A stretch of 64,000 nt of DNA from Tubulanus polymorphus. Its lineage: Eukaryota; Nemertea; Palaeonemertea; Tubulaniformes; Tubulanidae. Each line of letters begins with the position of its first letter. The stretch's first letter is position 1. Under the pieces are notes generated by a model, which was not told the DNA's origin, made no database searches, and saw nothing but the letters and a program-made list of their open reading frames with translations. This document shows, piece by piece, positions 1 to 64,000 of the stretch. A program made the translations under genes and the position numbers. The stretch is taken from the NCBI RefSeq assembly GCF_964204645.1, contig NC_134029.1:715501-779500 (forward strand), given 5' to 3'.

Positions 1-2979
1 CGTCTCTATTTCTGATCAAAAGAAAACCGAAATCTATGTATCGATAATCATATGATCGTTCAATTTGACTATTTAAAACTGCCGACAATTCCTACACTGA
101 ATAATAAAAGATTTATCTCGTCTCCACCCATAGACCTGGCGACGGAAAAACGAGCTCGAACAGAAAGCTAAAATTGCTCTGACACACATTCGAAACATGA
201 GAAAATCCGCGGTTAAAAAACCTGACAATAGATCGTCTACAATGCGTATACTTAACTCCATGGCTGGCCTTTTATTGTGATTTTGCGTGATTTGACGCGG
301 TGTTATTTTACTTGAAAATTACACGTGATAAAAAAATAGCCGAGTGAAAGTCGTGGTTTATTCATTCTCACTATAGAAGCTACTGGGTATAGTGTGTGTA
401 TATAGTGTTTGTGTCTCGACCCGGAGAGAGAAAGTGAAGCCGGTATTTATACCAGTCGCAGCTGATTACTGAAAATTACCCTTTATTTGGATAATAAAAT
501 GTCGCTACCCGATCAGGTAATGGGAGTTTGTCGTGTTAAACAGAGAACCAGTCAGTAAGTAATAGTAGAACCAGAGACTGAGAGAGTGTGGCGTATTTTC
601 ATTGCTGTCATTCATTTAAGTGTCAGGACTGAAACCTCGCCGATAAATGCAACTTGAAACGATGATAATTGATGGAATTTTGTCAAGATCAGGTAATGTC
701 AGGATTTGAATTGAGCTTCTGAAATTTGGGATTTAGAATCTAAAACTTAACCGAAAATGATTTCGACAAAGTTTCGTAATTCGAATCACTTGAAACTGGC
801 GAAAATATCATTGAATTTTGGTTTTTGTTCATCGATTTTATAAAGAAATACGCATTTTTGAAAAGCGATGACTGAGGTTAGAGTCGTTTCGGCTGTCGCG
901 AGACTGAGTTCTTGTTTTCTCAGTCGACGCAGCCTCGAGGGCATCTCATCTGGCAATCTGCGAATGACTGCAATTTTTTCGTGACCTTTTTTTCTAACCA
1001 TAAACACGAATTGAGATGTGACTTTATAAATCTCGACCTTTCATAGAAAGACCAGATGTTTATCCACATTGTACCAGATGCACAAGACGATGCCGGATGC
1101 CCCGGGCTTAAATCCACTTTGCACCGATGTTCACGCACAAGAGGCAGCGGAACACATCCATTTACAATAAGCCACTCGCTGTCTTCAAGCAAAATCTGCT
1201 CCACATCCATTCTTAGAACGGTTTAACCCTGACAAGGATTGAAAGGTCACCGGCTATTGTTAGAATTCTAATACGCGGGATTGGACCGTTTAGGATAAGA
1301 ATAGCGAGTATTTTGAGGTTTCCAAAAACTGACATAGATTACAAATATTTCTATAAATCTATCAATCTTTGAGTCCGATTTAAACAATAATCTACAGCTG
1401 TGTGGAACTGGATGCACAAACTAGGAACCCGATTTTTGTTATTTTTGTAACGTAAAATTGGATTGTTTTGTCTAACAACATATTCACCCACTAGCTGTGT
1501 GTATAGCTGTTTGTTAGTCATATCTCTTACCTTTCTTTAGTTGTCGGATTCAGTTTAGGCTTTTATACAGTCAAAAACGGGTCTGAATAAAGTCAAACCA
1601 AGAGCCAACTGCCTCGAGTTAGTTTGTATTCATCATCAAGTAAGAAAAAGATGCTTTATACCTCAAAATCTATCTCGAACCGATATCTATTATAATAGAC
1701 GCGTATCTGGTATTATATAGTCTGTGTATGCCGTCTCTGCTCCGCGTAGACACACACACAGATTAGAGGACATGTTTTAATGCATCATAATCTTTTGACC
1801 GTCGGAAATATTTTCTAAGGACAATAGAGTTTTTATCCGTATCTAATCCGCATTATATTCTCACATGACGGATCTAGATTGAGATTTTAATGCGTTGATA
1901 TTTTTTTCCTTTAGAACCTAATTCTGTATTCATCCCTGTCCGTACTGAATACTAAATCGAGCTGCTTCGGATTTGGAATTTTCTTTTCGGGTGGAATTTT
2001 CAGAATTTAATTCGTCTTCAATTTACCAGGATGATAAATACATCATATATTACTAAAGGAAACATTTCACTTCCATATGATCTGCGTATAATTCAATGGG
2101 AAAAGTCCCTTTCGATTTGAAGAATTAACTCAGCAGTATTTCGACTAATTGTCATCCTATAGTCTCCTTCTCAACCAAAACGTCAAATAAATTAGCTCAA
2201 TGAAACATTTCAGATTTTTTTCTTTGTTATCGTAGGATTTTATCAGATCTTTATCGTTATACATCACGGACATATCGATGGTTATAGAGTTGTAGAATAT
2301 AGTATAGTGACCCTCTGTTGTGTATAACAGATATTCAGTTTGTTCGAGTCAGTCTAAGTGAATCGATGAATCAGTGAATTTTTATGCTTCTCGTTGTACA
2401 GATATTATGAATATTTTACGGTTTAATAATAAGTGCAGATTTGATGCACGTCCGCAACTCATAATAATACATAATCTACATGAAAATAACTACTGGACAT
2501 AAAACTTTATTACGGCGCCGAATATTTTCAGGACTGAAATAATTTCTTCCTGGTTTCATCATCTTCGTGAGTTCCTTTATCGTGACGTGAATGTTTGATC
2601 GATAATTACACAACACGATGTCTCCATTCATTAGGATTCTGATTTTATCAACGGTTTCTGTACTGAAAACATTCGTTGTAACTTCGTTCGACAGTAAAAC
2701 AAATATTGAGTCGTTCATGTAACACAAAATATGATTTCAATACATAATAACAATAATGATTTAGTGATCTATAGATTTAGGAAGGTTACATTATGGAGGT
2801 TTAAACACTGCTTTCAGGAATTTATATAGTTTCACCAGCATTTTTGGGAATTACATAGTTAATAGAACGATGACCACACCCAAACGTGGTGAACGGATAA
2901 TAAGATAAAATCCCACTATTTACAGATTAAAAGAATTTAAAAACCAGAATTTATTTATTCAACCAAAAATATATAAAAG
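1..2979. other. No gene recognised
   Basis: A/T-rich sequence with stop codons in all frames. The only ORF that looks at all protein-like is an 83-codon minus-strand frame at 2476-2727. It has no splice acceptor at its upstream end and no recognisable motif, so it is not called. A copy of the dispersed ACAGCTGTG/GGAACTGGAT motif lies at about 1395-1413. Confidence 0.5.
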
Positions 2980-3021
2980 ACACGACGTTTCGATCTCACC
3001 CTAGAGATCATCGTCAGGTGT
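2980..3021 (-). ncRNA. Hammerhead-ribozyme-like core (retroelement-associated?)
   Basis: On the minus strand the order is ACAC, then CTGACGA, one T, a perfect 6-bp stem (GATCTC / GAGATC) with a 6-nt loop, GAAAC, GTC, then GTGT, which pairs with the first ACAC. This matches the hammerhead order: stem I, CUGANGA box, stem II, GAAA, a palindromic ACGT in place of stem III, GUC cleavage triplet, stem I. It departs from consensus in one extra T before stem II. Minimal hammerheads with very short stem III are known from Penelope-like elements and retrozymes. No reverse transcriptase is visible alongside. It could instead be a conserved terminal motif of a retroelement with no ribozyme activity. Confidence 0.45.
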
Positions 3022-5530
3022 TACGAGAGACCGAACAGACCGGACGGTTTGAGATGATTTCTGACCTAAGCGAACTGTTGATACAATTCAAATAATCCGA
3101 GTTCAAGAAAATAGATGATAAATAGGAACTGTTATTGCTAAGAGATTGGTTCATATTTCAAGCGTCGAAGTTGTCATAGAATCGTCACAGATACCTGAAC
3201 AATGACCATCTCCCTTCGCGCTCCTGAAACTTTGTTTCTAATTCTGACTAAACCTCCTCATTCTGTAACTTATACATCAAATTTCACTTTAAACCGATCC
3301 GGAATCAATAATGCGCCACAGCGAGTTTTTCATTGCACTTTCCGCCGACGTGTCCTGCCGTTTTTAATACGACTTTGATTGAACTTTGGATAATTGATGA
3401 GGGAAGAGAATAGTTGAGCTTTAGACATCCGAAAAAATCATCACCGAGCGATATCTCAAGGCTGTCGGATGAAAAGAGACATCGCGATTGACTATTCATT
3501 GGATAGCTTGCGCGTCTAGGTATCAATATTAAACAGATGTAGTCAGTGTGAGATCTGTTTAGGTTTGTTCTGCGGGGAATGAAACATTTGGCAATTTAAT
3601 CAGGTGTACGTAACGTTTTATTATTCGTACATAAAAAAAGAAAACGGCATGAAGCCGCTATTGTTTGGGGGGACAGGTTTTGTCGACGTAATAAAATGAT
3701 GGAAAACTACATAATACATGTCTATCGATTCTGTAATTTTCAAATATTATTTCAAATCTTCTCTAGAAATTATGAGCTTTCGTATGCGATGAGCAATATT
3801 TCAAGTTGAATAATTTTGAAGACGGTATCAATATTTGCATCCTCGGGATAGTGTTCCTTAGATTTGCCTTGAGACAATATGCGCGGTCATACCACATCAG
3901 TTGCTTATACCCAAAGTTACGAAGTTACCCAAAACCATGCCGCCTGCAGACTATGCAAACTGTATAAAGGCTTACTCCGTACACGAATCGCTATAAGACA
4001 GCGGCGCGGCTGTATCGGAGAGTAGAGGGTTAATATCGCATTGAGATACAGGATGCTGATGTAGTTATACGACGCGCAGACCCGCGACAACAGTCGTCAC
4101 TAATGACAAATCGAAATCAGAAAACGGGAAATTGAATTGACTTTAATAGAAAGACGATTTCGCATTAGAGATTTATATCTTATTCACTGCGGTGAAATCA
4201 TCCACGTTTTAGCTCCCTCTCTCCCGATACAGACAGACTTCAGTTGTCGATGATAATTTACTTCCAGTCAACCACCGATTTCTCTAACAAAACTAGAAGA
4301 AAACCGATAATGACAAAACTGCATTAGTGAACTTTTAATATTATTACAATTCAAGTTGAATTAATGCATCTTTCTTGTGTGAGTTTATTTTGGACTTTCT
4401 TTTTAAAGATTAACTTTTTCCATCGTACGTGAATATGCTTTTTAGAGACATTAGTCTTCGCCAATCCCTCGAGGGGCTCTCCCCAGAGGCAGTATAATAA
4501 TCAGGTGACAAAGTGCCATGAGATTCCTCGATTTTTTGTGGACGCTGAAACTAAGAAAGTCCATTTTCATTTTGCAATCCCTCCACTCGCTTAACGTCAC
4601 GTTTCTAGGACGATCGATGGTTTTTCCCTCGAATCAGGAAACCACTCAGGACGTTATTTTGTAGGCTCGATGTCCCTTTTCGCGAATAAAGGTGTCGATG
4701 CCAGAACTGAAGCTTTGACCAAGAAACGTTTGCCATCACGATTTTAGAGTCTTATCACGCAAAGGAATCATGGCCAGATTTTGGACGATCGAAAGTGTTT
4801 TGTTTTGCCAAATGAAATAGGATAATTCAAACAAGCGCTGTGTGTGGGGGAGATGTGTTGAGTTTCTTCTGCAAGTCGTTTTGTATTTCTCGCTCTGCAC
4901 TGAGAACCTTTTTCAGAACACTTTCAGTTCACACAGATAATTGACAGTAGAGGTTTTAGCGGCGTGACAATGAACGCTGGTTTCCTCGGATTGATATCAA
5001 AGCCCGAACACACACAAAACCAGTGATCAATAGAGATATAACAGTTACCGGTTCTTTCAACCGTATCAAAAACCACAGTTACTTTACACAGATTTTTACC
5101 ATCTCCTGTGGTTTCCTGTGTCCTTGATTGTGATTCCTAGACTTTTGGCTGCAAACCAAAAATAAAGCTAAGACTGGTCTTGCATTGTTAGATCGGTTAT
5201 AGATCGGTTATAGGACCAATTTGGACTAAGGCTTATACGCATTATTTGAATATCTATCTTCGGTTGAGTAATAGAAATGAATGACCTCCTCGTCCGGAAA
5301 ACATGCGCCATCCACGGGAACCGTGTCTCGGAGGTTAACAGAAAAGTCAGCTCAATTAATCACCGAATCACGTGATCTACGAGTAATTAAAGGTCTGATG
5401 TAAATACCAATCAAGTAAAAATCATCACCGCGCATGCGTCACGCAACAGATCATTGTCGGTTATAATTGGGAGCGCAGGATCGATAACGAGGCTACAGCG
5501 GAAGAAAATAGCGAGAATAATTATTCACCT
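3022..5530. other. No gene recognised
   Basis: No supported ORF or RNA gene. A short direct duplication (agatcggttat repeated) lies near 5190-5213, next to a GACTGGTCTT motif that recurs around 7.7 kb and in diverged form at 39.2 kb. Confidence 0.5.
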
Positions 5531-5936
5531 GTGTTAGAATTAATGGGAGAGATGTGGAGAGAAGAGAGAGGAAAGAGAGGAGAGAGAGAGGAGAGAGATG
5601 AGTGGGAGGAGAGAGAGAGGAGAGAGAGGAGAGAGGAGAGTGGGAGGGAGGGAGGAGAGAAGAGAGCGGGAGAGAGGAGAGAGAAGAGAGAGAAGAGAGC
5701 GGGAGAGAGGAGAGAGAAGAGAGAGAAGACAAAAGAGAGCGGGGAGTGAGAAAGAGAGGGGGAGAGAGAGAGGAGAGAGATGAGTGGGAGGAGAGAGAGA
5801 GGAGAGAGAGGAGAGAGGAGAGTGGGAGGGAGGGAGGAGAGAAGAGAGCGGGAGAGTGGAGAGAGAAGAGAAAAGAGAGCGGGGAGTGGGAAGAGAGGGG
5901 GAGAGAGAATAGAGAGAAAGGGAATGAGAGATGAGT
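5531..5936. repeat. Polypurine (GAGAGG-type) satellite with internal 182-bp duplication
   Basis: About 400 bp of almost pure purine on the + strand. A block starting at the ATGAGTGGGAGG near 5598 recurs near 5780, so two near-identical copies lie about 182 bp apart. Long ORFs on both strands here are composition artefacts, rich in Arg/Glu/Gly on one strand and Ser/Leu/Pro on the other. Such tracts can form triplex (H-) DNA. Confidence 0.9.
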
Positions 5937-8900
5937 GAGTAGACCGCGAAGACAGAGTAAAAAAATCTAGAAATTTTTCTATACCTTTCAATATAGCGAA
6001 ATACAAATGAAACGTTTCCGAAACGTTTTGTGTTTTGCCAGGATCAGAAAAAGTGACGAGGGTAAAATGTGATACAGTTTTATTAGTAGGTTAGCCGTGA
6101 TTATTGTATTTTCGACCCTGGCAGGTATTCAATAATTGAGCTGTTGTTGTTTTTACTATAATCATAATAATTACCGTGTGATATAGTTCTCTGTATTGTG
6201 TGTGTGTGCGTACTACGCCTACAGCTAGACCTAACCAGCATCGAGAATGATCTTCACTGAGCTCATGTCTCGAATCCCCTCTGGGGATACTTTCGTTTTT
6301 AAATCATTTCACGTGCAATTTGACATTCAATTTCCTGTTTTTTTCCGACGAGACCGACTAGCCCGACACATCCCCTCGATTCCTGTGGGTAATTACAGGC
6401 CAGATTTTATATCGTATGATATATAAAACCCCGCACTAAAACCACTGACGACAAGGATAAATGTGTAGATTGAAGAGATTATATGTGGTTTTTGCTTCGA
6501 GCTATCGACAGACTTGAAGTTTAGCTTTTAATGGCGCATAGTGGGAGCGTCAGGGTTTATAATCTAGACACCATGGTTGCACCAGTCACGAGGTAGGTTT
6601 CGATTGAACGAATTCCGGTTCCGGATTATTACGAACTCTTTGCCGGCCGTTTCTATCAAATCTGTAGTCTTGTCATGATTTAACTGAAAATACTAATTAA
6701 ATAGTGTAAATTATTCATTTTACTGTCATTCTTCCGGCATCTAAACATCGTAATCAGCGCCTAACAAGGTAAGACCTCCCTGAATGCCAAGTCTCTTTGT
6801 CACCGGTAACTTTAGTTTCCCTGATACAGGTGTTTATTGTTGAACTGTTAACACCTCCTACTGTTTAGAACGATCTATTACAGTAAGTTCTGATAGGAGG
6901 ATGATTTACGCTCTCTCCTCTCCGCCGCACACTGGTGTAATACGCGCAGAATGCTTCGCCACCCCCTCTACCACAGTTATACCTACACTGTAGGATTTAA
7001 ATAGTTCTAAAGCAAGGTGAGATGTTGGTTGCTGTTATATGTTCTGGACGCGGTAGTTTAGTAACCGGAGTAATTATCTAATGCCGCTGTATCTAACTGG
7101 GAGACTGGGGGATAGATCACCATTCTCCTATCTCCTCCTGAGTCTAGGTAAGTATTGGTATCATACATAGATTGATGGTTGTCTCGGGACTCGTAATGAA
7201 AATTGTAATCTCAGAGTCGTCAGACGTGAAACGTTGATGATTTCACGTAAGGGGTTCGGATTATTTTCGGTCATCAATAAATGGTGTGAGCCTTGTCGAT
7301 CTGAGATCTGTATTCTATAATTCTGCAGTTTAATGTCACTCTGTGGAGATTGTCGGCACCGTCACGTCTGTCTTACAGCTTCATAAATCTTTTATTTATA
7401 ATCAGACAAACGCTCACCCGCACCAATTCATCATCATTCTTGCTTTTTAATCTATAGAGTCTGCGGGTTTTTTAAATGCTGCCTCCAGTAGAAACCAGTC
7501 GTCGTCTAGAGGTTAATACGATTAAACACTGGCGCCTGTAGCTATGCATTTTAAATAGGATTACTTGGACATTTTTTGTAGAAGGACCGGTAGCCTGTAG
7601 TATATGCAGGGCCTAGATGCACAGTCGTGACCTAAGTAGAAGCTGCGGTCTTAAATCTTAAGATAGGGTGATAAGTTCGGATAGATCGGCTATAGAAGGA
7701 AGTTGGGCTCAGACCGGTCTTAAATCTAAGCCGTGACTGTGAAACTGGCCGTATCCTATCGCTCTGTGAAGTGGTAATTCTGAGACGAGTTTCTATTCAT
7801 GATTGGTCTTTGAGAATTCTTGTCGTTGATTCAGTCATACCGCGCCGGTTCAGAGATCGGTAAAAACGAAAAAAATCCTTTACGTAATTTACGTTTGAAT
7901 CGGAGCGAAAGGAGAGAAATTTGCTTTTGATTTGTCGGCGAATTTCTGACGCTGTTTTCTATGAGTGATCGTCATCATCGTCGCAAATTAAGGTTACTAC
8001 AAAATCCACTTGAAATCTTGAATCGTCGTTACATCATTTGTATCGTCTGCGAAGAACACGCGGAGTAACTCATCGATACACGAATCATGTACTCCGGCAC
8101 ACGATAATTGTATAAATCAGGGTTTTAAACCTCATCACATTCTATAAAACCCATCAACGTTTGTAGATCTAAGAAGCTCGTCCATTCACAGACCGGAGTT
8201 CCTCCGCGCACAAAACGTGATTCAAACTCGCAGTGGATGATTTTTTTTTCGTCCACTCGAATCGCGGTGAATAGAACTAAAATTACGCCGACGAAACGAC
8301 GACCACAAACCGTAAAATGCTGCTTACTTTATCCGAAAATTGCCATCGCTTACACGATTATTTTTTCCGGTGATATTTTATCGTCGGAACTCAATAGCAA
8401 CCGCGGTTCGTGACGTTGAAATCAAAACGCCATAATTTCACAAACGTCTTTTGAAAGATTTACTGATCTGCTCCTCAGCGGCGGTAGTGGTGATGATGCT
8501 GGCATATTCCAATCTTATCGAATCGAATCAACTCATCTCTGGAATGTTGACTTTAACTGAATTGTACACGCTGCAACTGTCCTAAAGATCTGACTCTGTA
8601 AACACAATCACTCTGATCAGTACTGTCAATAGATATACGCCGTGTAACAGTCACCGATGGTTCACTGTTGTTTGTCTTGTTTGTCCTGGTGTCGCCTCAT
8701 TCAACATACGATGAACGTCATCTTAAAGATGAATGGACCGATTTAAACCGGTCTCAGTTCAAATAATACGATAACTCGACGGACAAATATTCGCCGTATT
8801 CTCTCTCGCATACTGAAAAAATACCATTCGAATTTCTGGTGATCAGCTGCAGCGGCGTGTTGTAGTTTGTGTCGTCGGAATTAGCGGGAGTTTGATTGGA

Positions 8901-9234
8901 TTTTTACGCGCGCTGACACCGCGCGTTCTCTTGAGGAATAGGTTTTTACTCGGAATCAATCGTAGGAACTCCGTAGCTGACACACACACAGAAAAAAATC
9001 CTGTTTAGTTTGGTTATATTGAATTAGACTGGAGGATGTCGATGTAACGTCCCCTGGGTTTATTGTGACAGCTTGCGGTTTTAATACCACGTAACTCAAC
9101 CAATATGACGAGATCTAGTCGGGGAACTGATTTTAAAAGTGTAAATTGGCGCGGTGTGTTTTTATCGAGATATTTTTACAAGGAAAAAGGTCAGTTTTTA
9201 GATGATGAGGCGTCAATTTTCCTGCACAATATTA
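5937..9234. other. No gene recognised; one MITE-like element inside
   Basis: A/T-rich intergenic or intronic sequence with no supportable ORF. It contains the short inverted-repeat element at 7620-7741. The frame that opens at 9105 runs only into the GGGAGA satellite and is an artefact. Confidence 0.5.
7620..7741. mobile_element. Short MITE-like element with CACAGTC ends
   Basis: The left end reads CACAGTCGTGACCTAAG and the right end is the reverse complement of CACAGTCACGGCTTAG, giving imperfect terminal inverted repeats about 122 bp apart. Inside, an 18-bp segment (CGGTCTTAAATCT...) occurs twice as a direct repeat. A related copy of the left part (CCGTGACCTAAGTCC) lies near 39111. No target-site duplication is clear, so the boundaries are approximate. 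Confidence 0.4.
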
Positions 9235-9312
9235 GAGGGAGAGGAAGAGGGAGAGGGAGAGGGAGAGGGAGAGGGAGAGGGAGAGGGAGAGGGAGAGGGA
9301 GAGGGAGAGGGA
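9235..9312. repeat. (GGGAGA)n hexamer repeat
   Basis: About 13 near-perfect tandem GGGAGA units lead directly into the 25/26-bp minisatellite. The minisatellite unit itself contains GGGAGAGG, so it probably arose from this hexamer. Confidence 0.95.
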
Positions 9313-10022
9313 GAGCCAGGAGAGCCAGGAGAGGTAGACCCAGGGGGAGAGAGGGAGAGGTAGACCCAGGGGAGAGAGGGAGAGGTAGACCCAGGGGAGA
9401 GAGGGAGAGGTAGACCCAGGGGAGAGAGGGAGAGGTAGACCCAGGGGGAGAGAGGGAGAGGTAGACCCAGGGGGAGAGAGGGAGAGGTAGACCCAGGGGG
9501 AGAGAGGGAGAGGTAGACCCAGGGGGAGAGAGGGAGAGGTAGACCCAGGGGGAGAGAGGGAGAGGTAGACCCAGGGGGAGAGAGGGAGAGGTAGACCCAG
9601 GGGGAGAGAGGGAGAGGTAGACCCAGGGGGAGAGAGGGAGAGGTAGACCCAGGGGAGAGAGGGAGAGGTAGACCCAGGGGAGAGAGGGAGAGGTAGACCC
9701 AGGGGAGAGAGGGAGAGGTAGACCCAGGGGGAGAGAGGGAGAGGTAGACCCAGGGGAGAGAGGGAGAGGTAGACCCAGGGGAGAGAGGGAGAGGTAGACC
9801 CAGGGGGAGAGAGGGAGAGGTAGACCCAGGGGGAGAGAGGGAGAGGTAGACCCAGGGGGAGAGAGGGAGAGGTAGACCCAGGGGAGAGAGGGAGAGGTAG
9901 ACCCAGGGGAGAGAGGGAGAGGTAGACCCAGGGGGAGAGCCAGGAGAGGTAGACCCAGGGGAGAGAGGGAGAGGTAGACCCAGGGGGAGAGAGGGAGAGG
10001 TAGACCCAGGGGGAGAGAGGGA
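9313..10022. repeat. 25/26-bp minisatellite, about 27 copies
   Basis: The unit is TAGACCCAGGGG(G) followed by AGAGAGGGAGAGG. Copies are otherwise almost identical and differ mainly in whether the G run has four or five bases, giving 25- or 26-bp units. One unit near 9935 carries an inserted GCCAGG variant also seen at the left edge. Because the unit length is not a multiple of three, no continuous protein is encoded. Confidence 0.95.
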
Positions 10023-11642
10023 AAGTAAATGTGAGTTGAGAGAGGGATGTATTGATCTATTTGATCAATTTACACAAACACGAGAGAAAGTGTAGAAAGA
10101 TGAATCGACGCGCGTCGCCTGGAAATGTTTCAATTAAAATTGAAATTGATTCTCAAGTAGTTCATTGAAGTGAAGTAGATTGTAGAAGAATAGTTGAGAG
10201 GTTTAGAACCCGCCGCCGCGGGAGTGCGGTGTAGTGCCGTATAGTGCGGTAGTGATGGTGGTTTTTAATGAAATTGAGTCACAACCACGCGAAGTCATCG
10301 GGCTATTATTGTATGGTCGGTTTTGAGTTCAGTTGAAGCGACGTGAAAGACTCATCATTCCTGTCACTCTTCTGTCGTCTCTGCTGTCGTCGATTTGCTG
10401 TTTTTCAATTCAAATTGATGAGATATGAATTCATAGAAATAATCTACAATACAATTTCAATTTGAAGGAAAGGCTACAAACCGTTATATATACCGAGTTG
10501 GATAGGAAATATTACTATTAGATTGCACAATTTGTAAGGTTCTAGGATACAGAAAACTGCCTCACTCGCGTTTAACGTCGTAGTTTCTTTTGATATATAT
10601 CATGATAATGATAATGATAATGATAATGATATTAATACTTAATTTCGGACAACGGTCCATGAAATAAATCATGAATAAATTAGATTTTATAAAAGCGGTG
10701 ATTATACAATACCGAACAGATATACAATCTTTAGAGTCAGATTTTGTAAATTGATTCTGCGAAGAAATGAATAGTTTCGACTTTAAACCGTAGATCACTG
10801 GTATCTGCGTCTAATGCAGTGACGTATTTGTCGGTTAATTGTTGTTGATATGACGACTGATTGGAATGGTTTTTCTCTCCCCGAACTCGGTTACAGTTTC
10901 TATTTTATAATGAAGTTTTATCGTTATTTACGTTTTTGATTGCGACGATAAAACACGACTTTCACTGTCTCGCCGTCGGTTCAGCAGAGCGTTAGTGATT
11001 TTTACGACGATTTTCTGAGAGAGTGATTTTTACGAGTTCGGAACGGTGACGATTCTTCGACTCGGCGAGGCTATTGCTCTCAATTATCGCGGCTTACAGC
11101 TATTAGGCTTATACTGCTAGACGCTATATCATCCTTCAGTCCTTAATTGGACCCCCGGAACTACTGTTGCCCGATTGTTGTATCTCTGGACGATCAGTAC
11201 CTCGATTTAAGCCTGGTTAAGCTTCATTAAGCTTCATTATAGAAGTCATTAGATCTGTACAAATAGTCACGATCAGCACACTTATACTCGCCACCTTATT
11301 AACCCTGCGAACACTTATCCGATGGGCCACTAAGGAGACCCCTATCGCGGAGTCGTACGCCAACCAGTCCCTGAATGCTCTGTTTAAAAACGTGATATGA
11401 CGGTTACCATGGAGTCAAAGTCTTTATAGTCGACACCCGATAAACTGCCACCTCTGCCTAAGGCCAGGTTTTTTTGAACGGAACATCTGTATTCTGTTTT
11501 GGAACAATGAAGCCCCTGATATACCGCCATACTCCCTATACCGCCAAAATCCTGATGAAGGCTGATGGGCGAGATTAACTGCAAATCACGTGGTTGTAGC
11601 CAGAACTGGTGCCACCCTGTCCCTCCCTACGATCCCCCATCC
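10023..11642. other. No gene recognised; small (ATAATG)n repeat
   Basis: No supportable ORF. A microsatellite of ATAATG/ATGATA units lies at about 10601-10632, and a duplicated AAGCTTCATT at 11219-11238. Confidence 0.5.
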
Positions 11643-11838
11643 CCTGAATATCATATCCCTGTAGGCCCTTCCCTCACCTCTGAGACCCCCTCCTGGATAT
11701 CATATCCCAGTAGGCCCTGCCCTCGCCTCTGAGACCCCCTCCCGGATATCATATCCCAGTAGGCCCTGCCCTCGCCTCTGAGACCCCCTCCTGGATATTA
11801 TGTCCCTGTAGGCCCTGCCCTCGCCTCTGAAAACCCCA
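11643..11838. repeat. 49-bp tandem repeat, 4 copies
   Basis: Four consecutive 49-bp units, each with GGATATCATATCCC near its start, then AGTAGGCCCTGCC and CTCTGAGACCCCCT. The first and last units are the most diverged, the two central ones nearly identical. The GGATATCATATCC core is itself palindromic. Confidence 0.92.
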
Positions 11839-12343
11839 TTCTCCTGTAGATCAGTCCAAGTCGTCGATGAATCAGACATGAATTTTCTCCGCTGCTCGCA
11901 ATAACTGAGATGATGAATAGAATTGAGGTTTCGGTCGCGTTTTACGATCGTAAAATATGCGACATTATGAGCTGAGATGATGTGATCGGAGACGGAGTTT
12001 ACCTCATAAATATCATCACGAGTTTCTCTCGAACGAGCTGTTCTACAATCTTACCTCTATTCTGTAGAGTGTCGTATTAATAATTGATTCTATCTCCCAA
12101 TTGAAGACCGTAAAGAGTAAATCAAAAGTCGTTACAATTTAATTATTGAAACTCGATGTTTTGATTGCGTTGATCTAACGTGTTTGATAATCGCATTAGT
12201 CGATTTACGGTAATTACAGTAAATCTGCTAATACTTCATCCAGATTGCCGCCACTCGACGATCCATGGTTTCTGGAGAATTTAAAAAAAAAATGGTACAA
12301 ACCGTGATGCAGAAAATGTTTCCTGCGTTTCATCGAGATTAAC
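11839..12343. other. No gene recognised
   Basis: Short spacer between the 49-bp repeat and the tRNA gene; no ORF or repeat is supported. Confidence 0.5.
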
Positions 12344-12348
12344 AAAAA
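12344..12348 (-). terminator. RNA polymerase III T-run terminator of tRNA-Ser
   Basis: Five A residues on the + strand, i.e. TTTTT on the minus strand, about 20 nt beyond the 3' end of the tRNA. This is the usual Pol III stop. Confidence 0.8.
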
Positions 12349-12367
12349 TATCGTGAGAGGACATATT

Positions 12368-12449
12368 CGCTGCGAGTAGGGTTCGAACCTACGCGGGAAG
12401 ATCCCATTGGATTTCAAGTCCAACGCCTTAACCACTCGGCCATCGCAGC
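12368..12449 (-). tRNA. tRNA-Ser (anticodon UGA)
   Basis: An 82-nt cloverleaf on the minus strand. The 7-bp acceptor stem GCTGCGA / TCGCAGC is perfect and is followed by discriminator G. The A box (TGGCCGAGTGG) and B box (GGTTCGAACCC) are intact. The anticodon stem TTGGA / TCCAA encloses the loop CTTGAAA with anticodon TGA. The variable arm is long, as is typical for serine tRNAs. It decodes UCA and wobble UCN codons. No intron is present and CCA is not encoded, both normal for a nuclear eukaryotic tRNA. A T5 terminator follows. It appears functional. Confidence 0.97.
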
Positions 12450-13986
12450 TGGTTGACAATGACTGACATGGTGACGACCAGTGCAATGTTCAAAATTCGG
12501 AAAGTTTGAAGCAGTTCAGAATCTCGTTAACTCTGAACTTATGAATCTCTCGAGTGATTACTGCATCATTTACAGAACAAATCCTCGATCCCCTGCCGGG
12601 ACTCTTCAACGTTTAGGCGTTGAAACGAAAATCTTTGAAGAGTTCTGAAGTCTTTTTGTGGACTTATAAAAATCAATCCGTTCTGCTTTGAAGATGTACT
12701 GAACGCCTTCTTCTAGAGGGACCGCATCTAAAGCAGCTGGGGAACTTTTTATAGATTTCATATTGCGTTTATAGCATCTTCGAGCTTAAAAAGTTAAATC
12801 AGACCCACAAAACTGCGGTCGAGTCAATATTGGAAAAGTGACAGAAACCGAAGAGAGTTTCGAAATATCCGTTTTTCATGTTCGTCACTTGATAAAATAA
12901 TCATCGTCTTCGAATATTCGATAATCTTGAATGAGCGACGTTGTGGAAACTTGGTTAATGAATTCGTCGTAAAAACTATTGATAATCGAAGTACTACAAA
13001 CTCCTCACATATATAATAATAACCATGTCAATCAGTGTTTCATAATGATGAGACTTTTATACCGTCGCTAATTGACTCGCGCATCTTCCGCTGTCTACTG
13101 ATTCTTCAGAACATCTCTCAGAAATCTATTATACCGAATCAGAGTCTTTGTTGATTATAATCTACCCTGGGATTCGGTAGTTAGTCGTAGATATTAGGTT
13201 TATTAAAAGTTTGTTAAATTGTCTTTTTATGTTACTTCAGAGAGTTTTTCCAACGACTGTCTGTCTGTCTGTTTGTTTGTTCTGTAAAAACCTCTATTAC
13301 AACTCGCTTTCAGAGCTATTGGTCAAGCCGCGTATGAGAAAAGATTTTCTCCATTGACCACTCGTCGCGTTGGTCCGCCTCTCTACTGTGAAGGCAGTCA
13401 GTACAAATTATAATCATTGGACGCAAAAGAACACCAGAAACGGTTTATTATTGAGGCAGTTTTTGTCGTTATGTCAGTTTCCCTGGCGATGATCGTGACT
13501 TTCAGGACACGATGACGATTCCCAGTTCTCTACTAGGCTGGTAATCCAATATCGAGTTCTACCAATCAGCAGTGTCTCGGGAGACAAGACTCTATCTGTT
13601 CTACAACAACTGATTGCTGTAGATATCCCTGTAATTATTACTGATGATTCAACACTCATCAAACAAGAAGCCGTACGAGAATCCGATCCTTAACAAATTA
13701 ACCGCAAATCAGTTATAAATCTGTGTGTATAAATCGAATCAGTTGTGAGAAGGTCGCTGTGGGTGAGAGTTCTTAGAGAAACTACAGATGTAGTGAGTTG
13801 TTTAGAGGTAGTTCGTACACGGGTGCAGCTTGTAAACATCAATGCGAGTTGATTTCATGCCGGAAGACTCATCATCCTCTGCACGGTGTATCACTCATCA
13901 CATACCGTGTTTACATGCAGTTTATAAAGGTCTGGTTTATGCGGGCAGGTGCAAATCTGTGAAAATCTCCTATAGAAACCTGTAAA

Positions 13987-13989
<3 letters not shown>
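12450..13989. other. No gene recognised
   Basis: A/T-rich; no supportable ORF. A small GTCT/GTTT tetranucleotide run lies at about 13258-13282. Confidence 0.5.

Positions 13990-14018
<29 letters not shown>
13990..14018. repeat. (TA)n microsatellite
   Basis: About 14 uninterrupted TA dinucleotides. Confidence 0.97.
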
Positions 14019-14023
<5 letters not shown>

Positions 14024-14226
14024 ATACGGTCTTGTCATTAGATTCGCGTAGATAATTAGGAATCCTATGGATTTTGTTTTCGCTAAGGCGTCAAAACGCA
14101 CGTTTAGAAGTTAGTATGTATATAAATATAGGAATCTGTATGATACCACTTTTGTTTATCTTTAACTGTTTTGTATTCAGAGATTTTATATTTTTCTCAC
14201 CTCTCCTTCCGTTTTTCTCATTTCAG

Positions 14227-14280
14227 GTCGCATCGATTGTGAAAATTACTGTATTCAGCGCAAGTGAATTCATCGATTTG
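14227..14280 (+). CDS. Candidate isolated 54-nt exon
   Basis: A 54-nt segment is preceded by a long pyrimidine tract ending in CATTTCAG and followed by a strong donor, GTAAGTAA. The length is divisible by three, and one frame is open throughout (VASIVKITVFSASEFIDL), so it could be a symmetric cassette exon. It may equally be a 5'-UTR exon of the protocadherin about 17 kb downstream, or part of a non-coding RNA. No conserved domain is recognisable and no partner exon is identified, so the coding call is tentative. Confidence 0.35.
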
Positions 14281-17120
14281 GTAAGTAATATTAAATACTA
14301 GCGCAGTAGATCAGTGAATCGAATATTATATTACGCAATTCTACACTAGTGAATAGTATTGGTAAGAACTCTAGATCCAGTTCCACAGCTGTGCATGAGT
14401 TATACTTTAATTATAGAGTTAACTAATTAAAAATGAAGTAATTTGACTCTTCAGTCGAGTCCTAGTAAAACACCGTAAAACCGGCTCCATCCCCGCTGAA
14501 ACACGACTGAAAATTATAGTATTATAATATATAGAGTTTAAAGACGCTACCACTAAATCAGTTATTTCTATCGGTCAGTAACTCCATGTAAGGACACAGC
14601 CGACCCGTCGTCGCATCAGTAAACTTATTAATTCATATCTGAGCATTTCACTTTCGTGATTGCCCCAAGGATTAGCAGGATCAGCGATATATTCTATAGA
14701 ATATAGTATCTATAAGTTAATAAGTGACTAATCAGGGAGATCGAAGATACCTCCTGAACATTTCCGTCAAGATCATGGAGCGGGCGGCGTTTTCAGAACA
14801 AGTACTTAGAAATGTTAACGAAAATGTTATCGCTTTTAAGGAATAACTGCTGAGTTTCTGTGCGGGTAGTGTTAAAATAGTTCTCGCTCTGTCGGGGTTT
14901 TACAAACTGATGGGTAAAGAACACGTGTATAAAATGGATGTAAACATTAGACTGCGTCCTAAGAGAAAACCCTTTAACAGTGAAGTAAACGTTATTATCA
15001 GTTCCTGTTGTGTTGAAGAATACTTAACGATAAAGTGCGGTCCACTTGTCCGATACTTACCGGCTGATAAGAGTGGTAAGTCCAGAGTGGAGTGGACGCG
15101 AAAGGTCGCGCCGAGACGGTGAAATTAAGATTTCTATATCGAGCCTGCAGCCGCCAGTGTTAATAGTGATTTTATACGACCATTCTGGAGATTTGATTGA
15201 TAAACATTTGGTCGAGGATAGCAAACTTCACCATTCCTGCGGCTGTTATCATATTTCTCTACAGATTCTTGTGAAGCCGCGATCGCACGAGCGTTCTCGA
15301 CCCGGCTCAGATTTGGCCCGTACCAAAAAAGACCGGCGGACCATCGTTCACGTTGGTAGGGACTGTGCCTGTGAAAAACGTCAGACCCGTGCCACATTTT
15401 AGCACGGGTCAAAATATTCCGCGTAAATGCTACTATAACTGGTTCTGGAAGTGACTCACTTCGTTTGCCACAGCATTATTTTGATCCTCACAAAAATTGA
15501 ATTTTGCAAATTTCACGTCAAATTTTGACGACTGAATACCGATAATCTGCCATCATGAAATTCGTTTCACAGTCCATGCATATGTATGGTATCTGTGATG
15601 ACGTTTTATGTAACGTATCGATCGGTTCGTCTGATAACGGCTAAAACTCTCTACTGAAAATACTTCAAACAAGTTTTCAAAAACAGTTTTCATGTATATC
15701 CGAATTTCTGTTCACATATTGGTATATGATCTACTGTGAACCTATCGATGAATGAATAATTGAAAGAGCTATTACTCGTCTCTACTCGCGTGGTCGGCCC
15801 TTCTCAAATATAAAACACTCTTATCCTTTGAGATATTCATCTTATATTCAGCAGTAATTTCCTGTGAATTACGCCATTGAAAGTTGGTAACAGCGCTTAA
15901 AGACTGCTGTTAATCTATAGTGAGTCGATAAGGCGAATAGACGAACAAACAGTTTACAAATTGTCGCTTTCTCTTCTCTTGAGACCAGAAAGATGTTTGC
16001 CATAGTTATTTCTTCCTATTCCACAATTATTACTGATTACTGTTAAACTCATCTGCTTTCGCTCAGTGATGAAGATAATGAATGATTCCACAATCGATGA
16101 TATTTCAAAGTTTATCGGAAATTCACATTCTTTTAAAAAGATATAAATCTATTACTGTTTCTCGAGAGATGGGATTGAGAAAGATAGTCTCAAAACTGTC
16201 AGATAGACAAATTCATCCTTAGTTCGGCATGATGTCGACGACTCGTCCAAATGACGATTTACATTTAGTAGATTACATTGGAAATGTGAATTAGTAGAGA
16301 ATATAAAAATATAGACGATTTGAGAGTGACACGACGACGACTTATCCAAATGACGTCTCTCAGTAGAGTTTGACAGAACAGAGACTATTGATAACAAAGA
16401 GATTCAAGACGTGAATCAAAAATATCATCGGGTTAAAAATGTTTCATTGTTAGAAAACTGGCAGACAAGCGAATATCATACTTTGATACATATGATATTC
16501 ATACGATATTTATTATGCACTCAATAATTCAAATGCTGTTTTGAGAGAAGCAAACACTGTAGACAAGCATGTCTGCGTACACCAGCTTGTCGATTCTTGT
16601 AGGTTATTTTGTCTGTGCAGAAAACACTTTTAAAACGACCAATCGCTGTTTCGTTGACTAATAAACCGTTAATGCGAGGTATCATACTGCGGAGTACATT
16701 GTTGTTATTGAGTAAATTCGCGCTATTTTTACAATAGTTTCAGGTGCAGATACTTACAACGGAAATGACAGACTTTGAAGAATATCCACTCTACTATTTT
16801 ACGATAAGGCGTATTTAACGAGTGTTGTTTGAAACGATTTGAAGTCGGGGTGCAGCACTTCGGTCTCGGTTCTATAAGTGTCCATTGTTTCCAAAACGAA
16901 TCGTTGATAACTACAAACAGGAAAACTGTTTAAATTTTCATCGATGTTTGAATCGATAAAGCGGTAACTGCAGCAGCTTACACGGGTAAAACTTTACCAA
17001 TAACAGCCTATTAACTGTCTATATCTGGTCTATACACGCCGGCAAAACCGATTCCAGTTACAGAATTTTAAAATCTATTTTAAAAATATTCAAAAGTACA
17101 TAACCATAATTATATAAACA
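14281..17120. other. No gene recognised
   Basis: No supported gene. It holds a GC-rich hairpin at 15384-15410 and a diverged duplication about 102 bp apart (TCCAAATGACG at about 16243 and 16345). Confidence 0.5.
15384..15410. repeat. GC-rich inverted repeat (hairpin)
   Basis: Perfect 9-bp arms GACCCGTGC and GCACGGGTC enclose a 9-nt loop, with AAAA directly after. It sits at the end of a locally GC-richer block (about 15270-15410) and could be one end of a decayed transposable element. Confidence 0.6.
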
Positions 17121-17336
17121 TCAGTCGAAGTAGAGGGGGTAGCCTTCGGTGTCGCAATTATGTACTTCGATTTCGAGCAAACATTCCGCAAATTCGACCA
17201 TCTTTATTTCAAACCATTCGTTTCGTTCCCGGCAGGTGTGGTGGTTTTGTAAGCGACACAAGAAAGACATTTGGTTCATTAAGCATTCCCGTGATAGGAT
17301 TGTCCAACAAAGACAACACCCCAGACAAATGGTCAC
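17121..17336 (-). pseudogene. Possible degenerate coding fragment, unrecognised
   Basis: Two overlapping minus-strand frames both look protein-like. One ends EVHNCDTEGYPLYFD before a stop. The other, shifted by one base, reads LSLLDNPITGMLNEPNVFL before a stop. No domain could be named. Two plausible frames in one short stretch could be a frameshifted relic or chance. There is no splice site or neighbouring exon to support a live gene. Confidence 0.15.
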
Positions 17337-20288
17337 TTTTTCTCGATATAGATATATATGACATTACCGCGGAGGGCTTTTATGGAACATAGGTCTAAAA
17401 GTGGTAAGGAATCATCATCAGCAGCAGAAGCAGCAGCTGTAGTTCGGCGTCTATTACACGTACATCCATTCTAATGCATTAGTATCGTGTGGTTTGAATT
17501 ACTGATAGAAACTGTCAGTTACTGATGTCCCGAACTGATATCTCTACTACCGGTGATAGATTACGTTACACAGTCACCGATGCTTGTCATATCAGCCGTT
17601 GTCAACTTTGACTTTTTACCTCTGTTTGCCGCGTGTGCATGACAGTAGAAATAAATACCGCGATGCCGTGATAAAGTCTCACGCCCCCTTCCCCCGACCC
17701 CGACCCCCCATTCATTAATAAATTTATAACTTCTGAAATATATAAGATAAACAATTTCTATATCAATATTTTTTCAATTTTCTTATCATCTTCATTTGTC
17801 AATACAAATATATTTTGAACTATCTCTACAATTATAGGACGTGTTGTCTTGTTGTTAAGCTTGTCGGGAATAGAAATGGTAGTTTTCACACAGTTCGGTG
17901 ACAAGTTTTCTCTCACCACAGGAAACTTGTTTATTCACTATTCTACTAGTAATTACAATATTTTGATCATATATTTAACCAGCAGGGGACGTTTAAACCC
18001 GAGGGTATCTGTCTCGTTAAGTCTTAATGCGGCTGAAAGCGGTAAAATATGTCCTCCAGTGAAAATGTAAGTGTTGCAATAAAAATCAAGCGGTTTTTGA
18101 AATGTACCGTTAAATTTAAAAACGATCCAGCGATCTGTGAAACCTTTGTTATTCACGTTGTAACACGGCACCACTTTGTATCATGGTTATTGACAGTTTG
18201 TAAAAGAATAAAGACTTTATAAACCTTACAACGCCCTTAAACACTTCAAATTCTAGAGCGAACTATTGTAGAAATTCGGGATAGAGTAAAAAACAGGCAA
18301 GAACAAGAATAGCGCGAACAAATAGACAGAACAGTGAACCAGAGAACGAAGTCTGAACATTTTTAGTTCGTTCAAGATTCTAATTGATGTATTGTGTAAT
18401 TTCTTTGAACGTGTTCATCCTTTTCTTTAATCCGCACGTGTTTTTACTTCTAAAACACGACCCGGTGAGAAGAAAGAAAAAAGAGCGAGGGAAGAGAAAG
18501 AAGAGAGAGAGAGATAGAGAAGGAAAGCTCTCAATCGTAAACAGTAGAACCAGTAGAACCAGACACTATACCAGCGATTGATGTTCGAAACCTTTCTTTT
18601 ATTTATCTATATATATATATATATATAGTATACAGCAGTCTCACGTGTCGCAATAGATTGAGTTCTTTTCAACAAAAAACATTCCTGCATTTTTCTATCC
18701 ACCTAAACAAACAGAGAGCATCATCTTGTTTAGTTCAGTTGCGGCCTGTGTGTATTAAGTCATTCTGGCAAACTTTAGCGTTGATCATGATGAATTTATA
18801 TCGGAGTCGATTACAAAATGTTTCTAACGTTTGAATAATTCAGTCGCTTGTAAATTACCCATTTAATTTCGCAGCTAGAGTTTAATAGGTTTGTGTCGAG
18901 TCCCCGGTGAGATATCGGTTACAATCATCTCCAGCATCTCTACAGCTTGTACTGTAAAATTTAATTATCTTTTCACAACCCGTTGTGCGTACACAACCAA
19001 TTAGTCGCTGTGATTAAAATTACCCCGTACTCCTCAGAGATTGTGCTGTTATGTTTTAAAGAGTCCCGGAGGAAATTTCTAGTCGAATTCGTTTCGTATT
19101 CGGGCAGGTTTTGTTTTAAGATGTTATTTTGATGTTGTTGCCGTTTGTTTCAGACATCGAAAATGCATTTATTCTCTAGGAAGCAATCGATTTACATCCG
19201 GAAAAACCGTGTCCGTCTATTTGTGATTGTATTCAATGCAAACTTTTCACGGCAAACTTAATATCACACAGTTAAGATAGCATCACACAACAATATCCCA
19301 CGCCATATAGAAAAACAGCGCGAAATGTGCCCTTGAGCTTGGAGCTTATTCGACGTTTCGACTACAACCTTATAGCGACCTGCAGCAATACTATGTCTCA
19401 ACTGCTGAGTCGGGAATCTCTGAATAAGACTATTAGGAAAAAAACATTGAAAAAACTACGAGTTCAGGATGCTTGTATTCCTGAGGATAATGCATGATTA
19501 TTACGATAAAGTCGAAACATCAAATGAATACTAGTTCAAAGAATTATTTTGGACCCTTTTTATCGTCAGTGTAAGATTTGATATCATCTTTACAGCACTC
19601 ACTCGGCATAAAACCATACAATACTATATTATAGAATATATTCATATCAATATATTACGAAACACCATTAAAAAAAAATTAATTCATTCATTTTTATCAA
19701 TACGTTTCGCTTTGCGTCTTTTTCCACGATCGATGTCATTTTCAGCCAGCCACCATAATTCAGAGTGAATCTAACAACTTCTTCCTTCTGATCATGATCA
19801 GATTAAACTAAAACCGGCTATTGTCACTTATAAAGTCGACTATCTCGAATCGAGCTGTCACTTCGACGTAACTTGATCCAGCATTAATTTTTAATCGCAG
19901 CTGTTTATATCGTGCAGTTATTCTACATTGTTAACGAGTAGGAAGAATATTTGCGGCGTGATGTGACAGTTGTCAGTCAATCATACGTCCCAATCTCTGC
20001 ACGATATATAAATGTACAACCGATATTGAGATATTATTGAGATATTGAGATATTGAGAAAGAGAGAGAGAGAGAGAAATGAGCGATCACACACACACAGA
20101 CCAAGCTGACGGCGGCAAGCGGGATATGACGTATGCAAGAATTTGCTCGCTGGGAAATAAGATAATTTCATCGCCGGGAGTTGTGTCTAAATGTGTCTAA
20201 ATGCGACGGTGCGAAGTTATGTGTCAACATTGTACATCGTGCATATAACATTGATATACACATAATTGAATTCACAGTAATGAGTAAA
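17337..20288. other. No gene recognised
   Basis: No supported gene. It contains a (TA)n run at about 18609-18627, an AG-rich patch around 18468-18530, and two hammerhead-like motif copies in opposite orientation between 19345 and 19518. Confidence 0.5.
19345..19518. mobile_element. Inverted pair of hammerhead-like retroelement motifs
   Basis: On the minus strand, GTCGAAACGTCGAATAA (reverse complement of about 19347-19363) matches the 3' half of the motif seen at 29823. On the plus strand, CTGAGGA (19481-19487) is followed by a weak stem (GATT...AGTC) and GAAAC (19514-19518). The plus copy aligns with the 29.8-kb copy across the motif and further downstream. The minus copy has lost the CTGANGA box. 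No coding sequence of an element is visible. Confidence 0.35.
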
Positions 20289-20434
<146 letters not shown>

Positions 20435-20494
20435 TGTTTGAAAGATATCTAAACAGACATCTAAATTCTGTCTTACTCACCCCATCCCTCATTC

Positions 20495-20640
20495 CTCACT
20501 AACCTCCTTTCCTCTCTCCCTCCCTCACTAGCTTCCTTCCCTCTCTTTCTCCCTCACTAGCTTCCTCCCTTTCTTTCTTCCTCCCCTCTCTTTCTCCCTC
20601 ACTAGCCTCATGCGGTTTCTCCTCTCTCTCTCTCTCTTCT
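20495..20640. repeat. Polypyrimidine tandem repeat
   Basis: A roughly 30-bp unit containing CTCCCTCACTAGCTTCC occurs about three to four times, ending in CT dinucleotides. It is complementary in composition to the upstream (GA)n, so the two could pair in single-stranded DNA or RNA. Confidence 0.8.
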
Positions 20641-22809
20641 CTCTGCCTCTCGCAGTCGAATTGACTGTCGTTTTATCGTGCGACAGATAGATCACTATCA
20701 ACCGTCTTATTTCTACTAATTAGATTAACGAACTCTGGCAATCTGAATTGATCGTAGAGTGCTTCTAAAAACACTGTATCTCATCCACGACAACTCGCTC
20801 ATCTAACGACACTCTCGGGTGTAATAGGCAAAACCTCCGCTAATGGCATAATGGTATTAGACGTTAAGAAATAGCGAACCTACTCGGAGAAGTAGTACCG
20901 ATATACTGTATACGAGAGATTAGGCGTAAAGAATGAGTGGAATTATCCAAGGAAATCAAGCGATGTATATTAGCACTTGTGCTTAGATTAAAACATGTAC
21001 GACAATTGGTATGATGTGTACATCATCACGATCACCATCCGACTGAATGGACCAAATCCCCTCGTTATCCCGATGAGGAACGGGCGCATTTTATCATCAC
21101 CGTTGATGAAGACAATGATGACACTCCGGAGGAATCCGTCTGCGCATGTCTATAAGTCGTGCGCAGATCGACCGGAATTTCAACTAATCAAAACAATGAA
21201 AAAAAGATTTCACTTTTAATGAATCTAGAAACTGTAAGTTGTATAGAAGCGGCCATCTTGCATTTTTATAACTGGGTTTAGTGAATAAGTTCAAGCTCAA
21301 AACGGTTAGGTTTGAAAATCGGTGTCACATTTGCGTTTCTTGACTTCGCTCCCTCGATGCGGTAAAAGTCTCGCGAGATTTGATCAAAATCGTACGTGAT
21401 CCAATATGGCCGCATCTTGATGTACCGAGTTCGCTCTGATTTCGAAAAGAAAAAAAAACTCTTTCAAATCGAGAATTGATAATAAAAAGTGAAAGAATTT
21501 GGGTGGAGATGATATTCTATTTTCGTCGGTGAAATATCACTATAAATAGACGATGGTTCAGGGCGCGCGCTGTCGTATGAAACACGCCTAAGACATGATT
21601 AGTATTTTCCACGCAATTTCACACACGGCGCGATGCGACTGATTCAGCGTTCAATAACCTCTAAGCAGCAGCAGCAGCAGCAGCAGCAGGCCGCAGATCT
21701 CTTCCACTTCGAGTCTGAAATCACGCTTGATTTATAAACATTTATGATATTCCAGCATTTTCTATGTTTAATAGGAAGAAACCACTCTCCTCGGCGCGTT
21801 TACTTAAATTGAAATCGTGACTAAACATGACACCTTTTTACGCCCGGTAAATGGAAAATGATATTTTCCATTTTCAGATTGCGACCGGGGTTCAATCCAT
21901 TAGTCAAATGAAATACATAAGATAATGCGCAGGGGATATCGTTAAAGGTGAGATGGAAATTGATATTAGACGCTACTGAAGCGACGAATATCGAGGCATC
22001 GTGAAATTATATTTATTCAAAACTAAACTCGACGCCCGTCGGAGAAATTATCAATCTATTCCGATTTTTACGTATAAGTCTGACGTCATTTTGCACTCGA
22101 AATGATGACGTATTCCGCATCAGATGTCCACATTAAGTAGCCTGATACGCGAGACGCTCATTCGCTATTCTACGTAGATATTTTGTTCGTCTGATTTAGC
22201 ATTAATGTAACCTTCATTCGTACAGGAATAATCCGATATCTTATCATGTAACAGAATCCAACACAACAACCGCTTACTTTATACTCCGTTACAAACACCG
22301 TAGAAAGACTACTTAAACGCTTATTGTCTTCGATAAACGAAGATTGATAAGATATCGATAAACTAAACAAATGAAGACGGTTTTAATGTCCGTCGTATAC
22401 AATATATACAGAGACAGATATTACTATATAGCATTGCTCAATGTGAAATAGTAAACTATACCGGCTTCAGGTAAACAGTGGAGACCTTTTGTTATCAGTG
22501 TGGAACAATGTGAAGCACGGATTATTAGGATAAAAGGGAGGGAATCTCGAGCACCTTCTTAAACCCGAGTATTCAATAGTGAAATCTGATTTACTGCACG
22601 GAAATATACAATAATTATAGAACCAGCGAAAAGACTTTCCGCACGAAATCAAATCTTTATTAATATTTCAGTGATTAGTTAAGAAATGTTGTTATTTCCA
22701 GTCACTTTTATTTCTCACTTCATTTTCAGCTCTATCATTATCACGTTTCGGTAATCGATGCTTCTCTGAGTTGCATTTTCTTTTGGAGGGGGTTTATAGT
22801 TATCAGTCA
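20641..22809. other. No gene recognised; (AGC)n microsatellite
   Basis: No supported gene. A trinucleotide run (AGC, about 8.7 units) lies at 21664-21689 outside any credible reading frame. Confidence 0.5.
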
Positions 22810-22862
22810 CCACACCTGACTGGTCACCACGCCACACCTGACTGGTCACCACCCCACACCTC
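22810..22862. repeat. Short CACACCTGACTGGTCACCAC tandem repeat
   Basis: Two full copies and one partial copy of a 24-bp unit (CACACCTGACTGGTCACCAC plus spacer), just upstream of a tRNA-like element. Confidence 0.85.
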
Positions 22863-22890
22863 AAGCTCACCAACCGGTTTTCTCACTACA

Positions 22891-22961
22891 GCCCTATGGT
22901 CTAGTGGTTAGCATGTTTGATTGCCTTGTTGGAGGCCCGGGTTCGAGTCCTGCTAGGGTTA
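22891..22961 (+). pseudogene. tRNA-like element (tRNA pseudogene or SINE head)
   Basis: A 71-nt stretch has a good A box (TGGTCTAGTGG, 22897-22907) and a perfect B box (GGTTCGAGTCC, 22940-22950). The acceptor ends pair CCCTA / TAGGG. The anticodon arm does not form a stem and the T stem carries mismatches, so a working tRNA is unlikely. The intact Pol III promoter boxes fit a tRNA-derived SINE head or a decayed tRNA of the Gly/Glu type. Confidence 0.6.
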
Positions 22962-23276
22962 GGTTTCAGGTACTGATCAGAAGAACCCGTGATAAGGCAG
23001 GATTTCAGATAAATCGTTCGAATGGTCACCGCATTATGTTTTTATTTTTACGCGTAAATACGTCTGGAATGATCAACCGATCCGTCATTTAGTGCGTCCG
23101 CTTAATTTGAGAGGAAGAGCTAAATAACGGCAGTTAATTTCATCATAGTGAAACCAACACTAATGGACTTCCTCGCTTTTAGAGATACATCGTTTCAAGA
23201 CATGATCTTCTTACAATCGGAAATACGCGACCAGTGAAGCGCTCGTTCAGTGCGTCTGTTTACAGGGAGACAGATC

Positions 23277-23353
23277 TCTCTCCCTCCCTCCCTCCCTCTC
23301 CCTCTCCCTCTCCCTCTCCCTCTCCCTCTCCCTCTCCCTCTCCCTCTCCCTCT
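23277..23353. repeat. (TCTCCC)n hexamer repeat
   Basis: About 12 tandem CCCTCT units after a CCCT run. It is the same hexamer family as at 9235 and 50160, here with the pyrimidine strand on top. Confidence 0.95.
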
Positions 23354-24830
23354 CTCGTCGAATCTGTCATATTCTATACATATAACAGATATGTCCGATC
23401 TGATAAAAATATAGTCGGTAAACCAGAGAAGCATCAGCATCACTAAACATATCTCTATATAATATTTGGGGTTTACTTTATAGACCAGCTTGTTGCACTT
23501 TACTTAAATTTTCAGTCCATTCACGGTTACCGTTCAAAGTAGACCTAGTCCCAACAGTTAATGTTCAAATATTTACTTCGAGAATTTTAACCGAGAATAT
23601 TTGAACTGTATCTTCGTTAAAAAGTGGGAAAAATAGAAATTCGGACATAATAAACAAATCTACTGATAAATCTCTAAGAATCGTAAGGTAAGGGCAGTGC
23701 CACTATTAGGTGCAATTCCTATTATTGATGGTTCAGAATTTAGTCGGAATCAAAGACATTTCCAGCAGCACTCCGATAACAAATCAATAACAAGACTCAC
23801 AATCTTTGATCATAGTTACTTATCAACTTATCAGCTTACCATCTCTAATCATCTTACTATCATTGACAGGTCGGGGCCTAATTTCGATCGATCTCGTTTA
23901 ATCTGATTTCCTTTTTGTGATGATGGACATCATCAAGGTCAAACCGTCAACCGATAATTCCGTCTGCTGGTTTATTGATTATTTATTGACCTGGATTGGT
24001 GACAAGATTCTGTAAGGATTCCTAAAGATTATTCGCTGGTTAATTCGCGTTTGATTACTAACGGCAACAACAGAAACCGACCACCTCGATTTCACAATAT
24101 ATTCCACTATATTTGGAGAAATATTTGCATATACGCAAATGAACGAAGCTTCGTCAACTCAGATGGCGCCACCAGCTGATTTGTCGATTGTGCGCGGTTT
24201 TTAATTAGATTTGAGGAAGGCGTCCCTGGAACGCGAACCTGTAAAGGCGTCCCTGGAAGGTCGTTTTTAACAATTTGTGCGGTTTACATGGCCATTGGCA
24301 TGTTCAGCAATATTTGCATTTTTAATTGCAGGCTGCAATCAGGTTTATGCGCACGGGTGACGTTAGTGAATAAAATTTGCTTTATGGTGAATAATTTGAT
24401 TAAATTGTCGCTATGGCGGTCGATGCGGCGCGGGTATTGACGAGATTACAGCACGTTCGTCGTGTCAGTAAGCGCGTTTTAAATTTAGTCGCCGCGTTCA
24501 ACAACATGTCAAACAGACGAGAAACAACTGAAACGACGAAACTGATTAAACATTTCAACAGCGATTCTGATGATGTTTAAATCCGTTGATGCGTGAAATG
24601 AACCCGATATTCCTCGCGTGTGTCAATAACCCATAAAATACGCAACATCGCAGAAACCAGTTGTATTTTAACCACTAATGAAATAGATAACCATATTTCA
24701 ACGAATCGTTATATTTCAAACCCTTAAAATTTAGAAATTAATTTATGATTATTTGTGTTTTCGTCTGGAGAAAATTCAATCCAGGAATTAACGAGAAATC
24801 CATTGATTTTTCTAAGAATATCTCTGTCCC
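23354..24830. other. No gene recognised
   Basis: No supportable ORF, RNA gene or large repeat. The phrase AAGGCGTCCCTGGAA is duplicated near 24218 and 24245. Confidence 0.45.
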
Positions 24831-24970
24831 GTGATACCCCGTGACACCCCATGATACGCCGTGATACCCCATGATACGCCGTGATGTCCCGTGATACCCC
24901 GTGATACCCCATGATACGCCGTGATGTCCCGTGATACGCCTTGATACCCCATGATACCCCGTGATAACCC
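24831..24970. repeat. 10-bp tandem repeat, 14 copies
   Basis: Fourteen uninterrupted decamers of the type RTGATACCCC, with variants RTGATACGCC and GTGATGTCCC. No copy is gained or lost by indel, so the 10-bp phase is kept throughout. Minus-strand frames read Tyr-His-Gly-Val-type repeats but lack any gene context. Confidence 0.95.
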
Positions 24971-27900
24971 GGTGTGGTCCAGCATAACATTGAAACATTC
25001 CCATCAGCAATTCAAAAATACAAACGCCGCCGCCGTTTACCTTTCAAACAGTTTATTATAATTGTACGCCCGGTGTAAGTAATCTGATGCATTAAATCCG
25101 TCGTAAAATTGAAATTTAGTTAATAGCTAAGTGGCCTTTATTGATTCAATACATCTTCACATTAACTGAGGCAATATTTTTTTACGATGATGATGATGAT
25201 GAGAATGATGATGATAACTGCGACGCCCTTTTCCCTCATTTCATCTCTTTCTCTATGTTTTAGATTTTAAAACATTATTATCGAAATTTGATCCGTTGTA
25301 TTTTCGTCTAGATAGTTATATGTTTATAATCGATCTGAACCAGAAGAAGCCGCGCAGAAAATGTATTTCTACTTTCGTATGTTCGTGTTTAACATTGACG
25401 AGATACTCTGAGTAAGTGTTGTTAAGTTAAGATGATAAAACAACATTATGAAGATGACTATAATGGGAATAGTGAAAAGTCAAATAAACTACAAATTCAA
25501 AAAATGTAAAACCCTCAATAGAATTTAAAAACACGAGAGGAGAATCTAACGTTTTGTCTCGATTCTATGAGCCATTTTCTAAATCATAGCCACTCCCAAA
25601 ATTTCACTCTATTGATATTAAACAGTCGCTTATGGAAACCCGCACTGCGACTTGCTCGGGGTTTTATTTCTGTTCGCGAGAGAGTGAGTTCTTCTTCTAT
25701 GTCTTTCATTTTTTTTCCTTTTCAACACGAGGAACTGAGAGATTAATATCGTCGAAAGGATTTTATCGATAATGATGAATTATATGCACCGCTATAAAGT
25801 GAAAAATCCTCCCGATAAATCGTGATAATAGAAATGCACTATACTCTGATTGGTTAATTAGTAGGTGATAGATTGATTTGCCGTAAGTCCTATGCGTCCT
25901 GTTCAATTGTCCGCTTTTTCGCTTTTTCCGTTGCGTTCTAAACGAAGTCATCTCTCAATGACAAATTCTTCTTCAGGTCGATAATCATCCTCGCTTGCCA
26001 GTGTAACCTCGGAAGCACCTCTCAGAACACGACATTATTAAATGATCAAATTTGATTTTTGTATTGCTTCTTAAATATTCGCATATTTTATTGCGAAATT
26101 TAGAAATCTGTAAATAAATATCATTATCAGAGAAAGTATAATCAAGATCCAAACTTTCAAAGATTAAACGTTGTCCGAAGTTTCAACCATCTTCAGGTGC
26201 GATGGCGCTTAGTTTGACCCAAAGTCAAATCATGTGTTTGTCCATGAACTCCGAGTCCATGGTTTATCGATAAATCGTACATGGTTAAAAAGAGATATGT
26301 CAATACCGATACACGCATCAATATAAGCACTGGTCAATACTCTGGTCAGCAGGCCTCTCCCGCTATCACGAGGGTACTAGATCTGTTTTTGGGATACTAA
26401 ACCTTGAAATGAAACTATGCCGACATGTTTCAAGAGATTTTATATCTTACCATTAGAATATATTTGATAAGATTTGTTCCTGTGTCTTCTTGATAGAAAG
26501 GTCAAAAACAAACTGGGATACCACCAAACTCTGAAGCGGCGGGATAGTGACAATATTGCATTTTGTATCCCGAGAAGAAGATATTCTATAGACATGCATT
26601 AATTAAGCGTTGGTCAGTCGGTCAGCTGCGATCAGACATACTGGTCAGGTGGTCAGCTATTCGTGCGGAATATTATGATGACCACCACATCATTAACTAA
26701 CACGTAGCTCAGGTGTTCTACTAATGTATAACTACTCCCTCGATGTGATCTTATATACGTCGGTGTAATTACTGAACTGTGTTTAAACCTGCTGTTGTGG
26801 AGGCGATTCCATTCCGTCCGTGACATTCCGTGTCTACATCGGCATGCAACTTTTCCAAAAGCAATTTGCGGCGAAGGCTTGGTAAATTTGATTTTGGTTG
26901 ATTGGTGCCGATATTATGTCGAGTTTCGTCTAGGAGATTGATGGACATACGGTTTGTCTTTTCACCCCTGATTATCTGCGTAATGTGACTATTTCACAGA
27001 AATATGTTGATTTATTGACTTCTCTGTAGAGGTTCGCGAATAGAGAAATTTACCAGACTAATTTACTGAGGAGGAGAGAGAGAGAGTGAATTCATTATTC
27101 AACTTGACTCGGACACAAATATCGTCAACTACTCGATTCACTCTGTACAATTCAATATGTGCCTCTCCCGATCTCTGATCGCTGACTATTTGAAATAACG
27201 ATAGAATAAGAAATAGAGGTTTCATGTAATATGATACAATCATATTACATAAAGCAGGATTATAGATAATCATTCAATGTGACTTGTGCCTTCATCGGAA
27301 GAATCTGAATTTAGAATTTCATTTTTTTTCAGTTGCGAATTCAAATATTCATCTAATCGAAGAAAATCGCTCTCTTTTTTCCATGTCTAAATCTGCCGAG
27401 TTTCTGAATTGTCATTGTAAGACCGCTCGCTCCTCACTCAAGCGGTCGATATTTCAAGGTTTCTTTGTCGGTTGTCATTTTAAGATACGCCGCACGCGGT
27501 AAACTATTGTCGTATATAAGACTATGAGAGACATGACAGATGTAGAATATTAAATACACCGTGAAGAAGAGACCTTGCACCTCGTTGAATACACGGAGAC
27601 CATGAAAATCAAACCAATTTTCCCTATTTCACACTATTGAGTGAGAAAATGAGAAAATTACCGTTCAATTTTCATCTAATCTCTGTTTAACTGTCAGAGT
27701 GTGGTCACTTTCACACCGACCTGCCATCACATCTTAACAACAGACTAACTATAGTCTAGTGGCCTGTTTGAGTTGACATGTTTTGGGTCTGATAGTAAAT
27801 AACTGATTATCAAATTAAATGTTGGCAGAGTAATTATAGGTAGCTCGGGTTAGTGCACAGAAATAGAACCAAAGTGTTAAAACTTCCGTGTTGTTTAGCA

Positions 27901-30040
27901 CAAGTAACCTTTGATGTATAATTAAGAACCGTGACAAACTGAAAGTGTGGAATTCAATGAATTTGTTTTGACATTAATATTCTCGGCATCAAAGCGAACT
28001 TTTCAATTTTTAATTCTGTTTGATCCATGGATCCTTTTAAAGCTAAAACAACACCTGAATCTTCGTATTGTCGAGAGTGTTAATCATTAAAGCTTTGAAT
28101 TATTCAAATAAACAGCAAATTCTACCTAAACAATAGTGAGCTCGGTGACTAGACGGGGTGGACCAAAACCTTAGAATGTATATACCCAGAACCACCAAAC
28201 TCGCCCCTTCCAATGATTGAGTTATGTGAGGTTGTGTATTTCGAATGCAACAACGAATGCGGAATATTTTTAAAAGCTGACAAATTCTCACATGGCTTTA
28301 CACCGAATTAATCCGTTCCTTTCAAAACTAGTTAATATTCGTGATCCGTACAGGACCCCTCGGTTTCTGCGCACCGCACGTAGAGCCATGCATCTCCACG
28401 CGTTAAATTAACTTCAATTCAATTAAGCCCATTTCGCCGTTAGACTAGATTAAATTAGTTCACATTTTGACCTCAGATTCTAATCAGGATTTCACGTAGA
28501 GACCACATAACGACCTACAGACTTATTTCCATAATAATTTCTGCAGTCGTTCAGATTAGAATCTCACGTCAAGCGCGCTATACAAGTTGACAGATTTGTC
28601 GACATGTGAAAATTAACCGCCATCCATTTTAGTATTGATCACGTCACTTGTTTTCTTGACTCGTTTATAGAAAAGCAGTAATAACAGTTCAAGTAGGGCA
28701 GTAATTTTCACAGTAGGAAGTTCCTCATTTGAAGGTGTGACGGTTCACTTTCCTACAGTTTAATTACTAGTTACCGTTGGTCATACAGTTCTTCTCATTG
28801 CTAAATCCGTAATAAGCTTTTATTTAAAATATTAAGCCGTCGTCTAGGGGTACAGACAACGATTACATAATTCTGAATACATATTTAGATTTCTAATACA
28901 AGATTAATGCGTTCAAGTGTTTGTTTCGGATAGACTTAATTCTAATAAGTTCAAGTGTTTGTTTCGAGTATTCATTCTAATAAATATTTATTTTGTATCT
29001 ATTCGTAATAACGAATAAAAGAATGATGATTTTTTTTTCAAATATTTTCATTGATTCTACATTTGTGGTCATATTTCTCTTGCAATACATTTCTATTCAT
29101 TACTCGAAGGCAATTATTTAGGAATCATATTCACTTTATTGGCGAAGCCTCCGAGCAGAATGATAAAAATCTATTCATCTGATAAATACGTATTTGAAAA
29201 TAATAAATTGAAACGATTAACGATTTGAAATGATAACATCGAAATTCATTGCATCTTCAATATTGAGTTTTCTATATATGTATGAATATAATGAGTGTAG
29301 GGCGTCAAACCGGCAAGGTGTCTCTACCATAACACAAGTATCTATTCGATCACGCAGACGCTGCTGCCAGTTTTCTACCCCCTCCGTCGCTTTTTAGATG
29401 AAGATCTTTGTTGGTGATCCGTAAATGTCACTCACGACGTGCACAAGTCTCGGCCATTAGAAGATTACATACGTGTTCTCTCGATAAAGAGAAAGGTGTC
29501 GTGAACCGTGTATTAAATGATACTAAAACCTCCTATAGAATCGAGGTGTCACAACCAGGCATTTATGACTTCCTCTTTAGGATTATCTATGACTATTTTA
29601 CGACTCGCGCTCCTATTATCAGCTGTTATTGACATGTGCGTTGTGTTTAAATTACGACTTTAACAGAAAATTGTTTTAATTGTTCGGGGGCAAAATCTTT
29701 TATACAATCGCAATTTGAGTGATTGATGGAACGCTACGAGTCCGTATTGCAAAGACTGAAATCCAGCACAAAAAGAAAATCCAAAATGTTTCCTCGAGCT
29801 AGTGACTTAGTGTAGTTTATTCGAGGTTTCGACTGTATCGTAAATAGTCATATCAAGGAATTACTATTAGGATATAAGAAATATTTCGGACTTTCAGCGG
29901 TCTTAATGTGGGATTTTCATATTACCACCAATTTTCAGATAGCCTTGTCTCAATGTCACCTCTCCTTCAGATCAGTTTGTGTCTGGTCACTTCAATCGAT
30001 ATTCTCTGATCGTTTTTTCATCTGTCCTATCATCTCTATC
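24971..30040. other. No gene recognised
   Basis: No supported gene. It contains a (GAT)n run at about 25185-25216, a motif copy of the hammerhead-like family with its stem deleted at 26181-26196, a perfect 11-bp inverted repeat at about 27223-27249, and a short duplication of AAGTGTTTGTTTCG near 28914 and 28952. Confidence 0.5.
29823..29858 (-). ncRNA. Degenerate hammerhead-like motif
   Basis: The minus strand reads CTTGATAT, then GACT...AGTC as a short stem, then GAAACCTC. The flank aligns with the plus-strand copy at 19481, including a CGATACAGTCGAAAC-like core and a distant ATTTTGG. Relative to the intact copy at 2980 the catalytic box is changed (CTTGATA instead of CTGANGA), so activity is unlikely. 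Confidence 0.35.
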
Positions 30041-30053
30041 TAACGACCAATGT

Positions 30054-30108
30054 CACGTGACCGCACGCGTCTGCCCGTATCACAACGTCACGTGATATCG
30101 CACACGTG
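30054..30108. promoter_or_regulatory. Cluster of three CACGTG E-boxes
   Basis: Perfect CACGTG palindromes at 30054-30059, 30089-30094 and 30103-30108, with CCAAT just before the first. CACGTG is bound by bHLH-ZIP factors such as USF, Myc/Max and TFE. The cluster lies about 1 kb upstream of the protocadherin start codon, so a role in its control is possible but unproven. Confidence 0.4.
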
Positions 30109-30832
30109 ATCTGCAACAGACAGATATTCGATGTAAATCTGTCATGAGGAAAATGATAGCAGTTTGTGTCCGATGTGGGGTCTAATTACTCGAAGGAACG
30201 AAAACCGGTCAGACACAAATGATTGTATTCAACCAAGCGGACAAGTTTCCGTCGGGTTTTTCGTAAATACATGCTACACAAATATCAGAACTGTTTGGTT
30301 GTTTTCTCGTTTGGCAGCAATAATACAATTAAGTAATTGATTCATTAATTAAACATTCGTCGTGTAAAGGATTAATTAATTATGTATATGGGTTGTATGT
30401 GTAACTGTGAATATCACACCGATGTTTCTATGTAATACGTTTCATTCATAAGAATCTCGAAGATTCGTGTTAATTTCAATCGTAAGATTCTCTCTCCGAA
30501 TTTTGTGTTATTTTCCACCCGAGTTTTGAGAGAAATTTAACATTAACATCTGATTGAACGACGCGTTAATGAAAGGTTTCTATTGACTTCTGAATCGTCG
30601 ACGAATTAAAGAGGAGGAACCGACCGTGTTTTCTGTGACGGTTAGGTGAAATATCTGTTGCCAATGTAATTTGGAGAATGATTTCTAATTAAAGGTATTG
30701 AATCGTCTCACGTGAAGCCCTGGTTGAGTTTTGCCCTGCAGGTACAATTAAACAGTGGTGGAGACGGATAGAGTTTGGCGTGGCTACCGTTTCAAACAGA
30801 TATAACACGCATTGTAATTTTTGTCTTTACAG

Positions 30833-30928
30833 ATTGCGTCGACTCAACGCACGCCGTCAAAGGCAGGTAGATCGTTTTGACGCGAAGTGGCCGTCAGCCT
30901 ATTGGTCAAACTGGGCGTCAACAGTTGA
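30833..30928 (+). other. Possible 5'-UTR exon of the protocadherin gene
   Basis: A pyrimidine-rich acceptor (TTTTGTCTTTACAG) ends at 30832 and a plausible donor (GA/GTAAGC) follows 30928. A second acceptor-like site (TTGTGCGCAG) ends 20 bases before the protocadherin ATG. If used, the transcript would start further upstream. This competes with the core-promoter reading of the same region. Confidence 0.3.
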
Positions 30929-31072
30929 GTAAGCATTCCGCACCACGCTGTGTGACTAAACTGACCAATCCGATTTCATATCAGACTCAGATCTCACCGA
31001 AAACGGACCGTAACAATTTTTCGGGTGAAAATGTTCTGATTTATAAAACCTATTGAATAATTATTGTGCGCA
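30901..31072 (+). promoter_or_regulatory. Candidate core promoter of the protocadherin gene
   Basis: An inverted CCAAT box (ATTGG, 30901-30905), a direct CCAAT (30965-30969) and a TATAAAA (31042-31048) lie at sensible distances upstream of the ATG at 31093. Initiation about 25-30 bp after the TATA box would give a 5' UTR of roughly 20 nt. Confidence 0.4.
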
Positions 31073-31092
31073 GAGAAACAAGGAGCGACAAG

Positions 31093-33813
31093 ATGGATAT
31101 AAGATTGGAATTACTAGCCGTATTCTTAGCCTTGATGGTAATAGTTAACGGTAAGGAATTATTGTTCAGACTCGCAGAGGAAACACAACCTGATATCCTA
31201 GTCGGGGATGTTCTATCTGGAAGCGGGCTGAAAAACAAATTCAATTCGACCGTTCAACGATTACTGAAGTTCAGTTTCTTGAATCCTAACGATCCGGGAG
31301 TTGATTATTTCCATATTTCTGAACGGGACGGGATCATATTCACTAAACAGACGATCGATAGGGATACGCTTTGTAGCGTGGTACAGACGTGTTGTCCAGG
31401 TTCAAACGGATGCTACATTAACATCATCGTAGGGGTGAGACCACGTGAATATTTCACTATTGTCAACGTCAGAGTCGACATCCTCGATATAAATGACAAC
31501 AGGCCGCAATTTCCGCAATCGACCACCACAATCCGAATATCCGAATCTTCGCCGGTGAATTCAACGTTTTTGATCCCTACGGCTTTGGACATCGATTCCG
31601 GAAATAACGGTGTACAGAACTATAGACTAGGAACGGCGTCTGGGACTTTCAAATTGAAGATATTCCGCAGCGGACGAGAGATCACGGACGTGGCTCTGGT
31701 GAATATCCGACCGTTGGATCGCGAGCGTACGGCCGCCTACCAGGTTAAAGTAATCGCTACTGACGGAGGTCTTCCCGAACTATCCGGTACTTGTACTGTT
31801 AACATAGTAGTCGCCGATGCTAACGATAATCGCCCTAAATTTAGAAATAAAACCTACACGGTTTACGTGAAGGAAAATGTAGCCGTCAATTCTACTATTA
31901 TACAAGTGCGAGCTGTTGATCCCGATGCCGGACTGAACGGACGGATTCGCTACTCGCTCAGTCACCGGGCCATGGATTGGATCAAAGACACGTTTAAAGT
32001 CGACGAAAATTCCGGTTGGATCAGCATCAAAAAAGCGCTGAATTACGAGGGTACGAAAATGTACACGATTCCTATAGAAGCGAATGATATGGGTCCCGGG
32101 GGAATCCCCACGAGAACTACCGTCACCGTGTACGTCCTCGATGTCAATGACAACAGTCCAACAATTCATGTAAATTTACTGACGTCATCGGGAAAAGCGG
32201 AAGTATCAGAAGCAGCTGAGATCGGTACGTTCGTAGCGCACGTTCTAGTACAGGATACAGATACGGGTAACAACGCACGAGTCTCGTGCGCTATAGATAA
32301 TCCTTACTTTACCCTGATCCGCGCAGACGCCGAACAGGACACACAACAAGAATACAAACTACGAACAGCTACGAAACTGAACCGAGAGACGATTGATGAG
32401 TATGAGGTAACTGTCGTCTGCCAGGACGCCGGACAACCGCCGTTAGAGACGAGAGAACCGTTCCGTGTAGCCGTGCTCGACGCTAACGATAACAGTCCGC
32501 TATTCACACAACAGAAATATACAGTAAAAGTGAAAGAGAACAATTCGAAGGGAGATTTCTTATTGAAAGTTCACGCCGATGATAAAGATGACGGTAAGGC
32601 TGGTAAAGTGACGTATCGTATCGCGTCTGACGGTAACGCTGTAGCGACGACCAATCGTGACGGCGAAATATTCGCTAACAAAGTATTCGATCGCGAAAAA
32701 TACGATCAAATCGTATTTCACGTGTTCGCTACAGACGGTGGACCTCAACCTTTATCGTCATCGGCGAAAGTCGTTCTCAACATACAAGACGAAAATGATT
32801 TCGCTCCGCATTTTACGAAAGTTTTCGTGTTTAACATCAGCGAGAACGCGTTACCGCATACACCAGTCGGGCAGGTGCACGCCATAGACCGCGATCTAGG
32901 ACGCAACGCCGTCATATTCTTCTCGATGTTAAACAGCGCCGCTTCCGATTCCTTCGAAATAACGCGTAAAGGCGTCATCACCACCCGTAAACGTCTCGAC
33001 CGCGAACACAAATCACAATACGTACTGGACGTCGTCGCCACGGACGACGGCGTTAAACCGCTGAAAACTACGACGAAGGTTTACGTAAACGTAAGAGATT
33101 TGAACGATAATTATCCGATTATTCTGTTCCCGAACGAACGCAATAATACGGTGTATATATCATTTCTGGAACCGGTCGGGCATGTAATAACCCGTATCAA
33201 CGCTACAGATAGCGATAAAGGACACAACGCCCGACTGCTGTACTCCATAAAACATCGCAACGATCAAGGCCTGTTCTCGATGGACAATCTTACCGGTGTA
33301 CTGAAAGTAGCCAAACCGATGGCTATCGAAGACGCCGCCGTGCATAAACTGACGATAGAAGTGCGAGACAGCGGAAAACCGCCGAACACGAACATCGAAA
33401 TATTGAACCTAGTGGTCGATGGGACTGGTAAACCTATCAGTATCACCGGTGCCTACATCGAACGACCGCCTAATAATAAGAATCTGATAATAGTTATTTG
33501 CCTGGCGGCCGTGTCTGGTATCCTCGCTATCGTGTTGATTATAGCTATTATTTGTATTCGTCAAAAAGACATCAATAATCACAACTATAACGTGAAAACT
33601 GAAACGCAGCGAATTTTTAATAACAAACGAACGAACAGTCCGAATAACAGCCAGGAAAGCTCGGGAGACGAGGCATCGAAACCTTCCGGACCGAAGAAAG
33701 AGGTCAGCTTCTCGCTGGATAACGACGATATGTCCGATAATAATCAGAGCACGTTTTTATCGCTGAAGAATCAACAGAGTTGGGCATCTTCCATCAACGC
33801 GAAATCATTCGAG
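31093..33813 (+). CDS. Protocadherin exon 1: signal peptide, EC1-EC7, membrane helix
   Basis: A 2721-nt exon encoding residues 1-907, ending ...KSFE with donor GTAAGT in phase 0. A frame opening nine codons earlier starts only at GTG; the first ATG is at 31093 and starts directly into the hydrophobic signal sequence. Reading past the donor gives VSVFQK and a stop at 33834, so intron retention would yield a 913-residue receptor with a short tail. Confidence 0.95.
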
Positions 33814-36800
33814 GTAAGTGTCTTTCAGAAATAAGTCAATCGGTGTCTATTTATCTGTGAATATTAGGATTCAGTTCCAACAGTTCTTCGTTTAAATGTT
33901 TCGGCTCAGGGATAAAACATTGGGAATGAACTTATTTCAAACCTGGACTATAGCATGTTTCAACTCAAACATATTGGATCCTGATCAACAAGCACAAATA
34001 CTCTACCCATTCCAGCACTGTATACCCAAGTTCCATTATAATTGTCAGTTTGATTTGACCATGGACGTACAAACTGACAATATTGGAATTTGGTATATAG
34101 GACCCTGGATCCAGTTCCATTGCTGTCCGTTGAATCTAAGTTAATATTAAAGTTTAAAAGGTAAGATTAGTTCATTTTCGATGTTGATACCCTAAAAATC
34201 TTAAAATCTTAGAATCTCAAGTACTGCGGAACTGGATTGATTTGATTCTTATAATGAAATGTTTGCTAGATTAATATTAACGAATGTCTCCTAACACACG
34301 TTTCACTGCACCGCGCTCTTTCTGCCCAACATTGATGTCACATTTTTATGATCCCCGTTTTCAAAACTAAAACATGTTTTAAAATAGATTCGACCACGAC
34401 AACGATCGATGTTCCTTCCCCGAGACAATTAGCGCGAATGTAATAATTTAGCTTCAGGTTATTTCTGATCAATTCTCACAGCTCGGTCAAACATCTAACG
34501 TTTTATGATAGAAACACCTGCGAACCATAAATACAAAATATATGCCACCCTCGAGGGTTAGAACGTGACAAGAAAAACAATTCCCAGGTCATAAACAGAT
34601 TTTCAGTAAATTATTAGAAACCACTATAGATTATGTCAACAAAACATAAAATTGAAAACTAATCCTCGAATAAAGAACTCAGTTTATAACTCGATGTCGA
34701 CTGTGACGAGTATAGTTCACAGTTTGACAGTTAACCCCGAGTGAAGTACTCTTATTTAGTCTACTTCAAATCAATTAACTGAAATTCAACCACTTCAAAT
34801 ATCTATATTTGCGATCTTTGATATTTTAGTTTGTCCAGTGAAACCGCGAGTTTTATACATATAGTATTTAGTAGATCAAATATCCGTTTGTTTCTAAGGG
34901 AAAATTTGCTTTGAATTTTTAAATAAGTTTTGAGACTAAATCTATTTCAACATTTTCTAAGAAACTCCGGCAACATGAAATTTCAAGATGTTGATTTCAG
35001 TGTTTCACTAATATCAGGTATCTTTGACCATGATTAACTCGTAACAGATTTGCTATTTTGATGAATTTGGATTAATTCCAGCCTAATCCAACAACTCGCA
35101 GGCGCTCTTTACACGCATTATACTCGATATAAAAGTATTCGTGGCAATTCAATAGTACTTCACACTTATAATGAATATGTCTCAATCAGGCGGGTATTAT
35201 GTAGTATGTTGACACTGTGTTATTACTATTCGACGTCTTGTCAAGGAGCGAATGAATAATGTTCCTACCATTTGAATACGGGCACTTCAAAATTCACTCT
35301 TTATATTTGTGCCGCAAACAGTGAACGGGTATCGTTATTTAGAGAGATCCGTGGCCTCTCAATACGATTACAAGCTTCCGTAAATATCATAAGACATTGA
35401 TGGGCTTCCTACTGTCCCTCCTCTGCCCGTTGCTGCCCACAGAAGCGTGCTTCAGTTCACATATGTTTCTAATCCCTTTCTACCCATAATTTTCTTTTAT
35501 TCGTCACGAGTTCGCGTGCGTCATGTTCAATACTAGAAACTCTCCAATTTCCACATCTCAAACTGAACGAAATCAATTATTGATTTTATCGTCAAATAAT
35601 TAGTAGCGATTTTCATAGTTAGAAAAAAACCTCGTCACAAATAGAGATTTCTGGAAACAAGATTTCTTTAAAAATCGAAATCAATATGAAATCTATAGGA
35701 AATTATGTCTATAAATGCCACACCTAATAACTAGTATTATCAACTGGTACATTCAGTAGACAAAATTGAAATATTATGTATTAAATTGATCAAAAACCAC
35801 ATCTTCAAATATTATTTTATTGATTTGATATTTCCATCTATTATGCATAAAATTTCAATATTGATTATTTGTATGTTTTTTTATATCTCTCATTTCAATT
35901 GTTGCCTCGCCCTTTGTTCTGTTTCGTTTTTGTAAAAATATGTATAATATGTATAAATATATATTTATTCATTTTACGTTGATATTTTCTGCCCCTCAAA
36001 ATTTCCGGTCCAAACATCGATCGCGATTCAGCGGACTTTAATCATGTTTATTTTGTTGTATTTATTGTGTTGTTTATTTGAATACAGCCAGCTGGGAGGA
36101 CCAAAAATCATCATTGTAAGTTACGCCGTAAAAAAATATATTATACGTGTATTTCGCTTGCTTAAAATTTTACTCGCATGCCAGGGTTTGCAGCTAAGTG
36201 CCGAGTATTGATAATTTGGAGATATTTAAGCAACTACCCGGCACATCGATAGTTACCTGTGGCAAGCGAGTTGGTATCTGTTGTGAACACTCTATCGATG
36301 TACAATTTGCACTTTGCTATTTCAAACACATTTCGTTGTCGTCAATTCTTTTCCTCAAACATATTTTCCTTTAAGTGTTCGTTATTCACGTGTGAAAATC
36401 TTTGAACTACCTTCTTCCTCTCACTCTCCGTGTGAGCAAAGTACAAAATGTACATCTATCCCAACAATCCTTGCTTACCAGGGCCCCTTTCTGTTCTAAT
36501 GTCCTTGTAGATTATGCTTACATAGTATTCGTAGCTTGTAGTGGACCCTGGTAAGCGACGCGTCTCCCTATTATTCTCTGGTTGTAAAGTGATATATCAT
36601 ATAACATTCTGTATGTAGCGTTGTAGTTGGTTTACGGATACACTGGATGAATACTACCACAGTTAAACCGCATTCATCACGTCAATCAGTGAAGATGGAT
36701 CGGTTACAATATCATGATCTAACGCCGCTATTTTGTCGTCGATTTTGTTCGGTTTTTCTCCGAGATTCGATCGATTTTCGCCCGTACTCTGATATCGGTG

Positions 36801-38236
36801 GTTACGGAATATGGAGAAGGGATCGTTTAAGTTTATAGAACACGTAACGCATTAATTCATCGTTATTTCTGGCTGACACCTTCTTCGCGATCCCATCCAT
36901 TCATTGTTCAGATTGCGCCTACCGCAGATTTATAGCTGTATGTCGCTTGTTGTGCGAGAATATCTCGTTGAAATATCATTTCACTGAAAAAAAATCCAAT
37001 TTGTAGAGACTGTGGAAAGTATTCGCAGTGAGTAAATGTAGTTAGCTTTTTGTCACTGGCTGAGATGTTTATATCAAACAGAAAGGGCCGTGGTACGGTT
37101 TCGAAAAACGTCAATCTAGAATTCGCTATTCTGATGTTTTATTTCATTTTGAAGCGGTGTGTTTGATTTTTTTTTTCAATCAGATATCGAAGTGGAGAAA
37201 TATAGTTGGGTAATCGGTGTCAAATTCGCAGAATTTCGGTTCCTGTTTTTCTTGCTGTCTCATGCGGCCACTGATCAGGGTCTCGATACATTGAGATTTG
37301 GAAATAATTATTAAGGTTGAAGATCATATTGATTTATTATCATATTTTCACGTGCGCGCAAATAGTCTGAAAGCTTATTGAAGTTTCTTTCTCCGGTAGA
37401 TGTTGATGTTTAAGTAAACTACCGGTACTACCCTTTGAGGAATCACAATAGAAATATGGTAGCATAGAATGATTTATTATTCTAAATCCTCTCATCAGCT
37501 CAAGGGGAGGTTATAGTGTACCTGTGTCCAGCGCGTCCTTGTCAGCTTTTTTCCTCGTAATAATAGTCACGTATTATCCTAAGGCGCTTATCGCGCAGTT
37601 TGTGCCCATCGTCGTCGTATTTTTGTGTTTGTCATCTTTATGATTTGCTTTGATGTCGTTTTATTTTACGCGTCAGTTTTTTGTGGAAATATCTCGGTGA
37701 TCTCTTACAGTAATTAGTTCCTAAGTTATCCGCAGCACTGATCAAAAAAAGAAAAATATTACAAACCGCTTTGTAGAAGTTCGAGGTCAGAAAGTCGAAC
37801 TTACTCTATATAGCTTTATGCATTCTTCTAACTTTCTAAGCGATAAAAACATCATTGAAATCTTTCTGTGTTATTTTCACGCAGAAAAAAAGATGAATAT
37901 AGATAAAAATGTACTTGTTATTGAACTCACTCGTGTTATTGTGACCAAGAGAACAAAGTTAAAAATACAGTCAGGACGCCTGAAGTTTTGTAACAGCTGT
38001 AAATCAGTATTGTCAGTGATGACGAGTATAGCGTGCCTGGTTGTAGCGTGTTCGATCTAATTCTAGTTTCATTACGCCGCCTGGAATTATCCCCAATAGG
38101 AAATTGGAAGTTATACAAATTTTTTCATTGAGATAAATTCAAATTAAACCGAACCAATTCGCTTCTGGCGGATCATGCGGTATACATGATGTTGAGTCGA
38201 AGTCGATGTTAATTAAAATGCTTCTCTCCCTCTCCC

Positions 38237-38276
<40 letters not shown>

Positions 38277-41200
38277 TTTCTCTCGTGAGGAAGAGATGAT
38301 ATTAATCAGAATTATGTGTGATTAAATGTAAGATTAGATTTTGATCAGTCTATTATCACGAACGCGAGTCGAATGCTCGGCGTTTGTCGCTACTAAGCCC
38401 GATTTTTGTGACGCCTAAAAAACCGTGCTGTTCGTTTTCATGATTCGAATCTATTCTGACATTTTTCGAAATGGAATTTCACTTTCTACCGATATTTTTT
38501 TTTTTTAAAGCCGAAATTCCATCGAGGAAAATGCCGTCTATTTCGACATCATGGACTCAACTTCGATTAAAATCATCAGTAAGGGATTTCTCGTTAAATC
38601 CTATCTCTATCTGAACGCATCTGATCGGATGAAACAGTTTTCCGTAATTTTCTCGTGTCTTATTTTCGCGTGTTCACGACCAATGATAATGATTCATCGC
38701 TGTAAAGGCTTTGTCGATAATAATCTACACAGTGAATGTTCATCTTACTCTCTACTGATTAATCTATTGTTTCTCAACTCGACTAGTTTCAAATCTCATT
38801 CGTTTCTATATCGAAAAAAATCACTTATTTCATGGTGAAGAAAAATGAATTGATGGTTTTTTTTCTCGTAGTTTTGGATTATGCTCAGAAGTTACGATAT
38901 GAAATATGAATCCCTCAAACATTGAGATAAAAATATGAAAATGATAGATTTTGTTCTGTTAACTGAAGTTAAGACTCCAACACGTTCGCTATATAAGAAA
39001 TATCATTTATTTTCAAAACCATGGATTCATTTCCGATATTTTTAACGCTCTTAGAGTACGAATCTAAACTATAGCACCGGCTTCTGTATGTCCCCGGGTG
39101 TTTGCTCAGCCGTGACCTAAGTCCAAATGGGATCTTAAATAGATAAGATTAGATAGATAAGAAATCATATTGTCCACAAAAAGAAATTGCGTTGACAAAA
39201 ATACTGAATACAGGTCTTCAGTTGTTAGAATGTTTAGGTTGGGGTTAGACTAGTCTTAAGCCTCGAATAAGCGACCGTCGCGTAGTATTCTACAACTAGT
39301 ATAGTTAACTACACAATCCAATAAACTACTCTCTTTATTACTACAGGCAATTGCTTCATTAAACTACAATCTAAGCTCGTTAAGGGCTGATTTTATAACT
39401 GTACGTTTTATCCCGGGACTCGAGACAACTCGTGTAGCCGATAATTTAAACCTATTTCCAGTAGCGCGGACTCTGAGTATAGATTGACAAGCAGATGGCA
39501 GGCGCTTTATAAGATTAAGCTAATCTTGAAATTGGCGCAAGATCATGTGGAGAAATTAGCCTCGGAAATGGGCCAATTTATCGGCGCGCTATTGCTTCGG
39601 ACATTACACATCAGCGCAGCAAATTAACCTCGGATTAAATATCGATTACCAAAAAAACATCCGAGACGATGAATCAGAGATGTTTCCAGCTTCCTGAAGC
39701 GGCTGCTTTCGCCATGAGCGAGCTGTTATCCTAGTTTACCCGGGTACCCGAGTGAAAGTTTTATAGTTAATTCAATGATTTCTGAAAAGTAAATACCGCC
39801 CGAAGCTGAATGTACTTCCCGACAAACTAGCAATATTAAATATGATTCTACCAGTTATTTTAAAGTCGGATTCGGAGCAATTTGAATAGAAACTCATATC
39901 GCGCACTGTAAGCCCTGAAGTGACCGCAATCTTTGGTAATTACAATTTTGACGTTTCGTCGCTAAAAACGTAAATTAATCAAAATTTCCGCTGAAAATTA
40001 ATCGCCTCCTTGGGAAATTATACGTCGCAAAAACCACACGTTTTGTCATCGCCGTCGCCTGAGAAAAAAAAAACTAGGGAAATTTTCGCCATTTTCGCCG
40101 ACGGGATTCGCACGAATTTATTATTCCCTTCAGATCGCGTCAAAGACGACATTACGAAAAATTCCTCGCAGCCAAAATTACGGAGAACTAAATGCGATTT
40201 TATTCGAGTCAAAGCTAAAAACGGTCGTCGTGAGTCAACGACGCCGCGTGCGACTCGACTCGCAATGAGAACAGACTTGATTTAGAAATATAACCATCAG
40301 GGGTATTTCAGAACAAGTAAACCAATAAGAAAGTACGAATTAGAAAGACTCGTTAAAACCGAGCAAATGATGGTTTTTATACCGAGCTATAATTTCCCGT
40401 GTCGATTCCACTCAGTCGTCTCGTACACGCGGCTTCGCTTTAAAAATCTGCCGCAATCTTCTCTCGATTAAGTGTTCAATCTGATTTACTTTACGACGAA
40501 AGCGTCTCAGGCAAGTGAATATTGAGTTATCGTATAGCAGCACGATGACGTCACAGAACAGGCACCGCACATGCCGAGAGTAAGATTTAGCAAGTTTTTT
40601 TACAACTAGTGTCTAAAAATAAACAGTATTTCAAAAGATGACTTTTGGTGTAAATTCCGAGGACTGAATTCATGATGGTTTATACTTTAGGAAGGGATGT
40701 TTAACATATTATCTTACGGGTTTTTTGATCAGTCAATTGGCGGCCATCTTGGTCTAATCAACTTTAACATTGCGGGTCTATTTACCGTTTTTGGGAGCAT
40801 CGAATGTAATTTTTTAAACCCTTTTTCCTCAATTTTTGTTATTTCTTATTTCAGTTCACTTAATTTTGTCATCGTTTGATTTAAAGTCGAATCATCTGAA
40901 GATTTTCTTTCTATTTCGACCGCGCATCCTTTCTATAATTTGAAGAAATCTAATAGTATTCTATACTGATCGGTAATGTTTCCTCTTAATTCATCAAATC
41001 TGTTAAAAGTATTTTTCACAGTATGAAAGAAAAGCGAATTGTGAGTCATAAGTTTTCTAACAAACCCTTCCCCTCAACCCTCTCTCTCCCCTCCCCATGC
41101 CCTCCTCCCACTCCCCATGCCCTCTCCTCTCATTCCATATCAAATCTACCTGAATGAACCCGTATCCAATTAGCACACGTGACCGTTACTCACATTAGTA

Positions 41201-44200
41201 TTAATATAATAAAGCTGTAATTATTAGGAATTTTCCGCGGAGGTTGCCGGGTTAATAAATCCCGTATTCGAGCGCATTTGTATTTTCTGCTCCGACAGTA
41301 AGATCAAAGGTAACAGAAATGGCAATTGATTTAGTGTGAATTGCCGTAGAATTTTAATGTAATTCCTGATACAAAGAGTCTACTCGATCTAACCCGCTTG
41401 AATAGACATGTGAGATTATTACTCACACCTCTCGCGCTAAGGAAAAAAATACTGAACTGAACTGAAATCATGAACATTTTTAGGAAAACCTTTATAAAAG
41501 TCGAATCATGAAAATACAAATTACGATTATCACTTATTTTTGATTATAGATTAGAATATAAGAATTTCTTCTTTGATTTTAGCATTTTCAGATTCATATA
41601 ATTTCTTATTTTAGTTTTAGTTCTTCTCCTCGATATAAACGCATATGAAGTGTAAGGTATAATTTGTAAAGGATGATCAGATGGTTTCAGTGTTGTGGTA
41701 AATACCGAGTCGTCATTTATCTAGAACTGTCAGACTCCGTTACGCTATTTGAGCATTTACTACTGGTATAAATTGTCCTGCATCGGCATAAAAAGCGTCG
41801 GTTACGGACGGAATGTACGAGTAATTCCGTCTGTCATTCAAACGACCCACGATCCGTGGTCAGTTTATTATTTACGTGGTATTTCAGTCATCTAAGTCGT
41901 TTATCAGCTGTACACGTCATCAACTAGTCTTCAGCTCACTTCCTTTTAATATACGGTTCTCTGATATAAGAATGACCCGAGTTGATGTCCCTCTAACGCC
42001 GCCGTGGTGCTGCTATAATATACAGCTTCTCGCAGCTAGAGCGTAAAGTTTTGTCGCGGAAATAAAGCTCACTGTGGAATGATCGCCGTGGTTTCAGCCT
42101 GAGTTATTATTTTTCCGCCTGTCAGGACTAATAAATTTCCTATCACGACTTGTGTATCGAATTTGCGACGGTTTTCATCAATTTTGCTTTTCTTACGCCA
42201 CAAATGGAAATTGTTTGCAGTACCAGCGGCGGGCGGCTCCGCTAGTTTCTACTGGTGACGATCACGTTTTAACAGTTAGCGCTGATTGTTCGAGGTTGCA
42301 TGAAATACCGTCCCTTTGTGACACAAAGTGTCACATAGATCATTTTCGATCAGCAGAGAATCCTAATAACCTCTCCATAAATTCTGTAGTTTTCGTGAAT
42401 CATTATTATCCAGTCTCATATATATTATCTTTTAACCGTCGTCACTTGCCCTTACCGCGAATACCAAACGATGTTAAGGGTTACCCCTAGAACACGGGTT
42501 AACTACCAGACTTTATCCAAGCGCCGATTTCTGAAATACCAGCTGATCGTAACTACTCATTCTTTCCGACGACTGTCCTCTACCGGAAATGGACGCAGAT
42601 AGAATGTTGTCAGTAAGATGATGACTGCACCGGTCTCATATCGACATCAAACGACTCCAATATCCGCTAGTATCAGTGAATACCGTCAACGTTATACGAA
42701 CGACTAGAACAATGTTTTACGGGGGAAAAAAGTTACGGCGGCGGCGGAATACTCCAGGCATGGGTGGGGCGAGCTCAGCGAAAACTTTTCATGAATTTGT
42801 CCTTTCAACAACAGCATTTGTTTCTAAAGTTTCATAAACTATATTTATACACGTACATAAGTCAGAAGTTAATTGATTTTATATCAGGCGTAGCTTGTGG
42901 TTGTGTCAGTTTAATATTGATCTATATAGGTTATTTCTAAAACACCGTTTAATACGCGTCTGTTAGCGTGCATCGTGAGAGAATACCAGACTTAATGAAT
43001 TACTTGAAATCACATCGAATCCGTCATTATGGTCAAAACGCAAAAATCCCACAGTCGTAAATTGACTGGAAAGCTTATTGAAACGCGGATGTATAATTCT
43101 AGACTGATGAAGGGTTTTTGTAACCACCCGATTTTCATAAACTTCAATTTACATTTCACTAGGGTTTTACATTTTGACAGACTTAACGATATACAGGAAA
43201 TATTTTTATTACATTGAAAAAAATACGAGAATACCTTTCTCGTCTCTCATGAATATCAAACCTGACAGTCCTGCCCTTAAAAAACATCTCCTGATATTCT
43301 GCCTTTTTAACATTGAAATTGGAAACTAAAATATGATATTAATTACATCATCAAAGCGTATATAATCTGATTTTGTAGATCAGATTTCTGTTCGGCAGTT
43401 TTAAAGAATTGTTTGATGTTGATATTTCTGTTTTATATTCCTTCATATACGACGCATTAATTTGATAATTCTATTTCGTGTTTTACAACGCGATACGCGA
43501 TACTTGCACGACATGTTACCCGGGGGCCTCGCGGTTTACCCCGACTGGTTTCTTTGAACTGTGCGCTTTTTTTCTGCGCGTCATCGAGAATAGATTATCA
43601 GTTATATTCGCCTCAGTCACGGTTGTTTTTATACCTAAGGATAATATCGAGTTATATTTCGAAATAAGGGCGGGGACTCCAGTAGCACAAACACAGGGAT
43701 ATCAGTTCAATGTTTATAAAAAATTCTTCAATCATTTTATCTTTATACGTTAAATCTAGAAAATATTCTTCATCTGTGCACGAATACTAACTTCTACTAA
43801 CTATCTAACTATTTCACTAAAAAAACCTTAGCACCTTAAACTAACTTTATTAATATTTCTACTAAATGTTGACTAATAATAACATTTTAATGTTAGTAAA
43901 TTCTGTAGATGAAAAAAAAATATTTGGAATTCGTCTGAATGAATTGTTTTTTTCTATACAGCAACCTCGCGCCTGCAGTTCTCTGATACAAGCAAATACC
44001 CCGGAAATACGGCCAATATCTGACAATTACCGAACCACGAATACGAACAATTTATCCGCGCTAAAAACTACGAAAAAGTCTGATAACTTGAAGGTCAAAG
44101 GACCAAAGGTACGTCACTAAAATATCAAACTAAATGTGGCTGTGTATGAGGTCCATATTTTAAGCCTTTATGGAGAGACGATATATAATATTTCCGATTT

Positions 44201-46844
44201 TTTTAATTCATCAACAACTCACGAAGAGAAAATGTTACACTTTTTTCTCTATCAAGAGATTGTGGGTTTGATATTTCGCTAAAACCTGCGTCGAATCATG
44301 GTTTATTTTTCTGTAGTGGTTTTTGTGTGTGGTTTATGTTGTTTAAACGGTTTACTGTTACCTTAAGTCTATCGGTTTAACGTAACGAACAAATCTCTGT
44401 TTCGCGAATCTTTTCAATCTTCAGATTTTATGTTCACGCAATATGTAACTGAATATCTTCCATTCTCGTATTGTCTCCGGTTGAGGTTTTATACTTTTTA
44501 ACGGCTAATTTTAGGTAGTCGTTCGCTTACATAATATCGAGCTTCAATCCGGAGCTTATTTTACAGTTGATATGAAATTCCACGGTTAGAAAGAAATGAC
44601 GAGTCGAAAAAAAGGTTTCCTTTAGAGAATGAAATATGTAAAAGTTTGCTGAAGAAGCAGTCGAAATGTTCAAATCATTCGCGGGATGGAAATCTTTTCG
44701 GGAATCTCTTTCTATCTGAATGCGGGATTTTCTACTACAATTTCTAACACGGATTAGGATTATTTTATCAATGTTTTTTTTTAAATTTTATTAACGAATT
44801 CAAATGAATTTTAAAACAGTTCATTTGGAAAACAAGTTTTAAAATGATGTATTTTCTCGATGACATACACGATGGTTCTATAGTAGACACGGCATCTAAA
44901 TCTAGTATTTCTCTTTTAGATCCACCGAATGATGCTTTTCATTTTGTGTTTGGTTTTCTTGAAAACATGTTTGTGATCTTAAAACATTTTTCGCTCGATT
45001 TAAAAAAGATTGAATCGATGATTAAAAACGGCCGGGAGCAATAAGGCGTCAGTGTTTGTAACCTATAGTCTCGTAACTGCAGGCTTTTAAACTTTATACC
45101 CATCGTGGATCATATGATATATTCTTCGTCGTTTAATTTCGTAATGTAGCTTTTTGATGTTCGAACGCGCTTGAATATAATTTCGTAAAATTGCAGTTTG
45201 CATTTCAAAAGGGACAAAAACAGTTTTCACGATGTACCTACTTGATTTTAGGGTGTAGTAAACTCGTGGTATTATTTTGAATATATTCAAGAGTTGTTAA
45301 AAATAACAATTTTCTGCCGTCGCCGCAATCAATATCAAAACACTAGAAACAAAATTTAATTTAGGGGAAGATTAACTGTTAACAGTTCTCCAATTTCTGC
45401 AATTTATTTTGATTTCGGGTTAATTTATTTACAGATATCTAATTCTATTCGACTCAAATTTGAATAAAACAATTTCCAACTGGATATGAATGATCAATGT
45501 GAAAATTCCTTATTATTAACTTCAGATTATGGAGGGTCTAATTTAACTAAAGGAATTAAAACTATTGCACTGCTTATTGCAATTATTGAATTATTAAATT
45601 AAGAATTAGTTGTAATTCTATTTCAAAGAATAACAATTTCTGGAGTATAATCTTACTACAGTTTACTACTACTTGAATATGAATCAACGAATTTGATTTA
45701 AAAAAGTTGAATATTGTCATTTTATTTTATCTATCAGATGAAGGGGCTTGCAGACCTTATCAAGCATACCTGTGATACCGATAGCGAAACATCAACCAAT
45801 CATAGCACAGTAGATAGCGGACGAGGCGGAAGTGAAGAAGACATTAACTTTAATTCGCGCAGAAACGATGACTCTTGCACAATGACGACGACAGTTTCAT
45901 CAGTCGACGATTCACCCTTTAAAGGTAGACATTTCTGGACCCAAGTTCAAGGTCAAGTGCATCTACTGTGACGTCACTGTACTGCACGACCACAATAGCG
46001 CCTGACTGTGACGTCACGGGAGGGCCTAATTTCCATTTAGTGGGCGTGAAATGATACACTCTTATGAGCTCTACAGTTAGTTTAGTTCCATGATCCGATA
46101 TTTTACAGGCATATAGAGGGAGAGGAGGGGATAGAAGGAGTCAGTAACTTTTCACTAAAAAACGATAGTGAAGAGGTGACTCGTGGGGTCGCTGTTGTCA
46201 GTAACTGGACTGGTTTTAGTCCTGGATCCCTATTTAACGCATCCCACGTTCTCTAGCTTTACTGAACTTGGTGTTGAATAAAATATGATTTTCTTGTTTT
46301 CTCGGCAGGTTACAACGAACATCGTCATAACAATATTCCAATTACCGATAGAATATGTGATTCGACAACTAGCAGTAATAACATCAGCGAACTATCGGCG
46401 GATAACTCGAAACTGTTTAATGATTCAAGTTACATCACTCCTGCGAATCGTGTTACCGTGTTAAACCTATCCGCTAAACTATTAAACACCGCCATCTGTG
46501 AGCAACCGGCCGAACTACCCAGACAGACGATCGATTCGCAGCCTTCTTACAAACCGCCGAAGAGTGGTGATACGCCTTGTACGATTAAAGGTAGCGCTCG
46601 CTGTCGGACTCGACGGCCTAGTGATACAACAAGTTTGGGTAGCGACGGTTATTCTTGTGCCGATATGGACACAGTTTTAGAATCTCCGGAAAAACCCGAA
46701 AATTATAACCATGACAATAATTCGGATAATATCAGCGAGGTCATCGACCCCGAACAATTGTGCAATGAAATAAACGACTTGTTTTTCGCGAATTCGCCAA
46801 CCGCGACGCAACAGCAGATGAACTGCGGATCTAGCTGGGTATAG
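31093..46844 (+). CDS. Protocadherin, complete gene (4 coding exons, 1196 aa)
   Basis: Calcium-dependent adhesion receptor of the plasma membrane. Exons 31093-33813, 43962-44108, 45738-45924 and 46309-46844 join in frame (907, 49 and 62 residues, a split Gly, then 177 residues), with GT/AG borders throughout. Residues 1-20 are a signal peptide. Seven cadherin repeats follow, with linker motifs at residues 132 (DINDNRP), 242, 350, 463, 566 (DENDFAP, the least canonical) and 669. One membrane helix spans about 797-822. EC1 has the protocadherin hallmark CX5C (C94-C100) plus an extra C101/C107 pair. The tail is rich in Ser, Thr and Asn and contains DSGRGGSEED, resembling the DSGxGDSD-type motif of delta protocadherins. 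One large exon for ectodomain plus membrane segment is typical of protocadherins. The ATG has a good start context (AAGATGG). Assignment to a delta class is inference. Confidence 0.93.
36088..36115 (+). CDS. Possible 28-nt alternative microexon of the protocadherin
   Basis: A T-rich tract ending in AATACAG precedes 28 nt that end at a consensus donor, GTAAGT. Entered in phase 0 it encodes PAGRTKNHH and shifts the frame. The downstream exon would then hit a stop after about 20 codons, so inclusion would shorten the tail or trigger mRNA decay. There is no conservation evidence. Confidence 0.3.
38221..38285. repeat. (CT)n / CTCCCT microsatellite
   Basis: A polypyrimidine run in protocadherin intron 1, mixing CTCCCT and CT units. 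Confidence 0.95.
41067..41131. repeat. Pyrimidine-rich short tandem repeat
   Basis: Repeated CTCCCCATGCCCT units (two clear copies) within a CT-rich patch in intron 1 of the protocadherin. Confidence 0.7.
43962..44108 (+). CDS. Protocadherin exon 2 (cytoplasmic tail)
   Basis: 147 nt, phase 0 at both ends, encoding 49 residues from QPRACSSLI to KVKGPK. The acceptor is TTTTTTTCTATACAG and the donor is AAAG/GTACGT. Being symmetric, it could be skipped without a frameshift. Confidence 0.85.
44109..45737 (+). other. Protocadherin intron 2
   Basis: A 1.6-kb intron, A/T-rich. A CTGAAGA...GTCGAAATG sequence at 44649-44668 resembles the hammerhead-like family but lacks a stem; otherwise nothing is recognised. 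Confidence 0.75.
45738..45924 (+). CDS. Protocadherin exon 3 (cytoplasmic tail, DSGRGGSEED motif)
   Basis: 187 nt, phase 0 to 1, encoding MKGLADLIKHT through SSVDDSPFK plus the first base of a Gly codon. The acceptor is TTTTATCTATCAG and the donor is AAAG/GTAGAC. The Ser/Asp-rich DSGRGGSEED stretch is a probable phosphorylation or partner-binding site. Confidence 0.85.
46309..46844 (+). CDS. Protocadherin exon 4 (distal tail and stop)
   Basis: 536 coding nt starting after TTTTCTCGGCAG in phase 1 and ending ...MNCGSSWV and TAG. The tail is rich in Ser, Thr, Asn and Pro with a basic patch (ARCRTRRPSD), likely cytosolic interaction sequence. Acidic DPEQLCNEINDLFF lies near the end. Confidence 0.85.
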
Positions 46845-48735
46845 TTAAACAACACGGTGAATTTTACACTTCTCAAACCTCCAGTTTATTACCATTTTCA
46901 TGACCGCAGCTATTTCGAAATATCGAAATGAGATTTCTAAAGATGAGATTTCTGATTGTGTGTATTTGGATACGAAATGAAAGACGTTAAGGGAATATCT
47001 GAGATAAAACTGATTTCATCGGTCATAAAAGTGGTAAATAATTGCAGAATTGGAAATGTAATCAATTCACTGTTATATAGTTGATGATGCTTCTTCATTT
47101 TACAAATGGTGCTCAATGCGCGTCGTATTTGCATATTATATCAATACGCGTGGAACTACTTTTTTAAATGAATAATATATGATTTACATTCACCAGTCGC
47201 GATTTGTAGATATTGTGTATAAATTATAGTGTCTGTACATAGAAGCACTAAAAATCTGGTCGACGAATTTTCGTTCGTCCGGAATTGTAAAAAAGAATGA
47301 TGAGAAAATCTGCCTGAAGAAACAGGCTGTAAATATTATCAATCGTCTGTAGTAGAATAAATAGACTGTTGTAACCCGGATGTACGTCTGTCGATGGTAG
47401 TACTGCTTGAAAACCTCCGAGTTGAGACAATTCAACAACTCGAGACTTGAGAAACTAGACACAGTTCCACAATTTAGTTCCACAATCAATTTTACGTAAT
47501 AGTTAAGATTCGTTTAAGTTCAATTTCCGATTCAAAACCTAGAGCTGTTAACTCGAGAAAGAACAGAATCCTGGACCCAGTTCAGTTTGACTCATGAAGA
47601 GTTGAGATCAGTTCTCGATGGAACTGTGTCCTGATTTACGAAATTCAATTTTCAAATTATGATTTTGCTATGAGGACCCGTTCGGCTAGTACAATGCTTC
47701 CCAATACACCCAAACACCAGTTGAAAAAAAAGTAAATTTAGACGTCGGAAATGTAAAACATTTTGGAAAACGCTTCGTTTTTTAATAAAGATGTCATCCC
47801 GGGTGATTTAATGCTGAATAGATATAGATATCTTAATCGTAGGAAGAATTGAGAGAAATAGAGAGTAAACATTTCTATAGCTGATAAAACCTAGTTATAT
47901 TGTAGATATCTATATGTTAACTGTATATGAAACACCTGGCTTTATGTGTACGTATATAGAAACATTGTGTACAAACATAGAATTCTTATTCCATGTCAAA
48001 AATCGAACGATATTTTCATTAATTTGCGTCGGTTTTTTGACAAATAGTTTTGTCGTTATTTGTATTCTCGTTAATAAGCGTTTTATTCAGTTTTTCAATT
48101 CCGTTTTTCTTTTCTTTTTCGGTTTTAATCATTTCTTTTAAAAACGCACTTGAAACTTCAACGTCTAAACAACATCTTTTTTCGTGCAGCGATATTTGAA
48201 ATCAGTATTTCGTCGCTTTGTCGATGTTATCATTTCTGTTCTCGTTTTAATCGATATATACTTCGATTCTACAGCCGAACTAGCTGTCGGCAATATTTCC
48301 TTTTCATACTCAAATCGAAACTTGAAACCGTATTTTCTTTTGATGCGAAGTTTTGAAGATTGATTCTTTGAAACAATTCTGTATTCAAACGAACTTTAAC
48401 ATATCCGATTTAAATCGATATTTATTGAAGAGTTTCAGTTTCAGTCTCGATAAAAACTCATCTCATTTCGGTCCGGTTTTTTATAGACAGATTTTAGAGA
48501 CAGGAAGAAGTTTCTATCATTGAAAATAAGTTTTAGATGATTTTTATTGAAACTGCGAATAGAAATAAATTAAAGTTTGATATTTTTATTTGATATTAAA
48601 ACGCACTGTGGTGTCTAATATTGACAATCGCCTGAAGGTGTCGCTGGTTGCGTTAAGTGTAAATTGTATACCTGCTTTTAGCAGTAAAACTGTGTGTTAT
48701 TATCATTATCATAAATAAAGTGCATTTATGTTTGT
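46845..48735 (+). other. Protocadherin 3' UTR
   Basis: A/T-rich sequence after the stop codon. The best poly(A) signal is AATAAA at 48714-48719, followed by a GT/T-rich element, which predicts cleavage near 48735. An earlier AATAAA at 47784-47789 could give a shorter 3' UTR. The extent is inference. Confidence 0.5.
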
Positions 48736-48988
48736 TTTTATTGTTATTTGACCTGAGTTTCATAAGCTTCAGCGTCAATGGGATAATATTTCATAACTAT
48801 AAATATTAAATAAATTATATTAAAAAAATTTGTTTATTTGTTTGAACTTGCCGTTTGCGATTGTGCCATTATCACTGTGTGACGTCACGTGAGAGTGGAG
48901 CTGGCGACCGTGACGTTATTATGAGATACGATACAAGTGACGTCACAATAGACCTGTGCTGCACCACCACGCGGCAATTTACTGAACT

Positions 48989-49572
48989 AAGCGAGGATGA
49001 GACCCTGGTAAGCGAGGATGAATCAATGAGTCCCTGGTAAGCGAGTATGAATCAATGAGACCCTGGTAAGCGAGTATGAATCAATGAGTCCCTGGTAAGC
49101 GAGTATGAATCAATGAGACCCTGGTAAGCGAGTACGAATCAATGAGACCCTGGTAAGCGAGTATGAATCAATGAGACCCTGGTAAGCGAGTATGAATCAA
49201 TGAGTCCCTGGTAAGTGAGGATGAATCAATGAGTCCCTGGTAAGCGAGTACGAATCAATGAGACCCTGATAAGCGAGGACGAATCAATGAGACCCTGGTA
49301 AGTGAAGATGAATCAATGAGTCCCTGGTAAGCGAGTATGAATCAATGAGTCCCTGGTAAGTGAGGATGAATCAATGAGTCCCTGGTAAGCGAGTACGAAT
49401 CAATGAGACCCTGGTAAGCGAGTATGAATCAATGAGTCCCTGGTACGTGAGGATGAATCAATGAGTCCCTGGTAAGCGAGTATGAATCAATGAGTCCCTG
49501 GTAAGCGAGTACGAATCAATGAGACCCTGGTAAGCGAGGACGAATCAATGAGTCCCTGGTAAGCGAGTATAG
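48989..49572. repeat. 29-bp minisatellite, 20 copies, each with a splice-donor-like core
   Basis: Twenty tandem 29-bp units of WCCCTGGTAAGCGAG followed by TATGAATCAATGAG. Variants: AAGTGAG instead of AAGCGAG, TAC/GAT/GAC instead of TAT. Eighteen of the 20 units keep CTG/GTAAGY, which closely matches a 5' splice site. Related single copies lie at about 36546 and, inverted, at about 36472; a diverged one lies at about 52075. Confidence 0.95.
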
Positions 49573-49879
49573 TATGTGAGGATGGAATATGAGATTAGTT
49601 TTACGATGATAAGACCATTATCAGAACATGATAAACGATGTGTGATAAGAGTTGATAAGTATATATCATTGAAGAAAAGCTTGAGTAATTGAGTTGTCGC
49701 AAACTGGCGGTTAGCAGACAGTAATTACCGTTACAATCACTATCTATTCGATGAGCGCGAGACAGAGACGGAGAGAGAGAGGAAACATCAGTTATAAACA
49801 TGTCCAGTGAAATATATACAATTAATATTCAGTAAATAACTGTGATCATATTCAATTATCATATAAATACGTGTTGGGG
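49573..49879. other. No gene recognised
   Basis: Spacer between two satellites; no feature seen. Confidence 0.5.
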
Positions 49880-50560
49880 CAAGGGGGTGGAAGCCAGGTA
49901 ATGGAGAGGGAGCCAGGAGAGGGAAGGGCCAAGAGAGAGGGAGAGGGAGGAGGAGCTAGGTAGTGGAGAGGGAGCCAGGAGAGAGGAGGGGTAGTCAGGG
50001 AGAGGGAGAAGGAGCCAGGTAGTGGAGAGGGAGCCGGGAGAGAGGAGGAGGAGCCAGGTAGTGGAGAGGGAGCCAGGAGAGGGAGAAGGAGCCAGGAGAG
50101 AGGAGGGGTAGTCAGGGAGAGGGAGGAGGAGCCAGGTAGTGGAGAGGGAGCCGGGAGAGGGAGAGGGAGCCGGGAGAGGGAGAGGGAGAGGGAGAGGGAG
50201 AGGGAGAGGGAGAGGGAGAGGGAGAGGGAGAGGAGAGGAGAGGAGAGGAGAGGAGAGGGAGAGGGAGAGGGAGAGGGAGAGGGAGAGGGAGAGGGAGAGG
50301 GATGGAGGGAGAGGGAGAGGGATGGAGGGAGAGGGAGAGGGAGAGGGAGAGGGAGAGGGAGAGGGAGAGGGAGAGGGAGAGGGAGAGGGAGAGGGAGAGA
50401 GGTAGAGAGGTAGAGAGGTAGAGAGGTAGAGAGGTAGAGAGGTAGAGAGGTAGAGGTAGAGGGAGAGGGAGAGAGAGGGAGAGAGAGGGAGAGAGAGGGA
50501 GAGGTAGTCCAGGGAGAGGGAGGGAGAGGTAGTCCAGGGAGAGGGAGAGGGAGCAGTATA
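49880..50560. repeat. Polypurine GAGAGG-type satellite complex
   Basis: About 680 bp. It starts as a roughly 30-60-bp unit containing GGAGCCAGGTAGTGGAGAGG repeated several times. It passes through (GAGAGG)n at 50160-50400, a GAGGA run and (GAGAGGTA)n at 50400-50455, and ends with GGTAGTCCAGGGAGAG copies. The long Ser/Pro/Leu ORF on the minus strand (49859-50614) is a composition artefact. Confidence 0.93.
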
Positions 50561-51366
50561 CGGCTGTAGGGTCAGTACTCGTCGGAAAGTCAACCCCGTT
50601 TTGTATGTTAACACTTGTCGCCGTGCACTGTTGTTACGTTACTGCTGCTGTCTCTGTTGATAATTAGTCTGTCATTCCTCCGTTAATACCAGATAACAAC
50701 GTTAATCTTACAGTTCTAGCGTTGACGCTGAATATCGCGAGTAATTTTCAGTTGACAAGAAAATCGCTTTCATCTCCTCTCGCGTCTTTTTAACGATTCC
50801 ATCTCGACGTATCTTAAGTCGGCTCTAACTAACCTAGATAATTGGGGCTCAACTTTAACTTATCGTTACAACACGGCCCGTCAGATTCTGAGTTTGACTT
50901 TTGTGCTCTATATCAAAAGAAATTTAGTTTACCGCATACCATTTACCATAACTTCAACACTTCGAAAGGCCGTTCCGTCGTGAGGTGATCAAAGGTCCAG
51001 CACACCAGCTGAATAATGCTATTCTTGGCTCGCGTGCGGATGAGTTTTCCATCGCATTTTGCCATTCGCCAAAGTATTGGGAAACTAAACCCGGCCGAAT
51101 GACGCAAAGCAAGCAAGATAAGATGAGACAAACGTAGCAACATGGTAGGTTGGCCCAGAGTCGAGAGACTAGAGGTTTCGGATGGGCAACTGAGCATGGA
51201 TAGGCTGGATGAGAATACCAATGAGCTCGTGAGGGCATGTGGTTGGATCTGGTCGCAACTTGTGAAAAAAAATGGGATGAAGACAGCTGAAAAGTAACTA
51301 CGACAACCTGTTCGAGACATTCCAGAAAACTAAACCCGCAGACGAATTGGTGATAAGCTCGTATTC
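50561..51366. other. No gene recognised
   Basis: Minus-strand ORFs at 50943-51320 overlap in two frames without recognisable domains. The plus strand here leads into a hammerhead-like motif, so this could be a decayed retroelement, but no reverse transcriptase motif is readable. Confidence 0.4.
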
Positions 51367-51389
51367 CTGAAGATGACTGTTAGTCGAAT
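51367..51389 (+). ncRNA. Hammerhead-like motif, plus strand
   Basis: CTGAAGA, T, GACT-GTT-AGTC (4-bp stem), then GAAT where GAAA is expected. The extra T before the stem matches the copy at 2980. Downstream, CGATGAAACATTTTCGG resembles the flank of the 29.8-kb copy. Loss of the last A of the GAAA box suggests it is inactive. Confidence 0.35.
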
Positions 51390-52314
51390 AGAAAGTAGCT
51401 CGATGAAACATTTTCGGACTCGTTTTTCTTTTGTATCGCGTTGGAACCCGTATTAGATTTACACAGAAATAGAAAATCGACATTGAAGGGAGAGCAATTT
51501 TAACGACAATAGCAGGCGTTGTCTTACACCGAGTCGGCTACCCAACCTCTCTCCCAGAAGAAGATATAAAAGAAAAGCTACGTTTACAGATAAAACTGAT
51601 AATTGATTGTTATGTTATTCGATATGATACATTAGAAATCGCTAATGGCACCAGTCGAAAAACTCAAGAACTTTGTTTAGCAAGTTGAATAAGTGTCTAT
51701 GATATCTATAAATAAATCTACATTCATCTTTTCGATTTCTAAAAGACTTCGTTGTATAAGAGTGGTTTAGCGCGCGATCGATCGAATTTTTGTGACACTG
51801 TTGCCGCAGGTGTCAACAAATGTTATACGATACTAAAATATATGAAGTCTTTTGGTCTTTCAATGATAGTATTTTGAGTTAAACGGGATTCAAACGGTTG
51901 AGTTACTGGAAAGTGAAGATTTTAATGGATTTAGCTCTCCTCAAAGTAGGCCTACGTAAACTTCTGACTGCAACTGTCGATGTTCATTTTGACTCAATCA
52001 TAGTCCTTGATTCATTGGTTATTAACCAGATTAACTAAAGATGTAATCAATAACTACCCGTGGCGCCTAATTAACCCCTGGTGAGCGATTGTTCAATCAA
52101 CCGGAATGTTTTTGTACTACGGGGCTCCTAGTAACCCGACACCTGCCGAGGTTAGGTCCTATGATAGGGCACCTATCAATTACAACTAATCATCGGTTGT
52201 TGTTACCCGGTTAGACCGTGAGATTAGATACGTATTTTACCATTCTACCTCCATATCAACCAACAGACAACTATTGTAATGAGACAAATGAAAGATAAAC
52301 CTGATGGTATATTA
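51390..52314. other. No gene recognised
   Basis: No supported gene; a diverged single copy of the 29-bp minisatellite unit (CCCTGGTGAGCGA) lies near 52076. Confidence 0.45.
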
Positions 52315-52728
52315 GGGGCTCGAACTTAATACGTAGGTGAAGCTTATAAATAGAGCATAGAACTATAATCGAACGGGAAGGCCGACTCCTCAAAAATCCG
52401 CTAGGCGCCGCTAGCAAGGGCAAATGTTAATTGTAAATAGTACACTGTATTTGTATATATTGTAAATACTCTTGTTATGTTTTTAAGATATTTTTTATTT
52501 TTTCTCTCGATATGTAAATATTTGTAAACAAAATCTTTTTTTTTCCTCCACGTACCATGGAAATGGTTGGAGAGTAATAAATTATCTTATCTTATCTTAT
52601 CTTATCTTATCTTATGAAGTTTAGTGACGTCACGGAGTTGGCCTTCCCTTTCGCTTATAGTTCTAAGCTAGAGTTAAACCGCTTACAACCAATATCCGTA
52701 TAGTAACATTCACCTCAGTTCGAGCCCC
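52315..52728. mobile_element. Inverted-repeat structure around a retroelement tail
   Basis: Outer arms GGGGCTCGAACT (52315-52326) and its inverse (52717-52728). Inner arms 52354-52389 and 52634-52669 match 32 of 36 in inverted orientation (AGAACTATAA...GGGAAGGCC). Between them lies a retroelement-like 3' end. Either two opposite copies of one repeat flank an insertion, or this is a non-autonomous foldback element. Confidence 0.55.
52420..52615 (+). mobile_element. 3' end of a non-LTR retroelement or SINE with (TTATC)n tail
   Basis: A T-rich 3'-UTR-like stretch, then CCATGGAAATGGTTGGAGAG, AATAAA (52576-52581) and about seven TTATC units. A short stem-forming CCATGG...GG segment followed by AATAAA and a simple pentamer tail is typical of truncated invertebrate LINE/SINE 3' ends. 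No ORF is present, so the element is 5'-truncated. Confidence 0.55.
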
Positions 52729-54526
52729 GCGTAGAAAACACGCATAAGAGATGTGTAACGATACATTTAGCCGTTAAAGGGTTAAATTACTACCACGCTA
52801 TTAAAGTGGATTATTTTCGGTATTCGACGCTGTAATGCGGAAAGGATTTATGGACGATTTACCCGTAAAAAATGAAGATGGAAAAAATAGCAGCTGTATC
52901 GGGTGGGAATCTGGTGGTCAGTGACTGCAGTGAAGTGTTAATAACAAGTCTGATCTTCATAATACCCCGTCACCATCGATGAAAAAACCTAACCAAGTGG
53001 CTTGCGCACATTTCCCCCCGAGGGTTCGTGCTTTCTCTATTCACTATCGTGTAATTATTTTCCGCTGATTCCTATTGTATGTGTGTATCAGTCAGCATCC
53101 ACAACGCGATATCAGCGCGTTAGTGTAACTGTATCATTGGTCATCTATCCAGCCCTGGTCAAAGCTTCCAAAAAACTGTGGATAATCCGTAATGCACAGC
53201 AGCACAATGCGGAATGCGACAGTGCGGGGATTATAGTGATACGATGAGCCTGAGAACGAGCAGATAGTATTCTATTTATAATCTAGAAATCACTGTAGAA
53301 ATATGGAGATGTGATGGTCATTGATAACTTCCAATGACCACAAGCTTAGACGTCAGTTCGTCAATGTTTTTGTTAAAGTGGAGACACTTAAACAATATGT
53401 ATCTGTTACTAAGACATACTTACTATTTTGAGACACCTAATTCGTGCGCCACCGGACTATTGCTAAGTATAAAGAGGTATATCGCCATTTTTATTTGTGA
53501 AATATTCGATCAGTATTTCTGAATCACAATAATATAAGCTGATTTACATAGAATTCAGGAAACATGAAATATCGAGAGTGCGGCTCCTGAAAAACTTTGA
53601 AAGCCCCTCGGACAGTGAATTTATAAAATTTTTGCTAAAACCGAAGCCAACTAGATAGAAATTCCTTTCGAACTAATGGAACCGAAATATGAGCGGATTT
53701 GTCATCGACATGGCTCTGATGATCGTACGTGCTTCTGCAATAACGCGCTCTCATGAAACTGACACATTTTTTGCTTGTCTGACTCTGACTATCCGGAAAA
53801 TAAAGCCATTACAACCGATAAGATCTATTGGGTATCTCTATTAAATGCAATCACATTACGGGACATAACCTAATTGATAGAACAAATTGAATGTAGCCTA
53901 CGCGATATTAAGTAGCATATTACTGAATCGATACTTTGTGTCAACTATCTTCAGCGATCCGATGGCCAAACACTCTCCTTCTTACGTCATAACGGATACA
54001 TTCATTCAAAATAAAAAAAAATCCAGGCCTCGTCAGATTTCACATAATTGACTCGCTTCCGAATAACATGTTGTTCGGGGTCTAGACACTAGTCGCGAGA
54101 TGGGCGTTCCAAGAAGAAACAAGGGTGACGTGCGTCTGACATAAACATGAAAATAACAGGGGTCAGACGCTGAAAAGTTGGTTACAAAAAATAACCAGCA
54201 GATTACCATCACTTCGGATTCCGATCGCTTCGATGGAGACAGGCCCCAGCATGAATGATCAGCTCAGTAAATGGCGTGCATCTAACATTACCTAGTATTG
54301 TATTTAGCTGATGATCTAAGATTGAATTATTTGGTACTGCTTTGATTTTGGTTACGGTTTATCTTGCTTTTGGTTTTCGAGTTGTTTCACGACGGAACGA
54401 CTTTGTTAGTGTTGTCGGAGACTGTGGAAGCAGCCAGCGTGACTAGAAACTATGTATTGGAGTTGAATAAATTGCGGCGTTTTTTGTAGTTTCAGTAATC
54501 GCTAATTCATTGACATCAGATCCTCA
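52729..54526. other. No gene recognised
   Basis: No supported gene, repeat or RNA; the ORF at 53002-53247 has no recognisable content. Confidence 0.45.
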
Positions 54527-54713
54527 CCGTCATGTGCTGTCTCTATATATAACGAAAGCGGTGAATAAGTGAACTAACCAGACTCCCAATAGTCCTACTG
54601 TGGTATGCGAGTAATATATTAGTTCACGCATTAACCGTTAATGATATGGGGCAGCACATGACGGCTTGATATTACACATAAATTGATAGTCCTACTGTGG
54701 CATGCGAGTAATA
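54527..54713. mobile_element. Foldback element with repeated core
   Basis: Inverted arms CCGTCATGTGCTG (54527-54539) / CAGCACATGACGG (54652-54664) and GTGAACTAA (54569-54577) / TTAGTTCAC (54619-54627), with partial matching in between. The loop sequence ATAGTCCTACTGTGG plus 13 more bases (54589-54616) recurs outside the right arm at 54686-54713. Confidence 0.6.
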
Positions 54714-54942
54714 CATATTTTACAAATTTCAATGAAAAATGGCAAACCATTAGAAAAGTACATTTTTGCACTAAAGTTACGTTTAGGGTAGACCAAGACG
54801 ATCCATTGAAGCGTCTTCAAAACTTCCTAAAATAAATAGATTCCGTCTACCATGATGGATGAGCGAACACAAAATCCGAAGTCTCGAGTGGGTTAAAAAC
54901 ATAAAATAAGATCATGAATGAAGAATATATATGAACAATGTG

Positions 54943-54948
54943 TTTATT
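54943..54948 (-). promoter_or_regulatory. Poly(A) signal of NAXD
   Basis: AATAAA on the minus strand 125 nt after the NAXD stop codon. It predicts a short 3' UTR (about 54920-55072). Confidence 0.65.
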
Positions 54949-55072
54949 GAATATTTTTCGAACAGGTTACAAATTCAAGATCGAAATGTAAGCTTTATAC
55001 AAAATATACAAAATAAATAAATACATGTATCTACAAGATAGTCCGACAGTCGTTGAACTACCCATGCGCCAT

Positions 55073-57874
55073 CTATTGGGATAAACGTGTAAAACAGGTT
55101 CTAATTTGCTCGATCATGTCACTAGTGGTCATAGAACGTTCGTGTATTCTAAACGCAGCAGCGTTACATCTACGAGTCAGTAAACATGCTGTGTACGCTG
55201 CGGCTACTGTAGGGCCATCGGCTTCAAATAATTCACTGAAATCACGTAAAAAATACTATCACTCCACCTGCTGACAAATCATAGTACTACAGGTCCAGCA
55301 GGAATTGGGACAGTCAAAGTGACTTCACATTTTAACATTCTGTCAATCCGAGTATTTATTTACCTGTGAGATCCAAATTTATGAGCCCAGTAAGAAAAGA
55401 CTCCTAAACTTCCAGCAAGTAAATCACCTTGACCGCCACAACGCCTGGGACTACCTTCATCGCCACAAATCAACCCTAAAACATTCAAATAACAATTATT
55501 AAATTCAAAACCTTCTGAACTCATGTCAAACTGAATTTTTACACTCAGATAAAGAACTCACCACTTTCACCGCGAAATATCAAATCCATTTTACCTTTAC
55601 AAACTATCGTTACATTACCGAGGATTTTGCTGAGTTTAATCACACCAGCGGGTTGGTCTTCAGCGGGTGGGTATTCACCTACCTCTCAAAATAACAATTA
55701 ATACATCTATATCAATCACAGCTACTGACATCGCAGCTAGTACCAAAATGTCAAAAGCAGCGAAACCTCATTACAACCAACTTTAGAGGATCAGTAAATC
55801 AGTTCATTTTAACAACCGCTAGATCATTATTTATATCCAGTATGAATCCAAATTAATAAAACTACCCTATTTTGGACGGAATTCTCAGTTCGTAATAACA
55901 GATAAATCGTAACATCGAAGTACATTATAACAAACAGAATTTTCTTACCACAGCGTGGAATAACTTCTTGAATTCAACTTTATTCGGAGTCAATATCGCT
56001 TTTTGATAACCTTGAATGAGGTCAGGATTTTCGGACAATAAGAACAAACCGTCCTGAAAAATACATGAAATTTCAACCATCTTCAAAATATTTTATATAA
56101 AATCAGTTAATATATACCATGATATAACAGCCTAGCCGCCCTCCTCCCTCCCTCCCTCCCTGCCTCCTAGTTTATAACTTACAGCATCAATAACTATAGG
56201 TTTATTCAGTTTCATAGCGTGTTCAAGCAGTATCTGAAATAATTCAAATTGAAATTTGTGGAGCACGAGGGAATTTGAATTTTATTGATAAAACTATTGG
56301 CTCAATATACCAACTTTAGTATTATCCAAAAGAAGTTTATCTCTGCCTAAACCTGGACCAATCACTAACGCGTGCATCTTGCCAACCCATGTTTCCATTT
56401 CACTCTCAAATTTCTCATCATCACTGAAACAACAAGATCCTATGAACTCAAACAGAGATCAAACATCAAATAACTAAGATATTTAAATTAAATATCTTAT
56501 TGAATTAATACTTACAGTATAGGATGAACTATTAGTTCAGGACTGTAAGATTTAATCACAGGAGCCGCAGCGTTCGTACAAAATACATGAGCTAGATCAG
56601 CTCCCTACAAATACATGAGCTAGATCAGCTCCCTACAAATACATTACATATCAGCTCCCTACAAATACATTACATATCAGCTCCCTACAAATACATTACA
56701 TGTCAGCTCCCTACAAATACATTACATCAGCTCCCAAAATGTTAGCTCCCTACAAATAGACTACAAAACTTATAAGCTCCCAACATATTGCAATTATTCA
56801 TTCCAGAAAACAAATCAGTTCCCTTTATATTAGAAAACAACTGAGGAATTTGAATGTTTCAACGTGTATACTTACTACTTTTAATGCAGAAATAGCAGCA
56901 AAATATGGAGCACCAGTATATCTGTAATAGGAGTAGTTATCAGTTTATATCCAGAGGGAGGGGAGCGAGAAGAGTCTATCTATGAAGTGAAACCCTCTTC
57001 CTCCATCCAGATCAGTTTTAACCGAGGAAATTCACTCGATCGATGAGATATCTCGATTGAAAATTCATTCTTTAACACAAACATAGGTAAATAGTAACTC
57101 ACTTGGGCCATAGAGGCTCGTATCAGAGTTGTAGGTAATGTAAAAACGATAATCTGTTAATCCAATGTATATAGTATATAGAATAACATACTATATACAT
57201 TGGATTAACAGATTATCGTTTTTACATTACCTACAACTCTGATACGAGCCCCTATGACTTGGGCAAAAGATAAAAATGTGGATTAAACTGACCTGACTGA
57301 ATTAAATTTACACTTACTCTTTACAACCACCAACAATTCCAATTCGACCTGATTGACCCTTATACGATTCATAAGTTAACGGCGGTATTATACTCTGTAC
57401 CATTTCAGTGAACCTACACTTGTCTCCACGATACACGTCAAAACCTCGCTGTTTAATACAACTTACATATCCTACAAATAGTCAACTTCATTGTTTAATA
57501 GGCTTTTACAAATAATTCAACCTCATCGTTTTACTTTTGATAAAAGTGCAGATCCGCACATCTCGTGATTGATGCAAATTACTGAATTACAAATCACTGT
57601 TATAGCTTCCGAATGTCTCACAGAATCCAATGCAGTGGTTTATATTATGATAATTTCATGAGAAAGTAGTTTTTGGCCCAGTTTTTATCTCAGAATTGTG
57701 ATGAGCTTTCAATAGGACGCCATATTGGATTGGGAACGTTTATTTTCTCAGGGAGTTAAACCACGACTGTGACAGCGCAATAAAACCAGTATAATGATAA
57801 TGTTACCGACCTCCTCTAAATTTTCCTCCATTTCTAGCAGTCATATAAAGCCACAAACTTCCTAATGTGAACAT
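55073..57874 (-). CDS. NAXD: ATP-dependent (S)-NAD(P)H-hydrate dehydratase (NAXD/CARKD), 10 exons, 337 aa
   Basis: Metabolite-repair enzyme that dehydrates S-NADHX/S-NADPHX with ATP, acting with NAXE epimerase. Exons, 5' to 3' on the minus strand: 57811-57874, 57318-57471, 56876-56921, 56516-56604, 56315-56423, 56183-56233, 55949-56053, 55562-55682, 55364-55475, 55073-55235. All join in frame. Ribokinase-like (YjeF C-terminal) motifs are GRIGIVGG and [10 protein letters not shown] near residues 63-80, GPGLGRD at 140-146, VIDADGLF at about 168-175, LTPNKVEF at 192-199, [12 protein letters not shown] at 257-268 with catalytic Asp264, and TTSDMI near the end. Length is close to the human enzyme. 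The N-terminus ([20 protein letters not shown]) is basic and hydroxylated, as in mitochondrial presequences. The donor after 56315 (AAA/GTTGGT) is weak. The first exon is the least certain. Confidence 0.93.
56605..56765. repeat. Minisatellite grown from the NAXD exon 4 acceptor
   Basis: Units containing TCAGCTCCCTACAAATACAT recur about five times directly next to the exon boundary. The first unit copies 28 bp that span the acceptor and the start of the coding exon; later ones drift to TTACATATCAGCTCCC. It lies in the intron between exons 56876-56921 and 56516-56604. Confidence 0.85.
57101..57264. mobile_element. Palindromic MITE with 8-bp target-site duplication
   Basis: Arms 57115-57177 and 57188-57250 are perfect 63-bp inverted repeats around a 10-nt loop. 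One mismatch further out extends them to 57109-57256 (ends CATAG...CTATG). ACTTGGGC occurs directly before (57101-57108) and directly after (57257-57264), as expected for an 8-bp target-site duplication. Eight-base duplications point to hAT- or P-type transposases. It has no coding capacity and lies in NAXD intron 2. Confidence 0.92.
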
Positions 57875-57930
57875 TTTAGGCTGTGTTGGGCTCAGAAGTT
57901 TACTTTCGTTTCATGTAGTTATTGATAGAT

Positions 57931-57990
57931 TCACAAGGTGGCAGCAGCTTACATGTATTTACAAAATGGGTTCGAATCCCAGAATTGTGA
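57931..57990 (+). pseudogene. Degenerate tRNA-like sequence
   Basis: Ends TCACAA / TTGTGA can pair, and a perfect B box with T arm (TGGGTTCGAATCCCA) is present. The A box is poor and the total is only 60 nt. Probably a SINE or tRNA relic; it lies just upstream of the NAXD start codon, on the opposite strand. Confidence 0.4.
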
Positions 57991-58032
57991 CAAACAGGAC
58001 CGAATCAACTGCAGTTCAGTTAGGTAACTGTA

Positions 58033-58210
58033 ACTCGGGTAGTGTAGCGGCTAGCGCACTGAATCCAATGCAATAGGTGCCAGGTTCGACCTTGGGTTAG
58101 GAACATTTTTGGATACAAATTCTTGGCAATTCCTGAGGGGGTCCATTACAGTATATGCACAATGGTGGTTCTCCTGCAGGGGGTGCTCCAGGCTGCAGGT
58201 AATCAGCTAT
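58033..58210 (+). mobile_element. tRNA-derived SINE
   Basis: The A box TAGTGTAGCGG (about 58039-58049) and B-box-like GGTTCGACCTT (about 58083) are followed by a non-tRNA body ending near GGGTGCTCCAGGCTGCAGG. The spacing of the boxes is right for a Pol III promoter. The 3' boundary and target-site duplication are unclear. Confidence 0.55.
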
Positions 58211-58254
58211 TCCAATTAAACGAATAAATTCCATTATTTTTAAACAAAGATCTT

Positions 58255-58269
58255 TTTATTTCATTTATT
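58255..58269 (-). promoter_or_regulatory. Poly(A) signals of the CK1-gamma-like gene
   Basis: Two AATAAA hexamers on the minus strand (reverse complement of 58255-58260 and 58264-58269) downstream of both candidate terminal exons. They would give a 3' UTR of about 3.7 kb, ending some 380 bp before the NAXD start codon. Confidence 0.5.
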
Positions 58270-59879
58270 ATTTACATATATATTTATATATATATATATA
58301 TATTCATATATATATTTTGAAGCTTTTTAAAGATAGATAGAGAGAGAGAAAGGAGAGAGAGAGAGACTATAATAGAATGTATTTTTAGTATCTTCCGCAA
58401 ACATCTGTTTTTTACGGGAAGTAAAAACAAATTAAAACACGACGCAAATTACATCATATAATAATAGAATATCCTTTCCATGTCATCCTGAACCCAACCC
58501 TACGGCCTAGAGATTGAACCCAACCCTACGGCCCAGAACCCAGTTTCACAGTAGGCCTACTCAGTTAAGATATATCTAGGTTTTAAAGACTATTTGAAAT
58601 TAACGAATCATATCTCCCGAGAATTCAGTTGCTCAATAGTTGGTTAAGGATAACCAGCTGATAAATACCATAGTAACAATGAACATTTAATTGTCACTAC
58701 GTCAACTATCCACTGGTTAACTCTAACCAACTATTCAGCCATAACTGTGTAACTGGATTCTGCAGACAAGCCACAAATGAGCTGCTCTATACATCACCTC
58801 TTCTACAGACTATTGATAGAAGAAGCCATTTTTAAAGTAAATACTAATTGATTAAAATAAACTTCTCCAATTACCAATAGCAACCAGACCTGGTTGGATA
58901 GGTGTGATTGAACTCTGCAGGCAAAAAGTAAGACCATTTTCAATAATTACTTTGTCTCAAAATCTGAGTTACATTCAACGCATAACTGCTCGACATCGTT
59001 CATGACCTCAAATGACATGGAAAGGTTGACTAAACGATAGAACAAGCACCTCAAAATTCAAATTGCAAATATTCATTCATTACCGGGGTGAGGGAAGGGG
59101 CCATCTCATCTCCTCACAGGCTCTAAGTACCATTCTAACACTAACAGAATGACAGAAATCTATGAAATGGCCCAATGTTGATTCATATTTCTAATTACAG
59201 CACAACTCCTGATACAATTATTCGCTTAAAAAATACAAAAAAAAAAAAATTAAATAGTAGACCTACAACTCGGTCGGTAAGCCTACTATTTTTATGAATG
59301 CCCGATGATGGATTAAACGTTTTTTAAATCCATCTCCATCAAACTAAAACAAGACATAAATATGTCTTCATTCATTATTACGAACAGAATCGTTGGTCGA
59401 AATTTTCTCCCATCTTAAGGTGTTTATTAATTACTAACACTAAATTATTTTACAGTTTTTTTTTTTCATCTATATTTTACAAAGCTTTATACTTCATATT
59501 CATTGATCTAAAAATGGTTTCAAACAATTAAAATATCGAAGCTCGAATAGTAGTAACAGCTCCATCTATAGGGAGCCGATGAAATCACTGCGTGACGTTA
59601 AACAAATTTAAAACGAGATTTGAATATTCGGCACTCACATGCCAGCGACTGGAAGAGGAATAGCTGCTGTGGCGAGTGAGTACGACTACACTATAGCACT
59701 TTGTATTTCATTATAGGAATGTTAGTCAAAGATATAAAATATTGAAATCAGGCTGACATTTTCCGAACTACAACGATGTTGATGTTGCTTTTTCATTCTT
59801 CGTATCTTATGACTAGATTTTTCAATTTTTTTTTTTTCGACAACCATTTTTTTCATGAAACAAATTTCAACCCGATATT

Positions 59880-59942
59880 ACAGTAATAAATTATAGCATT
59901 ACAGTAATACATTACAGCATTACGGTAATACATTATAGCATC
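59880..59942. repeat. 22-bp tandem repeat, about 3 copies
   Basis: Units of CAGTAATACATTATAGCATTA with minor variation. Confidence 0.8.
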
Positions 59943-61151
59943 GCTCAAAATACATATTACAGTAAACCTAACTTACTCCTAACTCGGAGAACTTGGCCAA
60001 ATGGGACTTATGACTAAATTGGGACAAAAACAGAATTATTTTCAGATTTCCTCTGATCTGATTTTTCCGATTGTTGACTCGGAATTCTGACTTATTTCTC
60101 CACATTTCCGGTACGCCCCGAGTTAGGAAAGAAAGAGGTCTACGGTTTACAGTAGGATGACTTGTTTTTCCGATAAAAGAGGGCGTTGCTCGGAAATCAA
60201 TAAATAAATCCGCATTCGCAAATGCAGACGACAGCGGCGGCGCAGCGGTACAACATGACATACGTAAATACAAGCAAAACTTCTAGAAAAAAATCACCCA
60301 AATTCTTCACTCAACCGGTTAGAACCGGAGCCCTATCAGTGAGCATTAGTTTATGATTACTATAGAGGTCACTACCAGTCAGTCAGTACTAGTCCCCCCC
60401 CCACAATGTGACCATTAATATATCTTAACAATATATAATCTAATATACAGTTATATATAATATATGTATTCATACATTTCAATGATGACCACGTGATGCG
60501 TATGTATTTATTTGTAATGATGGTGATTTGAACATCTGACCAAGCTCAAGACTCAATGATACAATAGCGGGATAACCTCAATTGAAATTATCATCTCTAT
60601 CAAACTCGACGAATCGAAATACAATGTAGTAGAATCGTAGATATACGAAAATCATGATCCGATTCTTAACATGGATCGGGGATCATCTAATATCCGTCTA
60701 AGCTTATTTTAGTTCTGAAGTCAATCTAACAAAATTTCTCGACCTAAAACACGACTGTCCCAGCGAACAACTAGTCCTAGAAGTTTGTTTTAACATAAAC
60801 CTAGGCTATCCACTCACTCGACTAGGAGTCAGTTGAGTAAGTTTTAAAAACTTGTACATAAAACCAACCGTGAGATCCGTTTTGCGAAAAAAGTTCAAAG
60901 GTTTAAACAGTTTTTAATAGTAGACATCACAAAACATGAAGCGACCGTAAATAACTAAATAAAATATTTTATCTTTTTACGAAAATCTGGATGCTGGGTT
61001 TAGAAAATAATTTGCTGAATTGAAGCTGTGATACAATGCGGAGCAGATTTTGACCAATAGCTGGACCTTGTGTCAGACTAAGGCAGACTTCGATTGGTCA
61101 GTTTTGGCGCATTCGCTACGACCAGAATACGCCCTATCTATTCTGGAAAAG

Positions 61152-61391
61152 TGTAATCTATAAACCTGATAGAAGCGGCCGGTAGAGAGTTTGTAATCTG
61201 TAAACCTGATAGAAGCGGCCGGTAGAGAGTTTGTAATCTGTAAACCTGATAGAAGCGGCCGGTAGAGAGTTTGTGATCTGTAAACCCGATAGAAGCGGCC
61301 GGTAGAGAGTTTGTAATCTGTAAACCTGATAGAAGCGGCCGGTAGAGAGTTTGTAATCTGTAAACCTGATAGAAGCGGCCGGTAGAGAGGA
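61152..61391. repeat. 40-bp tandem repeat, 6 copies
   Basis: Six near-identical 40-bp units containing AACCTGATAGAAGCGGCCGG, then TAGAGAGTTTGTAATCTGT. The minus-strand ORF across it reads a repeated peptide but lies in presumed UTR. Confidence 0.95.
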
Positions 61392-61950
61392 TGTAATCTG
61401 AAAATGCTATTGCAAAACTGGAATACGTCCAATTATAACCTGCCTAAAATACATTTCTCAAATAGAGCAATTTTTAATCAAACAATTTACATGGTAAACC
61501 TCAAAACAGCGACATATGCTGCCATAACTCAACAAATAAAATGTTAATATTTGGAAGAATAATTCAAAATGATTCCAATCAATCATTGGTTTTTTACAGC
61601 GGAACCTCATTAAGATAATTTATTGGCTCCAATGAAACTCGAATTACATCCTAATAATTTCATTGCGAATATTTAGAACTATCAGTAACGAACAAAATAA
61701 TCCGGTGCCTTAAATTGTTTGTAACGAGGTTTCGCAATAAAAGCGCCGAGCTCCAGATTTGGATTCAATGTCGTCAGGAAGAGAGATAGTGATATAAACT
61801 TACACACAGATAATAAAATGATAAAATTAATTGAGGTGATTATGTAATGCTACCTTGACTACTGGTTTGATTAAGAATAGCCTCCTGAGAACCATTCTGG
61901 CGTGTTTTAAGCGGTATCGAGTCTTGCGCTTGGTCAGATGATGTTATATA

Positions 61951-62008
61951 TCATTTTGGACGCTTCGGTTTTTTCTTTTTTCGTTTCTTGCAAGTAAAAC
62001 AGCAACAC
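61951..62008 (-). CDS. Casein kinase 1 gamma-like, terminal exon B
   Basis: After acceptor TTTTTGCCTAG the exon gives one base completing a codon (probably Lys), then CCCFTCKKRKKKKPKRPK and TGA. CK1 gamma kinases end in a CCCFFKRKRKK-type Cys-plus-basic tail that is palmitoylated and holds the kinase at the plasma membrane; this tail matches the pattern. The entering phase is the same as for the exon at 62687-62735, so the two are alternative last exons. The kinase domain would be outside the window, so the identity rests on the tail alone. Confidence 0.6.
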
Positions 62009-62402
62009 CTAGGCAAAAAGTATTCAGGGATGCAGCAGGCACTATTACTTATCGATTTACATCTCAGAGATATTACATAAATATACATATATATATATAT
62101 CACACACTATGGGGGTAGGGGGAAGGGAAGGGGTGAATGTATACAGTGCTCCTAGTATATTATGACTGTGAGTGTCTTATGGAGTGTTTAAGGAGTGTCC
62201 GAACGAGTGTGTGATATTTACAGAATCTGAGACTGCATTCCCTATGTTTACACGACCCTCCGATTATAATCCATCAAACTTCACATTTCAATCGCATATT
62301 TTTCGAAATTCGTCAAAATCGTTTAATAGATTTTCAGAGTCAATTATGAAATATACAGATTGAACGCGAGTTGAGGGTCAGTGTATTAGTAATAGTGGCC
62401 CC

Positions 62403-62650
62403 GGCTATCTGGCAGGTAGTGTGGATCGCACTATCCTGTCGATAGGGCGACCCCGGGCGGCTATCCGGCAGGTAGTGTGGATCGCACTATCCTGTCAATA
62501 GGGCGACCCCGGGCGGCTATCTGGCAGGTAGTGTGGATCGCACTATCCTGTCGATAGGGCGACCCCGGGCGGCTATCCAGCAGGTAGTGTGGATCGCACT
62601 ATCCTGTCGATAGGGCGACCCCGGGCAGCTATCCGGCAGGTAGTGTGGAC
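62403..62650. repeat. 56-bp tandem repeat, about 4.4 copies
   Basis: Units containing GGCAGGTAGTGTGGATCGCA then CTATCCTGTCGATAGGGCGA and CCCCGGGC. The array ends within 40 bp of the stop codon of the terminal exon at 62687. Confidence 0.95.
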
Positions 62651-62686
62651 TGCTGGCAGTGATTTCTGGGGATATTTTTCGGGGTT

Positions 62687-62735
62687 TCAATTTGTTCTTG
62701 TCTTCTTCTTCTTTTTCCTTCGAAAGAAACAGCAC
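62687..62735 (-). CDS. Casein kinase 1 gamma-like, terminal exon A
   Basis: Acceptor CCTTTTTTTCACAG, then one base completing a codon, CCFFRRKKKKKTRTN and TGA. It closely resembles the CCCFFKR...K tail of CK1 gamma. Splicing to this exon or to the one at 61951-62008 would give kinases with different palmitoylatable, polybasic anchors. A longer open frame through the same DNA is in another phase and gives Glu/Lys-rich sequence with no known match, so it is not preferred. Confidence 0.6.
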
Positions 62736-62814
62736 CTGTGAAAAAAAGGAAAGTAATGCAAAGATGTGGCGCGACAGCAAAATAAACAATGAAGGCTTTG
62801 AAATCCATTAAAAC

Positions 62815-62846
62815 ACGGGCTGGCTGACTGGCCGGCTGGCTGGTAG
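62815..62846. repeat. GGCTGGCTG short tandem repeat
   Basis: Imperfect CTGGC/CCGGC pentamers, in the intron before terminal exon A. Confidence 0.7.
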
Positions 62847-62889
62847 CCAGCGGACAGCGTAGGGGTACAGCAATTAACAAGCGATTATA

Positions 62890-63245
62890 GTAAAAACAGC
62901 CAGTTTTATAGACCAATTCTAACTTGACAGAACCCCACGAGTCTTATGATTAGTAAATTGAGTTTAAAGTTAAAACTGGATTCAGTTTCAAAGCCGTAGT
63001 TCGAGTTTCTCTCTAGTTTCAATGTTTTAACCGTGTAGTTATCCGGGAGAACTGAGGAACTGGGTCCTGGTCTATACAACCGGACTTCGGCTTCAGTTTC
63101 ATAGTTGTAAGTTAGATTCACAGTCAAAATTCGTCTTTTAGTGTCAAATCTAACTTACAACGAGCAACCGAGTCCCGCTTTATAAACTGGTTACTGACTC
63201 CAGGGAGTTACTGGTATCAAACCCAGTCTATAAAACCAGCCCCAA
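62890..63245. repeat. Dispersed ACTGGGTCC / TATAAAACC-type repeat with hairpin
   Basis: Repeated phrases of the type AACTGGATTCAGTT, AACTGGGTCCTGG and TCTATAAAACCAG, also seen near 14.4, 34.1, 47.5 and 58.5 kb. A perfect 15-bp inverted repeat GTTGTAAGTTAGATT (63104-63118) / AATCTAACTTACAAC (63147-63161) lies in the middle. Confidence 0.5.
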
Positions 63246-63376
63246 CATCACAGGCTTTTAAGAAAATTTCAAAATGATATGATGGAGTTAGAATAACAGT
63301 AAAAACAACCCGACAAGCAGCAAAAAACAATCAACATATTTCATCATATGACTAATCGAAAGAGGCTAATTTCAGA

Positions 63377-63393
63377 CGGACAGACAGACAGAC

Positions 63394-63444
<51 letters not shown>
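63377..63444. repeat. (GACA)n microsatellite
   Basis: About 17 GACA units with one GAGACA interruption. Confidence 0.97.
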
Positions 63445-63445
<1 letters not shown>

Positions 63446-63584
63446 CACGCCTAAAGCAAAAAAAAAAAAACAATCAACATTAGTACGAAGGGAATGAACC
63501 ATTAAACGAATAAATCTGAATTCCATAAACGAAAATCATGAATTTCGAATCAAAATAACGATAATTCAAGGTCAGACGACTCAC

Positions 63585-63608
63585 GTTGCCACGAGACACT
63601 TTGAGCAT
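63585..63608 (-). CDS. Possible 24-nt microexon of the CK1-gamma-like gene
   Basis: An acceptor AATATTTCAG and strong donor GTGAGTCG frame 24 nt on the minus strand, just upstream of the two alternative terminal exons. In the phase those exons require it would encode CSKCLVA plus a split Thr, adding two more cysteines before the Cys-rich tail. Eight-codon insertions near the C-terminus of CK1 gamma isoforms would be compatible with this. No conservation evidence. Confidence 0.35.
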
Positions 63609-64000
63609 CTGAAATATTCCACATTTATGATAGACACAAAATTAATGTACGTAAAATAGAAATACAGCCGAAAAACAAGTTTCTGGTTCAAACCGTTTAC
63701 ACTAATGAAAGGCAAACTGATAATATCATAATACTGTTATTACGAACTATGTTCAACATTCAGTTGAACATAGTTTAACAGTATAGAAACCCAGCCGGCC
63801 GGCCAGCCCAGTGAAACCTTTCAAAATACACAACACTAATGGCTCGATGATTAGATACACAGTCACCCCCCCCCCCTTCTGGGCATCTGTATTCCTGAGC
63901 CCCCAAAGCCTCCCACAAGGCACCTGTAATGTGGACCCCCAGAGGCTCACGTCCATTAGGCCTCTAACTACTACTAAAATAAAGATTCTTCATGAAATAC
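63609..64000. other. No exon recognised; small palindrome
   Basis: Probable intron of the CK1-gamma-like gene. It contains a palindrome at 63730-63784: AACTATGTTCAAC / GTTGAACATAGTT around a 5-nt loop, with outer ATACTGTTA / TAACAGTAT. Confidence 0.5.

Follow-up and report, generated by a model that had tools for sequence, protein, structure and literature searches.

A young palindromic MITE in a NAXD intron of Tubulanus polymorphus, and mostly private scars at the dyads of its family

The element and its setting in NAXD

The window, a stretch of 64,000 nt from Tubulanus polymorphus (C5:715501-779500 of the single assembly, 267.8 Mb in 77 contigs, in which all genome searches were made), carries a palindromic MITE in an intron of NAXD, a gene read from the minus strand. 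The element and the parts of the gene nearest to it are laid out as follows.

57101..57108, no strand: target-site duplication (TSD), left copy, ACTTGGGC (sequence read)
57109..57177, plus strand: left arm of the MITE, a terminal inverted repeat (TIR) of 69 nt beginning CATAGAGGCTCGTATCAG (inverted-repeat detection)
57178..57187, no strand: 10-nt loop, part of the asymmetric centre (comparison with a 162-bp perfect palindrome)
57188..57256, minus strand: right arm of the MITE, a TIR of 69 nt beginning CATAGGGGCTCGTATCAG on the minus strand (inverted-repeat detection)
57257..57264, no strand: target-site duplication, right copy, ACTTGGGC (sequence read)
56922..57317, minus strand: NAXD intron holding the MITE, 396 nt, GTAAGT...TTACAG (boundaries by eye)
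57318..57475, minus strand: NAXD exon upstream of that intron (outer boundary approximate)
56876..56921, minus strand: NAXD exon downstream of that intron, 15 residues (boundaries by eye)

The element itself is 148 bp long (57109-57256) and lies between exact 8-bp duplications, so that the whole occupies 57101-57264. This agrees with the first-pass annotation, which had described, at these coordinates, perfect arms of 63 bp extending to about 69 bp, a 10-nt loop and an intact 8-bp TSD. A repeat search returned arms of 69 nt that are 99% complementary and stand 10 nt apart, and as the sixth base from the end is their sole mismatch, the perfect arms are of 63 bp (57115-57177 and 57188-57250). 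The next-longest perfect arm pair in the window measures 15 bp, and in 20 first-order Markov resamples of it (gap of up to 200) the longest was 11-14 bp.

The proposed placing of the MITE inside NAXD also holds. The joined translation of the adjacent minus-strand exons matches NAD(P)H-hydrate dehydratase (PF01256, E 7.4e-21); of three exons scanned one by one, two hit PF01256 at less than the curated cut-off and the third had no match. The MITE is flanked by a GTAAGT donor and a TTACAG acceptor, recognized by eye, and the intron comes to 240 nt once the element and one copy of the TSD are subtracted. Splicing would remove the MITE along with the whole intron of 396 nt, and in all likelihood the element is neutral or almost neutral. 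In another NAXD intron a unit of about 27 bp (GCTCCCTACAAATACAT...) is imperfectly repeated in tandem (56590-56760, by eye), and elsewhere in the window (61073-61432) a tandem repeat leaves three minus-strand frames open, with the repeating peptide STGRFYQVYRLQTLYRPLLSGLQ.

A family of short palindromes

Searching the genome with the DNA of the window element gave at least 82 strand-matches (40 of 349 candidates were scored). A search with the end motif of the first-pass annotation, allowing up to two mismatches, found 388 TIR-like ends (199 + 189), against 1 + 4 for the reversed control. That motif, with CATAG as in the window copy, is a minority variant (12 exact matches) and not the family's usual end, which is CACAGGGGCTCGTATCAG (111 + 68 = 179 exact occurrences). 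Since copies were found by similarity to the window copy or by exact or near-exact TIRs, old and decayed members are under-represented. Elements starting CACAGGGGCTTGT were also encountered at L047:2187-2791 and L080:4300 (one with TIRs of about 145 bp), and form a wider clan having its first bases in common with the ends of the MITE family.

The loci fetched comprised 60 distinct elements with both ends within 2 kb: 46 are no longer than 200 bp, four are of 201-700 bp and ten are longer. Their flanks match at seven or more of the eight TSD bases in 38 cases, and perfectly in 27, whereas among mismatched pairs of flanks taken from different copies only 3 of 3,540 reach seven, which establishes the 8-bp duplication as real. 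The genome search recommended by the first-pass annotation, for ends together with 8-bp duplications, thus returned many copies with both, and the window element is not a lone one. Target sites lean to YTGTTNNAACAR (38 sites, the logo being symmetrized by construction). The idea that single target sites are palindromic did not survive comparison with random sets, of which 929 and 2,334 of 5,000 reached the observed value.

The family has terminal inverted repeats and a fixed 8-bp TSD, and its short members are non-coding and multicopy. The window copy is therefore a real MITE, and a young one, belonging to a family for which no master was found. That much is ordinary, as is the presence of a MITE in an intron; what should interest specialists in palindrome stability is the set of scars at the dyads of the family, to which we return below.

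Folded as RNA, the window element is predicted to form the very stable hairpin that had been expected of it (-109.5 kcal/mol), and the predicted fold of the intron has -174.1 kcal/mol with the MITE, against -51.8 for the joined flanks (folding limits 56925-57318, up to 3 nt off the tabulated boundaries). A scan against Rfam returned matches to microRNA families on each strand together with some others, none of which reached its gathering score. These might have spoken for a hairpin gene of the host, such as a microRNA precursor, in place of a transposon, but they are what any such near-perfect hairpin would give, and the TSD, the TIRs and the dispersed copies refute an origin of that kind, to which we attach a vanishingly small probability. 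The human MITE Made1 (hsa-mir-548) offers a closer parallel: it too is a near-perfect palindrome, derived from the mariner element Hsmar1, in which two 37-bp TIRs enclose a short spacer of 6 bp, with many copies and a stable RNA hairpin, and it shows that palindromic MITEs are able to feed the microRNA pathway (PMC1784062). By that precedent the window MITE might conceivably be a source for the same pathway; the present family differs from Made1 in its 8-bp TSD, its arms of 69-81 bp and its copy-specific centres.

Long-TIR relatives and the origin of the short form

Five of the longer relatives (L029, L030, L032, L036 and L038) are of 1.1-1.2 kb. The TIRs of L029, L030 and L038 are 511-522 bp long and 94-96% identical, and those of L032 and L036 are 328-368 bp long and 91% identical. 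Because the first c. 80 nt of these TIRs are the MITE arm, the MITE is recognizable as the joined outer ends of the long-TIR form: the outermost 70-81 bp or so, present twice, head to head. Long forms are common, a motif of the inner TIR having 92 matches across the genome.

Reduction of this kind has a counterpart in Galileo, of the P superfamily, which also has long TIRs, TIR-only derivatives and a TSD of 7 or 8 bp (GTATTAC, a palindromic target; PMC3573991, PMC4168063). As described in those sources, TSDs of Galileo are mostly of 7 bp and its TIR-only forms are of 1.7-2.2 kb; the present family, in contrast, has an 8-bp TSD, short forms of about 150 bp, and no P transposase near its listed ends. 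Two further elements with the family end (L031:601-2007 and L046:601-1252) contain internal tandem repeats of about 154-157 bp that recall the repetitive TIRs of Galileo. The P-MITEs of Anopheles gambiae are likewise short and non-autonomous, have a TSD of 8 bp and have their ends in common with a larger family, but their central region is unrelated to P and their P relatives have been identified (PMC1562414), whereas the MITE described here is TIR throughout and no master was found for it.

Private scars at the dyad

The centres of the copies were compared in 37 elements of 100-200 bp with a TSD matching at six or more of eight bases, drawn from the 46 short elements, with a perfect palindrome of 162 bp as the reference. 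Two copies, L024 and L028, have this length, no central indel and the dyad AAC|GTT, with a mismatch beside the dyad in L028. Measured against the perfect palindrome, 12 nt are gone from the window copy on the right side of its dyad and 2 nt on the left side, so its 10-nt loop is the lopsided remnant of a longer perfect palindrome.

Lesions of this sort are nearly universal. Alignment to the 162-bp form places an indel within the central 32 nt of 35 of the 37 copies; this fifth of the element holds 46 of the 80 indel events and is overlapped by 27 of the 32 deletions of at least 5 nt, 13 of which, by alignment, remove the dyad itself. The lesions are also mostly private. No centre is identical to another and only seven are within three edits of one, while for the outer 49-nt blocks 12 of the 37 copies are identical to another and 31 are within three edits. 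There are a few near-alike centres (those of L009 and L025 differ by one edit, and the window copy and L062 have, by eye, a 16-nt core in common), so some scars may have been inherited through transposition.

The long-TIR relatives provide a built-in control, as their ends contain the same letters away from any dyad. An indel is found there in three of 23 ends, compared with 61 of 74 half-centres in the short copies (Fisher p 2e-9, taking copies as independent and scoring a deletion that crosses the dyad in each half). Ends were admitted to this control if they had a matching inner motif (up to four substitutions) within 135 nt of the TIR, and the most altered long-TIR ends were dropped by that requirement. 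The AT-rich centre does favour indels, although the control has the same letters. Scars are present, moreover, in all seven of the copies that are young by arm-arm identity (at least 0.985), identity to the consensus (at least 0.96) and TSD (at least seven of eight bases). Taken with the control, this indicates that lesions accompany the dyad and arise early in the life of a copy. Thus copies with TSDs show early, mostly private lesions centred on the dyad. No title or opening of an abstract among those listed by a narrow search of the open-licence literature mentions such scars for a MITE family.

Two other accounts of the private centres need to be weighed. Each short copy might have been born separately from a long-TIR element by internal deletion, the diversity of centres then reflecting many births; long-TIR relatives are indeed numerous, to judge by the inner-TIR matches, and TIR-only elements are known for Galileo (PMC3573991). 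However, most inner breakpoints fall within about 20 nt of one dyad though the TIRs reach about 520 bp, and two copies of 162 bp have no central indel, so we regard this account as unlikely. It is very improbable that the private centres are errors of sequencing or assembly at hairpins, even though the centres of palindromes are hard templates: the assembly passes through the dyads of the same two copies with no central indel, many of the lesions are large (as much as 49 nt) and they vary from locus to locus, and the outer arms of many copies are clean.

How the dyad might be revised

We consider it highly probable that, as a whole, the window element is best explained as a young, non-autonomous, cut-and-paste palindromic MITE that has been revised at its dyad. 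It would have been mobilized in trans by the transposase of a superfamily that makes 8-bp TSDs, P-like or hAT-like, and the moving or parental form would have been the spacer-free 162-bp palindrome. This could extrude as a hairpin or cruciform, which might be cut near its tip and rejoined by end joining, on integration or shortly afterwards; the small, asymmetric deletion or insertion left by the rejoining would stabilize the palindrome.

Precedents for such events come from engineered palindromes. As reviewed in PMC8701086, a perfect palindrome in a mouse transgene underwent small deletions and more complex junction changes in some 35% of offspring; in cell culture, 93% of 118 palindrome rearrangements were deletions, with a 25-fold gain in stability when symmetry was broken. 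The likeness lies in small, mostly deletional and stabilizing changes that break the central symmetry; the difference is that the transgene was an engineered 15.4-kb palindrome at one locus, while here there are natural palindromes of about 160 bp at many loci. In yeast, Mre11 attacks only hairpins with loops of less than 9 nt (PMC8053094). The innermost stem of at least 8 bp encloses 9 nt or more in 28 of the 37 copies (including L028; the window copy has 10), a raw count that would be consistent, by analogy, with the loop limit of the yeast enzyme; spacers of less than 9 nt remain in the other nine. A more specific form of lesion, deletion on one side of the dyad, was suggested by the aligner and is not claimed, because an ungapped measure departs from expectation: exactly one arm reaches the dyad in 10 of 37 copies, both do in five and neither in 22, whereas the null for a single deletion is 78% one arm and 22% neither.

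A stronger proposal can be put forward tentatively, as one that may prove to be too sweeping. According to this, the dyad of every germline insertion of the mobile form, a spacer-free perfect palindrome of about 162 bp, is revised in the course of integration or immediately after it, ahead of any build-up of ordinary mutations, and scarred copies rarely transpose again, so that the family would be an archive of revision. L024 and L028 are symmetric though not among the youngest, from which it follows that revision is not obligatory and can be escaped. If the proposal is true, the family constitutes a genome-wide natural record of palindrome revision in an animal germline. Central revision is known from engineered constructs; here its outcomes may be read at many natural germline sites, the family offering dozens of inserted copies of a single near-perfect palindrome, each of which can be dated from its arms and TSD and nearly all of which have a dyad lesion of their own.

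Age and co-evolution of the arms

The first-pass annotation had offered two reasons for the perfect arms of the window copy, recent insertion and gene conversion between arms. The first is borne out: with an arm-arm identity of 0.985, the copy is tied 4th-8th among 43 short copies, its identity to the family sequence averages 0.963, and its outer 62 nt depart from that sequence only by C3T (also present in L014 and in one arm of L017) and one unshared change. Youth suffices to explain the perfect arms, so conversion is unneeded for this copy, although there is evidence for it in other members of the family.

That evidence is of several kinds. Variants common to both arms of one copy number 30 in the 37 copies, against 4.8 +/- 2.2 when arms are shuffled among copies (maximum 15 in 5,000 shuffles); the arm-arm distance is 0.064, against 0.081 +/- 0.002 shuffled (40 copies; 0 of 20,000 shuffles); and complex indels occur on both arms in L062 and in L085, the latter having a poor TSD (four of eight bases) and lying outside the 37-copy set. 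In yeast the arms of inverted repeats are homogenized by template switching (PMC8604942), and template switching between arms is the likeliest process for the co-evolution of arms in this family. It is nevertheless improbable that the perfect arms of the window copy were restored in this way, or by arm-to-arm gene conversion, and do not simply reflect youth. This copy has no private two-arm change and its outer 62 nt are close to the family sequence; in the family at large, only 20 of 80 arms have their own partner among the arms nearest to them (many arms being identical), and separate founder palindromes would likewise yield variants common to both arms.

The search for an autonomous partner

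The first-pass annotation had looked to a hAT or P transposase with matching termini. No association of either kind with the listed family ends was found, and membership of either superfamily is at most putative. A search for P and hAT domains and for exact or near-exact ends found no autonomous partner with the ends of the family. None of 20 matches to the P transposase domain (PF21787) lies within 10 kb of a listed TIR (0.23 expected; the nearest is at 92 kb), and for the hAT dimerization domain (PF05699) two of 79 do (0.92 expected), the nearest being in a 759-aa frame at C2:21828027. These figures, which indicate no association, refer to a nearly complete list of TIRs made up of the first 100 of the 111 exact ends that follow an A, G or T (the last at C10:9475318, coverage being thin from there to the end of C10 and over later contigs), the 68 that follow a C, the CATAG ends and the inner-TIR matches; the proximity script used 179 positions, most close pairs being entered by one end.

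A TSD of 8 bp, as in the family, is a feature of the P superfamily (7-8 bp in Galileo). In hAT elements the 8-bp TSD follows the pattern nTnnnnAn, with T at position 2 and A at position 7, and the ends follow YARNG. T has a frequency of 0.54 at position 2 of the family's target sites (symmetrized logo, 38 sites), a preference and not a rule, and the ends (CACAG in the family, CATAG in the window copy) depart from YARNG in that position 3 is not R. Duplications of 8 bp are usual for hAT elements and are made by Zisupton too (PMC12730594).

Two candidate partners were considered and set aside. At L089 (C4:10820400-10829800) family TIRs stand 9.25 kb apart with DDE-like frames inside, which looked promising, but searches with the flanks on the inner side of those TIRs assigned the frames to a separate element of about 8.0 kb (L089:~923-8940, i.e. 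C4:~10821322-10829339), which is nested in a family member of 1.24 kb and has other full-length-like copies elsewhere. At L043 a THAP frame (L043:1144-1509; PF05485, E 1.6e-8) lies about 0.5 kb inside a family TIR, and was not accepted because that TIR ends some 358 bp in and is followed by a piece in common with L045, behind which the frame stands.

The 8.0-kb nested transposon deserves mention for its own sake. It has the ends TAGGTAT..ATACCTA and an apparent 7-bp TSD (CCCTCGA; CCCCTGT for a relative at L076, both by eye), and DDE-like frames of 560 and 381 aa (motifs by eye) for which Pfam and the PDB gave nothing convincing and, for the transposase, viral contigs gave no relative. Across the genome 42 matches to the 560-aa frame were found, ranging from the frame itself and pieces of 97-99% identity down to 23%. 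It is possible that this transposon represents an undescribed transposase group.

Among the hAT matches, eight have an equal score and the same 735-aa open frame (C1:14447331, C1:18035851, C3:15882425, C4:18038573, C6:17126694, C7:8671513, C10:7224345 and C12:11242492), and these loci are probably a recently active autonomous hAT family. Finally, multi-frame stretches at L046:5929-8000, which includes a DNA polymerase-like frame, and at L074:1822-6271 appear by eye to be of the Polinton type or virus-like.
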